Source: Thermodesulfobacteriota bacterium (GTDB lineage: Bacteria; Desulfobacterota; BSN033; UBA1163). From it: DNA of 46,275 bases. The DNA is taken from NCBI GenBank assembly GCA_026415035.1, contig JAOAHX010000019.1:1683-47957 (forward strand), in the 5' to 3' direction. Positions 1-46,275 of the stretch are shown here, one piece after another. Numbering within the stretch: position 1 is the first letter of the stretch; each line of letters begins with the position of its first letter. Both the position numbers and the translations under genes were made by a program. The notes below the pieces were generated by a model that did no database searches, was not told where the DNA came from, and saw only the letters and a list, made by a program, of their open reading frames with translations.

Positions 1-527
1 CAGGCGGCGACCAGCCAGCTTTCCTTCGGGTCAATCTGATATTCCGGTTCAAGGCGCCCGCTACGGATCAGTCTGTAAAAAAACTCGTGGGGAAAGAGAC
101 GTTCTCCCCTCCGGTCTGCCTGAAACCACTCTTCCCTTAGATAGGACTCGAGGCGTTTGATAGCTTCCTCGGGGATACAAGTATCCGTGACCCGATTTAA
201 ACCCCTCTCGAGCAACTCCAGCTCCTCCTGGGGAGAGAGGGAGCGGTAATGAGGGATCCGTACATAGGAATGGTGGGCGATTAGATTGAAGGCCTCCTCT
301 TCCAGATTGGCGCCGGTGCAGCAGAGGCCATGGACCTTCCCTTTGCGGATCCCCTCGGCCAGGGAGACGCCAATCTCGGCCGTGCTCATCGCCCCTGCCA
401 TGGCCACCATCATGTAACCTCCCTGCTCGAGATGGAGGAGGTAGGCCTTGGCCGCATCGAGGAGGGCAGCCGAATTGAAATGGCGGAAATGGCGAATCAT
501 AAAAGAAGAGAGCGGTCCGTGATCCAT
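1..527 (-). CDS. Deoxyhypusine-synthase-like protein, partial (C-terminus beyond the window)
   Basis: The frame is open from an ATG at 525-527 to the window edge, about 175 codons with no stop. The start follows AGGGGAGTG at good spacing, 11 bases after the methyltransferase stop. The N-terminal part shows the deoxyhypusine synthase family pattern: a helical start, a Gly/Ala/Met-rich stretch (MVAMAGAMSTAEIGVSLAE) and a CCTGANLEEEAFN segment corresponding to the NAD-binding region. Bacteria lack eIF5A hypusine, so bacterial members are often homospermidine synthases or of unknown role. It is the last visible gene of the metal-uptake operon. The C-terminal half with the active-site lysine is not in view, so the activity cannot be judged. 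Confidence 0.75.
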   Translation of the reverse strand, partial: MDHGPLSSFMIRHFRHFNSAALLDAAKAYLLHLEQGGYMMVAMAGAMSTAEIGVSLAEGIRKGKVHGLCCTGANLEEEAFNLIAHHSYVRIPHYRSLSPQEELELLERGLNRVTDTCIPEEAIKRLESYLREEWFQADRRGERLFPHEFFYRLIRSGRLEPEYQIDPKESWLVAA

Positions 528-538
528 CTTCACTCCCC

Positions 539-1177
539 TTAGGAAACTTTTTTCCCCAAAACGCAGTAGAAACCGGGCTCATCGATAAACCGTTCGACCT
601 TCAATCCAAATCTCTGAAACATCGAACGCATGGAAGGCTCCTCGGGAAGATGATCGTGCATGACCGGCGGACAGGAAGCATGGTGTTTCTTAATCCCTTC
701 GGACGATTCGAAGTGGGCAATAGCCAAAAACCCTCCAGGTTTCAGGATCCGAGAAAACCTCTCCATGGCCTTTTCCTTGTCATGAAAATGGGGGAAGGAG
801 GAGAAGCAGATGATCGCATCGCAAGAGGCCTCCTCCACCGAGGTCTCCTCTGCCTCTTCGACGAGGAATCGGAGGTTGGCTTCCGGATGGAGCCTCCGGT
901 TCACTTCGATCATCTTTTCCGAGTAGTCCAGTTCGATGAGGAGGCCCTTCGAAGTGATCCGTTCGAGGACGTAGGGGACCAGCACGCCGGTTCCACACCC
1001 GACATCAAGCACTCGATCCCCTGGCCTCAGAGGCAGAAGGGAGAAGAGCCGCTTAAAGTTCTCTTCATGCTTGTCGTAGCGCCCTGTTGAAGGGTCCTTA
1101 TACCACATGTCCATCCACTTTTCGGCCTGCTCATCGAAGAATTGCTTTCGATTCAAATAGATTTCATCTGGAGTCAT
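539..1177 (-). CDS. Class I SAM-dependent methyltransferase
   Basis: A 212-residue cytoplasmic protein. Motif I is clear (VLDVGCGTGVLVPYVL, about residue 58), followed by the acidic post-I strand (LIELDYSEKM) and motif IV region (CDAIICFSSFPHF) of the Methyltransf_11/25 fold. I chose the ATG at 1175-1177 because the longer frame would run deep into the upstream permease gene; this start overlaps that gene by 14 bases. A GGAG lies about 14 bases upstream, which is long. The tight coupling to the metal ABC transporter suggests a role in metal or cofactor handling, but the methyl acceptor cannot be told. The HHASCPPVMHDH segment (about residues 165-176) is His/Cys-rich and might bind metal. Confidence 0.8.
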   Translation of the reverse strand: MTPDEIYLNRKQFFDEQAEKWMDMWYKDPSTGRYDKHEENFKRLFSLLPLRPGDRVLDVGCGTGVLVPYVLERITSKGLLIELDYSEKMIEVNRRLHPEANLRFLVEEAEETSVEEASCDAIICFSSFPHFHDKEKAMERFSRILKPGGFLAIAHFESSEGIKKHHASCPPVMHDHLPEEPSMRSMFQRFGLKVERFIDEPGFYCVLGKKVS

Positions 1178-2027
1178 GTTGATCGAGTTCGCTCCTTTCC
1201 TTAAGTTTTCCCAAGCGGCGCTTGGGCGAAAAGAGATAGGCAGCAGCGAAAAGGGTTGTGGCCATAAGGACCACGGCCGCTCCGGACGGTAGGTCGAAGA
1301 GATAAGAAACGATAAGCCCTGAAACACAGGCGCCGATTCCAGAGGCCGCGGAAAGGATGAAAAAGTGTTTTAAATTATAGGTCAACTGAAGGGCCGTGGC
1401 CCCTGGCTGCACCAGCAGGGCGAAAATAAGAAGCCCGCCCACGGTCGTGAGGTTGGAGGACACCACCGCTCCCGTTAGAAAGAGAAGGGCATAATAAATC
1501 ACCCTTTCCGGCACACCACTGGATTGGGCAAGTCGTCGTTGGAAGAGCACAGAACGGATTTCCTTAAAAAAGAGGAGGACAAACGAAACGAGGATCAGCG
1601 TTATGAGGCCCATGATGATCAAGTCGGATCCAGAGAGGCTCAGCAGACTTCCCCACATCAGATTGAGGGCGCTTGCCTTCGTCCTCGTGAGGACCCCCAG
1701 GGCAAGAAAGGCAAGCCCCATCAAAAAAGAAAAGAGGATGCCGAGGACATTTTCAAGGGCGATGTCCGTGCGGTCAGACAGGGGGCCGAGCACTGCCGCA
1801 ACGATCAGGCACAGGGCCAAACCGCTTAGGAAAGGATCGAAATGGAGAAGCATCCCAAGGACGGCGCCTGCAAAAGCTGCATGAGACATGGAGACGCCAA
1901 TCAGGGGCATCTTCAGAAGCACTACAAAAACAGAGAGAAGGGAACAGCTCAAACCGCAGAGCACACATGCGATGGCCGCACGCTGGAAAGGGATAACCGA
2001 AAACATTTCGATCAAATCATCAACCAT
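1164..2027 (-). CDS. Metal ABC transporter permease (ABC-3/ZnuB family)
   Basis: About 287 residues with eight or so hydrophobic segments and the ABC-3 family pattern, including the conserved PLIGVSMSHAAFAGAVLG region near residue 50 and VGGLLIFALLVQPGATA in the second half. The family forms the inner-membrane channel for Zn2+, Mn2+ or Fe2+ import. I took the ATG at 2025-2027, which overlaps the ATPase stop in ATGGTTGA; an upstream frame extension is unlikely. It works with the ATPase and the binding protein immediately upstream. The metal cannot be told from the permease alone; zinc is the commonest assignment. Confidence 0.88.
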   Translation of the reverse strand: MVDDLIEMFSVIPFQRAAIACVLCGLSCSLLSVFVVLLKMPLIGVSMSHAAFAGAVLGMLLHFDPFLSGLALCLIVAAVLGPLSDRTDIALENVLGILFSFLMGLAFLALGVLTRTKASALNLMWGSLLSLSGSDLIIMGLITLILVSFVLLFFKEIRSVLFQRRLAQSSGVPERVIYYALLFLTGAVVSSNLTTVGGLLIFALLVQPGATALQLTYNLKHFFILSAASGIGACVSGLIVSYLFDLPSGAAVVLMATTLFAAAYLFSPKRRLGKLKERSELDQHDSR

Positions 2028-2799
2028 AAGAAACGAATCTTTTCCCGTTCCGCTCAAACGTCTCCAAAGGATACTGGAACAACCGGCTCAGGGTCTCCCC
2101 GGACAACGCCCTGTGGATATCGCCATCAAAAACGATTCTGCCTTGATGAAGCAGCACGGCCCGGTTCACTGAGGTCGGCATCATATTAAAATCGTGCGTG
2201 ACGAAGAGAAGGGTAAGGGCCTCCCGTCGGTGGATTTCGTCGATAAGGTTGAGGACTTCCTTCTGGACGGCGATGTCGAGGTTGACCGTTGGCTCATCCA
2301 TGAGAAGAAGATCCGGCTCCTGAAGGATGGCTCGCGCCAGGGAAACCTTCTGCCGCTCTCCTCCTGAGAGTTGCCCCAAGGGTCGCTGGGCGAGATGGCT
2401 CATTCGCATCAACTCCAACATTGCCATGGCCTTCTCTTTCTCCCACCTTCCGGGAGAGCGAAAAAGGCCCAATCTCCCAGCGGCACCGGTCAGGACGGCC
2501 TCCAAGGCTGAGATCGGAAAGGCCGGTTCGACCTGAAATCCTTGCGGAACGTAAGCGATCCGAAGACGGGTTTTGAGGGACCGACGGTGGGTTTCAGCTT
2601 TCCCGAAGAGCTTGAGTGTCCCCTCGAACCGCTCGAATCCTGCGATGACGTTCAGGAAGGTGGTCTTCCCGGCACCGTTTGGTCCGATGATTCCCAGGGA
2701 CTCGTGTGGAGAAATCTCCAACGAGATCCGGTCCAAAAGGATTCGGTTGGCCTTCCGGACCGTAACGTCCTTCAGCTCGAGGACGCTCTCTCTTTCCAT
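2020..2799 (-). CDS. Metal ABC transporter ATP-binding protein (ZnuC/MntB type)
   Basis: 259 residues with a complete ABC ATPase set: Walker A GPNGAGKTT (about residue 40), Q-loop in YVPQGF, signature LSGGERQKVSLARA, Walker B LLLMDEP and the switch histidine in FVTHDFN. The Shine-Dalgarno GAGGAGG lies just before the ATG. It starts 7 bases after the binding-protein stop and overlaps the permease start, so the three genes form a standard metal importer operon. It energises import from the cytoplasmic side. Confidence 0.9.
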   Translation of the reverse strand: MERESVLELKDVTVRKANRILLDRISLEISPHESLGIIGPNGAGKTTFLNVIAGFERFEGTLKLFGKAETHRRSLKTRLRIAYVPQGFQVEPAFPISALEAVLTGAAGRLGLFRSPGRWEKEKAMAMLELMRMSHLAQRPLGQLSGGERQKVSLARAILQEPDLLLMDEPTVNLDIAVQKEVLNLIDEIHRREALTLLFVTHDFNMMPTSVNRAVLLHQGRIVFDGDIHRALSGETLSRLFQYPLETFERNGKRFVSYG

Positions 2800-2806
2800 A
2801 ACCTCC

Positions 2807-3661
2807 TCAAAAAGGGTTTTCCCCCCTCCCTTTCAGGGTCGAAAGGAGAATCTCCACATTCTCCTGGAGGGTGGCAAGGTAACCCTTCTCCGAAGGAAAA
2901 TTGGTCAAGACGACATGGGGAACCCCCAATGCCTCGGCGATCCCCTTGCCCGCCTCCGGTCCGGACTGAAGGTTATCCACGACCGCGACGGCCTTCTGTT
3001 CCCTCCCGATTTTGGAAAGACGGATCACTTCTCGGGCCGAGATCGATTCTGGCCTTCCATATTCTCCCACCACCCGGAACCCCATCCATTCCAGGAACCC
3101 TTTTTGCATGGAGGATGCGATCATCGCTTTTCCGGCCACGCCGGCAGTTTTCATCTTTTCCGTGAGAGCCCGCGATACCTCTTTGACTCGAAGTATCACC
3201 TCCCCTTTCCTTTTCAGGATCTCTTCCCGATCTTCCGGGAAATGCGCGACCAGCCCCTCGGCCAAAACCTCCAGCCCAAAGAGGTAAGCGTCGGGAACCA
3301 TCCAGTTGCGGCCTCCCGTCTCTACCCACAACTGCGCCCTTTTACCCGAACTGACCTTGTGGAAAAAAGACATCCCCTTGAAGGAGATCAGGAGGTCTGC
3401 TTTTCCTATTTTTTCAATATCGGAGAGTTTCATATCATAGTGGCCCGGGCACTGGTCGGGCGGAAGGATGGCCTCGACGGCATACCGAATCTGCGGCAAG
3501 AGGGAGGCCGCCATGCTCGAAAGGATCGTATCGGAGGTGACGACCCAACGCCTTCCCTCTCGATCGCCTCCTTTCGAAGAAAGGGCGAAGGAGATGTCGG
3601 AAGATCCCACAAGGAACGCCAAACTCAATGTTAAAAGGGCCCACCTCTTCGAAAACGGCAT
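2807..3661 (-). CDS. Metal ABC transporter substrate-binding protein (ZnuA-like)
   Basis: About 284 residues with an N-terminal signal peptide (MPFSKRWALLTLSLAFLVG, cleavage near residue 27). The fold follows the cluster A-I (ZnuA/TroA) pattern: an early metal-ligand histidine in PGHYDMKLSDIEKIGKADLL, a central helix, and late motifs VVDNLQSGPEAGKGIAEALG and VVLTNFPSEKG. The long His-rich loop of classical ZnuA is absent. I chose the ATG at 3659-3661 behind AGGAGGG rather than an in-frame GTG 18 bases upstream. Being downstream of a TonB receptor, it probably collects the metal released into the periplasm. The ligand set is atypical enough that Zn, Mn or Fe cannot be separated. Confidence 0.82.
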   Translation of the reverse strand: MPFSKRWALLTLSLAFLVGSSDISFALSSKGGDREGRRWVVTSDTILSSMAASLLPQIRYAVEAILPPDQCPGHYDMKLSDIEKIGKADLLISFKGMSFFHKVSSGKRAQLWVETGGRNWMVPDAYLFGLEVLAEGLVAHFPEDREEILKRKGEVILRVKEVSRALTEKMKTAGVAGKAMIASSMQKGFLEWMGFRVVGEYGRPESISAREVIRLSKIGREQKAVAVVDNLQSGPEAGKGIAEALGVPHVVLTNFPSEKGYLATLQENVEILLSTLKGRGENPF

Positions 3662-3750
3662 TGACAATCCCTCCTTCACCTCAAGAGGAAGCCTCTTGGA
3701 AGCCCCCAGATGGCGATATCCCGATGCTCGGAAAGATCCGGTTTCCTCTC

Positions 3751-5943
3751 CTATTTGAACTTCAGGACCATCCCCGCAAAGGCGGTGATCCCGGGCATGG
3801 GGTAGCCTTTGTTATATTCATATTCTTTGTCCAAAAGGTTATTGACGGCTAAAAAGATTTCCGAATCGCGCAACCAGAGGGGTTGGAAATGGAAACGGTA
3901 GCTCAAACGGGCGTTGACCAGTGTGATGTCGTCCAATTTGTCGATCCGCGTTAGCGGAGTGAAGTTCAGAGTTCCACTCCTTCGGACCGTACCCTGATAG
4001 AGGTCCCTGAGGTGCTGCATATCCATATAGAGCTTGAAATGATCGAGAAAGGTCCACGCCACTCCAGCCTGAAATTGAAACCCAGGGGTGTAAGGGAGAT
4101 GTTCCTGGGTGACGCCATTATTCCCGGTCGCTCTTGCTTTTAACCAGGTGGCGGCGGCGAAGAGCTCGAGATTTTTGAAAGGCGTCGTGGTACTGGTAAG
4201 TTCGAGGCCACGAATCTTGTATTGACCGATCGGGTCGTTCCATAGGGTCGGAATGGGCCCAAACATATAGGCCTGGAAACGGTCTTTCCCTTTGTCGTAG
4301 AAGGCGGTGGCTCCCAAGGTCACGATCTTAGGCCACGTGTAGCTGAGGCCCCCTTCGAAATGATTGACCACCTCCGGCTTTATCGTCTCCCAGTACTGCC
4401 TGGGATTGGTCACCGTGGAAGTGCTGACCACCAGGTTCATGACCGCTACGGGGGTGGGATAGATGACCCCTCTGGAGTACTGGAGATTGAGGCGAAGATC
4501 CTTATATCCGGTGACCACGCCGGCCTGGGAGGAGGGTTTGTCCCGAAACTCGTCGTGTTCAAAATACCGGAAGCCTACCGAGGGGATGAGATAGAACCCA
4601 TCCAACCGTCCGACCATCTGGCTCACGGCCAAGTAGGGCGAGACAAGCAGGGTGTCGGGAAAATCCCACGTTCTCTTTGCCTGTCCGCCATTGATACCTG
4701 GCACGGCCCTTCCGGTGAAGGTTCGCTGAGTATTTTTCAATTCGGTGAAGTCGAGGTCTGTCCCGAGGATCATCTCCCCCCCAGGCCAGAGTTGGAGTCT
4801 TTCCCTTCCACGAACTCCGTATAGGGAGATTTCCTGTCTCGACCAGAGGCCGCCCGTACCCTGGCCATATCGACGGCCATTCGTTAACTCCTGGATGAGG
4901 TCAAAATCCGTCTCATTCCAGTAGGCCTTGAGATAACCCTGGAACTGTTTATACTCGTGATTCAGGGTCAAGGTGGTCAGGAAGTTTTCAGTGTCAAAAC
5001 GTTCGGCCATGGGCCAACTTACGCCGTTGGTCGGCGTGGGTTTGACGTCCGGCATGGGAGCTTCGGTTTTACTCCTCACATAATTGGCCAGGAGTCTGAG
5101 ATTCCATTCTTTGTTGAGTTGATAACCGGTGTTGGCATAGTAGCTCTGCTGCTGCCCTCTGTCCCTGTCGTGCCGGCCCTCGACTTCTGCCCAACGCTGG
5201 GGATTGCGATGCCCTTCGGTGTCCACCAAACTCTGAGACAGGTAGACATCAAAAGGTCCTTTTTTAAACCCCCCTGAGAGGCTCTCATAAAAGGTATAAT
5301 AACTTCCCCCGCTGAAATGGAGAACAATTTCATGGCCCTCCTTCTTCAAATATTTTGGAAGAACATTAACCAAGGCATAGCCGCTTCCGAATTGATGGAG
5401 CTGGGGACTCTTGTAAATCTCCATCCCCCCGATGGTGGAGATGGCGATGCTATCCCCCAAGACCTGGCCGAAGATGGCCCCATAGCGAGGCACCCCATCA
5501 AATTCGATGGGAAAGTCCGCGCCCGGGTGACTGGCCCCCCGGCCACGAATATAAAGGCTGTGGCTGGTTTGGGTTCCCAAAAGATTCCAGCCGCGGAACA
5601 TGACCCCTGGGACATTGCGCATCGTCGGCTGGAAATCATAAGTGTTCTGTTCCTTGATCTGTTCTTCGGTCACCAGATTGTACTGGGTGCCATACCGGGT
5701 ATTCACTGGAGTGACAGGATTGCTGTAAGGCGTGCCGATGACCAGGATTTCCTCCAGCACGGTTTTCTCTTCTTTCTTTTCAACCTCCTGGGTCATTCCA
5801 GGGACGGCGGCGAGCAGGAAGAGGATACATAGCAAAAAGATTATTAAAAAGCTCTTTTTTAAGCCTTTTAAGGGCCTCCTCCTCTGCCGATCATTTTCGA
5901 TACCGCGCGCTTCTGGGACCATGGTTTCAGCCTTTCTTTTCAT
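3751..5943 (-). CDS. TonB-dependent outer-membrane receptor (copy next to the ZnuABC-like transporter)
   Basis: About 730 residues: a positively charged N-terminus, a signal/anchor stretch (SFLIIFLLCILFLLAAVPG), a TonB-box-like segment (EEILVIGTP), a plug domain with YIRGRG and a 22-strand-type barrel ending in the hydrophobic C-terminus MVLKFK. I placed the start at 5941-5943 behind a GGGGGGAT purine run, not at the ATG 60 bases upstream, since that ATG lies inside a leader element also found in front of the other receptor gene. The arrangement receptor then ZnuA-C-B suggests active uptake of a metal chelate. The chelate is unknown. Confidence 0.88.
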   Translation of the reverse strand: MKRKAETMVPEARGIENDRQRRRPLKGLKKSFLIIFLLCILFLLAAVPGMTQEVEKKEEKTVLEEILVIGTPYSNPVTPVNTRYGTQYNLVTEEQIKEQNTYDFQPTMRNVPGVMFRGWNLLGTQTSHSLYIRGRGASHPGADFPIEFDGVPRYGAIFGQVLGDSIAISTIGGMEIYKSPQLHQFGSGYALVNVLPKYLKKEGHEIVLHFSGGSYYTFYESLSGGFKKGPFDVYLSQSLVDTEGHRNPQRWAEVEGRHDRDRGQQQSYYANTGYQLNKEWNLRLLANYVRSKTEAPMPDVKPTPTNGVSWPMAERFDTENFLTTLTLNHEYKQFQGYLKAYWNETDFDLIQELTNGRRYGQGTGGLWSRQEISLYGVRGRERLQLWPGGEMILGTDLDFTELKNTQRTFTGRAVPGINGGQAKRTWDFPDTLLVSPYLAVSQMVGRLDGFYLIPSVGFRYFEHDEFRDKPSSQAGVVTGYKDLRLNLQYSRGVIYPTPVAVMNLVVSTSTVTNPRQYWETIKPEVVNHFEGGLSYTWPKIVTLGATAFYDKGKDRFQAYMFGPIPTLWNDPIGQYKIRGLELTSTTTPFKNLELFAAATWLKARATGNNGVTQEHLPYTPGFQFQAGVAWTFLDHFKLYMDMQHLRDLYQGTVRRSGTLNFTPLTRIDKLDDITLVNARLSYRFHFQPLWLRDSEIFLAVNNLLDKEYEYNKGYPMPGITAFAGMVLKFK

Positions 5944-5964
5944 GATATCCCCCCTTTGGTTTTT

Positions 5965-6001
5965 TTCTCCTTTCGCAGGAGGGATGAGGTCTTCTTGACC
6001 C
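5965..6001 (-). repeat. 37-bp leader element, copy 1 (upstream of TonB receptor)
   Basis: This 37-bp stretch matches 33 of 37 positions with 19372-19408, the only other copy I see. On the minus strand it can fold into two consecutive small hairpins, GGTC-AAGAA-GACC and CTCCT-GCGAA-AGGAG. It ends about 20 bases before the receptor start codon. Two of the substitutions between the copies keep pairing as G-U. It could be a dispersed palindromic repeat or a shared 5'-UTR control element. Confidence 0.6.
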
Positions 6002-6011
6002 ATTTGGGAAG

Positions 6012-6066
6012 CAAATAAAAAAAGCCACCAAAGGATATCCCCTTCCTGGGGTGCGCCTTCGTGGCT
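6012..6066 (-). terminator. Hairpin with T-tract between chlD-like gene and TonB receptor (copy A)
   Basis: On the minus strand a stem AGCCAC/GTGGCT encloses AAGG/CCTT pairing and an inner CCCC-AGGAA-GGGG hairpin, and is followed directly by TTTTTTTATTTG. This has the form of an intrinsic terminator for the chelatase operon, or an attenuator in the receptor leader. A related hairpin lies at 21262-21303 before tonB. A further hairpin at 6086-6112 (CCAAGGATCG paired with CGATCC..TTGG) fills the rest of the 143-bp gap from the chlD-like stop. Confidence 0.6.
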
Positions 6067-6138
6067 CCTATCCTGCCTTCAATGGCCAAGGATCGATTTC
6101 CGATCCCTTTGGTCACGAATGGCGAAAACTGTCTTCGT

Positions 6139-7995
6139 TCAAGCCCGTGCGTTTTTCTTGGCCTGAATCAATTCCGTTAGAAACTCCGACCTCAAGCCCT
6201 CGACCGTGTAGTAATCCGCCTCAAGATACGTGGCGAGCTGCTGGGCGAGATCGGTTCTCATAAACCCTTTTTTATCCTCCGTATCGACCACGACAATATC
6301 GGTACGGGGATTGCCTCTGAGACAAGCGGCTACCTTTTTTATTTCGTCTCCCACCGGCAAATCGGTCAACGCCTGGTTCGCCCTTCCATCCGTGATGAGC
6401 ACCAGAAGCGTCCTCGTCTCAGGAGCTTTGATCTCCATCCGACGAATCAGTTTGTAAGCCTCGAGGAGTCCGGCTGAGAGAGGGGTTTTCCCTCCAACGG
6501 GTAATTCCGTCAATTTCTTCAAAGAGAAGTTTAGGCTTTTGGTGGGGGGGAGGACCAGTTCAGCCCTGTCTCTTCGGAAGACGATCAACGAGACTTGATC
6601 TCTCTTCTGATAACAATCCATGAGCAGGGAGAGGATCGCCCCTTTCGTCTCCACCATCCTCCTGCGGGCAGCCATCGAACCCGAACCGTCCAGGACGAAG
6701 ACCACCAGATGGCCCATCTTTCTCTCCCTTTGCTTGAACCGCAGATCTTCCTCGTGGATCACCAATCTATCCTTCCTCCCCCTCATGGCCTGAAAGGGCG
6801 TGGAGGCCCGGATCGTAGCATCGATGGCAATATCGTCCTTTCCCCTGAATAGGCTTTTAAGGTAACGCCCCCCTTTATCCTTTACCCGGGTCTTTGTCCT
6901 TCTACCCGAGGCCATCCGATAGATCCTGTCCTTTCTAAAAGACATCCTGCGGATTTTGAAGGCATGGCCTACCTCGAAGACCTCCTCTTTCGGTCTCAAC
7001 TCCACCCCTTGAACGCTGGTGTTTTGGAGCCCCTCTGATTCTGGCTGCTCTGATCTGGTCGACTCAGGAGTTCGGCCAGGATCCTCTGAAGACCCCTGTC
7101 TTTCGTGTACCTCTGGGGGGCGCTCCTTCTGAGCCGGAGGGGGTTCTTCGACGGGTTTCATCTGTTCCAGCATTCTTACCCTGTGTGTCAGGACGAGGGG
7201 TAGGACTTCATCTACCCCTTCCTGGGTTACCTCCGGGTGTCCACAATAGGCGGCATAAGCTCGAGCGGCATAGGTCAGGTAAATATCGCCCCTGTGTCCG
7301 GGAAGAAGATTCTGCCTGCAGAGGTCAGCAATATATTCCTTCAAAGGATCGGAGATGGCAATTTGTGCAAGAGCGTTCCGAGCCGAGGCGATCTTGTGTT
7401 TGAGATGATGGTCGGGGGAAGCTTGACGGAGATGAGGCTGGAGGTCTATGCCTCCGGCCTTCCTGATGACTTCCATTCTCTGTTTTGCATCTCTCAAGCC
7501 CTGCCAGATCACACACATTCCAAATCGGTCCAGGAGGTGAGGAGATAGGTTCCCTTCCTCCGGATTCATGCTTGCGATTAGAACGAATCTGGAAGGATAC
7601 TTCAAAGCAAATCCCTCCCTCTCGATGATGACTTCGCCCTTATCTTGAGCCGCCATGAGAAGAGGGAGTATTTCCGGCGGAAGCAGGTTGATGTCATCCA
7701 CGTAGACCACTCCTCCGTGGGCTTTGCAGAGGAGCCCTTTCTGTAAGACTCTTTTTCCGGAGGACAGGGTCTTTTCAATGTCGATGCCGCCCATCAATCG
7801 GTCTTCGGTTATATTCAGAGGGAGTTCGACGAAGGGGGTGTCCTCGGGAAGCAACTCCTTAAAAAGCCTTGCAAGGGTCGATTTACCGCTTCCTTTCTCT
7901 CCGATGAAGAGGACCCCACCGCATCGGAAATCGATGGCATTCAGAATCAGAGATAGCTTGGCATCCGGATGTCCTACGAACTCGCTAAATCTCAT
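6139..7995 (-). CDS. Magnesium/cobalt chelatase ChlD-like subunit (AAA+ plus VWA domain)
   Basis: 618 residues. The N-terminal AAA+ domain (about 1-275) has Walker [10 protein letters not shown], Walker [11 protein letters not shown] and the sensor region [11 protein letters not shown] Pro/Glu-rich linker follows (about 275-345), then a basic segment and a C-terminal von Willebrand A domain with MIDAS residues DGSGS (about 436-440), the threonine in GGKTPLS and the aspartate in ITDGR. This is the BchD/ChlD layout; the subunit bridges the AAA+ motor and the large metal-inserting subunit. Its start overlaps the stop of the ChlI-like gene (ATGA). Unlike plant ChlD, the Walker A looks intact, so it may hydrolyse ATP itself. 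Confidence 0.88.
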
Positions 7996-9008
7996 CGCCC
8001 CATTTGAGAGAGGACGGCTTGAACCTGTTCGTTCCCCTTTTCGATTTCCTCGAAAGGAAGTCTTTTCAACCGATGGCGAAGGGACAACTGGGCCGCCTCC
8101 CTGATCTCCTCCGAGTCGATCGTCCTCTTTCCTTTAAAAGCTGAGAGGGCCCTTGCCGATTTCATGATGACGATGTCGGCCCTGTGGCCATCCAGATTCA
8201 AGGCCGAGGTGACCCCGACGATCTTTTCAAGAACGTCCTCCGTCACGTTGACGGCGTTTAAATTCTCCTTTGCGCTCATAATCTTTTGAGAGAGGGCTTT
8301 TTGTTCTGCCTCCCAGGCCCTGAAAAAGTCCGCCGGCCTGGAATCGAACTCAGCCCTTCTTCGCAATATCTCCATCCTCAACGCCTTGTCCTGAATCGAT
8401 CTGACCTCGACACATAAACCGAATCGGTCCAGAAGCTGGGGTCTCAGCTCTCCCTCTTCCGGGTTCATCGTCCCGACCAGGATGAATTTCGAAGGATGGG
8501 TAAAAGAAACGCCCTCTCTTTCCACGGTATTGACGCCCATGGCCGCCGAGTCGAGCAGGAGATCTACGATATGGTCTTCGAGCAGGTTGACCTCATCGAC
8601 ATAGAGGAAATTCCTGTTGGCTCCGGCTAAAATCCCGGGTTCGAACCTCTTCTCCCCCTTCTTCAAGGCATGCTCGATGTCGAGGGACCCCACCAATCTG
8701 TCCTCTGTAACTCCGAGGGGGAGCTCCACCACCCTCATCTTTTTCTTCTCATAGTGGAGATGGCCCTCTGTCTGGATCTTCTCCTGACAGCTCTGGCAGA
8801 GGCCCTCCTTCGGATGGCAGTTAAAGGGACAATCTTTCACCCCCTCCATCTCTGGCAGAAGGTCTGCCAGCGCCCTGACCGCGGTGCTTTTCGCCGTTCC
8901 CTTCTCTCCCATGATCAGGATGCCCCCGATCGAAGGGTCGATCACATTCAAGATCAATCCTGTCTTCATCTCCTCCTGGCCGACGATGGCCGTGAAAGGG
9001 AAAATCAT
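7992..9008 (-). CDS. Magnesium chelatase subunit I-like AAA+ ATPase
   Basis: 338 residues with Walker [10 protein letters not shown] (34-42), Walker [11 protein letters not shown], and the BchI-specific insert around [18 protein letters not shown] cysteine-rich insertion (Cys60, 64, 71, 74; CPFNC and CQSC) follows Walker A and may bind zinc or an iron-sulfur cluster. The protein would form the hexameric ATPase motor with the ChlD-like partner and drive CobN. Both ends overlap neighbours as ATGA, so the three chelatase genes are translationally coupled. Confidence 0.9.
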
Positions 9009-12000
9009 CCTAAGATCTCCTCCATCTTCTTCTTCCAGTACCCGACCTCCTCGGGAGTCAGAATATCGATATTTCCTCCCTGGAAGTCGCCTTTCACTTC
9101 TCCCATCCTTTCCTCTACCCAGCCTTCTATCTCCACATAGATCTGTTTCAGGGCCTCTTTTATGTCCGGCGAAGGTTCCCAGAGCCCCCGCTCCGCGGCC
9201 TCGATCAACCTTCTGGCGATCTCCTCAAGGGCCCAGGGATTGTTCTGTTCAAAGAACCTTCGATTCTCCTCATCCATCAGGAAGGTTCGAGCCACATCAT
9301 CAAAAATCGCCCCATCCACGGCTCTGGAGGTTGCTTGCCATCCGTAGAGGCGACCGATTCTCTTGCTGATCTCACTTGCCCCTTTGTAACCATGTTCTTT
9401 CATCCCTTCGATCCACTTGGGGTTCAGCAGCTTGGCCCGGGCAACCCGGCGGATCTCCTCGGAGAGGGTCCGGATGGCAATCTCATTTGGGTCGCGGGTG
9501 TCCCCGTAATAATTCTTGATCTCCCTTCCTGAGATGACCTTGGCGGCATTGATCATCCCTCCATGGGCCCCGAAATAACAGCAGCAGCCGGTCAGGTCAT
9601 ACTCATCCGTGACCGTTTTGTTGAAGGTCAGGTCAACGAGCTTCAGGTTTTCTTTGAGGCTTTGATGGGCCGACTCTCCGAAGACCTCCTTGCCGTAAGC
9701 ATATCCGTTCCAGTAGAGGAAGACATCGGCCAGGTCCTTTTCGGTCTTCCAGGCAGAGGCATAGACCGCGAGCTGGGTTCCTGCCTGATACGTGCCCGGC
9801 ATGCTGCCAAAGATACGATAGGTCGCTTTCCTCATCGCCTCCGGATCGGGCTTTTCCCTCTCCAGCCTCTCCAAGGTGTGTTTACGGATGAAATTGAGGG
9901 AGGCCGGTTCTTCCAGGGCTGCCACCGTTTGGACGATTTCGTCCAGCAGTTCGATGACGTTGGGGAAATTATCCCGGGTGATCCCTGACACCCTCACCGT
10001 GATGTCGATCCGAGGCCGACCCAGTTGATCGAGGGGGATGATCTCAAATCCCTTCACCCTTCCACTTCCCTCCCAGAGGGGTCTTGCGCCCATCAGGGCC
10101 ATCATCTGGGCCATCCCCTCTCCATTGGCCCACATGAGGTCAGAGCACTGCCAGTAAAAGGCAATCGTTTCAGGATAGGTTCCCTCTTCGTCCAGATACT
10201 TCTGGAGGGTTTTTTCCGCGAGGGATCGCCCGATCTCCCATGCGGCACGAGAAGGGAGGGTTTTGGGATCAAGGCCGTAGAAGTTTCTGCCCGTCGGCAA
10301 CACATCGGGTCTCCCCCGGGTGATGAGTCCGGAGGGACCGGGTTCGATATAGCGGCCGTTCATTCCCGAGAGCAGGGCACCGACTTCATCCGAGTCGATA
10401 ATCCTCTGGCGAATCTCGTCGATCTGGGATTGGACCTTCCTTAAGGTGCCGCGATCTGTTTCTGTGATCGGGAATCGATCGGCGAGAGCGACCCATAGGT
10501 CTCTACCCCTGACGATGTAATCCCTGCAAAGGTCTCTCGCGATCGTCTCGGCCTTCTCAGCCACGGCCTCTCCTTCCAATGGGGAAGCGCAGGAGACGAT
10601 CTTCTGAACCACCGATCGGAGAGAATCTTCCCGGGTGTCATACCGGAGGATCGCATAGATGAAATCCGCGCACTCCTCCCCTTCGGGTACTCTTCCAAAG
10701 ATATGCATGCCTTTTGGAATGTAGGTCTTCTTCAGAAGAGAGAGCTTTTCATGAATCTCCTGAACCTGCTCATCGAAATTGTCGTGGGTCAGGGGTGCCC
10801 CATCGAGAAGATTCAGTTGGGTTACCTTATTCATGATCATATGCATCAGGGTGTGCGATTTGTAGGGATCGCTTTGTTTGAAGCGATGGTATTCCTCAAG
10901 AAGTTTGTCAACCTCTAAGAGATCCCCATACAGATCGCCCTGGGTCATCACGGTCTGCATATGGTCGACGAGGACCGCATTGCTTCTTCTTTTGGCGATG
11001 ATCCCTTCCGGAGGATTGTCGGCGTTATAGATGTAGAGGTGAGGAACGGAATCGATCCCGATGTCCGGGAAACAGCCCGAGGATAGACCGGTCCCCTTGC
11101 CGGGAAGAAATTCGAGATTGCCATGGGTACCCACATGGATGAGGACATCTGCTCCGAAATCTCTTGAAAGCCATTTATAGGTTGCCACGTACTGGTGGGG
11201 TGGGGGCACGGAGGGGTCGTGGAGGATCTTACAGACCTCCCCGTCGCATCGGGCCCCTGCACAGCCCCGCTTCGGTTGAACGCAGACCACCGCGTTTCCG
11301 TAACGGATCCCTGTCACCACGATCTTTCCATCATGCACCATCGCAGGAGGGATCCCATTCTTCCTTTCTCCGGGAGGATTCCCCCAGGCTTCGATCATCC
11401 GCCTCTGGGTCGTTTCGGGCAATTCATTGAACCATTGTAGGTATCGTTCGTTTTCGAGGAGCGCCAGAGCTCCGCCTTTTTCGACGATCTCCTCCACCGT
11501 TGTCCATCGGAATTCCGAAATGGCCTTCTTCGACATGATCTCGTCGATCAGGGCCTTTCCGTTTTCCGGTGGGAGAACCTGATATCCCTCGGCGGCCATC
11601 CTCTTTAAGAGATCGGATACAGACTCGAGGGTGTCGAGATGGGCCCCTCCTCCCACGGTCGCCTCCACACTGGCACATGGATTGTTATGGAGGATGAAGG
11701 CCACCCTCTTTTCACGGTTCGGTTTTTTTCGAAGGGCGATCCATCGGGAGACCCTCTTGGCCAATTTTTCGACGCGGTCCTCGATGGCTTCATAGGTATC
11801 CCCCATGGAATCCTCTACCCCTCGAATGGCTCCGACCAAAATAGGTTCGATCACCCCTTCAAATTCAGGCATGGCCACGCTCCAGCCCACCTGCGATCCG
11901 AGCCCTTCTCCATCGGCAAGCCATTGTTCCTTGCTTTTGTAATAGGAGATCACGGGGCAGAAAAGCGGCACGCCCATCTTCTTTAAAAGGGAGACCCCGG

Positions 12001-12793
12001 AAGGGGTTTCTGATTCCTTGAGGCCTCCCCGAGTGCTGGCGAGGAAGAAGGAGGTCAATTTGATGACCCCCTCGACCCTTGGGGACCGGTCTTTCAAGAA
12101 GAACCGCTCCATCACCTCCACGCCGCTCAAGTTTCCGAGATTCTGGTCCTTCAACGAGTAAAGAAAGACAGGGATCACGCCCAATCCCTGTTCTTCGAGC
12201 TTCGATACGAGAGAGCGCTCCACCTCCATATTGTTATTCACCCAGTTGGATCGAGAGTAGAGGACCCCTACGAAGGATTCGGGAAGGAAAGAGAGATATC
12301 CCCGATAGGCGGAGAGGTATTGATCGGTGTCCTCAAAGGCCGTTTCCATCCCCGGATGAAAAATGCCCTGCCAGGGGACTTCTTCCGGCCCTTCAAAATC
12401 CATCTTTTCCCCAAAGAGAAGACGGAGAAGATATTTGAACATATTGACCATGTTCTTCTTGCCGCCAAAGAGGAGATAACGATATACCTGGACCACCATT
12501 TCCGGATGGACATTCGAGAAGGCGCCGAAGGAAGGATCACTGCCGATCACGATGAGAGGGACCCTCTCTCGGGCCGGACGGAGGATTTCTTCGATCTCCT
12601 CCCAAAAAACATCATGCGTCCGGTAGAGGAGAATCAGGTCGACCTTTTCGACTTCTCCGGCGATCTTTTTGATCCACTCTCTGTTCTTGCTGATCTGTTT
12701 TGTCGAAAAACCCAAAAGGTGAAGGCCAAGGTCTTCGGCGGCCTCTTGAAGAAGAGGCAGATAAGAGGCCCACATGAGGGTCAAGACTTTCAT
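9005..12793 (-). CDS. cobN: CobN/ChlH/HmuS-family large chelatase subunit
   Basis: About 1,262 residues, the usual CobN length. Characteristic segments include [29 protein letters not shown] and [12 protein letters not shown]. Family members insert cobalt into a corrin ring (CobN) or magnesium into protoporphyrin (ChlH/BchH); the related HmuS acts on heme in Bacteroidota uptake operons. Two starts have good ribosome sites: ATG at 12818-12820 behind AGGAGG and ATG at 12791-12793 behind AGGAG. I chose the second because [15 protein letters not shown] matches the usual N-terminus. No other corrinoid-synthesis gene is in the window, while uptake genes flank it on both sides, so a role in metal-tetrapyrrole handling during uptake is as likely as B12 synthesis. 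Confidence 0.9.
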
Positions 12794-12812
12794 GTCCGGT
12801 CTCCTCGCAAGG

Positions 12813-13562
12813 TCATTCATGGTACCTCCTGATGAGATAAGAGCCGTAGGCGAAGAAGACAAAAGCAAAGACCAAGAGGGCTATGAGGGAGACCCCCCCC
12901 TCCTGGTCGAGGGCAGTCTTTCTCATGAGGATATTGGTGTGGGTCAGGGGCATCAGATAGAGGATGGGTTTAAGGTAAAAAGGCAATTCATGGACCGGGA
13001 AGAAAGTGCCACTGAAAAAGGACATGGGAAGGATGAGAAAGTTGGAATAGGTCGATGTATCCTCATGCGATTTGGTGAGCATTCCGGTGATGATTCCGAG
13101 GCTGGCGAACAGAAAGCAGTTGAGGAGTAAAGTGGCCAGGAAGAGGAGGCTCACGGTGAACCGGGCCGAGGAAAGCAAACCCGCAAACAAGGTCAACAAG
13201 GATGCGAAGAGGCCCTTGGTCATCCCCGCTAAGACCTCACCCACCATCACCGAGGAGGGCCGGATCGGGGCCTGGATGAAGATCTGAAAGGTCTTGAAAT
13301 AGAGCCGGTTCAGATTGAGGCTGCTGGCCACCCAAGTATAAGAATTGCTCATAGAGCTCATGGCGACAAGCCCGGGGATCAGGAAATCGAGATAGTTCGC
13401 GTTTCCCATCCGGACGCTTCGGCCCAAGCCGAGGCCGAAGGCGATCAGGTAGATCACGGGGATGACCATGGCGGAAAAGAGGTATCCCAATCGAAAGAGC
13501 TTCCTCCGGAAAAGGAGCATCTCCCGGAGGTAGATGGGATACCACTCCAAAAATCGGTTCAT
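12813..13562 (-). CDS. ABC-2 type transporter permease
   Basis: 249 residues with about six transmembrane segments and the ABC-2 (DrrB/NodJ-like) pattern, including FLIPGLVAMSSM and the late SFFSGTFFPVHELPFYLKPILYLMPLTH motif. ABC-2 permeases normally export substrates such as drugs, lipids or polysaccharides. Its start overlaps the upstream ATPase gene as ATGA. An exporter between an importer and a chelatase is unusual; it may expel the product of the chelatase or a metallophore, but nothing in the sequence names its substrate. Confidence 0.87.
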   Translation of the reverse strand: MNRFLEWYPIYLREMLLFRRKLFRLGYLFSAMVIPVIYLIAFGLGLGRSVRMGNANYLDFLIPGLVAMSSMSNSYTWVASSLNLNRLYFKTFQIFIQAPIRPSSVMVGEVLAGMTKGLFASLLTLFAGLLSSARFTVSLLFLATLLLNCFLFASLGIITGMLTKSHEDTSTYSNFLILPMSFFSGTFFPVHELPFYLKPILYLMPLTHTNILMRKTALDQEGGVSLIALLVFAFVFFAYGSYLIRRYHE

Positions 13563-14392
13563 TCGAGCCGTTCTCCGGTCAACTTCACGAAGAGGTCCTC
13601 CAGATTGGCCTTCCGGATGGTGACGTTATTTTCCAGACGGCCGGCCAGGGCATGAGCGTCCGACCGGCTCTGGCAGAGATGCTGTACCAGATGGCCGTTC
13701 CCATCCACATATTCCACCACGTAAGGGCCGATTTTGGCCTTGAGATTCTCCGGGCTGTCAAGGGCGATCAGCTCCCCTTTCGACAGGATGGCCACACGCT
13801 GGCAGAGGGCCTCGGCCTCCTCGATATAATGGGTGGTGAGGACGACGGTGCGTCCGTCGATCCGGGCCTTCCGGATGAGGTCCCACATCTGGCGCCGGAT
13901 CTGAGGATCGAGGCCGATGGAGGGTTCGTCTAAAAAGAGGACCTTGGGATTCGTCATCAAGGCCCTTGCGAGCAACAGACGCCTCTGCATCCCCCCAGAG
14001 AAATGGGAGACGAGGGAATCTCTCCGATCCACCAACCCCACCAGTTTTAAAAATTGGTCGATCCGGTTCCGGAGGTCTTCCACCCGATGGAGCATCCCGT
14101 AGATGAGAAGGTTCTCATGGGCCGTAAGTTCCTTGTCGAGATTGTTCTCTTGGGGCATCACCCCGATGATCTTTTTCAATTCCGCCCCATCCCGCTGCAC
14201 ATCGAAGCCTTCGATCCGGCAAACCCCCGAATCGGGCTTGGCCAGCGTGGTCAGACAGCGGATGAGGGTCGTCTTCCCCGCTCCGTTGGGACCCAGAAGA
14301 CCGAAGACCTCACCCTTTTTGATCTCGAGGGAGAGACGGTGGAGGGCCTTTACCTGTCCATAATGTTTGGTGAGATCTCTCACTTCGATCAT
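13559..14392 (-). CDS. ABC-2 type transporter ATP-binding protein (DrrA-like)
   Basis: About 277 residues. Walker A GPNGAGKTT, Q-loop VMPQENN, signature FSGGMQRRLLLARAL, Walker B VLFLDEP with the SIGLDPQ D-loop and LTTHYIEEAE are typical of the DrrA/CcmA exporter class rather than of importers. Start taken at ATG 14390-14392, overlapping the upstream ATPase stop as ATGA; a longer frame would extend into that gene. It pairs with the ABC-2 permease just downstream. Confidence 0.88.
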   Translation of the reverse strand: MIEVRDLTKHYGQVKALHRLSLEIKKGEVFGLLGPNGAGKTTLIRCLTTLAKPDSGVCRIEGFDVQRDGAELKKIIGVMPQENNLDKELTAHENLLIYGMLHRVEDLRNRIDQFLKLVGLVDRRDSLVSHFSGGMQRRLLLARALMTNPKVLFLDEPSIGLDPQIRRQMWDLIRKARIDGRTVVLTTHYIEEAEALCQRVAILSKGELIALDSPENLKAKIGPYVVEYVDGNGHLVQHLCQSRSDAHALAGRLENNVTIRKANLEDLFVKLTGERLE

Positions 14393-15165
14393 GCCTCGAC
14401 CCTCGGATAGATGACCTTCGTTCCATTCCAATCGATGATGGAGACATCGATTCCGTAGACTTCGTGCAAACTCTTCTCGTTGATCACGGCATGGGGTTTG
14501 CCGTTGGCCAAAACCGTGCCATGATTCATCAAAATCACTTCATCGGAAAAGAGCACGGCCAGGTTTGGATCATGGAGGGTCATCAGGATGGTCAACCTCT
14601 GTTCCCGGGCCAGCTCTCTCACCTTCTTTAAGACGTTCACCTGGTTCCTGAAATCGAGGTGGGTGGTAGGCTCGTCCAGCAAAAGAATGGGGGCTTGCTG
14701 GGAAAGGGCTCGGGCGATGAGGACGAGTTGCCGCTCCCCCCCGCTGATTTTAGTATAAGGCCGTTCGCGGAGATGAACAATCCCAACCATCTCAAGGGAT
14801 GCTTCACAAATCCTGTAGTCCTTGGGTGAAGGAGAGGAAAAGAGCCCGAGATGGGAAGCCCTTCCCATCAAGACCACATCCATGACCGAATAGGGAAATG
14901 GGGGATCATGTTCCTGTGGCACGACCCCGAAGATCCTCGCCCTCTCCGTGGTGGAGACCCTTGAGATATCCTTCTTTTCCAATAAGATTTCACCCTTCTG
15001 GGGTCTCCACAATCCCATCAGGCACTTAAAAAGGGTCGTCTTTCCCGATCCATTCGGTCCGAGGATGGCTGTGATGGTTCCTCCATTCACCCTGAATTCA
15101 ACTTGCCGCAAAATATCTGGGTCTCTCTTCTGGTGTCTGAAATAGAGATTCCGAACCTCTAACAT
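14389..15165 (-). CDS. FecE/BtuD-type ABC transporter ATP-binding protein
   Basis: 258 residues with Walker A GPNGSGKTT, Q-loop VPQEHD, signature ISGGERQLVLIARAL, Walker B ILLLDEPTTHLD and switch H in TLHDPN. The pattern fits the iron-siderophore/heme/cobalamin importer subfamily (FecE, HmuV, BtuD). It starts 7 bases after the FecCD permease stop and works with that permease and the binding protein at 16170-17153. Confidence 0.9.
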   Translation of the reverse strand: MLEVRNLYFRHQKRDPDILRQVEFRVNGGTITAILGPNGSGKTTLFKCLMGLWRPQKGEILLEKKDISRVSTTERARIFGVVPQEHDPPFPYSVMDVVLMGRASHLGLFSSPSPKDYRICEASLEMVGIVHLRERPYTKISGGERQLVLIARALSQQAPILLLDEPTTHLDFRNQVNVLKKVRELAREQRLTILMTLHDPNLAVLFSDEVILMNHGTVLANGKPHAVINEKSLHEVYGIDVSIIDWNGTKVIYPRVEA

Positions 15166-15172
15166 CTGCGAC

Positions 15173-16177
15173 CTACTTGCCCCAGCTCTCTTTCCCCCCT
15201 CGTTTCATCAGATAGATGAAGAAGGGAGCGCCGAGGATGGCGGTGATGATTCCCACTGGAATATCGAAATTGGTGAGATTCCTTGCGATCGTATCTGCAA
15301 GGATCATGAAGGCCGCTCCTCCGGCCATGCTGAGGGGGACCAGGGTCCGATGATCAGGGCCGGTCAACATCCTGATCAGATGGGGGACCATCAACCCCAC
15401 CCATCCGATAATCCCGCTCACCGAAACAGCCACGCTCACCGCCAGCGAGGAGGCCCCGATAAAGATGATCCTCTCACGCTTCACGTTGACCCCGAGCGTT
15501 TTGGCCTCCACCTCTCCCATGCTCATCACATTGAGTCTCCACCTCATCAAAAAGAGGGGGAGGAGACCTCCCAGAATCCCTATTCCGGCAACCTTGACCA
15601 GCTTCCAGTTGGCAAGGGAGAAACTGCCCATGAGCCAGAAGACAATGCTTTGGAGTTTGTGAGGATCGACGAGAAACTTGATAATGGAGACCATGGCGGT
15701 AAAAAAGGCGGAGATGATGACACCCGAGAGGATAAGGGGAAGCCTTGAAACCTCCCCCTGGGCTTTGGCGATGGTGTAGGTGAGCAGGACAGAGAGGATA
15801 GCGAAGAAAAAAGACATCAGCTGGATGGGCCACTCGACAAAGAATCCGACAGAGAGAGCACATCCAAGAGCCGCGCCGGCCGAGATGCCGAGAATGAAGG
15901 GATCGACCAGGGGATTCCGGAAGATGCCCTGAAGGGTGACTCCGGAGCCTGAAAGGGCGATCCCCACCAATCCCGCGAGGATCACCCGGGGGACCCTGAT
16001 GTCGAGAAGAATCGCCTTTTCTGGAAGATCTCCAGGAAGGGAATGGGAACCCAATTGGGTCATAAAAATCTTTATAACATCGATGGTGGCGATATGAAAA
16101 GGGCCTATAAAAAGGGCGATCCATCCCGCGATCAAAGGCGAGAGGAGGATGGATAAATGAACAAGCCTCCTATTCAT
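15173..16177 (-). CDS. FecCD-family ABC transporter permease (siderophore/heme/corrinoid importer)
   Basis: About 334 residues with roughly ten hydrophobic segments and the hallmark FecCD motifs: LRIPRV-like LDIRVPRVILAGLVGIALSG near the start, GVTLQGIFRNPLVDPFILG, and IGWVGLMVPHLIRMLTGPDHR with the coupling helix. Start at ATG 16175-16177 (a TTG directly before it is an alternative), overlapping the binding-protein stop by 8 bases. It forms the channel of the second importer in this operon. Confidence 0.9.
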   Translation of the reverse strand: MNRRLVHLSILLSPLIAGWIALFIGPFHIATIDVIKIFMTQLGSHSLPGDLPEKAILLDIRVPRVILAGLVGIALSGSGVTLQGIFRNPLVDPFILGISAGAALGCALSVGFFVEWPIQLMSFFFAILSVLLTYTIAKAQGEVSRLPLILSGVIISAFFTAMVSIIKFLVDPHKLQSIVFWLMGSFSLANWKLVKVAGIGILGGLLPLFLMRWRLNVMSMGEVEAKTLGVNVKRERIIFIGASSLAVSVAVSVSGIIGWVGLMVPHLIRMLTGPDHRTLVPLSMAGGAAFMILADTIARNLTNFDIPVGIITAILGAPFFIYLMKRGGKESWGK

Positions 16178-17153
16178 CAAATTTATTTAACCTCGCATAG
16201 GGGACGCCAAAGACCTTTTTATGAAACTCGTCAGAGACCCGCTCTGGGTCGACCTCCTGAAAACGTTCAGGGTAGACCTTCTTGGCCATCCAGAGGGCAA
16301 CCGGCGCAAGGCGGGGCGACCACGTGGACCAATCCGGAGCCTTATACACCCTTTTCTCTTTTACTGCCTTGATGGTTCTCCACTGGGGATTGTTCAGAAT
16401 GTCGGAGCTTTGGTACCTTGCATTCCCCCAGATGAAGATGACGTCAGGATCCCATCCGATGATCCTTTCCAAGGAAACATCCACATTTCTTTGAGGGATG
16501 GAGGAGGCGGGATTGGCTCCCCCGATCATCATGAAGATGTCGTTGGTGAGCCCGATCGCCCCTGCGATTGAGGTCGGCCTTCCCCCAAGCCACAAAACCT
16601 TCCTCCGCTGGTTGACGGGGATATTCGAAACCCTCTCCCTCACCAGCCTGAAGATCTCCTCCATCCGTCCGATGGTCTCTTCGATTCGTCCCTCTTTTTT
16701 AAAGAGCCTTCCATGGAGCCTCATCACCTCGTATAATTCCGCAAGGGTTTCTGGGTAGATGCTGATCACCTTCAACCCCTTCTCCTCCATAAAACGGATC
16801 GCTTCCGGCTTATAGGCCCAGGTGATCACGACATCGGGCCTTAACCTCAGGAGGGCTTCGATGTTGATGTCTATGCCGCTTCCTGCAGAGGGGATCGAAC
16901 GTTCGATATCGGGCCGTGTAGCTTTCATCAGGTCGTTTTGATAGGCATGTCTGCTGATCCCGACGACATTCGTCCAGACGTCCAAAACCGGGATCAACTC
17001 ATAGGAGATCAAGAATACGGCCCTTTTGACCGGGACAGAGACCGTAACGGGCCTTCCCAGCTTGTCCGAGTAGGTGATGGTAGTGGCATGAACAGCACCC
17101 ACCATCACCCCCAGGAACAGCAGGCATTCTGAAATAAAGAGATACCTCTTCAT
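16170..17153 (-). CDS. Periplasmic binding protein of the FecB/BtuF family
   Basis: 327 residues with a signal peptide (cleavage after about residue 23, VHA). It follows the Peripla_BP_2 fold: DKLGRPVTVSVPVKRAV at the start, then the long connecting helix and C-terminal lobe (SLERIIGWDPDVIFIWGN). Such proteins capture ferric siderophores, heme or corrinoids delivered by a TonB receptor. Its start overlaps the stop of the receptor gene (TGATG), so the two are coupled. The ligand is not predictable; no heme-ligand Tyr/His pair is obvious. Confidence 0.87.
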   Translation of the reverse strand: MKRYLFISECLLFLGVMVGAVHATTITYSDKLGRPVTVSVPVKRAVFLISYELIPVLDVWTNVVGISRHAYQNDLMKATRPDIERSIPSAGSGIDINIEALLRLRPDVVITWAYKPEAIRFMEEKGLKVISIYPETLAELYEVMRLHGRLFKKEGRIEETIGRMEEIFRLVRERVSNIPVNQRRKVLWLGGRPTSIAGAIGLTNDIFMMIGGANPASSIPQRNVDVSLERIIGWDPDVIFIWGNARYQSSDILNNPQWRTIKAVKEKRVYKAPDWSTWSPRLAPVALWMAKKVYPERFQEVDPERVSDEFHKKVFGVPYARLNKFDE

Positions 17154-19351
17154 CAGAACTTCACCAGAACCTCGCCGAACCAGGAGCGTCCGGGAGCCTT
17201 ATAGGACCAGAAGTAGTCTTTGTCGAAGAGGTTGTCGATGGACAAGGAAAGAGTAGCAAATTTTAAAACTTTATAGGAGAGTCTGGCATCCACCACGAAG
17301 AAGGGATCGTGCGATCCATAGACCCTGTTGACCCTATCCCTGTTCTGGTCATCTGTAAATCTTTTGCTTACATACCTTCCGATCAGGCTGGCGTAGAAAG
17401 GCCCCTTTTCGAAATCTGCACCCACGTTGAACATCCGCTCGGGCACGTTGGTCAACTTCTTCCCTTCAGAGGCAGGATTGGCCTCGTTTCGCTTCATCTC
17501 CGTGTCGTTGTAGGTGAAATTGGCAAAGAGCTTCAAACCGAAATCGAACCGCTGCTCCCCCTCGAGCTCCACGCCCTTGACCTCGGCCTTCCCTGCATTG
17601 TGAAACTCCCGGTAGGTCGGAGTCACCGTCTTACGATAGATTAGGTCTTTGAGGTAGTTCTCAAAGTAGGCTGCCCTCACCCTGGCTCCCTTCCAGAGCC
17701 CCTGATCGATGCCCACATCCCAGGAAAGGGTCGTCTCGGGCTTGAGATCAGGATTTGCCGCAAAGGTCGTGCCAGCTGCACTCACCCACGTTCTATAGAG
17801 ATCGTATGTGGTTGGAGAACGGAAGGCCTTGCCCCCAGAGACCCTAAGCGTCGTCCTCTCAAAGGGCTTATAGACCAGAGCCGCCTTCGGACTCCAGGAA
17901 CGGGCATCCCTGGCACCGTACCTCTTAGGATAACCCGCTGTCCCCGCCTGATTCACATACCCATCGAAGGTCTCCCAACGATCAAACCGAACCCCAAGAT
18001 AGGCCGTGAGATTTTCGAGGATCATGATCTCGTCCTGAAGGAAGAAGGCATAGGTCCGATCCTTCCCCTTCGACTGATAGACAAGCCTGGTCTTGGAGTC
18101 CTCGTCCTTCCAGTTGATCAGATCGTGCTCCTCGGTGTTGGCCCACCCGTACCGAAAAGAACCCCCGAAGGTGAGAAGGTTCCTCTTGAAAAGGGGAACC
18201 GTAACCTGAAGATCCCCATGGTAGTTCTGGGAAAGCGTCTCATTTCTCGTCCCAGGACCTCCGAACCGAGTGGTCGCTGCCGTCGTCCCAGGCGTCACAT
18301 ACCAGTTCTTCTCCACATCCTGAAGCCCCAACGAGAACTTGATCTTCAAAGGAGAGACCTCCGTCTCAAAACCAACGTTGTAATGGTTGAGCACCCTACC
18401 TCCCCCTCCCCCAATAAAGGTCCTCTCCCTGACCGTTCCATACGACCAGACCTCCGCCCCCGCGGCATTCCGAAGATAGGTAACCGGATCGTCGTAGTCA
18501 TATTCGTAACGTTGCCTGAGAAAGGAGAGCCTGAGCTTTGTGACCTTTGAAAAGTCATATCCCGCCCTCACACGGAGGCTGTCGTCCCACCAGGTATTGT
18601 CGCCCCGATGACCAATGAGATAACGAATCGCTCCCTGGGTGTCCGTAGTCGGAATCCATCCGGTGATCCCCGCAGGGGGCCGGCTCGATTGGACGTTGTA
18701 ATCTGTCGGATAACCATCGGTCGCCTGATAGCCATAGCTCACGAAGAAACTGAAGCCCTTGAATCGATCCCCATAGGAGAGATAGCCCTTCCAATAGTCA
18801 TCCATGGCCTCGTCGCCCTTGAGGTGAGACCCATAGCCTGCCTTGAAGGTGAACTCCCTCTTCTCGGGCATCTTCGAGATGAGATGGACCACGCCTCCCA
18901 TGGCATAGCCCCCATAGAGGCTCGAAAAAGGGCCCCTCACCACCTCGATCCGCTCTATGTCCTCGGGCATCAACCCTCCATAAACGACATTTCCCACATA
19001 AGCATCGTTTAAGGGAACCCCGTCCATCATCACCATCGTCCTCGCCTCTCCGGGGATGCCCCTTAAAGTGACGTTCGACAGCACATCCATCAACCCTTTT
19101 CCCCGCCTGTTGAAGACACCGGGCGTCGTGTTGAGGGCACTGTCGAGGGTCTTCACTCCTCTCTTCTCGATCTCTTCCTTCTTGATCACCGTCACGCTGG
19201 CCGGCGCGATCTCCAGCTCCTTCTCCGTCCTGGTGGCCGTGACCACCATCTCTTCAAGCTTTTCTTCCTTTTCCTCCGCCCAAACCATCCATGACCCGAA
19301 CCCATTCAAAGGCAAAGCCAAAAAAATCATCATCGCCCAAAACCTTCTCAT
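17153..19351 (-). CDS. TonB-dependent outer-membrane receptor (copy in the tonB-exbBD operon)
   Basis: 732 residues: signal peptide (MRRFWAMMIFLALPLNGFG), a TonB box (EEMVVTATRTE), a plug domain with DSALNTTPGVFNRRGKG and TLRGIPGEARTMVMMDGVPLND, the plug-end motif IERIEVVRGPFSSLYGGYAMGGVV, and a barrel ending in aromatic VLVKF. Overall it looks like the BtuB/CirA/HmuR group. Strong Shine-Dalgarno AGGAGG precedes the ATG. It is followed without a gap by the FecB/BtuF-like importer, which indicates a complete outer-to-inner membrane uptake route. Confidence 0.92.
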   Translation of the reverse strand: MRRFWAMMIFLALPLNGFGSWMVWAEEKEEKLEEMVVTATRTEKELEIAPASVTVIKKEEIEKRGVKTLDSALNTTPGVFNRRGKGLMDVLSNVTLRGIPGEARTMVMMDGVPLNDAYVGNVVYGGLMPEDIERIEVVRGPFSSLYGGYAMGGVVHLISKMPEKREFTFKAGYGSHLKGDEAMDDYWKGYLSYGDRFKGFSFFVSYGYQATDGYPTDYNVQSSRPPAGITGWIPTTDTQGAIRYLIGHRGDNTWWDDSLRVRAGYDFSKVTKLRLSFLRQRYEYDYDDPVTYLRNAAGAEVWSYGTVRERTFIGGGGGRVLNHYNVGFETEVSPLKIKFSLGLQDVEKNWYVTPGTTAATTRFGGPGTRNETLSQNYHGDLQVTVPLFKRNLLTFGGSFRYGWANTEEHDLINWKDEDSKTRLVYQSKGKDRTYAFFLQDEIMILENLTAYLGVRFDRWETFDGYVNQAGTAGYPKRYGARDARSWSPKAALVYKPFERTTLRVSGGKAFRSPTTYDLYRTWVSAAGTTFAANPDLKPETTLSWDVGIDQGLWKGARVRAAYFENYLKDLIYRKTVTPTYREFHNAGKAEVKGVELEGEQRFDFGLKLFANFTYNDTEMKRNEANPASEGKKLTNVPERMFNVGADFEKGPFYASLIGRYVSKRFTDDQNRDRVNRVYGSHDPFFVVDARLSYKVLKFATLSLSIDNLFDKDYFWSYKAPGRSWFGEVLVKF

Positions 19352-19371
19352 CCCAGACCTCCTGAAGTGGA

Positions 19372-19408
19372 TTCCCCTTTCGCAGGAGGGAGGAGGCCTT
19401 CATGACCC
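19372..19408 (-). repeat. 37-bp leader element, copy 2 (upstream of TonB receptor)
   Basis: Matches copy 1 at 5965-6001 in 33 of 37 positions and holds the same two small hairpins (GGTC-ATGAA-GGCC and CTCCT-GCGAA-AGGGG). It lies in the 120-bp gap between exbD and the receptor, about 20 bases before the start codon. A further hairpin, CCCCTCT-TGA-AGAGGGG (about 19435-19452), sits just upstream, between this element and exbD. Confidence 0.6.
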
Positions 19409-19471
19409 TTTCGTAAATCTGTCTTTCCATACCGCCCCTCTTCAAGAGGGGATGCCCGGTGCAATTGGATT

Positions 19472-19876
19472 TTATCTCTCTTTCTGAGTGGTGATGATGC
19501 TGAAGTTCTTCGTCCCAGAGCGTCTCACCTCGTCGATCACGCCGATGAGGATCCCCACATGGGCCTCCCTGTCCGCCTTGATCTTCAGGAATTCCCTTTC
19601 CCTGTCCCGGATCTGCTCCTCGATGGCCCGCCTCAAATCCCCAAGCTCCACCCTCCGATCCATGAAGTAGATCTCCCCTCCCGAGGTGATGAAGATCGTC
19701 TTCAATGGCTCCGCCTTGACCTCCGCCGTGCTCGACTCCGGAAGCCTAATCCGTATCGCAGGCTCCTGTATCCAATGAGAAGTGAGCATGAAGAAGAGAA
19801 GCAACAGAAAGACCATGTCCACCAGGGGAGCGATGTTGATGTGGGTATGCTGATGCCTCGTCCTCTCAAACTCCAT
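19472..19876 (-). CDS. exbD: ExbD/TolR-family energy-transducing protein
   Basis: 134 residues with one N-terminal transmembrane segment (PLVDMVFLLLLFFML) carrying the conserved proton-path aspartate in NIAPLVDMVF, and a periplasmic domain. With ExbB it uses the proton motive force to energise TonB. Start chosen at ATG 19874-19876, overlapping exbB by 11 bases; an upstream frame extension would be a Gly-rich run inside exbB. Confidence 0.92.
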   Translation of the reverse strand: MEFERTRHQHTHINIAPLVDMVFLLLLFFMLTSHWIQEPAIRIRLPESSTAEVKAEPLKTIFITSGGEIYFMDRRVELGDLRRAIEEQIRDREREFLKIKADREAHVGILIGVIDEVRRSGTKNFSIITTQKER

Positions 19877-20417
19877 GGCCCCCCCGCCTCCCCTCCGCAA
19901 GAAACCGAAGCACAACCTCCTTCATCATCAGGGCGATCTCATCGGCCTCCTTCTCCAGATAGTGATGGCCGATGTGGATCGGGATGGCCACCAGAAGGCC
20001 CGCTGCCGTCGTGATCAAAGCCTCCCAGATTCCCCCCGCAAGCAGGGAAGGATTGACCTGAGGACTCTTCTCGATCACCATGAAGGCCTTGATCATCCCC
20101 GTCACCGTCCCAGTCAGACCCAACAAGGGCGCGATCGTGGCGATCAACCCAAGCCAGCTCAACCCCGTCTCGATCTTCCGCACCTGCCGGGTTCCAAGCA
20201 GGGATATCTCCTTCTCGTCAGGCACCCCCTTCAACCCCTCCAGGATAGGGGCTAAGATAGGCGGAACCTGCTTCTGAAGGTCTTGGAACGAAACCTCCAA
20301 GTCCCTAAATATCCTCCTGTATTGAAGAAATTTATTGACCCAAATCGCCACCCCCACAACCGAACAGAGAAGGATGGGATACATCAAAAGGCCACCCTTC
20401 AGAAATAGCTCCGCCAT
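19866..20417 (-). CDS. exbB: ExbB/TolQ/MotA-family proton channel protein
   Basis: About 183 residues with three membrane segments and the ExbB core GLIATIAPLLGLTGTVTGMI and LITTAAGLLVAIP. The start ATG at 20415-20417 is coupled to the tonB stop as TGATG. Together with ExbD and TonB this makes a dedicated energising complex for the receptor two genes downstream, as in many heme or siderophore loci. Confidence 0.92.
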   Translation of the reverse strand: MAELFLKGGLLMYPILLCSVVGVAIWVNKFLQYRRIFRDLEVSFQDLQKQVPPILAPILEGLKGVPDEKEISLLGTRQVRKIETGLSWLGLIATIAPLLGLTGTVTGMIKAFMVIEKSPQVNPSLLAGGIWEALITTAAGLLVAIPIHIGHHYLEKEADEIALMMKEVVLRFLAEGRRGGHGV

Positions 20418-21250
20418 CAATCCCCCCGCAACTGAAACCGAATGGGCAAAAGGGCCCGACAGGCCACCGGCTTGCCATCCCGATAAGCCGGAAGAAATGT
20501 CGATTTTTGAACCGCCTCCAAAGCCGCCTCCGTAAACCCATAACCCCCGTTCTCCACCACCTCCACCGACACCAAAGCCCCCCTCTCGTCTATCGTCAAC
20601 CTCAACAAGACCCGACCCTCCTTGCCCATCCTCCGGGCCATCACCGGATAGACCGGCATCACCCTCTTTAAGAACCTCGGCCCATCCCTGGCCCCAAACT
20701 CCAAATCCTGAGGGACCGGAGGTCCCACCTCTTTGACCACGGAGACAGGCTCAGGCGATTCCGCCTTGGGCATTGGATCGGCCTTCGGTGGAGGAGAGGC
20801 CTTTTCAGATACCACGGCCTCCCTGGAAGGGGCCACGGAAACAGTGACCGCAACAGAAGGGACTTCCACCACTTGCGGGACAGGGTCCCGTAGAGGATGA
20901 TCCACCTTCTCGACGACCGGCCTCTCTTCGACCTTCCTGACCTCCTCAGGCCTGGGCTCCTCCTTCTTCTCTATAGTTTCCCGAACCTCCTCCTTCACCC
21001 CCAAAGGAATTTTGTAAGGCTCGATCACTTTCTGCTCAATCCTCCTCTCAACCACCCGTTGAGGTTGGATGACCCTCTTTTCCTCGGTCAGGATGTAGAG
21101 GTCCAGCTCCTCGTAACGCTCCACCAGAACCACCGAAACAGGGAGCAACATCACCAGACCGTGGAGGATGAGGGAGACGACCAGTCCGGCCCTCCTTTTT
21201 CCCACAACCTCCCCGTAAATCTTTTTACCCCAAAGGATCGCCCGACCCAT
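20417..21250 (-). CDS. tonB: TonB energy transducer
   Basis: 277 residues: one N-terminal membrane anchor (LVVSLILHGLVMLLPVSVVLV), a long Pro/Glu/Lys/Val-rich periplasmic spacer (about 60-185), and a C-terminal TonB domain (about 195-277) with PVYPVMARRMGKEGRVLLRLTI and ALEAVQKSTFLPAYRDGKPV. It links the proton channel to outer-membrane receptors. The proposed ATG at 21248-21250 has no clear Shine-Dalgarno; a T-rich tract and hairpin lie directly before it, so translation or start choice may be unusual. Confidence 0.9.
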   Translation of the reverse strand: MGRAILWGKKIYGEVVGKRRAGLVVSLILHGLVMLLPVSVVLVERYEELDLYILTEEKRVIQPQRVVERRIEQKVIEPYKIPLGVKEEVRETIEKKEEPRPEEVRKVEERPVVEKVDHPLRDPVPQVVEVPSVAVTVSVAPSREAVVSEKASPPPKADPMPKAESPEPVSVVKEVGPPVPQDLEFGARDGPRFLKRVMPVYPVMARRMGKEGRVLLRLTIDERGALVSVEVVENGGYGFTEAALEAVQKSTFLPAYRDGKPVACRALLPIRFQLRGD

Positions 21251-21261
21251 GAAAAAGGAAA

Positions 21262-21303
21262 AGCCACGAAACCTTTCCCTTCTGGGAATCTGCCTTCGTG
21301 GCT
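21262..21303 (-). promoter_or_regulatory. Leader hairpin of the tonB operon (copy B of the AGCCAC hairpin)
   Basis: On the minus strand AGCCACGAA pairs perfectly with TTCGTGGCT around an inner TTCCC-AGAA-GGGAA hairpin, followed by TTTTCCTTTTTC and then the tonB ATG. It lies downstream of a good promoter, so it is in the transcript leader and could act as an attenuator or block translation. It resembles copy A at 6012-6066 in arms, inner stem-loop and T-tract. A dispersed repeat origin is also possible. Confidence 0.55.
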
Positions 21304-21344
21304 TGAATAGGATGAACCCTCTAATGACGACCTGATTGGACCTT

Positions 21345-21373
21345 TAATAAAAGATCGTTTCCATCCTTGTCAA
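21345..21373 (-). promoter_or_regulatory. Predicted sigma-70 promoter of the tonB operon
   Basis: Minus-strand TTGACA (21368-21373) is separated by 17 bases from TTATTA (21345-21350). It sits about 95 bases upstream of tonB, in the stretch between fmdE and tonB, and would start the long uptake operon. The leader then contains hairpin copy B. Confidence 0.6.
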
Positions 21374-21486
21374 GACCAAAAAAGAGGAAAAATTTCTGGG
21401 ACCATGATCTTCGAATTTTTCGAAACTTGAAAAGAGCTTTACGGAGTAGGATGGAGGGCGGGGATAACACCTCCATCGTCGAAAGA

Positions 21487-21655
21487 TTATCGTCCCAAGA
21501 TCATACCCATCAAGACAGCCATGGGGCTCACTTTCTCCCTTAAATATTTCGCTGAAACCCCAGATCCGAAAAACATCGCATTCCCTGGGGACTTCCCACC
21601 AGTGATCTTTAAAACAGTTTGAAGGGCGTCCGCAGAAGGGGCGCCAGGGGAGGAT
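21487..21655 (-). pseudogene. Protein-like remnant between fmdE and tonB
   Basis: Just after fmdE, in a different minus-strand frame, about 56 codons read as convincing protein ending in TAA at 21487: SADALQTVLKITGGKSPGNA, then GSGVSAKYLREKVSPMA. There is no usable start codon or ribosome site near its beginning, and upstream the frame lies inside fmdE. It looks like the C-terminal end of a deleted gene. The DALQ and TGGK segments recall the FmdE core motif, so it might be a decayed paralog; I cannot name the family. The remaining sequence up to the promoter is AT-rich with no gene. Confidence 0.4.
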
Positions 21656-21656
21656 C

Positions 21657-22268
21657 CTATCGCTGATCGAGAAGATCGAAGCAGGGGATGCAGTAGACCT
21701 TCTCGTAGAGCCGCCGGGTGCGGGTCTCCATCACCGGTTCCTTGCAGGATTGGCAGATCAGGCTGGGCACCATCCTCGCCTTTCTCGGAGCCGGCTCCTT
21801 TGGTTGCTTCATCTCGAAGAGTTCGGAGGGATCCGACGCCATAATCCGGTTGGTCAGCTCTTCCCGAAGGGTGCGCCAGGTCTTCTCCTCCTCTTCGGTG
21901 AGCCCCTCCTCCTGGACCTTTCGATTCAGTCGCCAGAGGGTTTGTCCGGTCGCTCCGAAGACCTCCGGTCGGGTGACCAGGCGGATCGCTTGGCCGTCCC
22001 TGCGCCGATAGAAGGTAAAGGCATTCTTTCCGTAATCTTTGTGAATCAGGTTTCCTTTTCCGAAGGTGCAGCCGGTCAAAAATTGAATGGCATCCACCGC
22101 GCACATGTCGGTTTCGACCACGGCCACGACCTCCTCATCCGTGGCCTTCCCAATCTCCCTTAAAGCCACTTCTGAAGCCCTTATCCCAATGGCCAAACCC
22201 GGACAGGAGTGACCGTGAAACGCTATGGCTTTCTTAATCATCTCTGCATCGGTGCGATAGGAACCCAT
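21657..22268 (-). CDS. fmdE: FmdE-family protein with C-terminal zinc ribbon
   Basis: About 203 residues. The FmdE core is clear: FHGHSCPGLAIGIRAS near residue 20, then DMCAVDAIQFLTGCTFGKGN and DYGKNAFTFY. A C-terminal zinc ribbon follows (CQSC near 171, CIPC near 194). FmdE was first noted in methanogen formylmethanofuran dehydrogenase operons; its biochemical role is unsettled and many bacteria that lack that pathway have it. Start at ATG 22266-22268 behind GGAG. It lies upstream of the tonB promoter, so it may be transcribed separately, though its location suggests a link to metal or molybdenum handling. Confidence 0.85.
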   Translation of the reverse strand: MGSYRTDAEMIKKAIAFHGHSCPGLAIGIRASEVALREIGKATDEEVVAVVETDMCAVDAIQFLTGCTFGKGNLIHKDYGKNAFTFYRRRDGQAIRLVTRPEVFGATGQTLWRLNRKVQEEGLTEEEEKTWRTLREELTNRIMASDPSELFEMKQPKEPAPRKARMVPSLICQSCKEPVMETRTRRLYEKVYCIPCFDLLDQR

Positions 22269-22329
22269 ACTCTCTCCTTCCATCCCGAGTCGCCCTCCGC
22301 CTGGAATCTTTCCCTCCCTGCTTCGGAAC

Positions 22330-22569
22330 TCATCGCCGTAAATAGGGGCTTTTCCTTCTCCCCCTTGGAGGAATCTTCATCTCCTCGCTTTGGGCTGCGA
22401 GGGCCTTTCGAATCACCCGAACGGCCCGAAGGACAAAGGGATGGGAAAATCCCCGTTGCTCGGAGAACATCAGGTCCAAAAGACTCGATTCCGAAGCCAA
22501 GCCCCCCGCTCGAAGAGCCCAAGCCGTTAGAGGTATTCTATAGTGGAGATCCGGTGCTTTCCGATTCAT
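22330..22569 (-). CDS. Possible small protein upstream of fmdE (weak)
   Basis: A 79-codon minus-strand frame in an otherwise empty 400-bp stretch (22269-22672). Its composition is plausible for a protein (SSLLDLMFSEQRGFSHPFV), but the only Shine-Dalgarno-like bases touch the ATG, no family is recognisable, and the C-terminus is a basic run. It may be chance. I see nothing else in this stretch except the promoter for the plus-strand gene. Confidence 0.2.
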   Translation of the reverse strand: MNRKAPDLHYRIPLTAWALRAGGLASESSLLDLMFSEQRGFSHPFVLRAVRVIRKALAAQSEEMKIPPRGRRKSPYLRR

Positions 22570-22610
22570 CTTCCGAAATGGCGGTTTTTTTCAAACCTGC
22601 TTTGCGGCTA

Positions 22611-22639
22611 TCCAATTTTAATGAGAAATCTTTTATAAT
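22611..22639 (+). promoter_or_regulatory. Possible promoter of the small plus-strand gene
   Basis: A perfect TATAAT (22634-22639) lies 33 bases before the start codon of the gene at 22673. The -35 region at 22611-22616 (TCCAAT) is poor. The surrounding AT-rich patch contrasts with the GC-rich neighbourhood. Confidence 0.4.
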
Positions 22640-22672
22640 TTCAATTGTAAAACCCCCTTCGAAGGACCCCCC

Positions 22673-22891
22673 ATGATTCGAGAAGAAGAACTTGCCAAAG
22701 AAGGATGGGAGAAACGGTTTACCATGGAGGAGCCGCGCATCTCCGAGATGGCCGCCCAGTACGAGGAACTCGGCTTCGAGGTGCTTGTCGAACCCCTCGA
22801 TCTCGCCTCAGAGGGCTGCACCAGCTGTTTCACCGGAGACCTCAGTCGCTATAAGACCCTCTATACGCGTGTTCGGAGAGAGAAACCTTAG
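22673..22891 (+). CDS. Small conserved-looking protein with a CxxC motif
   Basis: 72 residues, the only well-supported plus-strand gene in the window. AAGGA lies six bases before the ATG and a TATAAT box lies upstream. The sequence reads like a compact folded protein: MEEPRISEMAAQYEELGFEV, then EPLDLASEGCTSCFTGDL, with Cys53 and Cys56 forming CTSC. I do not recognise the family. Its stop overlaps the stop of the TorD-like gene on the other strand by a few bases. Its divergent position beside fmdE and convergent position beside the arrAB chaperone leave the function open. Confidence 0.6.
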   Translation: MIREEELAKEGWEKRFTMEEPRISEMAAQYEELGFEVLVEPLDLASEGCTSCFTGDLSRYKTLYTRVRREKP

Positions 22892-23514
22892 ATATCGACC
22901 CGAGAGACAAATGTGGTAAGGCAGTTCGAAAGGGCAACATAGAAAGGATGGTCCGTGGACTCCTTGATTTTCTCGCAAAAGATCGGGACCCATGGGTTGA
23001 GAAGCTTTTTGAAAAACCTTTCCCTCGTCTCCCGGAAGGCGTTCGCCTTCTCCCGTTCTGAATCCTCCCTGGCCTCGGCTTCCTTGTAAAGCAGGTAGTA
23101 CATGAACTCCAGTTCGATGGCGATATGGTCCGGAGGCTCCTTAAGTCCCTCCTCCAAGACCAATCCGGCCTCTTCGTATTGGCGGAGCACCTCGAGGGTC
23201 GAATCCCCCATCAACCTCCTCTCCCCGTCGAGGTAGACGGAGCCATAGGGGGGCGCTTTCAGCTCGTAGGGACCGACGAAGAGCCTGGCGTATTCGACCC
23301 TCAATTCCTCTTCGCTCGTCTCGAGAAGGGATCGTTCCATCTCCGAAACAAAAGGGACCGCCTCGTTACAGATCTCGCTAAGAACGGTGGCCAAATTTTT
23401 AAAGAGCCCCTCCTGAAGAAACCACTCCCTTCGAGGAAGACAAAAACAGGCCGAAAATAACCGGTAGGCCTCCCCTTGAAGTTTTTCTTTGGAAGGAGGT
23501 CGAAGTTCTTCCAT
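22888..23514 (-). CDS. TorD/DmsD-family molybdoenzyme chaperone (ArrD-like)
   Basis: 208 residues, all-helical pattern with the TorD signatures EYARLFVGPYELKAPPYGSVYLDGERRLMG and PPDHIAIELEFMYYLL. These chaperones bind the Tat signal of a molybdenum enzyme and help cofactor insertion before export. It is the third gene after arrA and arrB, so its client is almost surely the catalytic subunit at 24438-26978. GGAG lies 7 bases before the ATG. Confidence 0.9.
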   Translation of the reverse strand: MEELRPPSKEKLQGEAYRLFSACFCLPRREWFLQEGLFKNLATVLSEICNEAVPFVSEMERSLLETSEEELRVEYARLFVGPYELKAPPYGSVYLDGERRLMGDSTLEVLRQYEEAGLVLEEGLKEPPDHIAIELEFMYYLLYKEAEAREDSEREKANAFRETRERFFKKLLNPWVPIFCEKIKESTDHPFYVALSNCLTTFVSRVDI

Positions 23515-23568
23515 CCCCCTGCTCCATCTATTAAACCCCTTGGCCCCAATAGGGGTCGAAAAAAGTAT

Positions 23569-23604
23569 GGGGACGGCCCCTTCTGCTTCGGAGGGACTGT
23601 CCCC
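23569..23604. repeat. REP-like palindrome between arrB and the chaperone gene
   Basis: GGGGAC at 23569-23574 pairs with GTCCCC at 23599-23604, with further pairing inside (GCCCCTT with GAGGG) around a short loop. On the minus strand the stem is followed by ATACTTTTTTCG, so it may also work as a weak terminator or mRNA-stability element. A second small inverted repeat (ACCCC..GGGGT, about 23535-23556) lies beside it. Confidence 0.5.
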
Positions 23605-23619
23605 GTTTAGATCAAAGGA

Positions 23620-24417
23620 TCAGCCCTTCTTTGCCTCGGCCTGGTAACTCCGGATGTAATAGACATTGGGCCGGGTGCCCTTCTCTCCCGGCTTAAGAAA
23701 CTCGCCCTTGTTGTTCTTCATCTGCCTGGCCTTATACTTCTTGAGCAGCTGGCTTACCTCGCTATTCGGGTCGGCAGCATCTCCGAAGATCCTCGCCCGC
23801 GCCGGACAGGCCTCGACGCAATAGGGCAGTTCACCGTGGATCACCCGGTGTTCACAAAAGATGCACTTTTCGACGACATTGGCCCTTCTCACGCTCGCAT
23901 AATCCGAATGCTTGTAAAGGGTCCGGTGGGGAGGGAGGTCTCCGGCCTTCTTGGCCACCTCTGCGCCCGAAGCGGTCAATCCCTTAAAGGCCTCCGTCGT
24001 ATCCCGATAGAACCCGTGGGGTTCCCCATCGTTATAGCTGATGACGCTGTAGGCCGCTTTCGCCTTGTCGACATCCTCGACGCTGTAAGGGCAGTTCTGC
24101 TGGCAGAGCCGGCATCCGATACACCTCTCCTGGTTGTGCATGGTGATCCCGTTGTCGTGTTTATGCATGGCCTTGGGGCTGACCGGGCAGACCTTCACGC
24201 AGGGAGCGTCGGTGCAATGGTTACAGAGGACGGGGTAAATGGTATATTTGACATTGGGGAACGCCCCCTCGACCTTCGTGATGAAATCGGCCCAATTGAA
24301 GGTCTGTCCCTTCGCCTTGTCCGGCGTATTGTTCTCGGTTTTGCAGGCCAGGGCGCAGGCGCCGCAACCGACACATTTCAACAGATCTATGACCATCGCA
24401 TATTGCTTCTTTGCCAT
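23620..24417 (-). CDS. arrB: Four-cluster ferredoxin-like subunit of a molybdoenzyme (ArrB/PsrB/TtrB type)
   Basis: 265 residues with four cysteine groups for four [4Fe-4S] clusters: CVGCGACALAC near residue 15, CNHCTDAPCVKVCP, CIGCRLCQQNCP and CIFCEHRVIHGELPYCVEACP. No signal peptide, as expected for a subunit exported with its Tat-carrying partner. It would pass electrons to or from the molybdopterin subunit. The start MAKKQYAMVIDLLKCVGC is typical. It lies 20 bases downstream of arrA. Confidence 0.85.
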   Translation of the reverse strand: MAKKQYAMVIDLLKCVGCGACALACKTENNTPDKAKGQTFNWADFITKVEGAFPNVKYTIYPVLCNHCTDAPCVKVCPVSPKAMHKHDNGITMHNQERCIGCRLCQQNCPYSVEDVDKAKAAYSVISYNDGEPHGFYRDTTEAFKGLTASGAEVAKKAGDLPPHRTLYKHSDYASVRRANVVEKCIFCEHRVIHGELPYCVEACPARARIFGDAADPNSEVSQLLKKYKARQMKNNKGEFLKPGEKGTRPNVYYIRSYQAEAKKG

Positions 24418-24437
24418 CCCTCATTCCCTCCTTTCTC

Positions 24438-26978
24438 TCAGACTTTCTCGATTCTCACGCCGGTGAAGCCGCCGTTTCGGGCCGTCGATCCACTCAAGAA
24501 GTCATAATCATCCGGCATGATCTCGTTGAAGTTCGCCCCACGCGGCTCGAATTTCGAGAGATTCTTCGTTCCGATCCGGCCATAACACCAGTGTCCCTGG
24601 CCGAAGCATTTGGCCACCGTTCCAGGTCGCACGCCCTCCCATAGGCGGGCCCGAACCACCAGGCTTCCGACTACCGAGGTCACCTTCACCCGATCCCCGT
24701 CCTTGATCCCCAACCGTTTGGCATCCGCAGGGTTGATCTGGAGGACGTCTTCATAATTGAGGTCGCCCGGGTCGCACTGCTTGAAGGCGTAATACCAGGG
24801 AGCGTTGGCGCTCCGGCCTTCCCGGTTGAGCCTGGACTTCATGTCGATGAGATCAAAGGGATACTGGCTCCGGTCGCCGTGCCTCCTGGGGGATTCATAG
24901 TGGGGCACGAAGGCCTTTTCACCCCTGGCCTCATAAAGGGTGGCCTCGAGCACGCCGTCGATCGTCGTCTTGTTCTTCTCGGCATGTTCGGCCAAGGCCT
25001 TCTTGAGGGTCTCGCTATAGAACTCGAACTTCTTCGTCACCGTCGGGAAATTCCCCCACTTTTTGCGGAATTCATACCGTGGGGAATTGACCACACCCTT
25101 CTTCCTGAAATCCTCCCATCCCTCGGGCCGATCGCCCTTATAATCCTTGTTCTGGGCCGGATCCCAAGCCCTCCGGCTCCGGATCTTGGTGGCGTAGAGG
25201 GCGAACTCCTCGGCGTTGGTGGGGTTCTTTCCCGTTTCCGGGTCCTTGTATTCATTGTAGAGCCAGTCGTAAACGTTTGGGAAACCCTTCGCCTTCAGCT
25301 TCTCCGCCAGCAGCCAGACGATTTCGGTCTCGGCCCCCTTCACGTCGAACATCCTTTTAATGACGGGCTGGTGGATGGAGATGTGGCCATACATATTCCC
25401 CTGGTTCCGGGAGATCGCCCACTCTTCCGAATGGTGAAGGGCAGCGGGAAGGACGATGTCCGCGAACTGGGTCATCTCGGAGACGATGGGCACGATATGG
25501 ACGAAGAAGGGGATCTTCGCCATGGCCTGATCCCATCGTTTGGCATCCGTTGCTGAAAAATTGAAGTTGTTGAAGTAGCCGATCGCTACTTTGATGTCGT
25601 AGGGGTCGTTGGCGAGGATGGCGTTCGGGACGTTATTCGTGGACACGCCGCTTCCGGGCCTGCCGGAGGCGAGATTGGGGAATTTTAGATAGCCCCGCTG
25701 ATCGATCTTCTTCTGCTTGACCCCGGCCTTCGCGATCTCGTCCTGGTATTTCTCGAAACCGGGGTAGCTGCTGCTCGGGGCGCTGACGCTCGTCACCACG
25801 CCCCCTTCGCTGTCGGTCGCTCCCACGAGCCCGTTGAGGGCGTGCATGGCCAGGGCGGCATAGGTCCCCCGGGGCATCATGGTGGGCCCGTACCAGACCG
25901 CGCAGTGAGGAGCGGCCTGGGCAAACCCCTTGGCCACCCGGACGATCTGTTCCTTCGCAATTCCCGTGACGCCGGCCGCCCATTCGGGAGTTCTATCTTT
26001 CAACTCGATATTCCACCATTTGACGAGGCCAAAGGTATGTTTCTCGGCAAAGCTCGCCTCGTCCACCGTCTGCCCGGCCTTGAAGAGGTTCTTCCCGTCC
26101 TTGAAATCGCCCACGAACTCTCTGTTCCACAATCCCTCGGTCAGGATCACATGGGCCATGGCCGTGGCCAGGGCACCATCCTCCCCGGGCTTGATGGGAA
26201 GCCATTCATGGGCCTTGGCCGCGGTAGTGTTCAGCCGCGGGTCGACCACAACGACGGTGCCCTCCTCCAAGAGGCGATTCAACTGGAGGGTGGTGATGGG
26301 GATGTTCCGATTGGAGGAGACCGGATCGCAGCCCCAAACGATAAGGTACTTCATCTTCTCGAGATCGTAGATACAGTAACCCCAGTACCCCTCGGTGAAG
26401 AAACGCCCCATCTTCTCCACCTCCGCACAGAGGGCGCTGTGGGAGATGTTGTTGGGCGAGCCGATCATCTTGGTGAGGTGGTCGTAGAGGATGGTGTTGT
26501 GGTCCGAATAGCGGCCCCGCATCAGGAGGTATTTGTGGGGTTCATTGTTCTTTCGAAGTTCAATGATCTTATCCGCGATGATGTCCATCGCCTCGTCCCA
26601 GGAGATGGGAACGAACTTCGGGTCGATCCCCCTCCCCTTTTGAGGGTTCGTCCGCTTCATAGGAACCTTGATCCGGTCTGGATCGTAAATCTGCTGAAGG
26701 ATCAAGTGACCTTTGACACAACAGTATCCGTTATTGGCTTTGCTGAGGGGGTTGCCGCGCACCTTGACGGCCCGACCCTGCTGGACGAAGATGACGATCG
26801 GACACCATTGGGTGCACCCTTGACAGGTCGAGGCGACCCACTCTCCCGGTTCGGTCCCTCCGGTCCCAACCCTCTGATCCTTGCCATTTGCAAAGGCATT
26901 CAAGGTCAAACCATTGAAAGCAATGGTCGCCCCCGCCACCATCCCCACCTTCAGAAAATCACGTCTTCTGATCTCCAT
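24438..26978 (-). CDS. arrA: Molybdopterin oxidoreductase catalytic subunit, probable respiratory arsenate reductase
   Basis: About 846 residues with a Tat signal (RRRDFLKVG). An N-terminal [4Fe-4S] motif is present (Cys52, 55, 59, 87), and the molybdenum ligand is probably Cys184 in NISHSALCAEVEK, as in the ArrA/PsrA/TtrA group. Specific ArrA-like segments are PKFVPISWDEA (120-130), RGRY (154-157), EFVGDF (287-292) and ELKDRTPEW (325-333); these are regions widely used to recognise arrA, and RGRY favours ArrA over the related ArxA. Start at ATG 26976-26978 behind AGGAGG. With arrB and a TorD chaperone it forms an arrABD-like set. Polysulfide or tetrathionate reductase remains possible; arsenic genes are not otherwise visible. 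Confidence 0.75.
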   Translation of the reverse strand: MEIRRRDFLKVGMVAGATIAFNGLTLNAFANGKDQRVGTGGTEPGEWVASTCQGCTQWCPIVIFVQQGRAVKVRGNPLSKANNGYCCVKGHLILQQIYDPDRIKVPMKRTNPQKGRGIDPKFVPISWDEAMDIIADKIIELRKNNEPHKYLLMRGRYSDHNTILYDHLTKMIGSPNNISHSALCAEVEKMGRFFTEGYWGYCIYDLEKMKYLIVWGCDPVSSNRNIPITTLQLNRLLEEGTVVVVDPRLNTTAAKAHEWLPIKPGEDGALATAMAHVILTEGLWNREFVGDFKDGKNLFKAGQTVDEASFAEKHTFGLVKWWNIELKDRTPEWAAGVTGIAKEQIVRVAKGFAQAAPHCAVWYGPTMMPRGTYAALAMHALNGLVGATDSEGGVVTSVSAPSSSYPGFEKYQDEIAKAGVKQKKIDQRGYLKFPNLASGRPGSGVSTNNVPNAILANDPYDIKVAIGYFNNFNFSATDAKRWDQAMAKIPFFVHIVPIVSEMTQFADIVLPAALHHSEEWAISRNQGNMYGHISIHQPVIKRMFDVKGAETEIVWLLAEKLKAKGFPNVYDWLYNEYKDPETGKNPTNAEEFALYATKIRSRRAWDPAQNKDYKGDRPEGWEDFRKKGVVNSPRYEFRKKWGNFPTVTKKFEFYSETLKKALAEHAEKNKTTIDGVLEATLYEARGEKAFVPHYESPRRHGDRSQYPFDLIDMKSRLNREGRSANAPWYYAFKQCDPGDLNYEDVLQINPADAKRLGIKDGDRVKVTSVVGSLVVRARLWEGVRPGTVAKCFGQGHWCYGRIGTKNLSKFEPRGANFNEIMPDDYDFLSGSTARNGGFTGVRIEKV

Positions 26979-26993
26979 GTGGACCTCCTTTCC

Positions 26994-27033
26994 CCTAAAT
27001 AAAAAGGGAAACATAGATCGATCTATGTTCCCC
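26994..27033 (-). terminator. Perfect palindrome with T-tract in front of arrA
   Basis: A perfect 20-bp palindrome, AACATAGATCGATCTATGTT, lies at 27010-27029, with extra GGG/CCC pairing outside. On the minus strand it is followed by TTTTTATTT, giving intrinsic-terminator form. It could end the nrfD-side transcript, act as an attenuator of arrAB, or serve as a repressor operator. Confidence 0.55.
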
Positions 27034-27058
27034 CCTTTGAAATTTAACTCTTCGCATA

Positions 27059-27087
27059 CATTAACATAACTACATCAAAACAGTCAA
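27059..27087 (-). promoter_or_regulatory. Possible promoter for arrAB
   Basis: Minus-strand TTGACT (27082-27087), 17-base spacer, TTAATG (27059-27064). The -10 is weak. It would start transcription about 75 bases before arrA and upstream of the palindrome at 27010-27029, which would put that hairpin in the 5' leader. The rest of the gap to the NrfD-like gene (27088-27211) holds nothing recognisable. Confidence 0.4.
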
Positions 27088-27211
27088 GAAATGAGTAAAG
27101 GAAGGCCCTTCCCTTATCTTCCCCTCCCATGCCTACGATTGAGACTTCACGCCGTTAACCGAGATTTCGGCCGCCCCCCCATCTAGCTCTTTCATTCTTT
27201 TTAATCAGGCC

Positions 27212-28480
27212 TTAAGGTCCACCCAATTTTTTTGCGATCATCCCCGTCTCGTATTGGGCATGGGTAAATTCACCTGTTTCGATGGGAATGGCCACCTTCA
27301 TCAGGAGAGTAAAGAAGAGAAACCCGAAGGCCCAGATTCCGAAAGAGATCATCAGCTCAAGCAGGTTGGGAACGTATTCGTGAATCTCGCCCAGTGGGTC
27401 AGGGATAAAGCCCGGGATGACGAACCCGGGGCCCTTCTCGATCCAGACCCCCACGATGATCAATAGACAGCCGAGGTTGAGGGTGATTAGACGTTTTCGG
27501 GTCGCTGGGATCAAAAAGAGGAAGAAGGCGGTGACGTTCATCGCCATGGCTGTCCAGATCCATGGCACGAGGGCGTTATGGTGATGGAGGCCCTCGAAGA
27601 GATACTTAAAGGAAGCCGTATGAACCGTATCCGAATAGTACTCTTTGAAGATCTCCGCACCGAGCAGAAAGAGGTTGAGAAACATGGCGTAGGCGATCAG
27701 TTCGGCGATCTTGAAGAGGGCCCGGTCTTCGAGATGGATGGCCGAGACCTTTCGGATGACCTGAAAGATGAGGATGATGATGGCCGGTCCCGAGCAGAAG
27801 GCGCTGGCGAGGAACCTCGGGGCCAGGATCGAGGCGTTCCAGAAGGGACGGGCGGCAAGTCCGTTATAGAGGAAGGCTGTGACCGTATGGATGGCCACCG
27901 CCCACGGAATGGAGAGGAGGATGAAGGGAAGGATGAACCTCCAGTTGGGTTCTTTCCGGTAGTAGAACTTGACCAGAAGATAGACGGGGATGAAAAGGTT
28001 GAGAAACAGGTAGCCGTTGAGGACGATCACATCCCAGGCCAGAAGGGAGGTGGGGAAGTTCATCGACCCGATCCCTGGAAGCATGTGCCAGAACCGGTCG
28101 AGCCTGCCGAGGTCGACCATCACAAAGAGGATCGCCATGACGATACAGGAGGCAGCGAAGAGCTCCCCGAGGACGACGATCTCCTTGATCGGCTTGAATT
28201 GATAGATGTAAGCGGGGATCACCAGAAGGACGGCCGCCGCGGCCATCCCCACGAGGTAGGTGAAGTTGGCGATGTAGAGTCCCCAGGAGACCTGGTCGGT
28301 CATGTTCGTTTCGATCAGCCCCATGTCATGCTGTTTCCAGTAAAAGGCAAACCCGACCAGGATGATGGCGAGAAGCGAGAAACACCAAGCGTAATAAACC
28401 TTGCTCCCCCTCGCCACCAAGAACAGGGTCTTCTTATAAAAATGCCAGGTCTCTTTGGCCAATTCTCGATACGATCTCAT
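27212..28480 (-). CDS. NrfD/DsrP/HmcC-family membrane quinone-interacting subunit
   Basis: About 422 residues with roughly ten transmembrane segments in the NrfD/PsrC pattern (SWGLYIANFTYLVGMAAAAVLL, RLDRFWHMLPGIGSMNFPTSLLAWDVIVLNGYL). These proteins exchange electrons between menaquinol and a periplasmic FeS/cytochrome partner. I prefer the ATG at 28478-28480 (GGGGAG touches it); an in-frame TTG lies 18 bases upstream, so the start is uncertain. It forms a unit with the FeS and cytochrome genes upstream, similar to DsrOPJ or Hmc complexes, and could feed the ArrAB-like reductase next to it. Confidence 0.88.
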   Translation of the reverse strand: MRSYRELAKETWHFYKKTLFLVARGSKVYYAWCFSLLAIILVGFAFYWKQHDMGLIETNMTDQVSWGLYIANFTYLVGMAAAAVLLVIPAYIYQFKPIKEIVVLGELFAASCIVMAILFVMVDLGRLDRFWHMLPGIGSMNFPTSLLAWDVIVLNGYLFLNLFIPVYLLVKFYYRKEPNWRFILPFILLSIPWAVAIHTVTAFLYNGLAARPFWNASILAPRFLASAFCSGPAIIILIFQVIRKVSAIHLEDRALFKIAELIAYAMFLNLFLLGAEIFKEYYSDTVHTASFKYLFEGLHHHNALVPWIWTAMAMNVTAFFLFLIPATRKRLITLNLGCLLIIVGVWIEKGPGFVIPGFIPDPLGEIHEYVPNLLELMISFGIWAFGFLFFTLLMKVAIPIETGEFTHAQYETGMIAKKLGGP

Positions 28481-28487
28481 CTCCCCG

Positions 28488-29393
28488 CTATGATTCAAAG
28501 AAGTAATAGAACTTGGAGTCGGTGTTTAACTCTTCTCTCAATCGAAAGACCCTTTTCCGTTCGATGATGTATCGGATTTCGCTCTTCGGGTCGAGAAGGT
28601 TTCCGAACTTTCTCGATCCCGTAGGGCAGGCCTCTACACAGGCCGGGTAGCGTCCCTGTCTCACCCGCTGGATGCAGAAGGTGCACTTTTCGACCGCGCA
28701 CTTCATCCGGGGTCGGTTACCCAGGTAATGGACCTCGGGGTTGACCTCGTCCTTCGGAAGGTTCGGCTCCGCCCAGTTGAAGACCCTTCCTTTGTAGGGA
28801 CAGGCCGCGATACAGTAGCGGCATCCGATGCACCAGTTGTAGTCGACGACGACGATGCCATCGGGCTCCTGCCAGGTCGCATGGATGGGACAGACCTTCA
28901 CACAGGGTGCGTTCTGACACTGCTGGCACTGGACGGGCAGGTAGACGAACCCCTTCTCCGGAACGAACTCCGGGGCATAGTAATGTTCAGAATCCTCGAG
29001 GTTGATGAGGTTCCCCCGTTTCAGTCTTAAGACCCTGATCCAGTGAAGCTGACGGGCATATCGGGAGTTGTTGTTCTCCTGGACACAGGCATAGACGCAT
29101 CGTCTGCATCCGATGCAACGGGAAAGTTCGAGCCCATAACCCCAGAGCGTCTCCGGCAACGCCTCCTGGGTGCTGATCCGAAACCTCTTGCCATACCTTT
29201 CGAAATATCTCCGCTCCAGTTTGGCGAGGACCTCCCTCTTCTCCTCCTCCTTCATTTCGAGATAATGTTTCTGTAAGAAATCCTCGATCTCCTCTTGGGT
29301 ACAGGAGGAGAGAAGGGGAACAAAACCCGCCGAAAGGGCGCCGAGGGACCATTTCTGGAGGAATTCTCTTCGGCTCAGAGCTTTATTTCGCAT
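28488..29393 (-). CDS. Tat-exported lipoprotein-like FeS protein (DsrO/HmcB type)
   Basis: About 301 residues. The N-terminus has a twin-arginine motif (LSRREFLQKWSLGALSAGF) followed by LLSSC, so it may be Tat-exported and lipid-anchored. Four cysteine groups bind four [4Fe-4S] clusters: CIGCRRCVYAC, CQQCQNAPCVKVCP, CIGCRYCIAACP and CTFCIQRVRQGRYPACVEACP. Start at ATG 29391-29393, overlapping the cytochrome gene's stop by 11 bases. It should sit in the periplasm between the tetraheme cytochrome and the NrfD-like subunit. Confidence 0.88.
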   Translation of the reverse strand: MRNKALSRREFLQKWSLGALSAGFVPLLSSCTQEEIEDFLQKHYLEMKEEEKREVLAKLERRYFERYGKRFRISTQEALPETLWGYGLELSRCIGCRRCVYACVQENNNSRYARQLHWIRVLRLKRGNLINLEDSEHYYAPEFVPEKGFVYLPVQCQQCQNAPCVKVCPIHATWQEPDGIVVVDYNWCIGCRYCIAACPYKGRVFNWAEPNLPKDEVNPEVHYLGNRPRMKCAVEKCTFCIQRVRQGRYPACVEACPTGSRKFGNLLDPKSEIRYIIERKRVFRLREELNTDSKFYYFFES

Positions 29394-29922
29394 TCCGCCT
29401 ATCCGTGGGCTTGAAGGGAGGGGGTTCGGGAACCATCTTCTTGAACTTGGGCACATGGGGGTCGTGACAGTGGGCGCAGAGCAGATAGGTCCTCTTCCCT
29501 GGCCCCATGAAATAGCCGGTTCTCTTTCCGTGGATCCCCGCCCGCCAATCCCGGTAGAGGTTTCCGTGACACTCGCCACAAAGCCTGTGGCTTTCGGTGA
29601 AGTCGATCAGTTCACCGTTGTAGAGCCGGAGCTTGTCCCGGTTCTTCGCATCGTGACAATCGAGACACCAGCGCATCGTCTCCGCATGCTCCATCCGGAT
29701 TTGGGTGTGCTCGTCCTTCAAAACCCTCTTTTTTCGGTTGACCTCCATCGAGGCATGACAGTGACTGCAGGGGAAGATTCCTCCGGTGAAGGGCGGGGGC
29801 GGGACGGGAAATTCCTGGCCTGCTCCTGGGGCAAGGGAAGGGAGTAGGATCGCCCCGATGAACATGAAAAGGAGGGAGAAGATTAGGGTCTGACTCGGTT
29901 GAAAAGTAATTCGCCTTACCAT
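29383..29922 (-). CDS. Tetraheme c-type cytochrome, periplasmic
   Basis: 179 residues with a signal or anchor (TLIFSLLFMFIGAILLPSLAPG) and four CxxCH heme c sites: CSHCH, CLDCH, CGECH and CAHCH. Extra histidines (HTQIRMEHAE, ESHRLC, GIHGKR) could be the second heme ligands. It is the first gene of the cytochrome-FeS-NrfD unit. The four-heme count separates it from triheme DsrJ. It probably connects the menaquinone-linked complex to periplasmic partners. Confidence 0.87.
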   Translation of the reverse strand: MVRRITFQPSQTLIFSLLFMFIGAILLPSLAPGAGQEFPVPPPPFTGGIFPCSHCHASMEVNRKKRVLKDEHTQIRMEHAETMRWCLDCHDAKNRDKLRLYNGELIDFTESHRLCGECHGNLYRDWRAGIHGKRTGYFMGPGKRTYLLCAHCHDPHVPKFKKMVPEPPPFKPTDRRNAK

Positions 29923-29978
29923 CCTGTGGGTTCTTCTAAGGCGAAAAATTAAATGAAAATTTCTCCCCCCTGATAGGG

Positions 29979-30007
29979 TTCATAACATTCCACGAGATGA
30001 AATTCAA
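29979..30007 (-). promoter_or_regulatory. Possible promoter of the cytochrome-FeS-nrfD operon
   Basis: Minus-strand TTGAAT (30002-30007), 17-base spacer, TATGAA (29979-29984), about 57 bases before the cytochrome start. Both boxes match the consensus only in part. Confidence 0.4.
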
Positions 30008-30047
30008 GCATCCTCTCTCGTTATTTCGTCATCGCCCAGGGAATATC

Positions 30048-30064
30048 GGAGGGGTGGCCCCTCC
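30048..30064 (-). terminator. Short strong hairpin after cysK
   Basis: GGAGGGG-CCA-CCCCTCC on the minus strand, starting 5 bases after the cysK stop. No T-run follows, so it may be a 3'-end stabilising or Rho-assisted element more than an intrinsic terminator. Confidence 0.4.
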
Positions 30065-30069
30065 CCGGG

Positions 30070-31050
30070 TCATATCCTCGGCAGACCCGCCTCGTCGAAG
30101 ATCCCTTCGAAGAGGGCTCCCGTCAGGTATCGTTCCCCGGAGTCGGGAAGGATGGCGACGATCGTCTTCCCATCGAACTGGCCGCTCCTTGCCAGTCTCA
30201 ACGCCACCGCGATGGCAGCACCGCAACTGACCCCCGAGAGGATCCCCTCCTCTCTCGCCAACCTCCTGGCATGTTCGATTGCCTCTTCGCTCGAAACCCT
30301 TTCCACCCGGTCGACCATCGAAAGATCGAGCGTATCAGGGATAAAGCCCGCTCCGATGCCCTGGATCTTGTGGGGACCGGGTTTCAACTCCTGCCCGGCG
30401 AGTTTCTGTGTAATCACCGGGCTCTCTTCAGGCTCTACCGCCACGCTGAGGATCTTCTTCCCCTTCTCCAGCTTGATGTACCTGGAGACCCCTGAAATCG
30501 TCCCGCCCGTTCCGACCCCGGAAACGAGGACGTCGATCCGGCCCTCGGTCTGCTCCCAGATCTCGGGACCCGTGGTCTTGAAATGGATCTCGGGATTGGC
30601 GGGGTTTTTGAACTGCTGGGGCATATAATACCGGTCCGGATCGGAGGCCACGATCCGTTCGGCCTCCTCCACGGCTCCTCTCATGCCCTTGGCTCCCGGG
30701 GTGAGGATGATATTCGCCCCGAAGATGGCGAGGATCTTCCTCCGCTCCATCGACATGGTCTCGGGCATGGTCACGTGGAGTTTGTAGCCTCTCGCCGCGG
30801 CTACATAGGCCAGGGCGATGCCCGTATTGCCACTGGTGGGCTCGACGATCTCCATGCCGGGTTTGAGGATTCCCTGCCTTTCCGCGGTCCAAATCATGTT
30901 GGCTCCGATCCGGCATTTGACCGAATAGGCTGGGTTTCGGCCCTCGATCTTTCCGAGGATCGTGGCTTTAAGCCCCTGGGCCATCCGGTTGATCCTGACC
31001 ATCGGCGTATTTCCGATCGATAGAGAGTTGTCCTCGAAGAATCTGGCCAT
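30070..31050 (-). CDS. cysK: Cysteine synthase A (O-acetylserine sulfhydrylase)
   Basis: 326 residues of fold-type II PLP enzyme. The PLP lysine is Lys45 in YSVKCR; the substrate loop [10 protein letters not shown] and the phosphate-binding [10 protein letters not shown] are present, and the C-terminal PDSGERYLT motif is typical CysK. It would make cysteine from O-acetylserine and sulfide. It is the last gene after the copper efflux operon, separated by 57 bases from the His-rich protein gene, and is distinct from the CysM-like enzyme at 39721-40731. AGGAG precedes the ATG. Confidence 0.93.
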
Positions 31051-31107
31051 AGCGTTCTCCTTTCTTTTTGGGATTCTCCCCTTTTAGGACCCCATCGATG
31101 GATAGGG

Positions 31108-31584
31108 TCACTTCACTTCGTAATAGATCCCTGCCGTCCCCTTCTTCTCACCGATTCTGAACAGGAGGAGCACCTGATACCGACCCTTCTCCTTAAGGTT
31201 AAAATAGGCGTCGTAACTTTTCATCTCGGCCGCGTACTTGAGGGTCTTGATCTGGTCCTTCCCTTTCGGGTCGATCACCTTCATCTGGATTGTGGCATCC
31301 GAGATCTCCTTGTCCGTCTTGGCCTCCCTTAGGGTGACCGAGATATTATGGGTCGTTCCGGCTTCGACCTCCTCCTTCCGCTTCATCTCTTTGAGCATCT
31401 TTCTGTGCTCCTCGTTCTCCATGATCCCGAAGATGACCTTCACGCCCTCGACCACCACCGTCCGGGTCTCCATCTTCGCCCCTGTCCCGTGGCCATGCCC
31501 ATGCTGGGCCATCGATCCGCTCCAAGGAACGAGAAGGCCCGCCAAGAAAATTAGGATCGAAAAATTTCTCCCCAAGCTTCTCAT
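31108..31584 (-). CDS. Secreted His-rich protein of the Cus operon
   Basis: 158 residues with a signal peptide (cleavage near MAQ, residue 26). The mature N-terminus begins with HGHGHG, a likely metal-binding run, followed by a beta-rich domain (THNISVTLREAKTDKEISDA, GRYQVLLLFRIGEKKGTAGIYYEVK) reminiscent of small periplasmic YtkA/CopC-like folds, though I cannot assign a family. It lies 22 bases downstream of cusA, so a periplasmic copper or silver chaperone role is a reasonable inference. Confidence 0.75.
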   Translation of the reverse strand: MRSLGRNFSILIFLAGLLVPWSGSMAQHGHGHGTGAKMETRTVVVEGVKVIFGIMENEEHRKMLKEMKRKEEVEAGTTHNISVTLREAKTDKEISDATIQMKVIDPKGKDQIKTLKYAAEMKSYDAYFNLKEKGRYQVLLLFRIGEKKGTAGIYYEVK

Positions 31585-31606
31585 CCGATTCCCTCCTTCT
31601 TTTTTA

Positions 31607-34600
31607 TTAGATGTTCATCTCCGAAACCTTAAGCCTTCCCTTCTTTAACGCCCTCTCCTTGACCAGGGCGAAGATGACCGGCGTGATGATGAGGACGTGG
31701 ATCGTCGAGGTCACCAACCCACCGATGATAGGAGCGGCGATCGGTTTCATCACATCCGCCCCGACCCCGGTGGACCACATGAGGGGCAACAGGCTGATGA
31801 GGGTCGTCCCCACCGTCATCAATTTGGGCCGAAGCCGTAAGACCGACCCCTCCACCGTGGCCTCATGGATATCCTGGGGGGTCACCGTCCCTTTCATCAA
31901 ACGCTTGTTAAGCGCCTCGTGGAGGTAGATGATCATCACCACGCCCGTTTCGACCGCAATCCCGTAAAGGGCGATATACCCCACCCAGACCGCCACGCTG
32001 AAGTTGTATCCCAGAAGGTACTGGAGGAAGATCCCTCCGGTCAGGGCATAGAGGACGGCGATCATCAAAATGATCGATTCCGAGACAGAACGGAAGGTCA
32101 GGTAGAGCAAAATGAAGATGACGAAGAAGACGATGGGCATCAGGATCTTCAGCCGCTCCCTCGCCCTCACCTGAAACTCATACTGGCCGCTCCAGGTGAG
32201 AAAGTAGCCCGTGGGAAGTCCGAGCTTTTCCTGGATCGCCCGCTTGGCCTCTTCCACATACCCTCCGATATCCCTTCCGGCCACATCGATATAAACGTAA
32301 CCGGCGAGCATCCCGTCTTCGTCCCGGATCATGGCAGGCCCGGTGGTATGACGGATCTCTGCGAGCTGTCCCAAGGGGACGTGGTAAACCGCAGGGGAGG
32401 GACCGGCCATCGAACCTTTTCCAGCTGGACCTCCCTTCGGAACCGGGACGAGGATCCTTTTGACCTTTTCAAGGTCGTCGCGAAGTTCCCTTGGATAACG
32501 GAGGTTGACAGGATACCTCTCCCTTCCTTCGACCGTCCGCGTGAGATTCATCCCCCCCAGGGCGGATTGGATCACCTCCTGGACCTCGCCGACCGTAAGA
32601 CCGTATCGGGCGATGGCCTCCCGGTCGATCTTGATGTCGGTGAAGTATCCGCCCGATACCCTTTCGGCATAGACGCTCCGCGTGCCAGGGACCTCTTTCA
32701 GGATCTTTTCGATATGGATCCCCACCTCCTCGATCTTCTTCAAATCGGGACCCGAGATCTTGATCCCGACCGGTGTGCGGATCCCTGTCGTCAGCATATC
32801 GATCCTCGCCCGGATGGGCATGGTCCAGGCGTTCTGGACCCCTGGAAATTGCATCTGACGATCCATCTCCTCGACCAGCTCCTCGAAGGTGATGGTCCGA
32901 TGGCTCCCCAAGACCTTCTCCGCCAAAGGTCTCATCCATTCCGGAAGGAAGGTGTAATCCTTCTTCACCTTTCGCCATTCCGACCTCGGCTTGAGGTGGA
33001 TGGTCGTCTCCATCATGCTCAATGGCGCGGGATCCGTCGACGTCTCCGCCCTTCCGGCCTTTCCGAAGACGGTGTCGACTTCAGGGAAGCCCTTGAGGAT
33101 CTTATCCTGGATCGCAAGGAGCCTTCCCGCCTCCGTCACCGAGATCCCGGGGCTGGTGATCGGCATATAGAAGATCGTCCCTTCGTAAAGGGGAGGCATA
33201 AATTCGCTCCCGATTCTCAGGAGAAGGACGAAGCTGACCGGAAGGAGGAGGAAGTTGATCAGGAGGGCTGTCTTCTTGTACCTCAGGACGAGGTGGATGA
33301 CGGGTTCGTAGAACCACCGAAAGAACCTGGAGACCGGGTTTTCGGCCTCGGGTTTGAGCCTTCTCCCCCTTAAAAAGAGGGTCATCAAGACGGGCACGAG
33401 GGTGATCGCCGAGATCGAAGAAGCGACCATGGCAAAGGTCTTCGTGAAGGCGAGGGGACGAAAGAGCCTCCCCTCTTGGGCCTCGAGCAGGAAGACCGGG
33501 ATGAAGGAGATGATGATGATCATGAGAGAGAAGAAGATCCCCCGACCCACCTGCTGGCATGCCCGGATCAGGGTGAGGGAGCTATTCTTTCGATCCTCCT
33601 CCGTGCCTTCGGAGAGGTGGCGGTAGCCGTTTTCGACCATGACGATCGAGGCGTCGACCAGCACCCCGATGGAGAGGGCGATCCCCCCGAGGGACATGAT
33701 GTTCGAACTGATCTTCAGGAGGTACATCGGGACGAAGGAGGCGATGACCGAAAGGGGGAGGGCGAAGATGGGCACAAGGGCGGAACGGAAATGGAGAAGA
33801 AAGACGATGATGACCAGGCTGACGACGGCGATCTCCGTGAGGAGGGTCTTCTGGAGATTCTCGATGGAGAGGCGGATCAGCTCGGAGCGGTCATAGGTGG
33901 GGACGATCCTCACCCCTTCGGGAAGGCCAGGGCTAAGCTCTTGGATCTTCTCCTTGACCCGATCGATCACCTTAAGGGCGTTCTCCCCAGAACGCATCAC
34001 CACGATGCCTCCCACCACCTCTCCCTTTCCGTTTAGTTCGACGATGCCCCTGCGGATCTCAGGGCCGAGGCCGACGCGAGCGATATCCCTGAGAAGGACC
34101 GGCGTTCCCCTGCTTCCCCCGACCACGATCTTCTCGATGTCCTCGACCGACTGGATGTATCCCCGGCCCCTCACCATATACTCCCTTCCGCCCAATTCGA
34201 GAAGCCGTCCCTCCACATCCGAATTGGACATCCTCACCCGATCCATCACCTCACGGAGGGAGATGCCGTAGGCGGCCATCCGGATCGGATCGACCTGGAT
34301 CTGATACTGTTTAACGAACCCTCCCACGCTGGCCACCTCGGCAACGCCTTCCACGCTGGCCAGGGCGTAGCGAAGGTACCAGTCCTGGAGGGTCCGGAGA
34401 GAGGCGAGGTCATGTTTTCCGCTCTCGTCTACAAGGGCGTAGGTAAAGACCCATCCCACTCCGCTCGCATCGGGTCCGAGGGAGGGGTTGGCGCCTTCCG
34501 GGAGTCTTCCCGTGATCTGCTGAAGGTATTCGAGGACCCTCGATCTTGCCCAATAGATATCCGTTCCGTCCTCGAAGATGGCATAGACATACGAGAAGCC

Positions 34601-34864
34601 GAAATCGGAGAACCCCCTTACCGTCCTCACCTTAGGGGCTGAGACCAAGGCAGAGACGATGGGATAGGTCACCTGATCCTCGACGAGGTCAGGGCTCCTC
34701 CCTTCCCAGGGCGTATAGACGATGACCTGGACGTCGGAGATATCCGGCACGGCGTCGAGAGGGATGTGCTTGAGGGCATAGACCCCTCCAAGGGTGACCA
34801 ATAACACCACCGTAAAGACCAGAAACCGATTCTTTGCGCAGGCCTCTATCATCTTTTCGATCAT
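31607..34864 (-). CDS. cusA: CusA/CzcA-family heavy-metal RND efflux pump
   Basis: About 1,085 residues with twelve predicted membrane helices and two large periplasmic loops. HME-RND markers include VQVIVYTPWEGRSPDLVEDQVTYPI, RSGENALKVIDRVKEK and GRAETSTDPAPLSMMETTI. Methionines in SMMETT and in RIDMLTTGI correspond to the copper/silver path of CusA, favouring monovalent metals. Start at ATG 34862-34864 behind GGAGGG; the longer frame has no support. It acts with the adaptor and outer-membrane protein encoded just upstream. Confidence 0.93.
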   Translation of the reverse strand: MIEKMIEACAKNRFLVFTVVLLVTLGGVYALKHIPLDAVPDISDVQVIVYTPWEGRSPDLVEDQVTYPIVSALVSAPKVRTVRGFSDFGFSYVYAIFEDGTDIYWARSRVLEYLQQITGRLPEGANPSLGPDASGVGWVFTYALVDESGKHDLASLRTLQDWYLRYALASVEGVAEVASVGGFVKQYQIQVDPIRMAAYGISLREVMDRVRMSNSDVEGRLLELGGREYMVRGRGYIQSVEDIEKIVVGGSRGTPVLLRDIARVGLGPEIRRGIVELNGKGEVVGGIVVMRSGENALKVIDRVKEKIQELSPGLPEGVRIVPTYDRSELIRLSIENLQKTLLTEIAVVSLVIIVFLLHFRSALVPIFALPLSVIASFVPMYLLKISSNIMSLGGIALSIGVLVDASIVMVENGYRHLSEGTEEDRKNSSLTLIRACQQVGRGIFFSLMIIIISFIPVFLLEAQEGRLFRPLAFTKTFAMVASSISAITLVPVLMTLFLRGRRLKPEAENPVSRFFRWFYEPVIHLVLRYKKTALLINFLLLPVSFVLLLRIGSEFMPPLYEGTIFYMPITSPGISVTEAGRLLAIQDKILKGFPEVDTVFGKAGRAETSTDPAPLSMMETTIHLKPRSEWRKVKKDYTFLPEWMRPLAEKVLGSHRTITFEELVEEMDRQMQFPGVQNAWTMPIRARIDMLTTGIRTPVGIKISGPDLKKIEEVGIHIEKILKEVPGTRSVYAERVSGGYFTDIKIDREAIARYGLTVGEVQEVIQSALGGMNLTRTVEGRERYPVNLRYPRELRDDLEKVKRILVPVPKGGPAGKGSMAGPSPAVYHVPLGQLAEIRHTTGPAMIRDEDGMLAGYVYIDVAGRDIGGYVEEAKRAIQEKLGLPTGYFLTWSGQYEFQVRARERLKILMPIVFFVIFILLYLTFRSVSESIILMIAVLYALTGGIFLQYLLGYNFSVAVWVGYIALYGIAVETGVVMIIYLHEALNKRLMKGTVTPQDIHEATVEGSVLRLRPKLMTVGTTLISLLPLMWSTGVGADVMKPIAAPIIGGLVTSTIHVLIITPVIFALVKERALKKGRLKVSEMNI

Positions 34865-34876
34865 ATCGCCCTCCAT

Positions 34877-34906
34877 CTCCCTCCCCTCCTCCAAAAAGAG
34901 AGGGAG
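34877..34906. repeat. Small palindromic repeat between cusB and cusA
   Basis: CTCCCTC (34877-34883) and GAGGGAG (34900-34906) form an inverted repeat in the 68-bp gap. It resembles the REP-type palindromes common in such genomes and may tune the cusB/cusA transcript ratio. Confidence 0.4.
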
Positions 34907-34932
34907 AATGCGGACACGGTCGTAAATCCCAT

Positions 34933-36135
34933 TTAATGCGCATGGCCCATTGCGCCGACCGCCTCTTTGAGCCTCGATTCGGAGTCGATGAGGAAGTTGG
35001 CGCTTGTCACGACGCGCTCTCCCACCTTCAATCCCCTGAGGACCTCGTAATAATGATCGACCTTCGCCCCGACTTTGACCTCCCTCGGCTCGAAATAGCC
35101 ATCGCCCTTATCGACGATGACCATCTGCCTCATTCCGGTATCGATCACCGCGCCCTCCGGAACCACCAGCTTCCTGCCGAGGGGCACCTTGATTTCCACA
35201 TGGGCAAACATCTCGGGCTTTAATCTTCCCTGGGGATTGGGAAATTCAAATCTCACCTTCGCCGTCCGCGTCTCCGGGTTTAAAGAGGGGTAGATATAGG
35301 TCACATGGCCGGTGAGGGTCTCCCCCGGAAGATAGGAGAGCTGGATCGTGGCCAGCTGCCCGGGTCGGATGAAAGGGAGGTCATATTCGTAGAGGTCGGC
35401 ATAGAGCCAAACGGTAGAGAGGTCCGCCAGCTTGAAGAGGGACATGCCGGGCATCACGTTCATCCCCTTATAAGCCATCTTCTCCAAAACGAAGCCGCCA
35501 TAAGGGGCATAAAGGGTGATCGTCTTCTTCGGTTGGCCGCTCTCTTCCAAGGCCTTGATCTGATCGTCACTCACATCCCAGAGTTTGAGCCTCCGTTTGG
35601 CCGAATCGGCAAGGGAATTTCCACTGGCCGCCACCTCCGGAAAGGAGCTCTTCATCAGATCCCCCTTCGCACGCAGGGCGATGAGATATTCCTCCTGAGC
35701 AGAGACCAGTTCGGGACTATAAAGGGTCAAGAGCGGTTCCCCCTGCCTGACGAACCTGCCGGTGAAATCGACATAAAGCTCCTCGATCCAGCCGCCGGTC
35801 TTGGACGAAATGGTCACCACTTTTCTCTCATCAAAATCCACCCTCCCGACCGTGCGGATCACCTTTTCAAGGGGCCTCATCTCCACGGTCCCCATTTTGA
35901 TCCCTATCAACTGCTGACGCTCGGCCGTGATCTGGACGGTCCCGGGCGTCAACTCTTGCATCTTCCCCTCTTTCTGGATCGATTCCATGGTGAGTCCCTT
36001 GATGTCGAGATCCTCCACTCTCTTCTCATCCGGTTTGACCCCGGAAAGGTGCTCCTGATGGCTGACCGTCTCTTTCCCGCAACCCGTCAAAATTCCCATG
36101 AGAAAGAGCAGACAGATCGAAACGATCCTTTTCAT
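34933..36135 (-). CDS. cusB: CusB-type RND periplasmic adaptor, lipoprotein
   Basis: About 400 residues. The N-terminus is a lipoprotein signal (LLFLMGILTGC). The membrane-fusion core follows: barrel-sandwich and hairpin (GWIEELYVDFTGRFVRQGEPLLTLYSPELVSAQEEYL), beta-barrel and membrane-proximal domains (TGHVTYIYPSLNPETRTAKVRFEFPNPQGRLKPEMFAHVEI). The chain ends in GHAH. ATG 36133-36135 lies behind AAGGAGT and overlaps nothing except a short gap to tolC. It bridges CusA and the TolC-like channel. Confidence 0.92.
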   Translation of the reverse strand: MKRIVSICLLFLMGILTGCGKETVSHQEHLSGVKPDEKRVEDLDIKGLTMESIQKEGKMQELTPGTVQITAERQQLIGIKMGTVEMRPLEKVIRTVGRVDFDERKVVTISSKTGGWIEELYVDFTGRFVRQGEPLLTLYSPELVSAQEEYLIALRAKGDLMKSSFPEVAASGNSLADSAKRRLKLWDVSDDQIKALEESGQPKKTITLYAPYGGFVLEKMAYKGMNVMPGMSLFKLADLSTVWLYADLYEYDLPFIRPGQLATIQLSYLPGETLTGHVTYIYPSLNPETRTAKVRFEFPNPQGRLKPEMFAHVEIKVPLGRKLVVPEGAVIDTGMRQMVIVDKGDGYFEPREVKVGAKVDHYYEVLRGLKVGERVVTSANFLIDSESRLKEAVGAMGHAH

Positions 36136-36145
36136 TGGCGACTCC

Positions 36146-37426
36146 TTAAGGATTGAAACGCCTTCCAACCACCGCTTCGAGGTTGGAAATCGTTTTATGA
36201 TATTCGGCTATGGCCTGATGATATTCCAACTCATACCGGTAGAGGGTCATCCTGCTATCGAGGAGGGTCATAAAATCGGCCTTCCCCACCCTGTAGGCGC
36301 TCAGGGCCGAAGCCACCTGGTGGCTCGCCTGAGGGAGGATACCGGTCTTGTAGAGTTCGATCTGCCTCTTGATCCTCTCCACCATCGAGGCCAGCTCCGC
36401 CACCAGGTATAGAATCTCATTCTTCATCGCCCGATACTGGGCCTCAAGACCCTGGAGATCGGCCTTTGCCTCGGCAACCTTCCGTTCCTGTTTGGACTTA
36501 TAGAAAATAGGAAGATTCATTTCCACCATTCCCGTCAACATATCCCTCCGCTTTACCTCAGGCCCGTTGTCCCTTTGACCATAGGCAACCCTTAACGTGA
36601 GATCGGGAAAATACTCCCGCCGGGCCACTTCAAGGGCCTTTCCCTTGGATTCGATCATCTTCTTCATCCCCTTCAAGACCGGGTTCTCCTCCAAGGCCAT
36701 TTTTTGAAGTTCCTCCAGAGGGAGGGTCAATTTCATAAAGGGGACCTCTTCTGGCCTCCCCATCGGATTTTCCATGGGACGATTCAAAAGGGCTCCCAGC
36801 CTTGCCTCGAGGGCTCGTCTCTTCTGGCCCAACAGGATCAGCTCATCGACCATCTTGGAAACTTCGATATGGGCTTTCAGGACGTCCTGCTGTATTCCTG
36901 TGCCGAGGCCGTATTGGGTTTCTGCGATCTTTGCGAAACTCTCCAAGACCTCTTTATTTTTCTTGGCGATCTCGATCGATTGGTAGACGAAGGTGAGCTC
37001 GAAAAAGGTGGTTTTTACCTCTTTGACGACCCGGTTTGTCTTCTCCTGGATCTCGTTGAAGACCGCCTCGGCCTCTCGCTCGGCCATCTCGGCCATCAGC
37101 CGCCTCTTTCCATAAAAAGGAAACGTCTGAGAGAGGGAGATCTCCTTCATCGTCATATCTTCATCTTTAAAACTGAAGTTCGTGGGTAGATTGGTTACCC
37201 CAAAAGAGAGCATCGGGTCAGGTAGGCTGCGAGCCTGGGGAATTCTCTCCTTATACACTTCCCATCTCTTCTTCGAGGCTATGATCTCTGGGTGGTTATG
37301 GAGAACCTCCTCGATCAACAAGTCCAATTTTAGCCCCCCGTTTTCTCCAAGGCCAGGAGGGGAGGATATAAAAAACTGTAGAAGGATTGAAGATATTAAA
37401 AATTTCTTTATGGATTTGATAGCCAT
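36146..37426 (-). CDS. TolC/CusC-family outer-membrane efflux protein
   Basis: 426 residues with a signal peptide (FLISSILLQFFISSPPGLG) and the two-repeat coiled-coil TolC layout, including LSFGVTNLP, VVKEVKTTFFELTFVYQSIEIAKKN and the second-repeat YRVGKADFMTLLDSRMTLY. It is the outer-membrane exit duct for CusBA and the first gene of the operon. AAGGAG stands at good spacing before the ATG. Confidence 0.9.
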   Translation of the reverse strand: MAIKSIKKFLISSILLQFFISSPPGLGENGGLKLDLLIEEVLHNHPEIIASKKRWEVYKERIPQARSLPDPMLSFGVTNLPTNFSFKDEDMTMKEISLSQTFPFYGKRRLMAEMAEREAEAVFNEIQEKTNRVVKEVKTTFFELTFVYQSIEIAKKNKEVLESFAKIAETQYGLGTGIQQDVLKAHIEVSKMVDELILLGQKRRALEARLGALLNRPMENPMGRPEEVPFMKLTLPLEELQKMALEENPVLKGMKKMIESKGKALEVARREYFPDLTLRVAYGQRDNGPEVKRRDMLTGMVEMNLPIFYKSKQERKVAEAKADLQGLEAQYRAMKNEILYLVAELASMVERIKRQIELYKTGILPQASHQVASALSAYRVGKADFMTLLDSRMTLYRYELEYHQAIAEYHKTISNLEAVVGRRFNP

Positions 37427-37766
37427 GAGCCACTCCTTTTGCCGGAAGGTTCAAATCTTTAAAGGGGCCGCAAACATTTCGAATCTTATCTCTCTTAAAA
37501 CCAAATCATCGGATGATATGTATTGATTACGACCCCATTCGTCTTATTATCAAACAGAAAAGCTCTTGGCCAAGAGGCTAAACCTTAGGGGGGTGAAGGC
37601 TTAGACTTGGGACCTAATCTTTTCGTTAGGTCTAAGGCCAAGAGCTTTTCTTTTAATTTCTATAAGTTACATCAAACCGGTATTTAGAAAATGGCTTTGT
37701 TAAATTCCCCGGTTTAATAAACACATGTTCTTGATTATTATTATAGGCAAATCTTATGCCATTCCT
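37427..37766. other. Intergenic region with a 96-bp inverted repeat
   Basis: No gene is evident in this 340-bp, AT-rich gap. Its core is a large imperfect palindrome at 37556-37651 whose outer 16-bp arms are perfect (AGAAAAGCTCTTGGCC and its complement), with an internal GACCTAA/TTAGGTC hairpin at 37611-37632. It may be the terminator of the sulfur operon, a structured RNA, or a MITE-like relic. Nearer tolC, ATCATC/GATGAT (37505-37517) forms a small dyad that could be an operator. Confidence 0.6.
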
Positions 37767-38051
37767 TCACCTCCCCGCTCTACTTTCAACCCATTTTGGA
37801 GGGTGAAAGAAAAAATAGGGCAGTTTATCCAATAACTTAAATACATTGGGTAGTTCAGCATATCCCAACAAAATAAGGTTCGAAGGGAGGGGGGTTATTC
37901 TTTCGGAAACCATGGGACAATGAAAGGCAAATCCACATCCCTTCTCCCATTTTTCCGCGTTTTCGGTCTCCGAGCACCTACTCAGGATTTCCGTTGGGAA
38001 GTATGAGAGAAGAAGACCGATGAGGATGAGGAGGTTAAGAATCTTTTTCAT
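37767..38051 (-). CDS. Small secreted or membrane protein of the sulfur operon
   Basis: About 94 residues. A signal or anchor segment (ILNLLILIGLLLSYFPTEILS) is followed by a short region with cysteines in RCSETENAEKWEKGCGFAFHCP and an aromatic C-terminus (DKLPYFFFHPPKW). The ATG at 38049-38051 overlaps the upstream stop as ATGA and has GAGGGGG before it, so it is translationally coupled and very likely real. I do not recognise the family. Position as last gene of the thiocarboxylate operon suggests a sulfur- or metal-linked envelope role. Confidence 0.65.
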   Translation of the reverse strand: MKKILNLLILIGLLLSYFPTEILSRCSETENAEKWEKGCGFAFHCPMVSERITPLPSNLILLGYAELPNVFKLLDKLPYFFFHPPKWVESRAGR

Positions 38052-38905
38052 GCCGCCCCCTCCCCATTCAAGGAGGTGTTGAGATTCCACCCTTTGATCC
38101 CGGTCTTCACCTGACGAAGAACCTCTTCGTGTCTCGGGCAAAATTCATATGCTCCGTCCAACTGGGCATGGATCATCTCCTCTTGCCAATGACTATTAAA
38201 GAGGCGACAATCCGGATCGTCACAAAAAGGGTCCCCCTCAAGATTGTACATGAAGGCTTGAAGGACATATCCTTTAAGCACTTCTGTCATCCTCGGATCT
38301 CCGTGGTCTATAAATTTCCCTTTATATTCCTCTTTGAGCCATTCGATCGGGATTCCCTTTTGTTTCTTCACATAATACTCTCTCGGCCTTGCCGGCCCTG
38401 ACACGATCCCCGGGATAGAGATCAGATGGGGAAACCCGTAAAGACTTATCCGAATATGGAAATGCCAATCGTCGGGGTCCCATGTAGCGATCAGTTGGTT
38501 CGTAAAGAGGATCGTACACTCCTCCTCGCTCAACCGGCCTTCGAAGACGAGATCGTGAATTAGTTGTTGATAAAGGGCCCCCTCATAAGGGATCCCGTAG
38601 AGCTGCCAACCTGGGTCTCTCATCCGATCCATCTCGTATTGGACTTCGACCTCAAAGACCGTTTTGGGCAAAGGCCTTTTGGGATTTTTGATTCTTATCC
38701 CGGCAAACTTCCTTGCCAAGATCTCGATCCGGTCCGGTGAAAGGGATTGATAAACATTGCCTCCCCCCAAAACCGGGATGCCCGTCTTTTCTTGGAGATA
38801 CCCTTTTAAAGATTCTAAGTTTATCCCGCTGAGGTCGCCCTCGATATAAAATTGAATGTGGGAGGGCAGGGGATGAGCATCTCCTTCCTTGGGAATCCCT
38901 CTCAT
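38048..38905 (-). CDS. Conserved protein resembling the DUF6775 putative metallopeptidases
   Basis: About 285 residues, no signal peptide. The first part ([30 protein letters not shown]) looks like an alpha/beta domain. The C-terminal part has a cysteine/histidine set, [17 protein letters not shown], then [16 protein letters not shown], which recalls the metal site and zinc-binding tail of DUF6775/archaemetzincin-like proteins, though no HExxH is visible. The ATG at 38903-38905 overlaps the thi4 stop as ATGA. Assignment is from memory of motifs only. Its activity and its link to thiazole or sulfur metabolism are unknown. Confidence 0.6.
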
Positions 38906-39699
38906 TGGCCCAGCTTTTTCAGGATGACCTCCGCCCCTTTTCGGCCTGAAAGCAACATGGCGCCGAAGGTCGGCCCCATTCTTGGAAGGCCGAAGGTGGT
39001 CGCCACTGCCATTCCCGTCACCACCAATCCTGGATAGGCCTCTCCCGTATGTTGTACCACGAGATCTTCGGAGGCCTCGACCCACATCGCACCGTATCCG
39101 GAGGTCTTGATCAGGCCCCTCTCCTCCAGTTTTTTGACGACGCAGGCATCGTGGCCTGTCGAATCGACGACTACTTTCGCCTCGAGCGCGATAGGGTCAA
39201 CACAGGTTATTTCCCGGGGAAGCGCTTCAACCGGAGTCCAGTTGACCACCGCCCCCCGGACCCGGTTGCCTTCTTTGAGGACGACGTCATCGAATATGGT
39301 CATGTTGGCAAACTTCACCCCTGCATCACACGCCGAGGCGATCAGCTTGGAACAGGCATGGGGACCATCGGCGACATAGAGTCCCTCGGTCACTTTCTCG
39401 TAAGGGATTCCCAATTCCCCGAGGATCTTCTGACCCGGCTCCCGGACCGTCAGCTTGTTCATCAGATATCCCCCGATCCAGAACCCTCCGCCGATATAGT
39501 TGTTCCTCTCGACGATCAAGACCCTCAGGCCCTTCAAAGCCAGATCCCGTCCGGCCATCAATCCGCTGGGCCCCCCACCGATGATGAGACAATCGCTCTC
39601 CACATACTCGATGAACTGTTTGGCGAACCCCTCCACGATGGCTCGGGTCACTTCTTTTTCGCTCACGGGTGCAAAGATCTTTCCTTTCTCCTCGGACAT
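38902..39699 (-). CDS. thi4: Thi4-family thiazole synthase (cysteine-type active site)
   Basis: 265 residues with the FAD/NAD-binding [10 protein letters not shown] motif (41-50), the [14 protein letters not shown] loop and the C-terminal [16 protein letters not shown]. Thi4 makes the thiazole precursor of thiamine from NAD and glycine. Archaeal sulfide-using enzymes have His-Val-Asp-Pro at the sulfur position and yeast has a sacrificial Cys; here the motif is TCVDP with Cys166, so it is of the cysteine type. The ATG follows GAGGAGG. It lies 21 bases after the CysM-like gene. Confidence 0.9.
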
Positions 39700-39720
39700 G
39701 ACCTATACCTCCTCGAGAGA

Positions 39721-40731
39721 TCATCGGGCTGAAGGAGCATACTGGGGGTACTCCTTCGAAAGCCTGATCTTCTGTTTCTCGCAATCGATGCAATATTCCG
39801 GATACCGTGCGCCCCCATCGGGAAAGATCGTTACGATCAGACCCTCTCCGATCGCTTCGGCCAGTTTGAGGGAGGCCCAGAAGGCCGCTCCCGAGGAAGG
39901 TCCGACCCAGAGCCCCTCCTCCCGGGTGAGGCGCCTGGCCATTTCGAAGGCATCTTCCGTCTTCACGAAGAAGGTGCCATCCAGAAGGCTTTCGTCATAG
40001 ATGCCCGGCTTGATCGCGGTTTCCATGTGCTTCAAGCCTTCGATCCCATGAAAACCACTGTCCGGCTGTACGCCATAGAGTTTGATGTTGGGGTTGAATT
40101 CCCTCAGTCTCCTTCCTGTCCCCATCAAGGTTCCGCCCGTCCCAACCCCAGCCACGAAGTGGGTCACCCTCCCGCCGGTCTGGTAGAAGATTTCGACCCC
40201 TGTGGTCTCGTAGTGAGCCTTCCAGTTCGAAGGATTGTTGTATTGATCGGCCTTAAAATAGCGATCCGGGTTGGCCTCGTAGATCTTTCTCGCTTCGATC
40301 AGGGCCCCATCCGACCCCAGGATGGGATCGGTATAGACCAACATCACCCCGTAAGACTCCAGCGCCTTCTTCCTCTCCTCGCTGATGTTTGCCGGGACGA
40401 CCAGTTGAACCCTGTAGCCTTTGACCGCCCCGATCATGGCATAGGCAATCCCCGTATTGCCCGAAGTGGAGTCGAGGATGATCTTGTCCCGGGTCAATAG
40501 ACCCGATCGCTCCCCATCCTCAATAATCTTATATCCGGCACGGTCCTTTACGGAGCCGCCCGGGTTGAGCCATTCGGCCTTGGCGTAGATCTCAACCTTT
40601 CGGAGGTGCCGCGCCAACTGACGGATCTGGATCAAGGGGGTGTTTCCGATCTGGGTGAGAAGGGAGTAACGGTCCTCTTTCCCCTCTCTTTGAACGGATT
40701 CCACCGCCTGTTTTAAAGGAAGGGCTTCCAT
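39721..40731 (-). CDS. CysM-like PLP-dependent cysteine synthase
   Basis: 336 residues, fold-type II PLP enzyme with the catalytic lysine Lys62 in NPGGSVKDR, substrate loop [10 protein letters not shown] and phosphate loop GVGTGGTLMGTG. A C-terminal extension contains CIDC (about 316-319). The sequence is nearer CysM/CBS-type enzymes than CysK. In actinobacteria, CysM takes sulfur from the thiocarboxylate of CysO, and Mec+ (JAMM) then frees cysteine. Here a MoaD-like carrier, a ThiF/MoeB enzyme and a JAMM protein lie next to it, so the same logic is likely. Good Shine-Dalgarno (GGAGG). Confidence 0.85.
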   Translation of the reverse strand: MEALPLKQAVESVQREGKEDRYSLLTQIGNTPLIQIRQLARHLRKVEIYAKAEWLNPGGSVKDRAGYKIIEDGERSGLLTRDKIILDSTSGNTGIAYAMIGAVKGYRVQLVVPANISEERKKALESYGVMLVYTDPILGSDGALIEARKIYEANPDRYFKADQYNNPSNWKAHYETTGVEIFYQTGGRVTHFVAGVGTGGTLMGTGRRLREFNPNIKLYGVQPDSGFHGIEGLKHMETAIKPGIYDESLLDGTFFVKTEDAFEMARRLTREEGLWVGPSSGAAFWASLKLAEAIGEGLIVTIFPDGGARYPEYCIDCEKQKIRLSKEYPQYAPSAR

Positions 40732-40757
40732 GAGAGCCTCCCATAGTGACAGAAAAA

Positions 40758-41153
40758 TTAAACGATCTCGATCTCCTCGGGATGAACCGTTTCTTCTTTA
40801 ATTTTATAAGCCCTCACGAGGGGTGGATCCTCTTTCAGGGAAACGATCACCGTGGTCACTTCCGGATAGAAGGCCAGTTCGATGTCCGTTTTCGACGGAT
40901 AGGGATCCGTATGGGTATGGGAATGGTAGATGGCCACCATCTCCAACCCATCCTTCTCCATTTCGTCGAAGACCTTCAACTGATCCAAAGGCGAAAGGGA
41001 GTACCGCGTTGGACTCTGTTCTTGGTTTCGCATTTCGAAGGCCCTCTCGACCCTTCCGTCCCGGCCGGCCAGAATCCCGCAACATTCGAGGGGGGCCTCC
41101 CTTTGGGCATGGGCGATCATCCTTTCGTAGATCGTCTTTGGAATCTTCAACAC
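40758..41153 (-). CDS. JAMM/MPN+ metallopeptidase (Mec-type)
   Basis: About 131 residues from a GTG at 41151-41153, 8 bases after the end of the read-through rhodanese gene; longer frames would overlap that gene. The JAMM zinc site is complete: Glu23 (APLECCG), His77, His79, Ser87 and Asp90 in the HxHx7Sx2D arrangement. Such bacterial proteins cleave at the C-terminus of sulfur-carrier proteins (Mec+, QbsD, HcyD). Here it could release cysteine from the carrier, trim the MoaD-NIL fusion, or both. GTG versus the adjoining TTG is uncertain. Confidence 0.85.
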   Translation of the reverse strand: MLKIPKTIYERMIAHAQREAPLECCGILAGRDGRVERAFEMRNQEQSPTRYSLSPLDQLKVFDEMEKDGLEMVAIYHSHTHTDPYPSKTDIELAFYPEVTTVIVSLKEDPPLVRAYKIKEETVHPEEIEIV

Positions 41154-41161
41154 GTTCCGCT

Positions 41162-42139
41162 CTACTTTTTCGGAGGACCCACTTCGATGGGTTCTTCGCT
41201 CCGGCTCCATTCGATCCATGAACCGTCGTAGTTTCTCAACCTCTCCAGGGGGAAACCGATCAGATAGAGACTCACCAAACTGTGAGTCGAACGGACCCCG
41301 GAGTGTCAGTAAATATGGACCTCTTTGTCCGGGGTGACCCCGATATCGGCAAAGAGTTTCCGAATCTCCTCGGCCGGCCTCCAGAAGCCCTTGTAAGGCC
41401 CTTCCTTGACGAGCACCTCTCTCCACTCGATCCATTTCACGCCTGGGATCCGTCCGGGTTTGGCCGCACCCGTCAGCGCCTCCTCTCCGAGGTATTCCTT
41501 GCTCGCCCTCACATCGAGGACCACCTTTTTCGGGTCTTTTAAAGCCCCCCTTACCTCTGGCAAACCGCAGAGAAGGGGCTCGGTCGTGCTGGTCTTTCCC
41601 GGGAGTTTGAATGGAGCCGGGCTCGTCGAAGGGGGGACCATCTCGGTCGGATAACCCTTGGCCTTCCATCCCTCCACGCCCCCATCCAATAATTTCATCC
41701 GGGAGATCGGGAAACCATAGTAGGCCAAGATCCACCAGAGACGGGCCGCATCCGGTCCATCCGAATAGATCACCAAGGTGTGATGGTTGCTGACCCCGAG
41801 CCTAGCCATCAGCTCCTCGATCTGGCGTTGCGGGGCCATCATTCCCGGAAGGGGGTGGTCTTTGTCGGTGATATCGGGCCTCCAAATGTTCACGGCCCCA
41901 GGAATATGGCCTGCGAGATACTTTATTTTTTCTCTTACATCGATGATTCGAAGCTCAGGGACCCTCCGATCGATGAGGGCCTTCAATTCCTCGGGCTGAA
42001 TGATCAGCTCGGGTCGTGCATAGCCACCGTTTGGGACGGCAAAGGCCGAGGATCCCAAGGGCCCCGTTCCAAAAAAGACAAGGGAAAAAAGGATGAAAGG
42101 TTTTCCGAAACGCTTTAATAAACACCTCCAATGAGCCAT
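41162..42139 (-). CDS. Secreted tandem rhodanese, predicted selenoprotein (Sec278)
   Basis: Read straight through an in-frame TGA at 41306-41308 the gene gives 325 residues. Up to the TGA it has a signal peptide (PFILFSLVFFGTGPLGSSAFA), a first rhodanese domain with a non-catalytic SDGPDAARLWW loop, and most of a second domain. The TGA falls in EVHIY-x-HSGVRSTHS, exactly where active rhodaneses carry the catalytic cysteine, and the frame continues with LRNYDGSWIEWS, the conserved C-terminal motif, to TAG. A perfect hairpin at 41269-41288 follows. Selenocysteine at the only catalytic site is the best explanation. Without read-through the enzyme would lack its active residue. Confidence 0.88.
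41269..41288 (-). promoter_or_regulatory. Bacterial SECIS-like hairpin of the rhodanese gene
   Basis: GACTCAC-AGTTTG-GTGAGTC: a perfect 7-bp stem and 6-base loop with G at loop position 2. It starts 17 bases after the TGA, placing the apical loop 24 bases downstream, inside the 16-37 range known for bacterial SECIS elements read by SelB. It lies in the coding sequence. Confidence 0.8.
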
Positions 42140-42164
42140 CTTCTTCCGTCCTTTCTCCCCCCAT

Positions 42165-43388
42165 TTAAACCGTGGCCTGTGGATGGCCATCCAACCCACA
42201 GGCCTCCTGATAACTGGCGAGCTCTTTGATCACCGGCTTCTCGTTGCAAAGCGGGCAAGAGGGATTCTTCCTGACCGGAAATTGTTTGAACTCTACATCG
42301 AGGGCATTGTAAATGAGGAATTGACCGATCAGGGGTTTCCCTATACCGAGGATCAATTTGATCGCCTCCGTGGCCTGAAAAAGTCCAACCTGCCCGGGCA
42401 CAACTCCCAGGACACCGGCCTCGTTTCAGCTGGGCACGAGCCCTGCCGGAGGAGGCTCGGGGAAAAGACAACGAAGGCAGGGGCCTCCCCGGTTGGGTGC
42501 GAAGACGCTCACCTGGCCCTCGAACTGGAAGACCCCTCCGAAAACGAAGGGTTTGCCGGAGAAGAAGGCGGCGTCGTTGACCAGGTATTTCGTGGGGAAG
42601 TTGTCCGAACCATCGACGATGATATCGTAGTCCTGAAAGATCCTCATCGCATTCTCGGCGGAGAGCCTTTCCTGATAGGTGATGACCTTGACATCGGGGT
42701 TGAGCCTGGCGATGGCCTCTTTCGCGGACTCGGTCTTGGGGCGGCCCACATCCGAGGTGCGATGAAGGATCTGCCGCTGAAGATTCGTCAGGTCGACCCG
42801 ATCGTCGTCGATGATCCCCAATGTTCCCACTCCGGCCGCAGCCAGATAGATGGCGATCGGACAACCCAGACCTCCTGCTCCGATCAGGAGGACCTTGGCG
42901 TTCAGAAGCTTCAACTGCCCCTCCGCTCCCACCTCTTGCAATAGGATGTGGCGGCTATATCGGGAAAGCTGTAAGGAGGTCAACCCCGTATCGCTGGCCA
43001 CGTCATATCCGGCCTTCTTCCACCCTTCGATCCCCTCCCTCATCGAGGCAACCCGCTTGTAGCCCATCTCTCTCAGCGTCTTGGCCGCCAGGAGGGAGCG
43101 GACACCTGCTGCACAATAAACCACCACCGGGGTTTCTTTGTCGGGCAAAAGGGCCTCCGCCTTTTCGGGGAGCTGGGCCCTCGGGATGAAGATCGAATCT
43201 TTGAGATACCCCAGGGCCAGCTCCTCCTTTTCCCGGACATCCAAGAGGGCCACCTTTTCCCCCCTCTTGAGCAGTTGGTGGACCTCCTGGATGGACAACT
43301 CGGACACGTCTTTGTACTTCTCCTTCAGGGCCTTCCGGAGGAGAGGCCCCGCCACTTTCCAGAAAAGATCTTTGATGGACTGGTTCAT
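42165..43388 (-). CDS. moeB: Rhodanese-ThiF/MoeB sulfur-carrier activating enzyme, predicted selenoprotein (Sec321)
   Basis: Read through an in-frame TGA at 42426-42428 the gene encodes 407 residues. An N-terminal rhodanese domain has its cysteine (Cys92 in VVVYCAAGVRS). The ThiF/MoeB domain starts about residue 138 with ATP motif GAGGLGCP (170-177), the Arg-finger region DLTNLQRQILH and zinc ligands CLRC (304-307) and CPLC (378-381). The TGA replaces the conserved cysteine of GLVPS-C-AEAGVLGV, which in ThiF takes part in sulfur transfer. The second zinc pair lies after the TGA, so read-through is needed for a complete fold. Domain order is reversed relative to MoeZ/MOCS3. Confidence 0.9.
42393..42411 (-). 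promoter_or_regulatory. Bacterial SECIS-like hairpin of the MoeB gene
   Basis: CCTGGG-AGTTGTG-CCCGGG: six pairs (one G-U) and a 7-base loop with G at position 2. It begins 14 bases after the TGA, so the loop is 20 bases downstream. The loop starts AGTT, as in the rhodanese element. Confidence 0.72.
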
Positions 43389-43418
43389 ATTTTTTTCCTC
43401 CCACCGGTGACCCCGGAC

Positions 43419-43934
43419 TCAGACCACGACATCCTTTTCGACGGGCTCAACCTTGACCCCAATTCCCTTTAAATATTCGAGGGCCTTTAAGTACTCTTCC
43501 TCCTCTCCGTCGATCTCCAGGGTGACCCAACCCACGTTCTCGGTGACGTTGGCACTCCGAATGTTCGTGACGATTTTGAAAAGATGGCCGATCTTGTAGA
43601 TAACAGGCTCCTGGATCTTTTCGGGAGGAAAGGTGAGCGTGACCTTCCTTTTCAGGGTGGTCCCTCCCGCGATGGCCGGGATGATGGAGATCTGATCCCC
43701 GTCTTTGACAGGGGTCTCAAGGTTTTGGATGAAGCGGATATCCTCTTCGTTCACATAGATATTGATGAACCGCCTCAGCTCCCCTTGCTCATCCTTCAGC
43801 CTCTCTTTGAGGCCGGGATAGGTCTCAATGAGCCAATCGATCACCTCACCGACGGTCTTCCCGTCGGCGGAAAGAACGTCCTGTTCCCCGGTCAACCTCT
43901 TGAGTGGGGTGGGTATTCTCACACGGATGCTCAT
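43419..43934 (-). CDS. MoaD/ThiS-like sulfur carrier fused to a NIL domain
   Basis: 171 residues. Residues 1-91 form a ubiquitin-like MoaD domain (GKTVGEVIDWLIETYPGL, INIYVNEEDIRF, VKDGDQISIIPAIAGG) ending in Gly90-Gly91. Instead of stopping there, the chain continues as TTLKRKVTLTF into a NIL domain (about 95-165, as in MetN and NIL-ferredoxins). Carrier proteins need a free C-terminal Gly-Gly to be adenylated, so processing after Gly91 is expected, perhaps by the neighbouring JAMM protein. ATG 43932-43934 stands behind GAGGAGGGAG, 13 bases from the thrC-like stop. Confidence 0.88.
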   Translation of the reverse strand: MSIRVRIPTPLKRLTGEQDVLSADGKTVGEVIDWLIETYPGLKERLKDEQGELRRFINIYVNEEDIRFIQNLETPVKDGDQISIIPAIAGGTTLKRKVTLTFPPEKIQEPVIYKIGHLFKIVTNIRSANVTENVGWVTLEIDGEEEEYLKALEYLKGIGVKVEPVEKDVVV

Positions 43935-43947
43935 CTCTCCCTCCTCT

Positions 43948-45216
43948 TTAAATCGAAACCTGAATCGGGTTCTCTCGCCCCTTTTTCTGCTGGGGTTCCA
44001 CGATCTTCTCAAATTCGGAAAACTTGGCCGATATGACGACAGGGCGACCTACCCTGTCCTGGATCGCCTCCTGGGTCTTTAACCCATTTCCGGTGATGGA
44101 AATGAGGATCGACTCGTCTTTTGGGATGACCCCCTTTTCGATCAACTTCTTCGTGACCCCCACCGTCACGCCTCCTGCGGTTTCGGTAAAGATCCCCTCG
44201 GTGCGTGCCAACAGTTTCATGGCCTCCACGATCTCTTCATCGGTGACGTCTTCGGCCATCCCGCCCGATTCCCGGATGGTCTTCAGGGCGTAGTAGCCAT
44301 CTGCGGGGTTCCCGATGGCGAGGGATTTGGCGATGGTTCTTGGCCTCTGAGGCCTGATCCAATCGATTCCCTCCTTGAAGGCGGCGACGATCGGATTCGA
44401 CCCGGCTGCCTGAGCCCCATAGATTTTGCACTGAACGGAATCGATCAGGCCGAGCGTGGCCAATTCATTGAAACCTTTCCAGATCTTCGTGATAAGGGAT
44501 CCGCCCGCCATCGGCACGACGATATGCTTCGGGGTCTTCCAGCCCAACTGTTCCGCAATTTCGTATCCGTAGGTCTTCGACCCCTCGGCATAGAAAGGCC
44601 GCAAATTGATATTGACGAATGCCCATCTGTAATTTTCGCCGATCTCGCTACAAAGCCGGTTCACCTCGTCATAACTCCCTGTGATTCCGATGAGGTTTGT
44701 CCCGTAGACCAAAGTGCCGAGAATCTTTCCCTGTTCAAGGTCATGGGGGACGAAGATGTAACTGGTCAGCCCCCCCTCCGCGGCAAGGGCGGCTACGGAG
44801 TTGGCAAGATTCCCGGTCGAGGCGCACGAAACCACCTCAAAACCGAATTCCTTGGCCTTGGAGATGGCCACCGCAACGACCCGGTCTTTGAAGGAAAGGG
44901 TGGGATGATTGACCGCATCGTTCTTCAAATATAGCTCCTTTACCCCGAGGACCTCTGCCAGCCTCTCCGCCCTTTTTAAAGGGGTGAAGCCAACCTCGAG
45001 TCCAACGGAGGGTTCCGAATTTAAAGGAAGGAGCTCTCTGTAACGCCACATCGTCTTGGGTCTGGATTCGATCATCTTTCTGTCGAGGTTTCTTTTTATA
45101 CTTTCATAGTCGTATTCGACCTCCAGGGGACCGAAGCAGAATTCGCATACGTGAACCGGGGCCAACGGAACCTCCCTTTTACACTCCCTACATCTCAATC
45201 CTTTGACGTATCCCAT
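43948..45216 (-). CDS. thrC: Threonine synthase-like PLP enzyme with N-terminal zinc ribbon
   Basis: About 422 residues. An N-terminal zinc ribbon (Cys9, 12, 24, 27) precedes a fold-type II PLP domain with Lys110 in LSFKDR, the substrate loop ASTGNLANSVA and ITGNGLKT near the end. This matches ThrC, which converts O-phosphohomoserine to threonine. Related enzymes make cysteate or act in sulfur amino-acid formation. As first gene of a sulfur-carrier operon it might use the carrier as sulfur donor to make homocysteine, which is inference. ATG at 45214-45216 has AGGTGG at ideal spacing; the longer frame runs through the AT-rich leader. Confidence 0.85.
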   Translation of the reverse strand: MGYVKGLRCRECKREVPLAPVHVCEFCFGPLEVEYDYESIKRNLDRKMIESRPKTMWRYRELLPLNSEPSVGLEVGFTPLKRAERLAEVLGVKELYLKNDAVNHPTLSFKDRVVAVAISKAKEFGFEVVSCASTGNLANSVAALAAEGGLTSYIFVPHDLEQGKILGTLVYGTNLIGITGSYDEVNRLCSEIGENYRWAFVNINLRPFYAEGSKTYGYEIAEQLGWKTPKHIVVPMAGGSLITKIWKGFNELATLGLIDSVQCKIYGAQAAGSNPIVAAFKEGIDWIRPQRPRTIAKSLAIGNPADGYYALKTIRESGGMAEDVTDEEIVEAMKLLARTEGIFTETAGGVTVGVTKKLIEKGVIPKDESILISITGNGLKTQEAIQDRVGRPVVISAKFSEFEKIVEPQQKKGRENPIQVSI

Positions 45217-45290
45217 ATTGTCCACCTTATTAATAAAAATTTTTCTATGAGTTTGTTTATTATTTTTATCGGGTTTTTTTATAAAAATTT

Positions 45291-45320
45291 GGGGATCCAG
45301 GCATACCACCCCGGATCCCC
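45291..45320 (-). terminator. Leader hairpin of the thrC operon
   Basis: A perfect 8-bp stem GGGGATCC/GGATCCCC with a 14-base loop lies 75 bases before thrC. On the minus strand AAATTTTTAT follows, an imperfect T-tract. With the short reading frame just before it, this has the look of an attenuator. Confidence 0.5.
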
Positions 45321-45322
45321 TT

Positions 45323-45370
45323 TTACATTATCATTGAAAAATTGATACCTTTCCTTCTTCTTGACGGCAT
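45323..45370 (-). CDS. Possible 15-residue leader peptide
   Basis: ATG at 45368-45370 behind a strong GAGGGGG, reading MPSRRRKGINFSMIM and stopping 3 bases before the leader hairpin. It lacks runs of Thr or Cys codons that a classical amino-acid attenuator would need; three consecutive Arg codons are the only run. It may be translated, but regulation is unproven. Confidence 0.35.
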   Translation of the reverse strand: MPSRRRKGINFSMIM

Positions 45371-45402
45371 GTTACCCCCTCTTTGAAAATGAGGTTAATA
45401 TA

Positions 45403-45425
45403 GTTTATAAATTTTGTCAAGATAT
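45403..45425 (-). promoter_or_regulatory. Promoter/operator of the thrC-sulfur relay operon
   Basis: Contains TTGACA (45415-45420) followed by an AT-rich spacer and TATATTAA; the best -10 is ambiguous. The 23-bp stretch is identical in 21 positions to 45943-45965 in front of the Rrf2 gene, so it is probably the binding site of that regulator overlapping the -35 box. Confidence 0.6.
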
Positions 45426-45440
45426 ATTGGAAAAAAATTT

Positions 45441-45905
45441 TTAAATGTAATACATGACATTTCGGGATTGCTCCTTCTTCAATCCCATCTCCTTGGCTTT
45501 TGTACAGAGGTCCTGAATGGTAATTGAATCGAAATACTCCTTCAATCGATCGCCCGCCCCTTTCCATATGATCTCAGTGATGCACTCCCCAGATCTCTTG
45601 CAGGGCCTGCTCGAATCCTCAGGATCGACACAGGCGACCGGGTTTATCTCCCCTTCGGTGATTCGGATGATATCCCCGATCGTGATCTCCTCAGGCTTTT
45701 TCTTTAAAAAATAGCCTCCGGATGGCCCTCTTTTGCTGCTAATGATCCCCCCTTTTTTCAGCTTCTGGAAGATCTGCTCAATATATCTCGGAGAGATCCC
45801 CTCCCTCCTCGAAATGTCCTTGACCTGCGTCTCTAACCCGTCAGAATGATAGGCAATATCGAATATCGCCCTCACTCCATAACGGCTCTTAGTCGATAGC
45901 CTCAT
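45441..45905 (-). CDS. Rrf2-family transcriptional regulator (IscR/CymR-like)
   Basis: 154 residues. An N-terminal winged helix (MRLSTKSRYGVRAIFDIAYH, with ISRREGISPRYIEQIFQKLKKGGII) carries the Rrf2 wing SKRGPSGGYFL. Three cysteines (Cys92, 102, 108) sit where IscR binds a [2Fe-2S] cluster, with spacing C-x9-C-x5-C. It could sense iron-sulfur or sulfur state; the CymR branch controls cysteine genes. The start follows AGGTG. It lies directly upstream of the sulfur operon and shares an operator-like sequence with it. Confidence 0.9.
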   Translation of the reverse strand: MRLSTKSRYGVRAIFDIAYHSDGLETQVKDISRREGISPRYIEQIFQKLKKGGIISSKRGPSGGYFLKKKPEEITIGDIIRITEGEINPVACVDPEDSSRPCKRSGECITEIIWKGAGDRLKEYFDSITIQDLCTKAKEMGLKKEQSRNVMYYI

Positions 45906-45931
45906 ATTTACACCTTTTTTTGCGTGATTCT

Positions 45932-45965
45932 AATATAACTTTGTTTATAATATTTGTCAAGATAT
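45932..45965 (-). promoter_or_regulatory. Promoter and operator-like element of the Rrf2 gene
   Basis: TTGACA (45955-45960), 17-base spacer, TATATT (45932-45937): a strong sigma-70 promoter. Positions 45943-45965 repeat the 23-bp element at 45403-45425, so autoregulation is likely. Confidence 0.7.
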
Positions 45966-45977
45966 CCTTGAAAATTT

Positions 45978-46275
45978 TTAGATGGGGATCAGGCCGGACC
46001 TGATCAGCCGCTCGTAATCTTCGAGACGATCCACGTCCCATTTTACAGAAAGCCCCTTCCAAACCCACCCCAACCTGCTTAACCTCTTTTCTGTCTCTTC
46101 AAAGACCCTCTCGGATCCCCAATTTATGCCTTCAAAAAGAGCGGGGCTAAACCTGCTCAGCCCGATCAAGACGTATCCCCCATCTTCTGCCGGGCTGAGA
46201 ACCGCGGAGGCACCCGTTGCCAATAACCGGGCAGCCTCCTTCAAATCCTCCTTGACCAAGGAAGGACAATCTGAC
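45978..46275 (-). CDS. TIGR04282-family glycosyltransferase, partial (N-terminus beyond the window)
   Basis: About 98 C-terminal residues are visible. The frame enters from the edge as SDCPSLVKEDLKEA, continues with AVLSPAEDGGYVLIGLSRFSPALFEGINWGS and ends WDVDRLEDYERL. This matches the family first called rSAM/selenodomain-associated transferase 1 (DUF2064) and later linked to arsenosugar-type biosynthesis. The SDCP and DGGYVLIG segments are family hallmarks. No start is in view. It precedes the Rrf2 gene and is on the same strand. Confidence 0.82.
   Translation of the reverse strand, partial: SDCPSLVKEDLKEAARLLATGASAVLSPAEDGGYVLIGLSRFSPALFEGINWGSERVFEETEKRLSRLGWVWKGLSVKWDVDRLEDYERLIRSGLIPI

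Follow-up and report, generated by a model that had tools for sequence, protein, structure and literature searches.

We found that a tandem rhodanese gene in a Thermodesulfobacteriota bacterium very probably reads an in-frame TGA as selenocysteine (Sec) and performs rhodanese-type chemistry; sequence comparison shows the context for Sec decoding, the orthology, the fold and the operon, whereas we infer the catalysis. The gene lies at 42139-41162 on the minus strand of the window, by which we mean the whole 46,275-nt stretch of DNA that was analyzed, and it encodes 325 amino acids followed by a TAG stop, with Sec at residue 278. It has a single in-frame TGA (codon 278; 41308-41306, minus strand), in the context EVHIY-U-HSGVRSTHS...LRNYDGSWIEWS. 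A Pfam search matched the translated gene to PF00581 (rhodanese) in two stretches (1.1e-30). Alignment and ortholog comparison placed codon 278 at the catalytic-Cys position of the second rhodanese domain, where homologs read YCQSGVRS. This confirmed the central claim of an earlier note made from the sequence, namely, a TGA at the catalytic Cys of a tandem rhodanese.

At this very codon, close relatives carry TGA or TGT, so the homolog alignment that the earlier note proposed as a check came out in favor of Sec. Six of the eight orthologs have TGA (our genome and five others, all of the same family and spanning two genera), and two have TGT. The five other TGA-carrying genomes belong to related species, with 73-79% protein identity. 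Among distant homologs, the equivalent codon was TGT or TGC in nearly all cases, with Ser in one. The frame was conserved on either side of the TGA, downstream through the last residues among orthologs, and the downstream motif was kept; close relatives with a true stop and a lost motif, which the note had named as evidence against Sec, were not seen. The TAG stop is followed after ∼8 nt by the next gene, which encodes a JAMM protease (start codon inferred); without the C-terminal part of the rhodanese, this tightly packed operon would therefore have a gap here. A search of 395 genomes of the phylum returned no further Sec copies of the tandem rhodanese outside its family.

The genome (97% complete) encodes the complete Sec machinery, with SelA, SelB (366 bits), tRNA-Sec (79.4 bits) and two SelD proteins, which disposes of a missing machinery as grounds for disproof. 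The genome thus has selA, selB, selC and selD together, as expected for a bacterial selenoprotein. The two selD genes (L018 at C2:99850 and L019 at C24:31358) each have one in-frame TGA followed by a stem-loop, so that this genome appears to encode two selenophosphate synthetases with Sec.

A bSECIS-like hairpin stands downstream of the TGA (41288-41269, minus strand). It reads GACTCAC(AGTTTG)GTGAGTC, with seven Watson-Crick pairs, a first base exactly 17 nt after the TGA, as the earlier note had reported, and a loop (AGUUUG) that starts 24 nt past the UGA. The rules given in a 2026 review (PMC13188914) ask for a stem of 4-16 bp, a loop of 3-9 nt with a G in its first two positions, a distance of 16-37 nt from UGA to loop and an MFE <= -7.5. 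The rhodanese hairpin falls within all of these limits, with 7 bp, 24 nt and -13.0 kcal/mol over the 48 nt counted from the UGA. Hairpins of equal size and geometry (scored as a loop of 3-9 nt, G in the first two loop positions and a loop 16-37 nt after the codon) occurred at ∼0.9% of window positions, after 0.8% of TGA triplets and after none of 143 Cys codons. Across the family, the hairpin was present in six of six Sec genes and in one of 103 Cys homologs, supporting a hairpin that tracks Sec and not Cys; in two of the six, a Thr-to-Ala change has left a G-U pair. Conserved residues of the hairpin are encoded by nearly identical codons (ranking third of 268 segments, sampling p ∼2.5e-4), a signal that is lost once two Cys orthologs join the set.

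The lone hairpin-bearing Cys homolog (in genome G002) has the Sec gene of G007 as its neighbor in the tree (97/94 support), and its hairpin is weakened through the loss of Watson-Crick pairs. Because this Cys copy is nested within the Sec clade, its hairpin is best read as a fossil SECIS, and the gene has the look expected of a recent change from Sec to Cys. Another Cys ortholog (G005) retains no hairpin.

These data bear on readings in which the TGA does not encode Sec. An in-frame TGA terminates by default, and a sister clade of another family lost the catalytic residue, as might suit a real stop that leaves a pseudogene or a truncated protein. Yet in six genomes it is the catalytic Cys codon that is TGA, the frame is intact and the C-terminus conserved, and both a conserved SECIS and the Sec machinery are present; a decayed gene would keep neither the TGA nor the hairpin codons. 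We consider a stop very improbable. The draft assembly, in 81 contigs, leaves room for a sequencing or assembly error, a chance that becomes negligible given the same codon in five other assembled genomes, and the agreement of the six led us to reject pseudogene and error alike. Reassignment of TGA to Trp or Gly (codes 4 or 25) would likewise leave the frame open. It is so improbable that we set it aside: TGA is the ordinary stop of 19 of the 33 genes inspected within the window and therefore not a tryptophan codon, and homologs have Cys at the site, not Trp or Gly, apart from one Ser and a Ser/Gly sister clade. The reading of the TGA as Sec is thus supported by relatives, machinery and hairpin.

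The predicted protein is a two-domain rhodanese. An AlphaFold model had a mean pLDDT of 91, and Foldseek matched it to two-domain rhodaneses (1UAR, E 3.8e-25). The solved enzymes 1UAR (from Thermus), 1E0C and 3HZU share the two-domain fold; these are Cys enzymes, ∼30% identical to the window protein, and both 1UAR and 1E0C have a Cys aligned with the Sec position of domain 2. Of the two rhodanese domains, the second holds the active-site loop, which is six residues long (UHSGVR), with the Arg at position 283 intact. Domain 1 was said to have no catalytic Cys, and indeed there is an Asp in its place (S126-D127-G128). It did not follow that no residue other than Sec278 could react, and this part of the earlier note was wrong. 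Cys191 (41569-41567, minus strand), a possible resolving or relay cysteine, occurs without exception in the eight orthologs and in none of the 26 other aligned homologs, making it a second candidate. Residues 1-34 (42139-42038, minus strand) form a probable signal peptide, read by eye as a hydrophobic stretch ending AFA-VPNGG, in keeping with what had been noted before. Since all eight orthologs have a comparable hydrophobic N-terminus, likewise judged by eye, ahead of a conserved (I/V)PxGGY, the rhodanese is likely exported; export, like sulfurtransferase activity, remains our reading of the sequence.

The gene directly upstream, a rhodanese-ThiF/MoeB fusion (43388-42165, minus strand), is also a predicted selenoprotein, and it is the one that makes the tandem rhodanese "second," as the note had correctly called it. 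Its TGA (codon 321; 42428-42426, minus strand) lies at a conserved Cys of the ThiF/MoeB domain, as judged by ortholog comparison, and was found in all eight orthologs as well as in several more families within the phylum. A SECIS-like hairpin, CCUGGG(AGUUGUG)CCCGGG, lies at 42411-42393 (minus strand). A comparable hairpin also forms in some Cys homologs; the peptide LGVVPG favors one even there, and the structure is therefore weaker support for Sec in this gene. We also observed a homolog of rhodanese-ThiF (L181:1241-2374, genome G056) whose frame contains two TGAs. The first takes the place of the catalytic Cys codon in the rhodanese domain (VVYUASGLRS), the second that of the ThiF Cys codon (VPNUNEAGVL), and a SECIS-like hairpin follows both. 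Its predicted product would be a double-Sec E1-like sulfur enzyme.

Both genes belong to a conserved block on the minus strand. In relatives the order is an Rrf2-family regulator, a PLP enzyme, ThiS-NIL, rhodanese-ThiF, the tandem rhodanese, JAMM and CysM; the operon is conserved in orthologs, with the contig of one relative stopping inside it. In the window, the first gene of the block is the regulator (45905-45441), and profile matches identified the threonine-synthase-like PLP enzyme (45216-43948), the ThiS-like sulfur carrier with its NIL domain (43934-43419), the JAMM/JAB metalloprotease (41153-40758) and the CysM-like cysteine synthase (40731-39721), all minus strand, with inferred starts for the PLP, carrier and protease genes. 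Fusion to NIL makes the GG of the carrier internal, so that it would need to be freed by cleavage, with the JAMM protease of the operon as the obvious predicted candidate for cutting after GG. One genome (G011) has the operon without the tandem rhodanese, which is therefore not essential to the pathway; this points to the Sec ThiF as the earlier member, to which the exported rhodanese was added.

With a ThiS-fold carrier, an E1-like enzyme, a CysM-like enzyme and a JAMM protease, the gene set is of the CysO type, and the operon looks built for cysteine synthesis. In Mycobacterium, MoeZR loads sulfur onto CysO; CysM then draws on the thiocarboxylate, and cysteine is set free by Mec+ (PMC3227635). 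The likeness to this thiocarboxylate route lies in the carrier, the rhodanese-bearing E1-like enzyme, the JAMM protein and the CysM-like enzyme, side by side here. Our operon differs in that NIL is attached to the carrier, whose GG is internal, and in that the E1-like enzyme contains Sec and has its rhodanese domain at the N-terminus; it also encodes two further proteins, the exported Sec rhodanese and the threonine-synthase-like enzyme. Open-licence papers yielded nothing useful on the Wolinella homocysteine thiocarboxylate route.

How might the rhodanese work? We propose that the SelB/tRNA-Sec machinery decodes the TGA as Sec, directed by the downstream hairpin, and that the product would be a periplasmic two-domain rhodanese in which domain 1 is structural and Sec278 sits in the domain 2 loop. 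Relative to Cys, Sec would give a lower pKa and faster exchange. Most likely, Sec278 would accept the sulfane sulfur of thiosulfate, polysulfide or a donor of that sort, form a selenopersulfide (Se-SH) and hand the sulfur on, perhaps via the clade-specific Cys191. Because the rhodanese shares an operon with a cytosolic cysteine pathway of the ThiS/ThiF/JAMM/CysM type, which has a selenoprotein as its E1-like enzyme, it would probably acquire sulfur for that pathway. The weakest part of this scheme is the coupling of an exported rhodanese to a cytosolic pathway, which we put forward tentatively and with some doubt. Since the ThiS/ThiF proteins are cytosolic, an exported rhodanese could not be coupled to them directly, and a carrier or small product would be needed; the exported enzyme may liberate a transportable form of sulfur, or it may act with Cys191 as a periplasmic reductase. 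Taken as a whole, the operon could be a selenium-dependent thiocarboxylate cysteine pathway, with a cytosolic Sec E1 enzyme and an exported Sec278/Cys191 rhodanese that collects sulfane sulfur outside the membrane, a speculative picture that we hold to be rather unlikely.

The protein might also be a selenoprotein of a different kind, a periplasmic redox enzyme in which a Sec278-Cys191 selenenylsulfide reduces polysulfide, selenite or peroxides. That Cys191 is kept throughout the Sec/Cys clade and missing from every other aligned homolog would fit such a pair, and the majority of predicted selenoproteins are related to thiol oxidoreductases (PMC2398784, PMC9312934). Against this stand the intact six-residue rhodanese loop with its Arg283 and the conserved operon genes, among which no thioredoxin-like partner was seen. 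We regard a redox role as unlikely and retain the sulfur-transferring rhodanese as the preferred reading.

Sec forms of both families have been predicted before, and the bare presence of Sec is therefore less novel than first thought. A 2005 Sargasso Sea survey (PMC1088965) reported three Sec-containing COG2897 rhodaneses and 11 Sec-containing MoeB sequences, the 2008 GOS analysis (PMC2398784) again included a Sec COG2897 rhodanese and a Sec MoeB, and the 2026 review lists a UxxG rhodanese "form 4" and MoeB (PMC13188914). Our protein resembles the COG2897/SseA Sec rhodanese in its tandem-rhodanese group, in Sec replacing the catalytic Cys and in the UxxG motif (here UHSG); as far as the accessible text of those sources goes, that group consists of only a few metagenome sequences, and export, Cys191 and the operon are not described for it. 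With PF00581 and UxxG present as UHSG (278-281), it has the features of "form 4" (representative record MCY3690685.1), a likeness judged by domain and motif. The upstream gene likewise matches the predicted Sec MoeB/ThiF proteins (PMC1088965, PMC2398784) in carrying Sec in the ThiF/MoeB domain at a conserved Cys of homologs; it differs in its fused N-terminal rhodanese and in its sulfur-carrier/CysM operon, a comparison made at the level of the domain. Among open-licence papers, we found none linking a Sec rhodanese and a Sec MoeB in one operon and no experimental work on a Sec rhodanese.

Among curated families, the top relative was SseA (3-mercaptopyruvate sulfurtransferase, NF008557), a related family of which the protein is not an equivalog (110.8 bits vs. 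a cut-off of 250). Similarity to ExtH of the Geobacter selenite/tellurite operon (NF040901; PMC5877670), itself rhodanese-like, was weak at the profile level (67.4 bits, far below the cut-off of 200), and we rejected this assignment on score; nor was a cytochrome or porin cluster seen beside the gene. The profiles rhodanese_LYCAU (NF041203; 33.2 bits < 115) and TsoB (NF045694; 23.2 bits < 805) were also rejected.

In the nearest clade outside the orthologs, the active-site residue is Ser or Gly, encoded by TCC or GGC and not TGA; Cys191 is absent, and the loop Arg is mostly missing. We noted the tandem rhodaneses of this clade (L142, L143, L144 and L145) as members of a related family, 52-55% identical to the window protein. 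An active site of Ser or Gly without Cys191 suggests that this clade is inactive as a rhodanese, and these proteins are probable pseudoenzymes; the protein was thus able to evolve a role without the Sec/Cys residue. No pathway genes were found at the loci of these Ser/Gly relatives.

We conclude that this is a well-supported further Sec rhodanese, in a context more interesting than the earlier note had said. Within the clade, Sec and Cys forms of the enzyme occur naturally at ∼70% identity, a gene that recently reverted from Sec to Cys still carries a fossil SECIS, and the sister clade lacks the catalytic residue altogether; the value of selenium vs. sulfur in sulfur transfer is therefore directly testable. 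The operon, if our reading of it is true, would tie selenium to cysteine synthesis via a thiocarboxylate route.

Directly downstream of cysM, we observed a gene for a sulfide-dependent thiazole synthase (THI4-like, TIGR00292; 39699-38902, minus strand), followed by a DUF6775 putative metallopeptidase, a pair kept together in some relatives. Elsewhere in the window, an NrfD/polysulfide-reductase-like membrane subunit with a 4Fe-4S protein (27212-29579, minus strand) and a further PLP-enzyme (PALP) gene (30070-31050) possibly represent more sulfur metabolism.

Follow-up and report, generated by a model that had tools for sequence, protein, structure and literature searches.

The window, that is, the whole stretch of 46,275 nucleotides of Thermodesulfobacteriota DNA analysed here, carries on its minus strand a gene cluster that opens with a regulator of the Rrf2 family and continues, in this order, with a threonine-synthase-like gene, a gene joining a MoaD-type sulfur carrier to a NIL domain, a rhodanese-ThiF gene, a second rhodanese gene, a JAMM peptidase gene, a cysteine synthase gene, a Thi4-type thiazole synthase gene and a DUF6775 gene (Table 1). 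Relatives within the family share most of this order up to the limits of their contigs, but only two of them (L033 and L041) have Thi4 and DUF6775 in the cluster.

Table 1. Positions of the fusion gene, its neighbours and their key sites in the window
Feature	Position	Strand	Basis or remark
Rrf2-family regulator (IscR/CymR-like), heading the cluster	45441..45905	(-)	profile matches; conserved position
Threonine-synthase-like PLP enzyme, ThrC paralog	43948..45219	(-)	TIGR00260, 304 bits
MoaD-NIL fusion gene	43419..43934	(-)	171 aa, ATG start, TGA stop; ORF, Pfam and homologous fusions
CysO-like ThiS/MoaD domain, residues 1-91	43662..43934	(-)	Pfam PF02597; best match 3dwg_C (CysO)
Gly90-Gly91 codons, putative cut after Gly91	43662..43667	(-)	conservation; low-pLDDT residues 88-92
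NIL domain, MetN C2-like, residues 98-163	43446..43643	(-)	PF09383; MetN C2 chains by profile and fold
Asn124 codon, column of MetN Asn295 (L-Met site)	43563..43565	(-)	profile alignment including N295A chain 6cvl
Rhodanese-ThiF E1-like activating enzyme, read through one in-frame TGA (Sec)	42165..43388	(-)
In-frame TGA at the crossover-loop catalytic Cys of E1 (probable selenocysteine)	42426..42428	(-)
Hairpin CCUGGG-7 nt-CCCGGG downstream of the TGA, SECIS candidate	42393..42411	(-)
Double rhodanese-type sulfurtransferase, TGA at catalytic Cys (41306-41308)	41162..42199, start codon uncertain	(-)
JAMM (Prok-JAB) peptidase, candidate processing enzyme, probable GTG start	40758..41153	(-)	PF14464, 89 bits
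JAMM zinc motif HSHTHTDPYPSKTD	40884..40925	(-)	HxH...SxxD
Cysteine synthase (CysM/CysK-like PLP enzyme)	39721..40731	(-)	TIGR01138/01136, below their cut-offs
DUF6775/DUF7001 protein, annotated as probable metallopeptidase, cluster end	38048..39085	(-)

Architecture of the fusion and conservation of its Gly-Gly pair

The original prediction placed Gly90-Gly91 inside the chain with 80 residues behind it, and both the reading frame and the Pfam matches bear this out. ThiS (PF02597) was matched at residues 5-91 with 70.6 bits (cut-off 22.5) and NIL (PF09383) at residues 98-163, the NIL domain proper, with 53.2 bits (cut-off 24); the first domain closes with PAIAGG, and exactly 80 residues come after Gly91. 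Profile comparison of the carrier half with CysO (3dwg_C) gave an E value of 8e-28 over residues 1-91, in an alignment that stops at the C-terminal GG of CysO itself, equivalent to Gly91. By fold, the same pair reached a Z score of 16.4 with 50% identity over 88 residues, making CysO the best match of this half by both sequence and structure. The second half resembles the C2 domain of MetN, with 3tuz superimposing at a Z score of 12.7 and 2.2 Å over 74 residues. The first half of the fusion is a CysO-type carrier domain and the second a MetN C2/NIL-type domain. A structure model built from 18 fusion proteins features two confident domains, and residues 88-92 form its only internal segment with a pLDDT below 50; the 80-residue extension beyond the Gly-Gly would thus start at an exposed junction. 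With a pTM of 0.52, the model does not predict how the two domains pack against each other. An assembly, frame or stop-codon artefact was ruled out as the source of the fusion because many genomes share the architecture: genes of 170-177 aa with this layout were recovered from nine more genomes within the family, from no fewer than four additional families and from a second phylum. No relative covering most of the fusion was found in the plasmid collection searched.

The Gly-Gly pair is invariant in 14 diverse carriers and in the 18 aligned fusions, and is kept in essentially all of about 135 sampled homologs, fused or unfused, one of which ends at a contig edge. The longer PAIAGG motif occurs in 132 of 135 homologs and in every aligned fusion, while residues 92-94, just past the Gly-Gly, vary among the 18 fusions. 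This pattern indicates that the Gly-Gly of the fusion is under selection. Thiocarboxylate chemistry, as established for CysO, runs at a C-terminal glycine (PMC3227635); since the pair is kept while the next residues vary, and since this chemistry needs a C-terminal glycine, the chain is implied to be cut. It is quite improbable that the fusion stays whole, with the MoaD half acting as a non-transfer module (a scaffold or ubiquitin-like binding module) and NIL as the working part: PAIAGG would then hardly be expected to be fully conserved in the fusions, nor would the operon be expected to retain an E1, rhodaneses and PLP enzymes, all pointing to a free thiocarboxylate. On the side of an uncut chain stand the retention of the fusion in several families and the solved structure 1v8c of Thermus thermophilus—like the fusion a two-domain MoaD-like protein with an internal AGG and a C-terminal domain, although its sequence similarity to the fusion fades beyond the carrier domain.

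Operon neighbours and two selenoprotein candidates

The threonine-synthase-like gene adjoins the carrier directly upstream in nearly all relatives and in several phyla, e.g., Verrucomicrobiota, Nitrospirota, a cyanobacterium and the phylum of the window itself. Another ThrC is encoded elsewhere in the window's genome, together with weaker copies, and nearly all sampled carrier genomes have a second ThrC-like gene (the exception, G037, has the linked copy alone). Because of these additional copies, the linked enzyme is probably specialised, and we regard it as a candidate user of the thiocarboxylate. Rhodanese-E1, cysteine synthase and JAMM genes are linked to the carrier in the same cluster. 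Outside the window, about 10 kb upstream of the operon (L052, 11018-12686), lie DUF39 and NIL-ferredoxin homocysteine genes, along with one more cysteine synthase and another Rrf2 regulator; in Desulfovibrio and Methanosarcina, DUF39 and NIL-ferredoxin have been described as a homocysteine system (PMC5764234).

The codon at the crossover-loop site of the E1-like gene is TGA in all 10 family genomes carrying the gene, never TAA or TAG, and TGT or TGC in other E1 homologs; it aligns with the Cys of Uba4, MoeB and ThiF. In Uba4, the residue at this site, Cys202, forms a thioester with Urm1 (PMC7527816). A gene broken by an in-frame stop was ruled out, given a TGA at the catalytic Cys in all 10 genomes. 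The hairpin downstream of the TGA has an invariant stem and unusually conserved synonymous sites (p = 1e-4), with a folding energy that is not unusual in the window copy, and both SelB and tRNA-Sec were found in the genome. From these sequence features, the E1-like enzyme, which would act directly on the fused carrier, is probably a selenoprotein. The double rhodanese is probably a second one, judging from its catalytic site, which is TGA in the window and in five relatives (L033, L034, L035, L037 and L038) and a Cys codon (TGT) in L039. The N-terminus of the rhodanese also includes a hydrophobic stretch, and the gene would be cut short by standard ORF calling. Selenoprotein families of MoeB and rhodanese are known from marine metagenomes (PMC1088965); here, two such candidates share one carrier operon.

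Tails, gene overlaps and the distribution of JAMM peptidases

The homolog sample, comprising 138 carrier genes in 137 loci, falls into three kinds of arrangement. In Verrucomicrobiota, the carrier stops exactly at the Gly-Gly, and any NIL present is encoded on its own, slightly downstream. The second kind, seen in many members of the window's phylum, in Nitrospirota and in others, has a carrier that ends a few residues past the Gly-Gly, with a stop codon overlapping or adjoining the NIL start codon; the tails of these short-tailed carriers are 1-16 residues long, often where genes overlap. In loci of the third kind, NIL is in frame with the carrier, i.e., fused. Carrier and NIL are two genes in most relatives, often with overlapping stop and start codons, which argues for NIL as a subunit in its own right; its reading as a disposable pro-peptide is disfavoured by the same observation.

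The step between overlap and fusion is short. The NIL match lies at an offset of 284 nucleotides in 14 overlapping pairs, where the carrier has a two-residue tail, and at 285 in 15 fusions—a difference of one nucleotide between the two forms. Moreover, the Gly-Gly codons read GGAGG in 17 of 23 abutting pairs vs. 6 of 19 fusions (p = 0.012), 16 of 55 genes stopping at the Gly-Gly (p = 4e-4) and 8 of 34 other genes (p = 3e-4), with relatedness not corrected in any of these comparisons; in the abutting pairs, GGAGG may plausibly double as the ribosome-binding site of NIL. Such an overlap of carrier stop and NIL start is seen in L045, L171, L176-L178 and similar loci, where mostly GGAGG encodes the Gly-Gly. 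Short tails look like a by-product of gene overlap, with fusion one step beyond. The fusion probably originated when two overlapping genes, the carrier stop lying inside the NIL start, were brought into one frame, a change that would be tolerated only in a background in which the Gly-Gly end is already released by a protease. On the best tree of the carriers, NIL fusions were gained or lost in 6-7 changes, but the 91-residue alignment resolves few forks and is therefore also compatible with a single origin.

Other variants were observed among the relatives. The same carrier is fused to ThiF/E1 instead of NIL, with the Gly-Gly internal, in L043 (from 2586), L044 (from 983) and L047 (from 7552). 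In L062 and L172, the fusion has 137 aa and its NIL half is about 34 internal residues short of that in the sister locus L173, a difference that either a deletion or faulty assembly may explain. In the window's genome, a second, distant carrier (L051, 6714-6983) ends exactly at the Gly-Gly and sits beside a ThiF without the crossover-loop Cys motif.

It is extremely improbable that the free carrier needs no protease and results from frameshifting or premature termination where the two domains join. A +1-frame stop does lie two codons past the Gly-Gly in the window, L034 and L041, where it is perhaps a relic of the overlapping-gene form, yet most other fusions have no stop there, share no slippery sequence and differ in position. 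Across fusions and homologs, no stop or start in another frame that would yield a free carrier by translation proved to be conserved, and, for want of a conserved signal, we rejected both programmed frameshifting and an internal start at this point.

The JAMM gene is the third gene downstream of the fusion. It is present in the operon of the window and of eight of the nine family relatives, the ninth (L040) ending at a contig edge, and its HxH...SxxD motif is intact in 51 of 51 JAMM matches, including the window copy; the protein also matches the desampylase model, below that model's cut-off. Whole-genome searches for Prok-JAB, evaluated at a loose and a strict match level, returned a match in 67 of 76 genomes when anything (a short tail, NIL or ThiF) follows the Gly-Gly vs. 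14 of 55 genomes with carriers stopping there, most of which come from one clade, Verrucomicrobiota (Fisher 1e-13). At the strict level, the counts were 67 of 76 vs. 8 of 55 (Fisher 7e-18), and the background rate in an even sample of the window's phylum was 64 of 297. Outside Verrucomicrobiota, 67 of 76 genomes with an extension compare with 10 of 14 without (p = 0.11 at the loose and p = 0.01 at the strict level), and phylogenetic control of tail against JAMM left only two independent pairs on supported branches in a tree of 91 columns, too few to be decisive. Since much of the contrast stems from one clade, co-occurrence supports but does not prove processing by JAMM. Additionally, Verrucomicrobial loci have no nearby E1 or cysteine synthase, so the missing JAMM may reflect a different pathway in that group. 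Within the window's family, JAMM accompanies 9 of 10 genomes with the fusion vs. 1-2 of 7 without a fused carrier (p = 0.004-0.03), a contrast limited by the shared operon, through which both genes may be gained or lost together. Nine tailed genomes gave no JAMM match; several of these loci end near the operon (e.g., L040 and L044), and L192, with a tailed carrier in a 99% complete genome, is a true exception.

Drawing from the CysO pathway, in which Mec+ hydrolyses the CysO-cysteine adduct (PMC3227635), the JAMM of the operon could instead, or also, release an amino acid from a carrier adduct. If that were its sole task, some other protease would have to cut the fusion—an unlikely arrangement, to which the Prok-JAB matches of the 10 GG-stop genomes outside Verrucomicrobiota nonetheless lend weight, as does the case of MoaX of Mycobacterium tuberculosis, the protease of which is not identified (PMC4326299). 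The distribution of JAMM argues against it: 41 of 55 genomes with carriers stopping at the Gly-Gly do without the peptidase, and tailed ones rarely do.

Probable processing of the carrier and its biological meaning

On the evidence gathered above, the fusion is probably an inactive precursor of a CysO-type carrier, which the JAMM peptidase would cut after Gly91 into a CysO-like carrier and a separate NIL subunit. In a first step, the operon's JAMM would cleave behind Gly91 in the flexible linker, and a 91-residue carrier ending in an exposed Gly-Gly would part from an 80-residue NIL protein. Then, going by the biochemistry of the family, the rhodanese-E1 would adenylate the carrier and convert its end into a C-terminal thiocarboxylate, with selenocysteine taking the place of the crossover-loop cysteine of E1. 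Finally, a PLP enzyme of the cluster (the CysM-like and/or the threonine-synthase-like one) would use the carrier sulfur to make cysteine or homocysteine. Cleavage by JAMM is favoured because of the CysO identity of the first half, the conservation of PAIAGG, the low-confidence linker, the intact JAMM motif and the operon linkage, and likewise because of the co-occurrence with JAMM, the separate NIL of relatives, the one-nucleotide step, the GGAGG pattern and the precedents discussed below. The original prediction had offered a choice between cleavage, with JAMM as the candidate protease, and a different role such as ligand control. The two checks it proposed that were run here, on the conservation of the Gly-Gly in homologs and on separate MoaD and NIL genes in relatives, both favour cleavage, together with the co-occurrence of JAMM and the precedents; the co-occurrence is shaped by phylogeny, and ligand control retains a small share of the probability.

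L-methionine binding in MetN requires the asparagine N295 (PMC12357092). With the N295 column of the NIL alignment fixed through the N295A crystal structure 6cvl, an Asn was found at this position in 91 of 100 NIL domains near carriers. Furthermore, the NIL subunit of L-ASST has been described as methionine-binding and regulatory (PMC12068725). A methionine-binding role of the NIL half is therefore likely. The fusion might even be a ligand-gated precursor, in which NIL, by binding methionine or a related amino acid, controls cutting by JAMM and places carrier maturation under feedback regulation. The MetN C2-like fold with its conserved L-Met Asn, the regulatory NIL subunit of L-ASST and the low-confidence linker adjoining NIL in the model all fit such a scheme; we nevertheless hold it to be unlikely, because most relatives have a separate NIL together with a short-tailed or untailed carrier, where gating borne by a fusion is impossible. 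Under the preferred reading, simple cleavage by JAMM, NIL is expected to work after the cut because it is usually a separate protein, and the freed product would most likely have methionine or a similar amino acid as its ligand and serve as a subunit that regulates or binds substrate, just as expected of NIL proteins encoded by a gene of their own.

The closest known system is the CysO/CysM/Mec+/MoeZ pathway of M. tuberculosis, with a carrier 50% identical to that of the window over the aligned region and a rhodanese-E1, a cysteine synthase and a JAMM peptidase that are gathered here in one cluster. However, CysO ends at its Gly-Gly whereas the window's carrier runs on into NIL, and the window adds a threonine-synthase-like enzyme, an Rrf2 regulator and Thi4, with an E1 and a rhodanese that are probable selenoproteins. 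We tentatively raise the idea, doubtful as it is, of an undescribed pathway in which a threonine-synthase-type enzyme takes the sulfur of the cleaved carrier to form homocysteine or another sulfur amino acid, with methionine feedback through NIL, maturation by JAMM and, in the window's lineage, activation through selenocysteine.

As for release of a buried Gly-Gly, the fusion MoaX (MoaD-MoaE) of M. tuberculosis also has the pair inside a fused chain and needs cleavage after its second glycine, Gly82, to function (PMC4326299). Its partner is MoaE of molybdopterin synthase, not NIL, and while the protease is the missing element there, a candidate JAMM lies in the operon here. MoaD-MoaE of Deinococcus radiodurans is cut by DRJAMM and the archaeal CsUb precursor is processed by CsRpn11 (PMC8832034, PMC6043591); in both, a JAMM enzyme acts on a carrier or ubiquitin-like precursor, although partners and pathways differ from those of the window. 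The NIL-ferredoxin subunit of L-aspartate semialdehyde sulfurtransferase (MA1822 type) likewise places NIL in sulfur amino-acid synthesis, but joined to ferredoxin instead of a sulfur carrier. In HcyS/HcyD of Wolinella and in QbsE/QbsD and PdtH of Pseudomonas, one or two residues past the Gly-Gly are removed by a JAMM-type peptidase. These carriers resemble the short-tailed relatives of the window, with a tail of 1-2 residues against one of 80 residues with a folded domain in the fusion.

Cleavage of ThiS/MoaD fusions by JAB enzymes to free the C-terminus was proposed in 2006, in a survey that lists fusions to ThiG, MoaE, sulfite reductase, ThiF and Mut7-C (PMC1779556) and in the text of which neither NIL nor threonine synthase occurs. 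In the openly accessible literature searched, no description was found of a MoaD-NIL fusion, of a threonine synthase with such a carrier, or of the association of NIL, a CysO-like carrier and a threonine-synthase paralog. The NIL fusion looks new, and the release of fused carriers by proteases is already known.

Sulfur carriers and ubiquitin-like proteins have one chemical need in common, a free C-terminal glycine, and how fused forms come by it is rarely evident. The present family offers a natural series, from carriers stopping at the Gly-Gly through tails of 1-16 residues to fusions with NIL or ThiF, with JAMM found mostly where something follows the pair. Across several phyla, it further ties NIL subunits of the methionine-binding type to a CysO-like carrier and a paralog of threonine synthase. 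The testable rule that the family offers—no JAMM, no tail—comes together with a short route from overlapping genes to a fusion.
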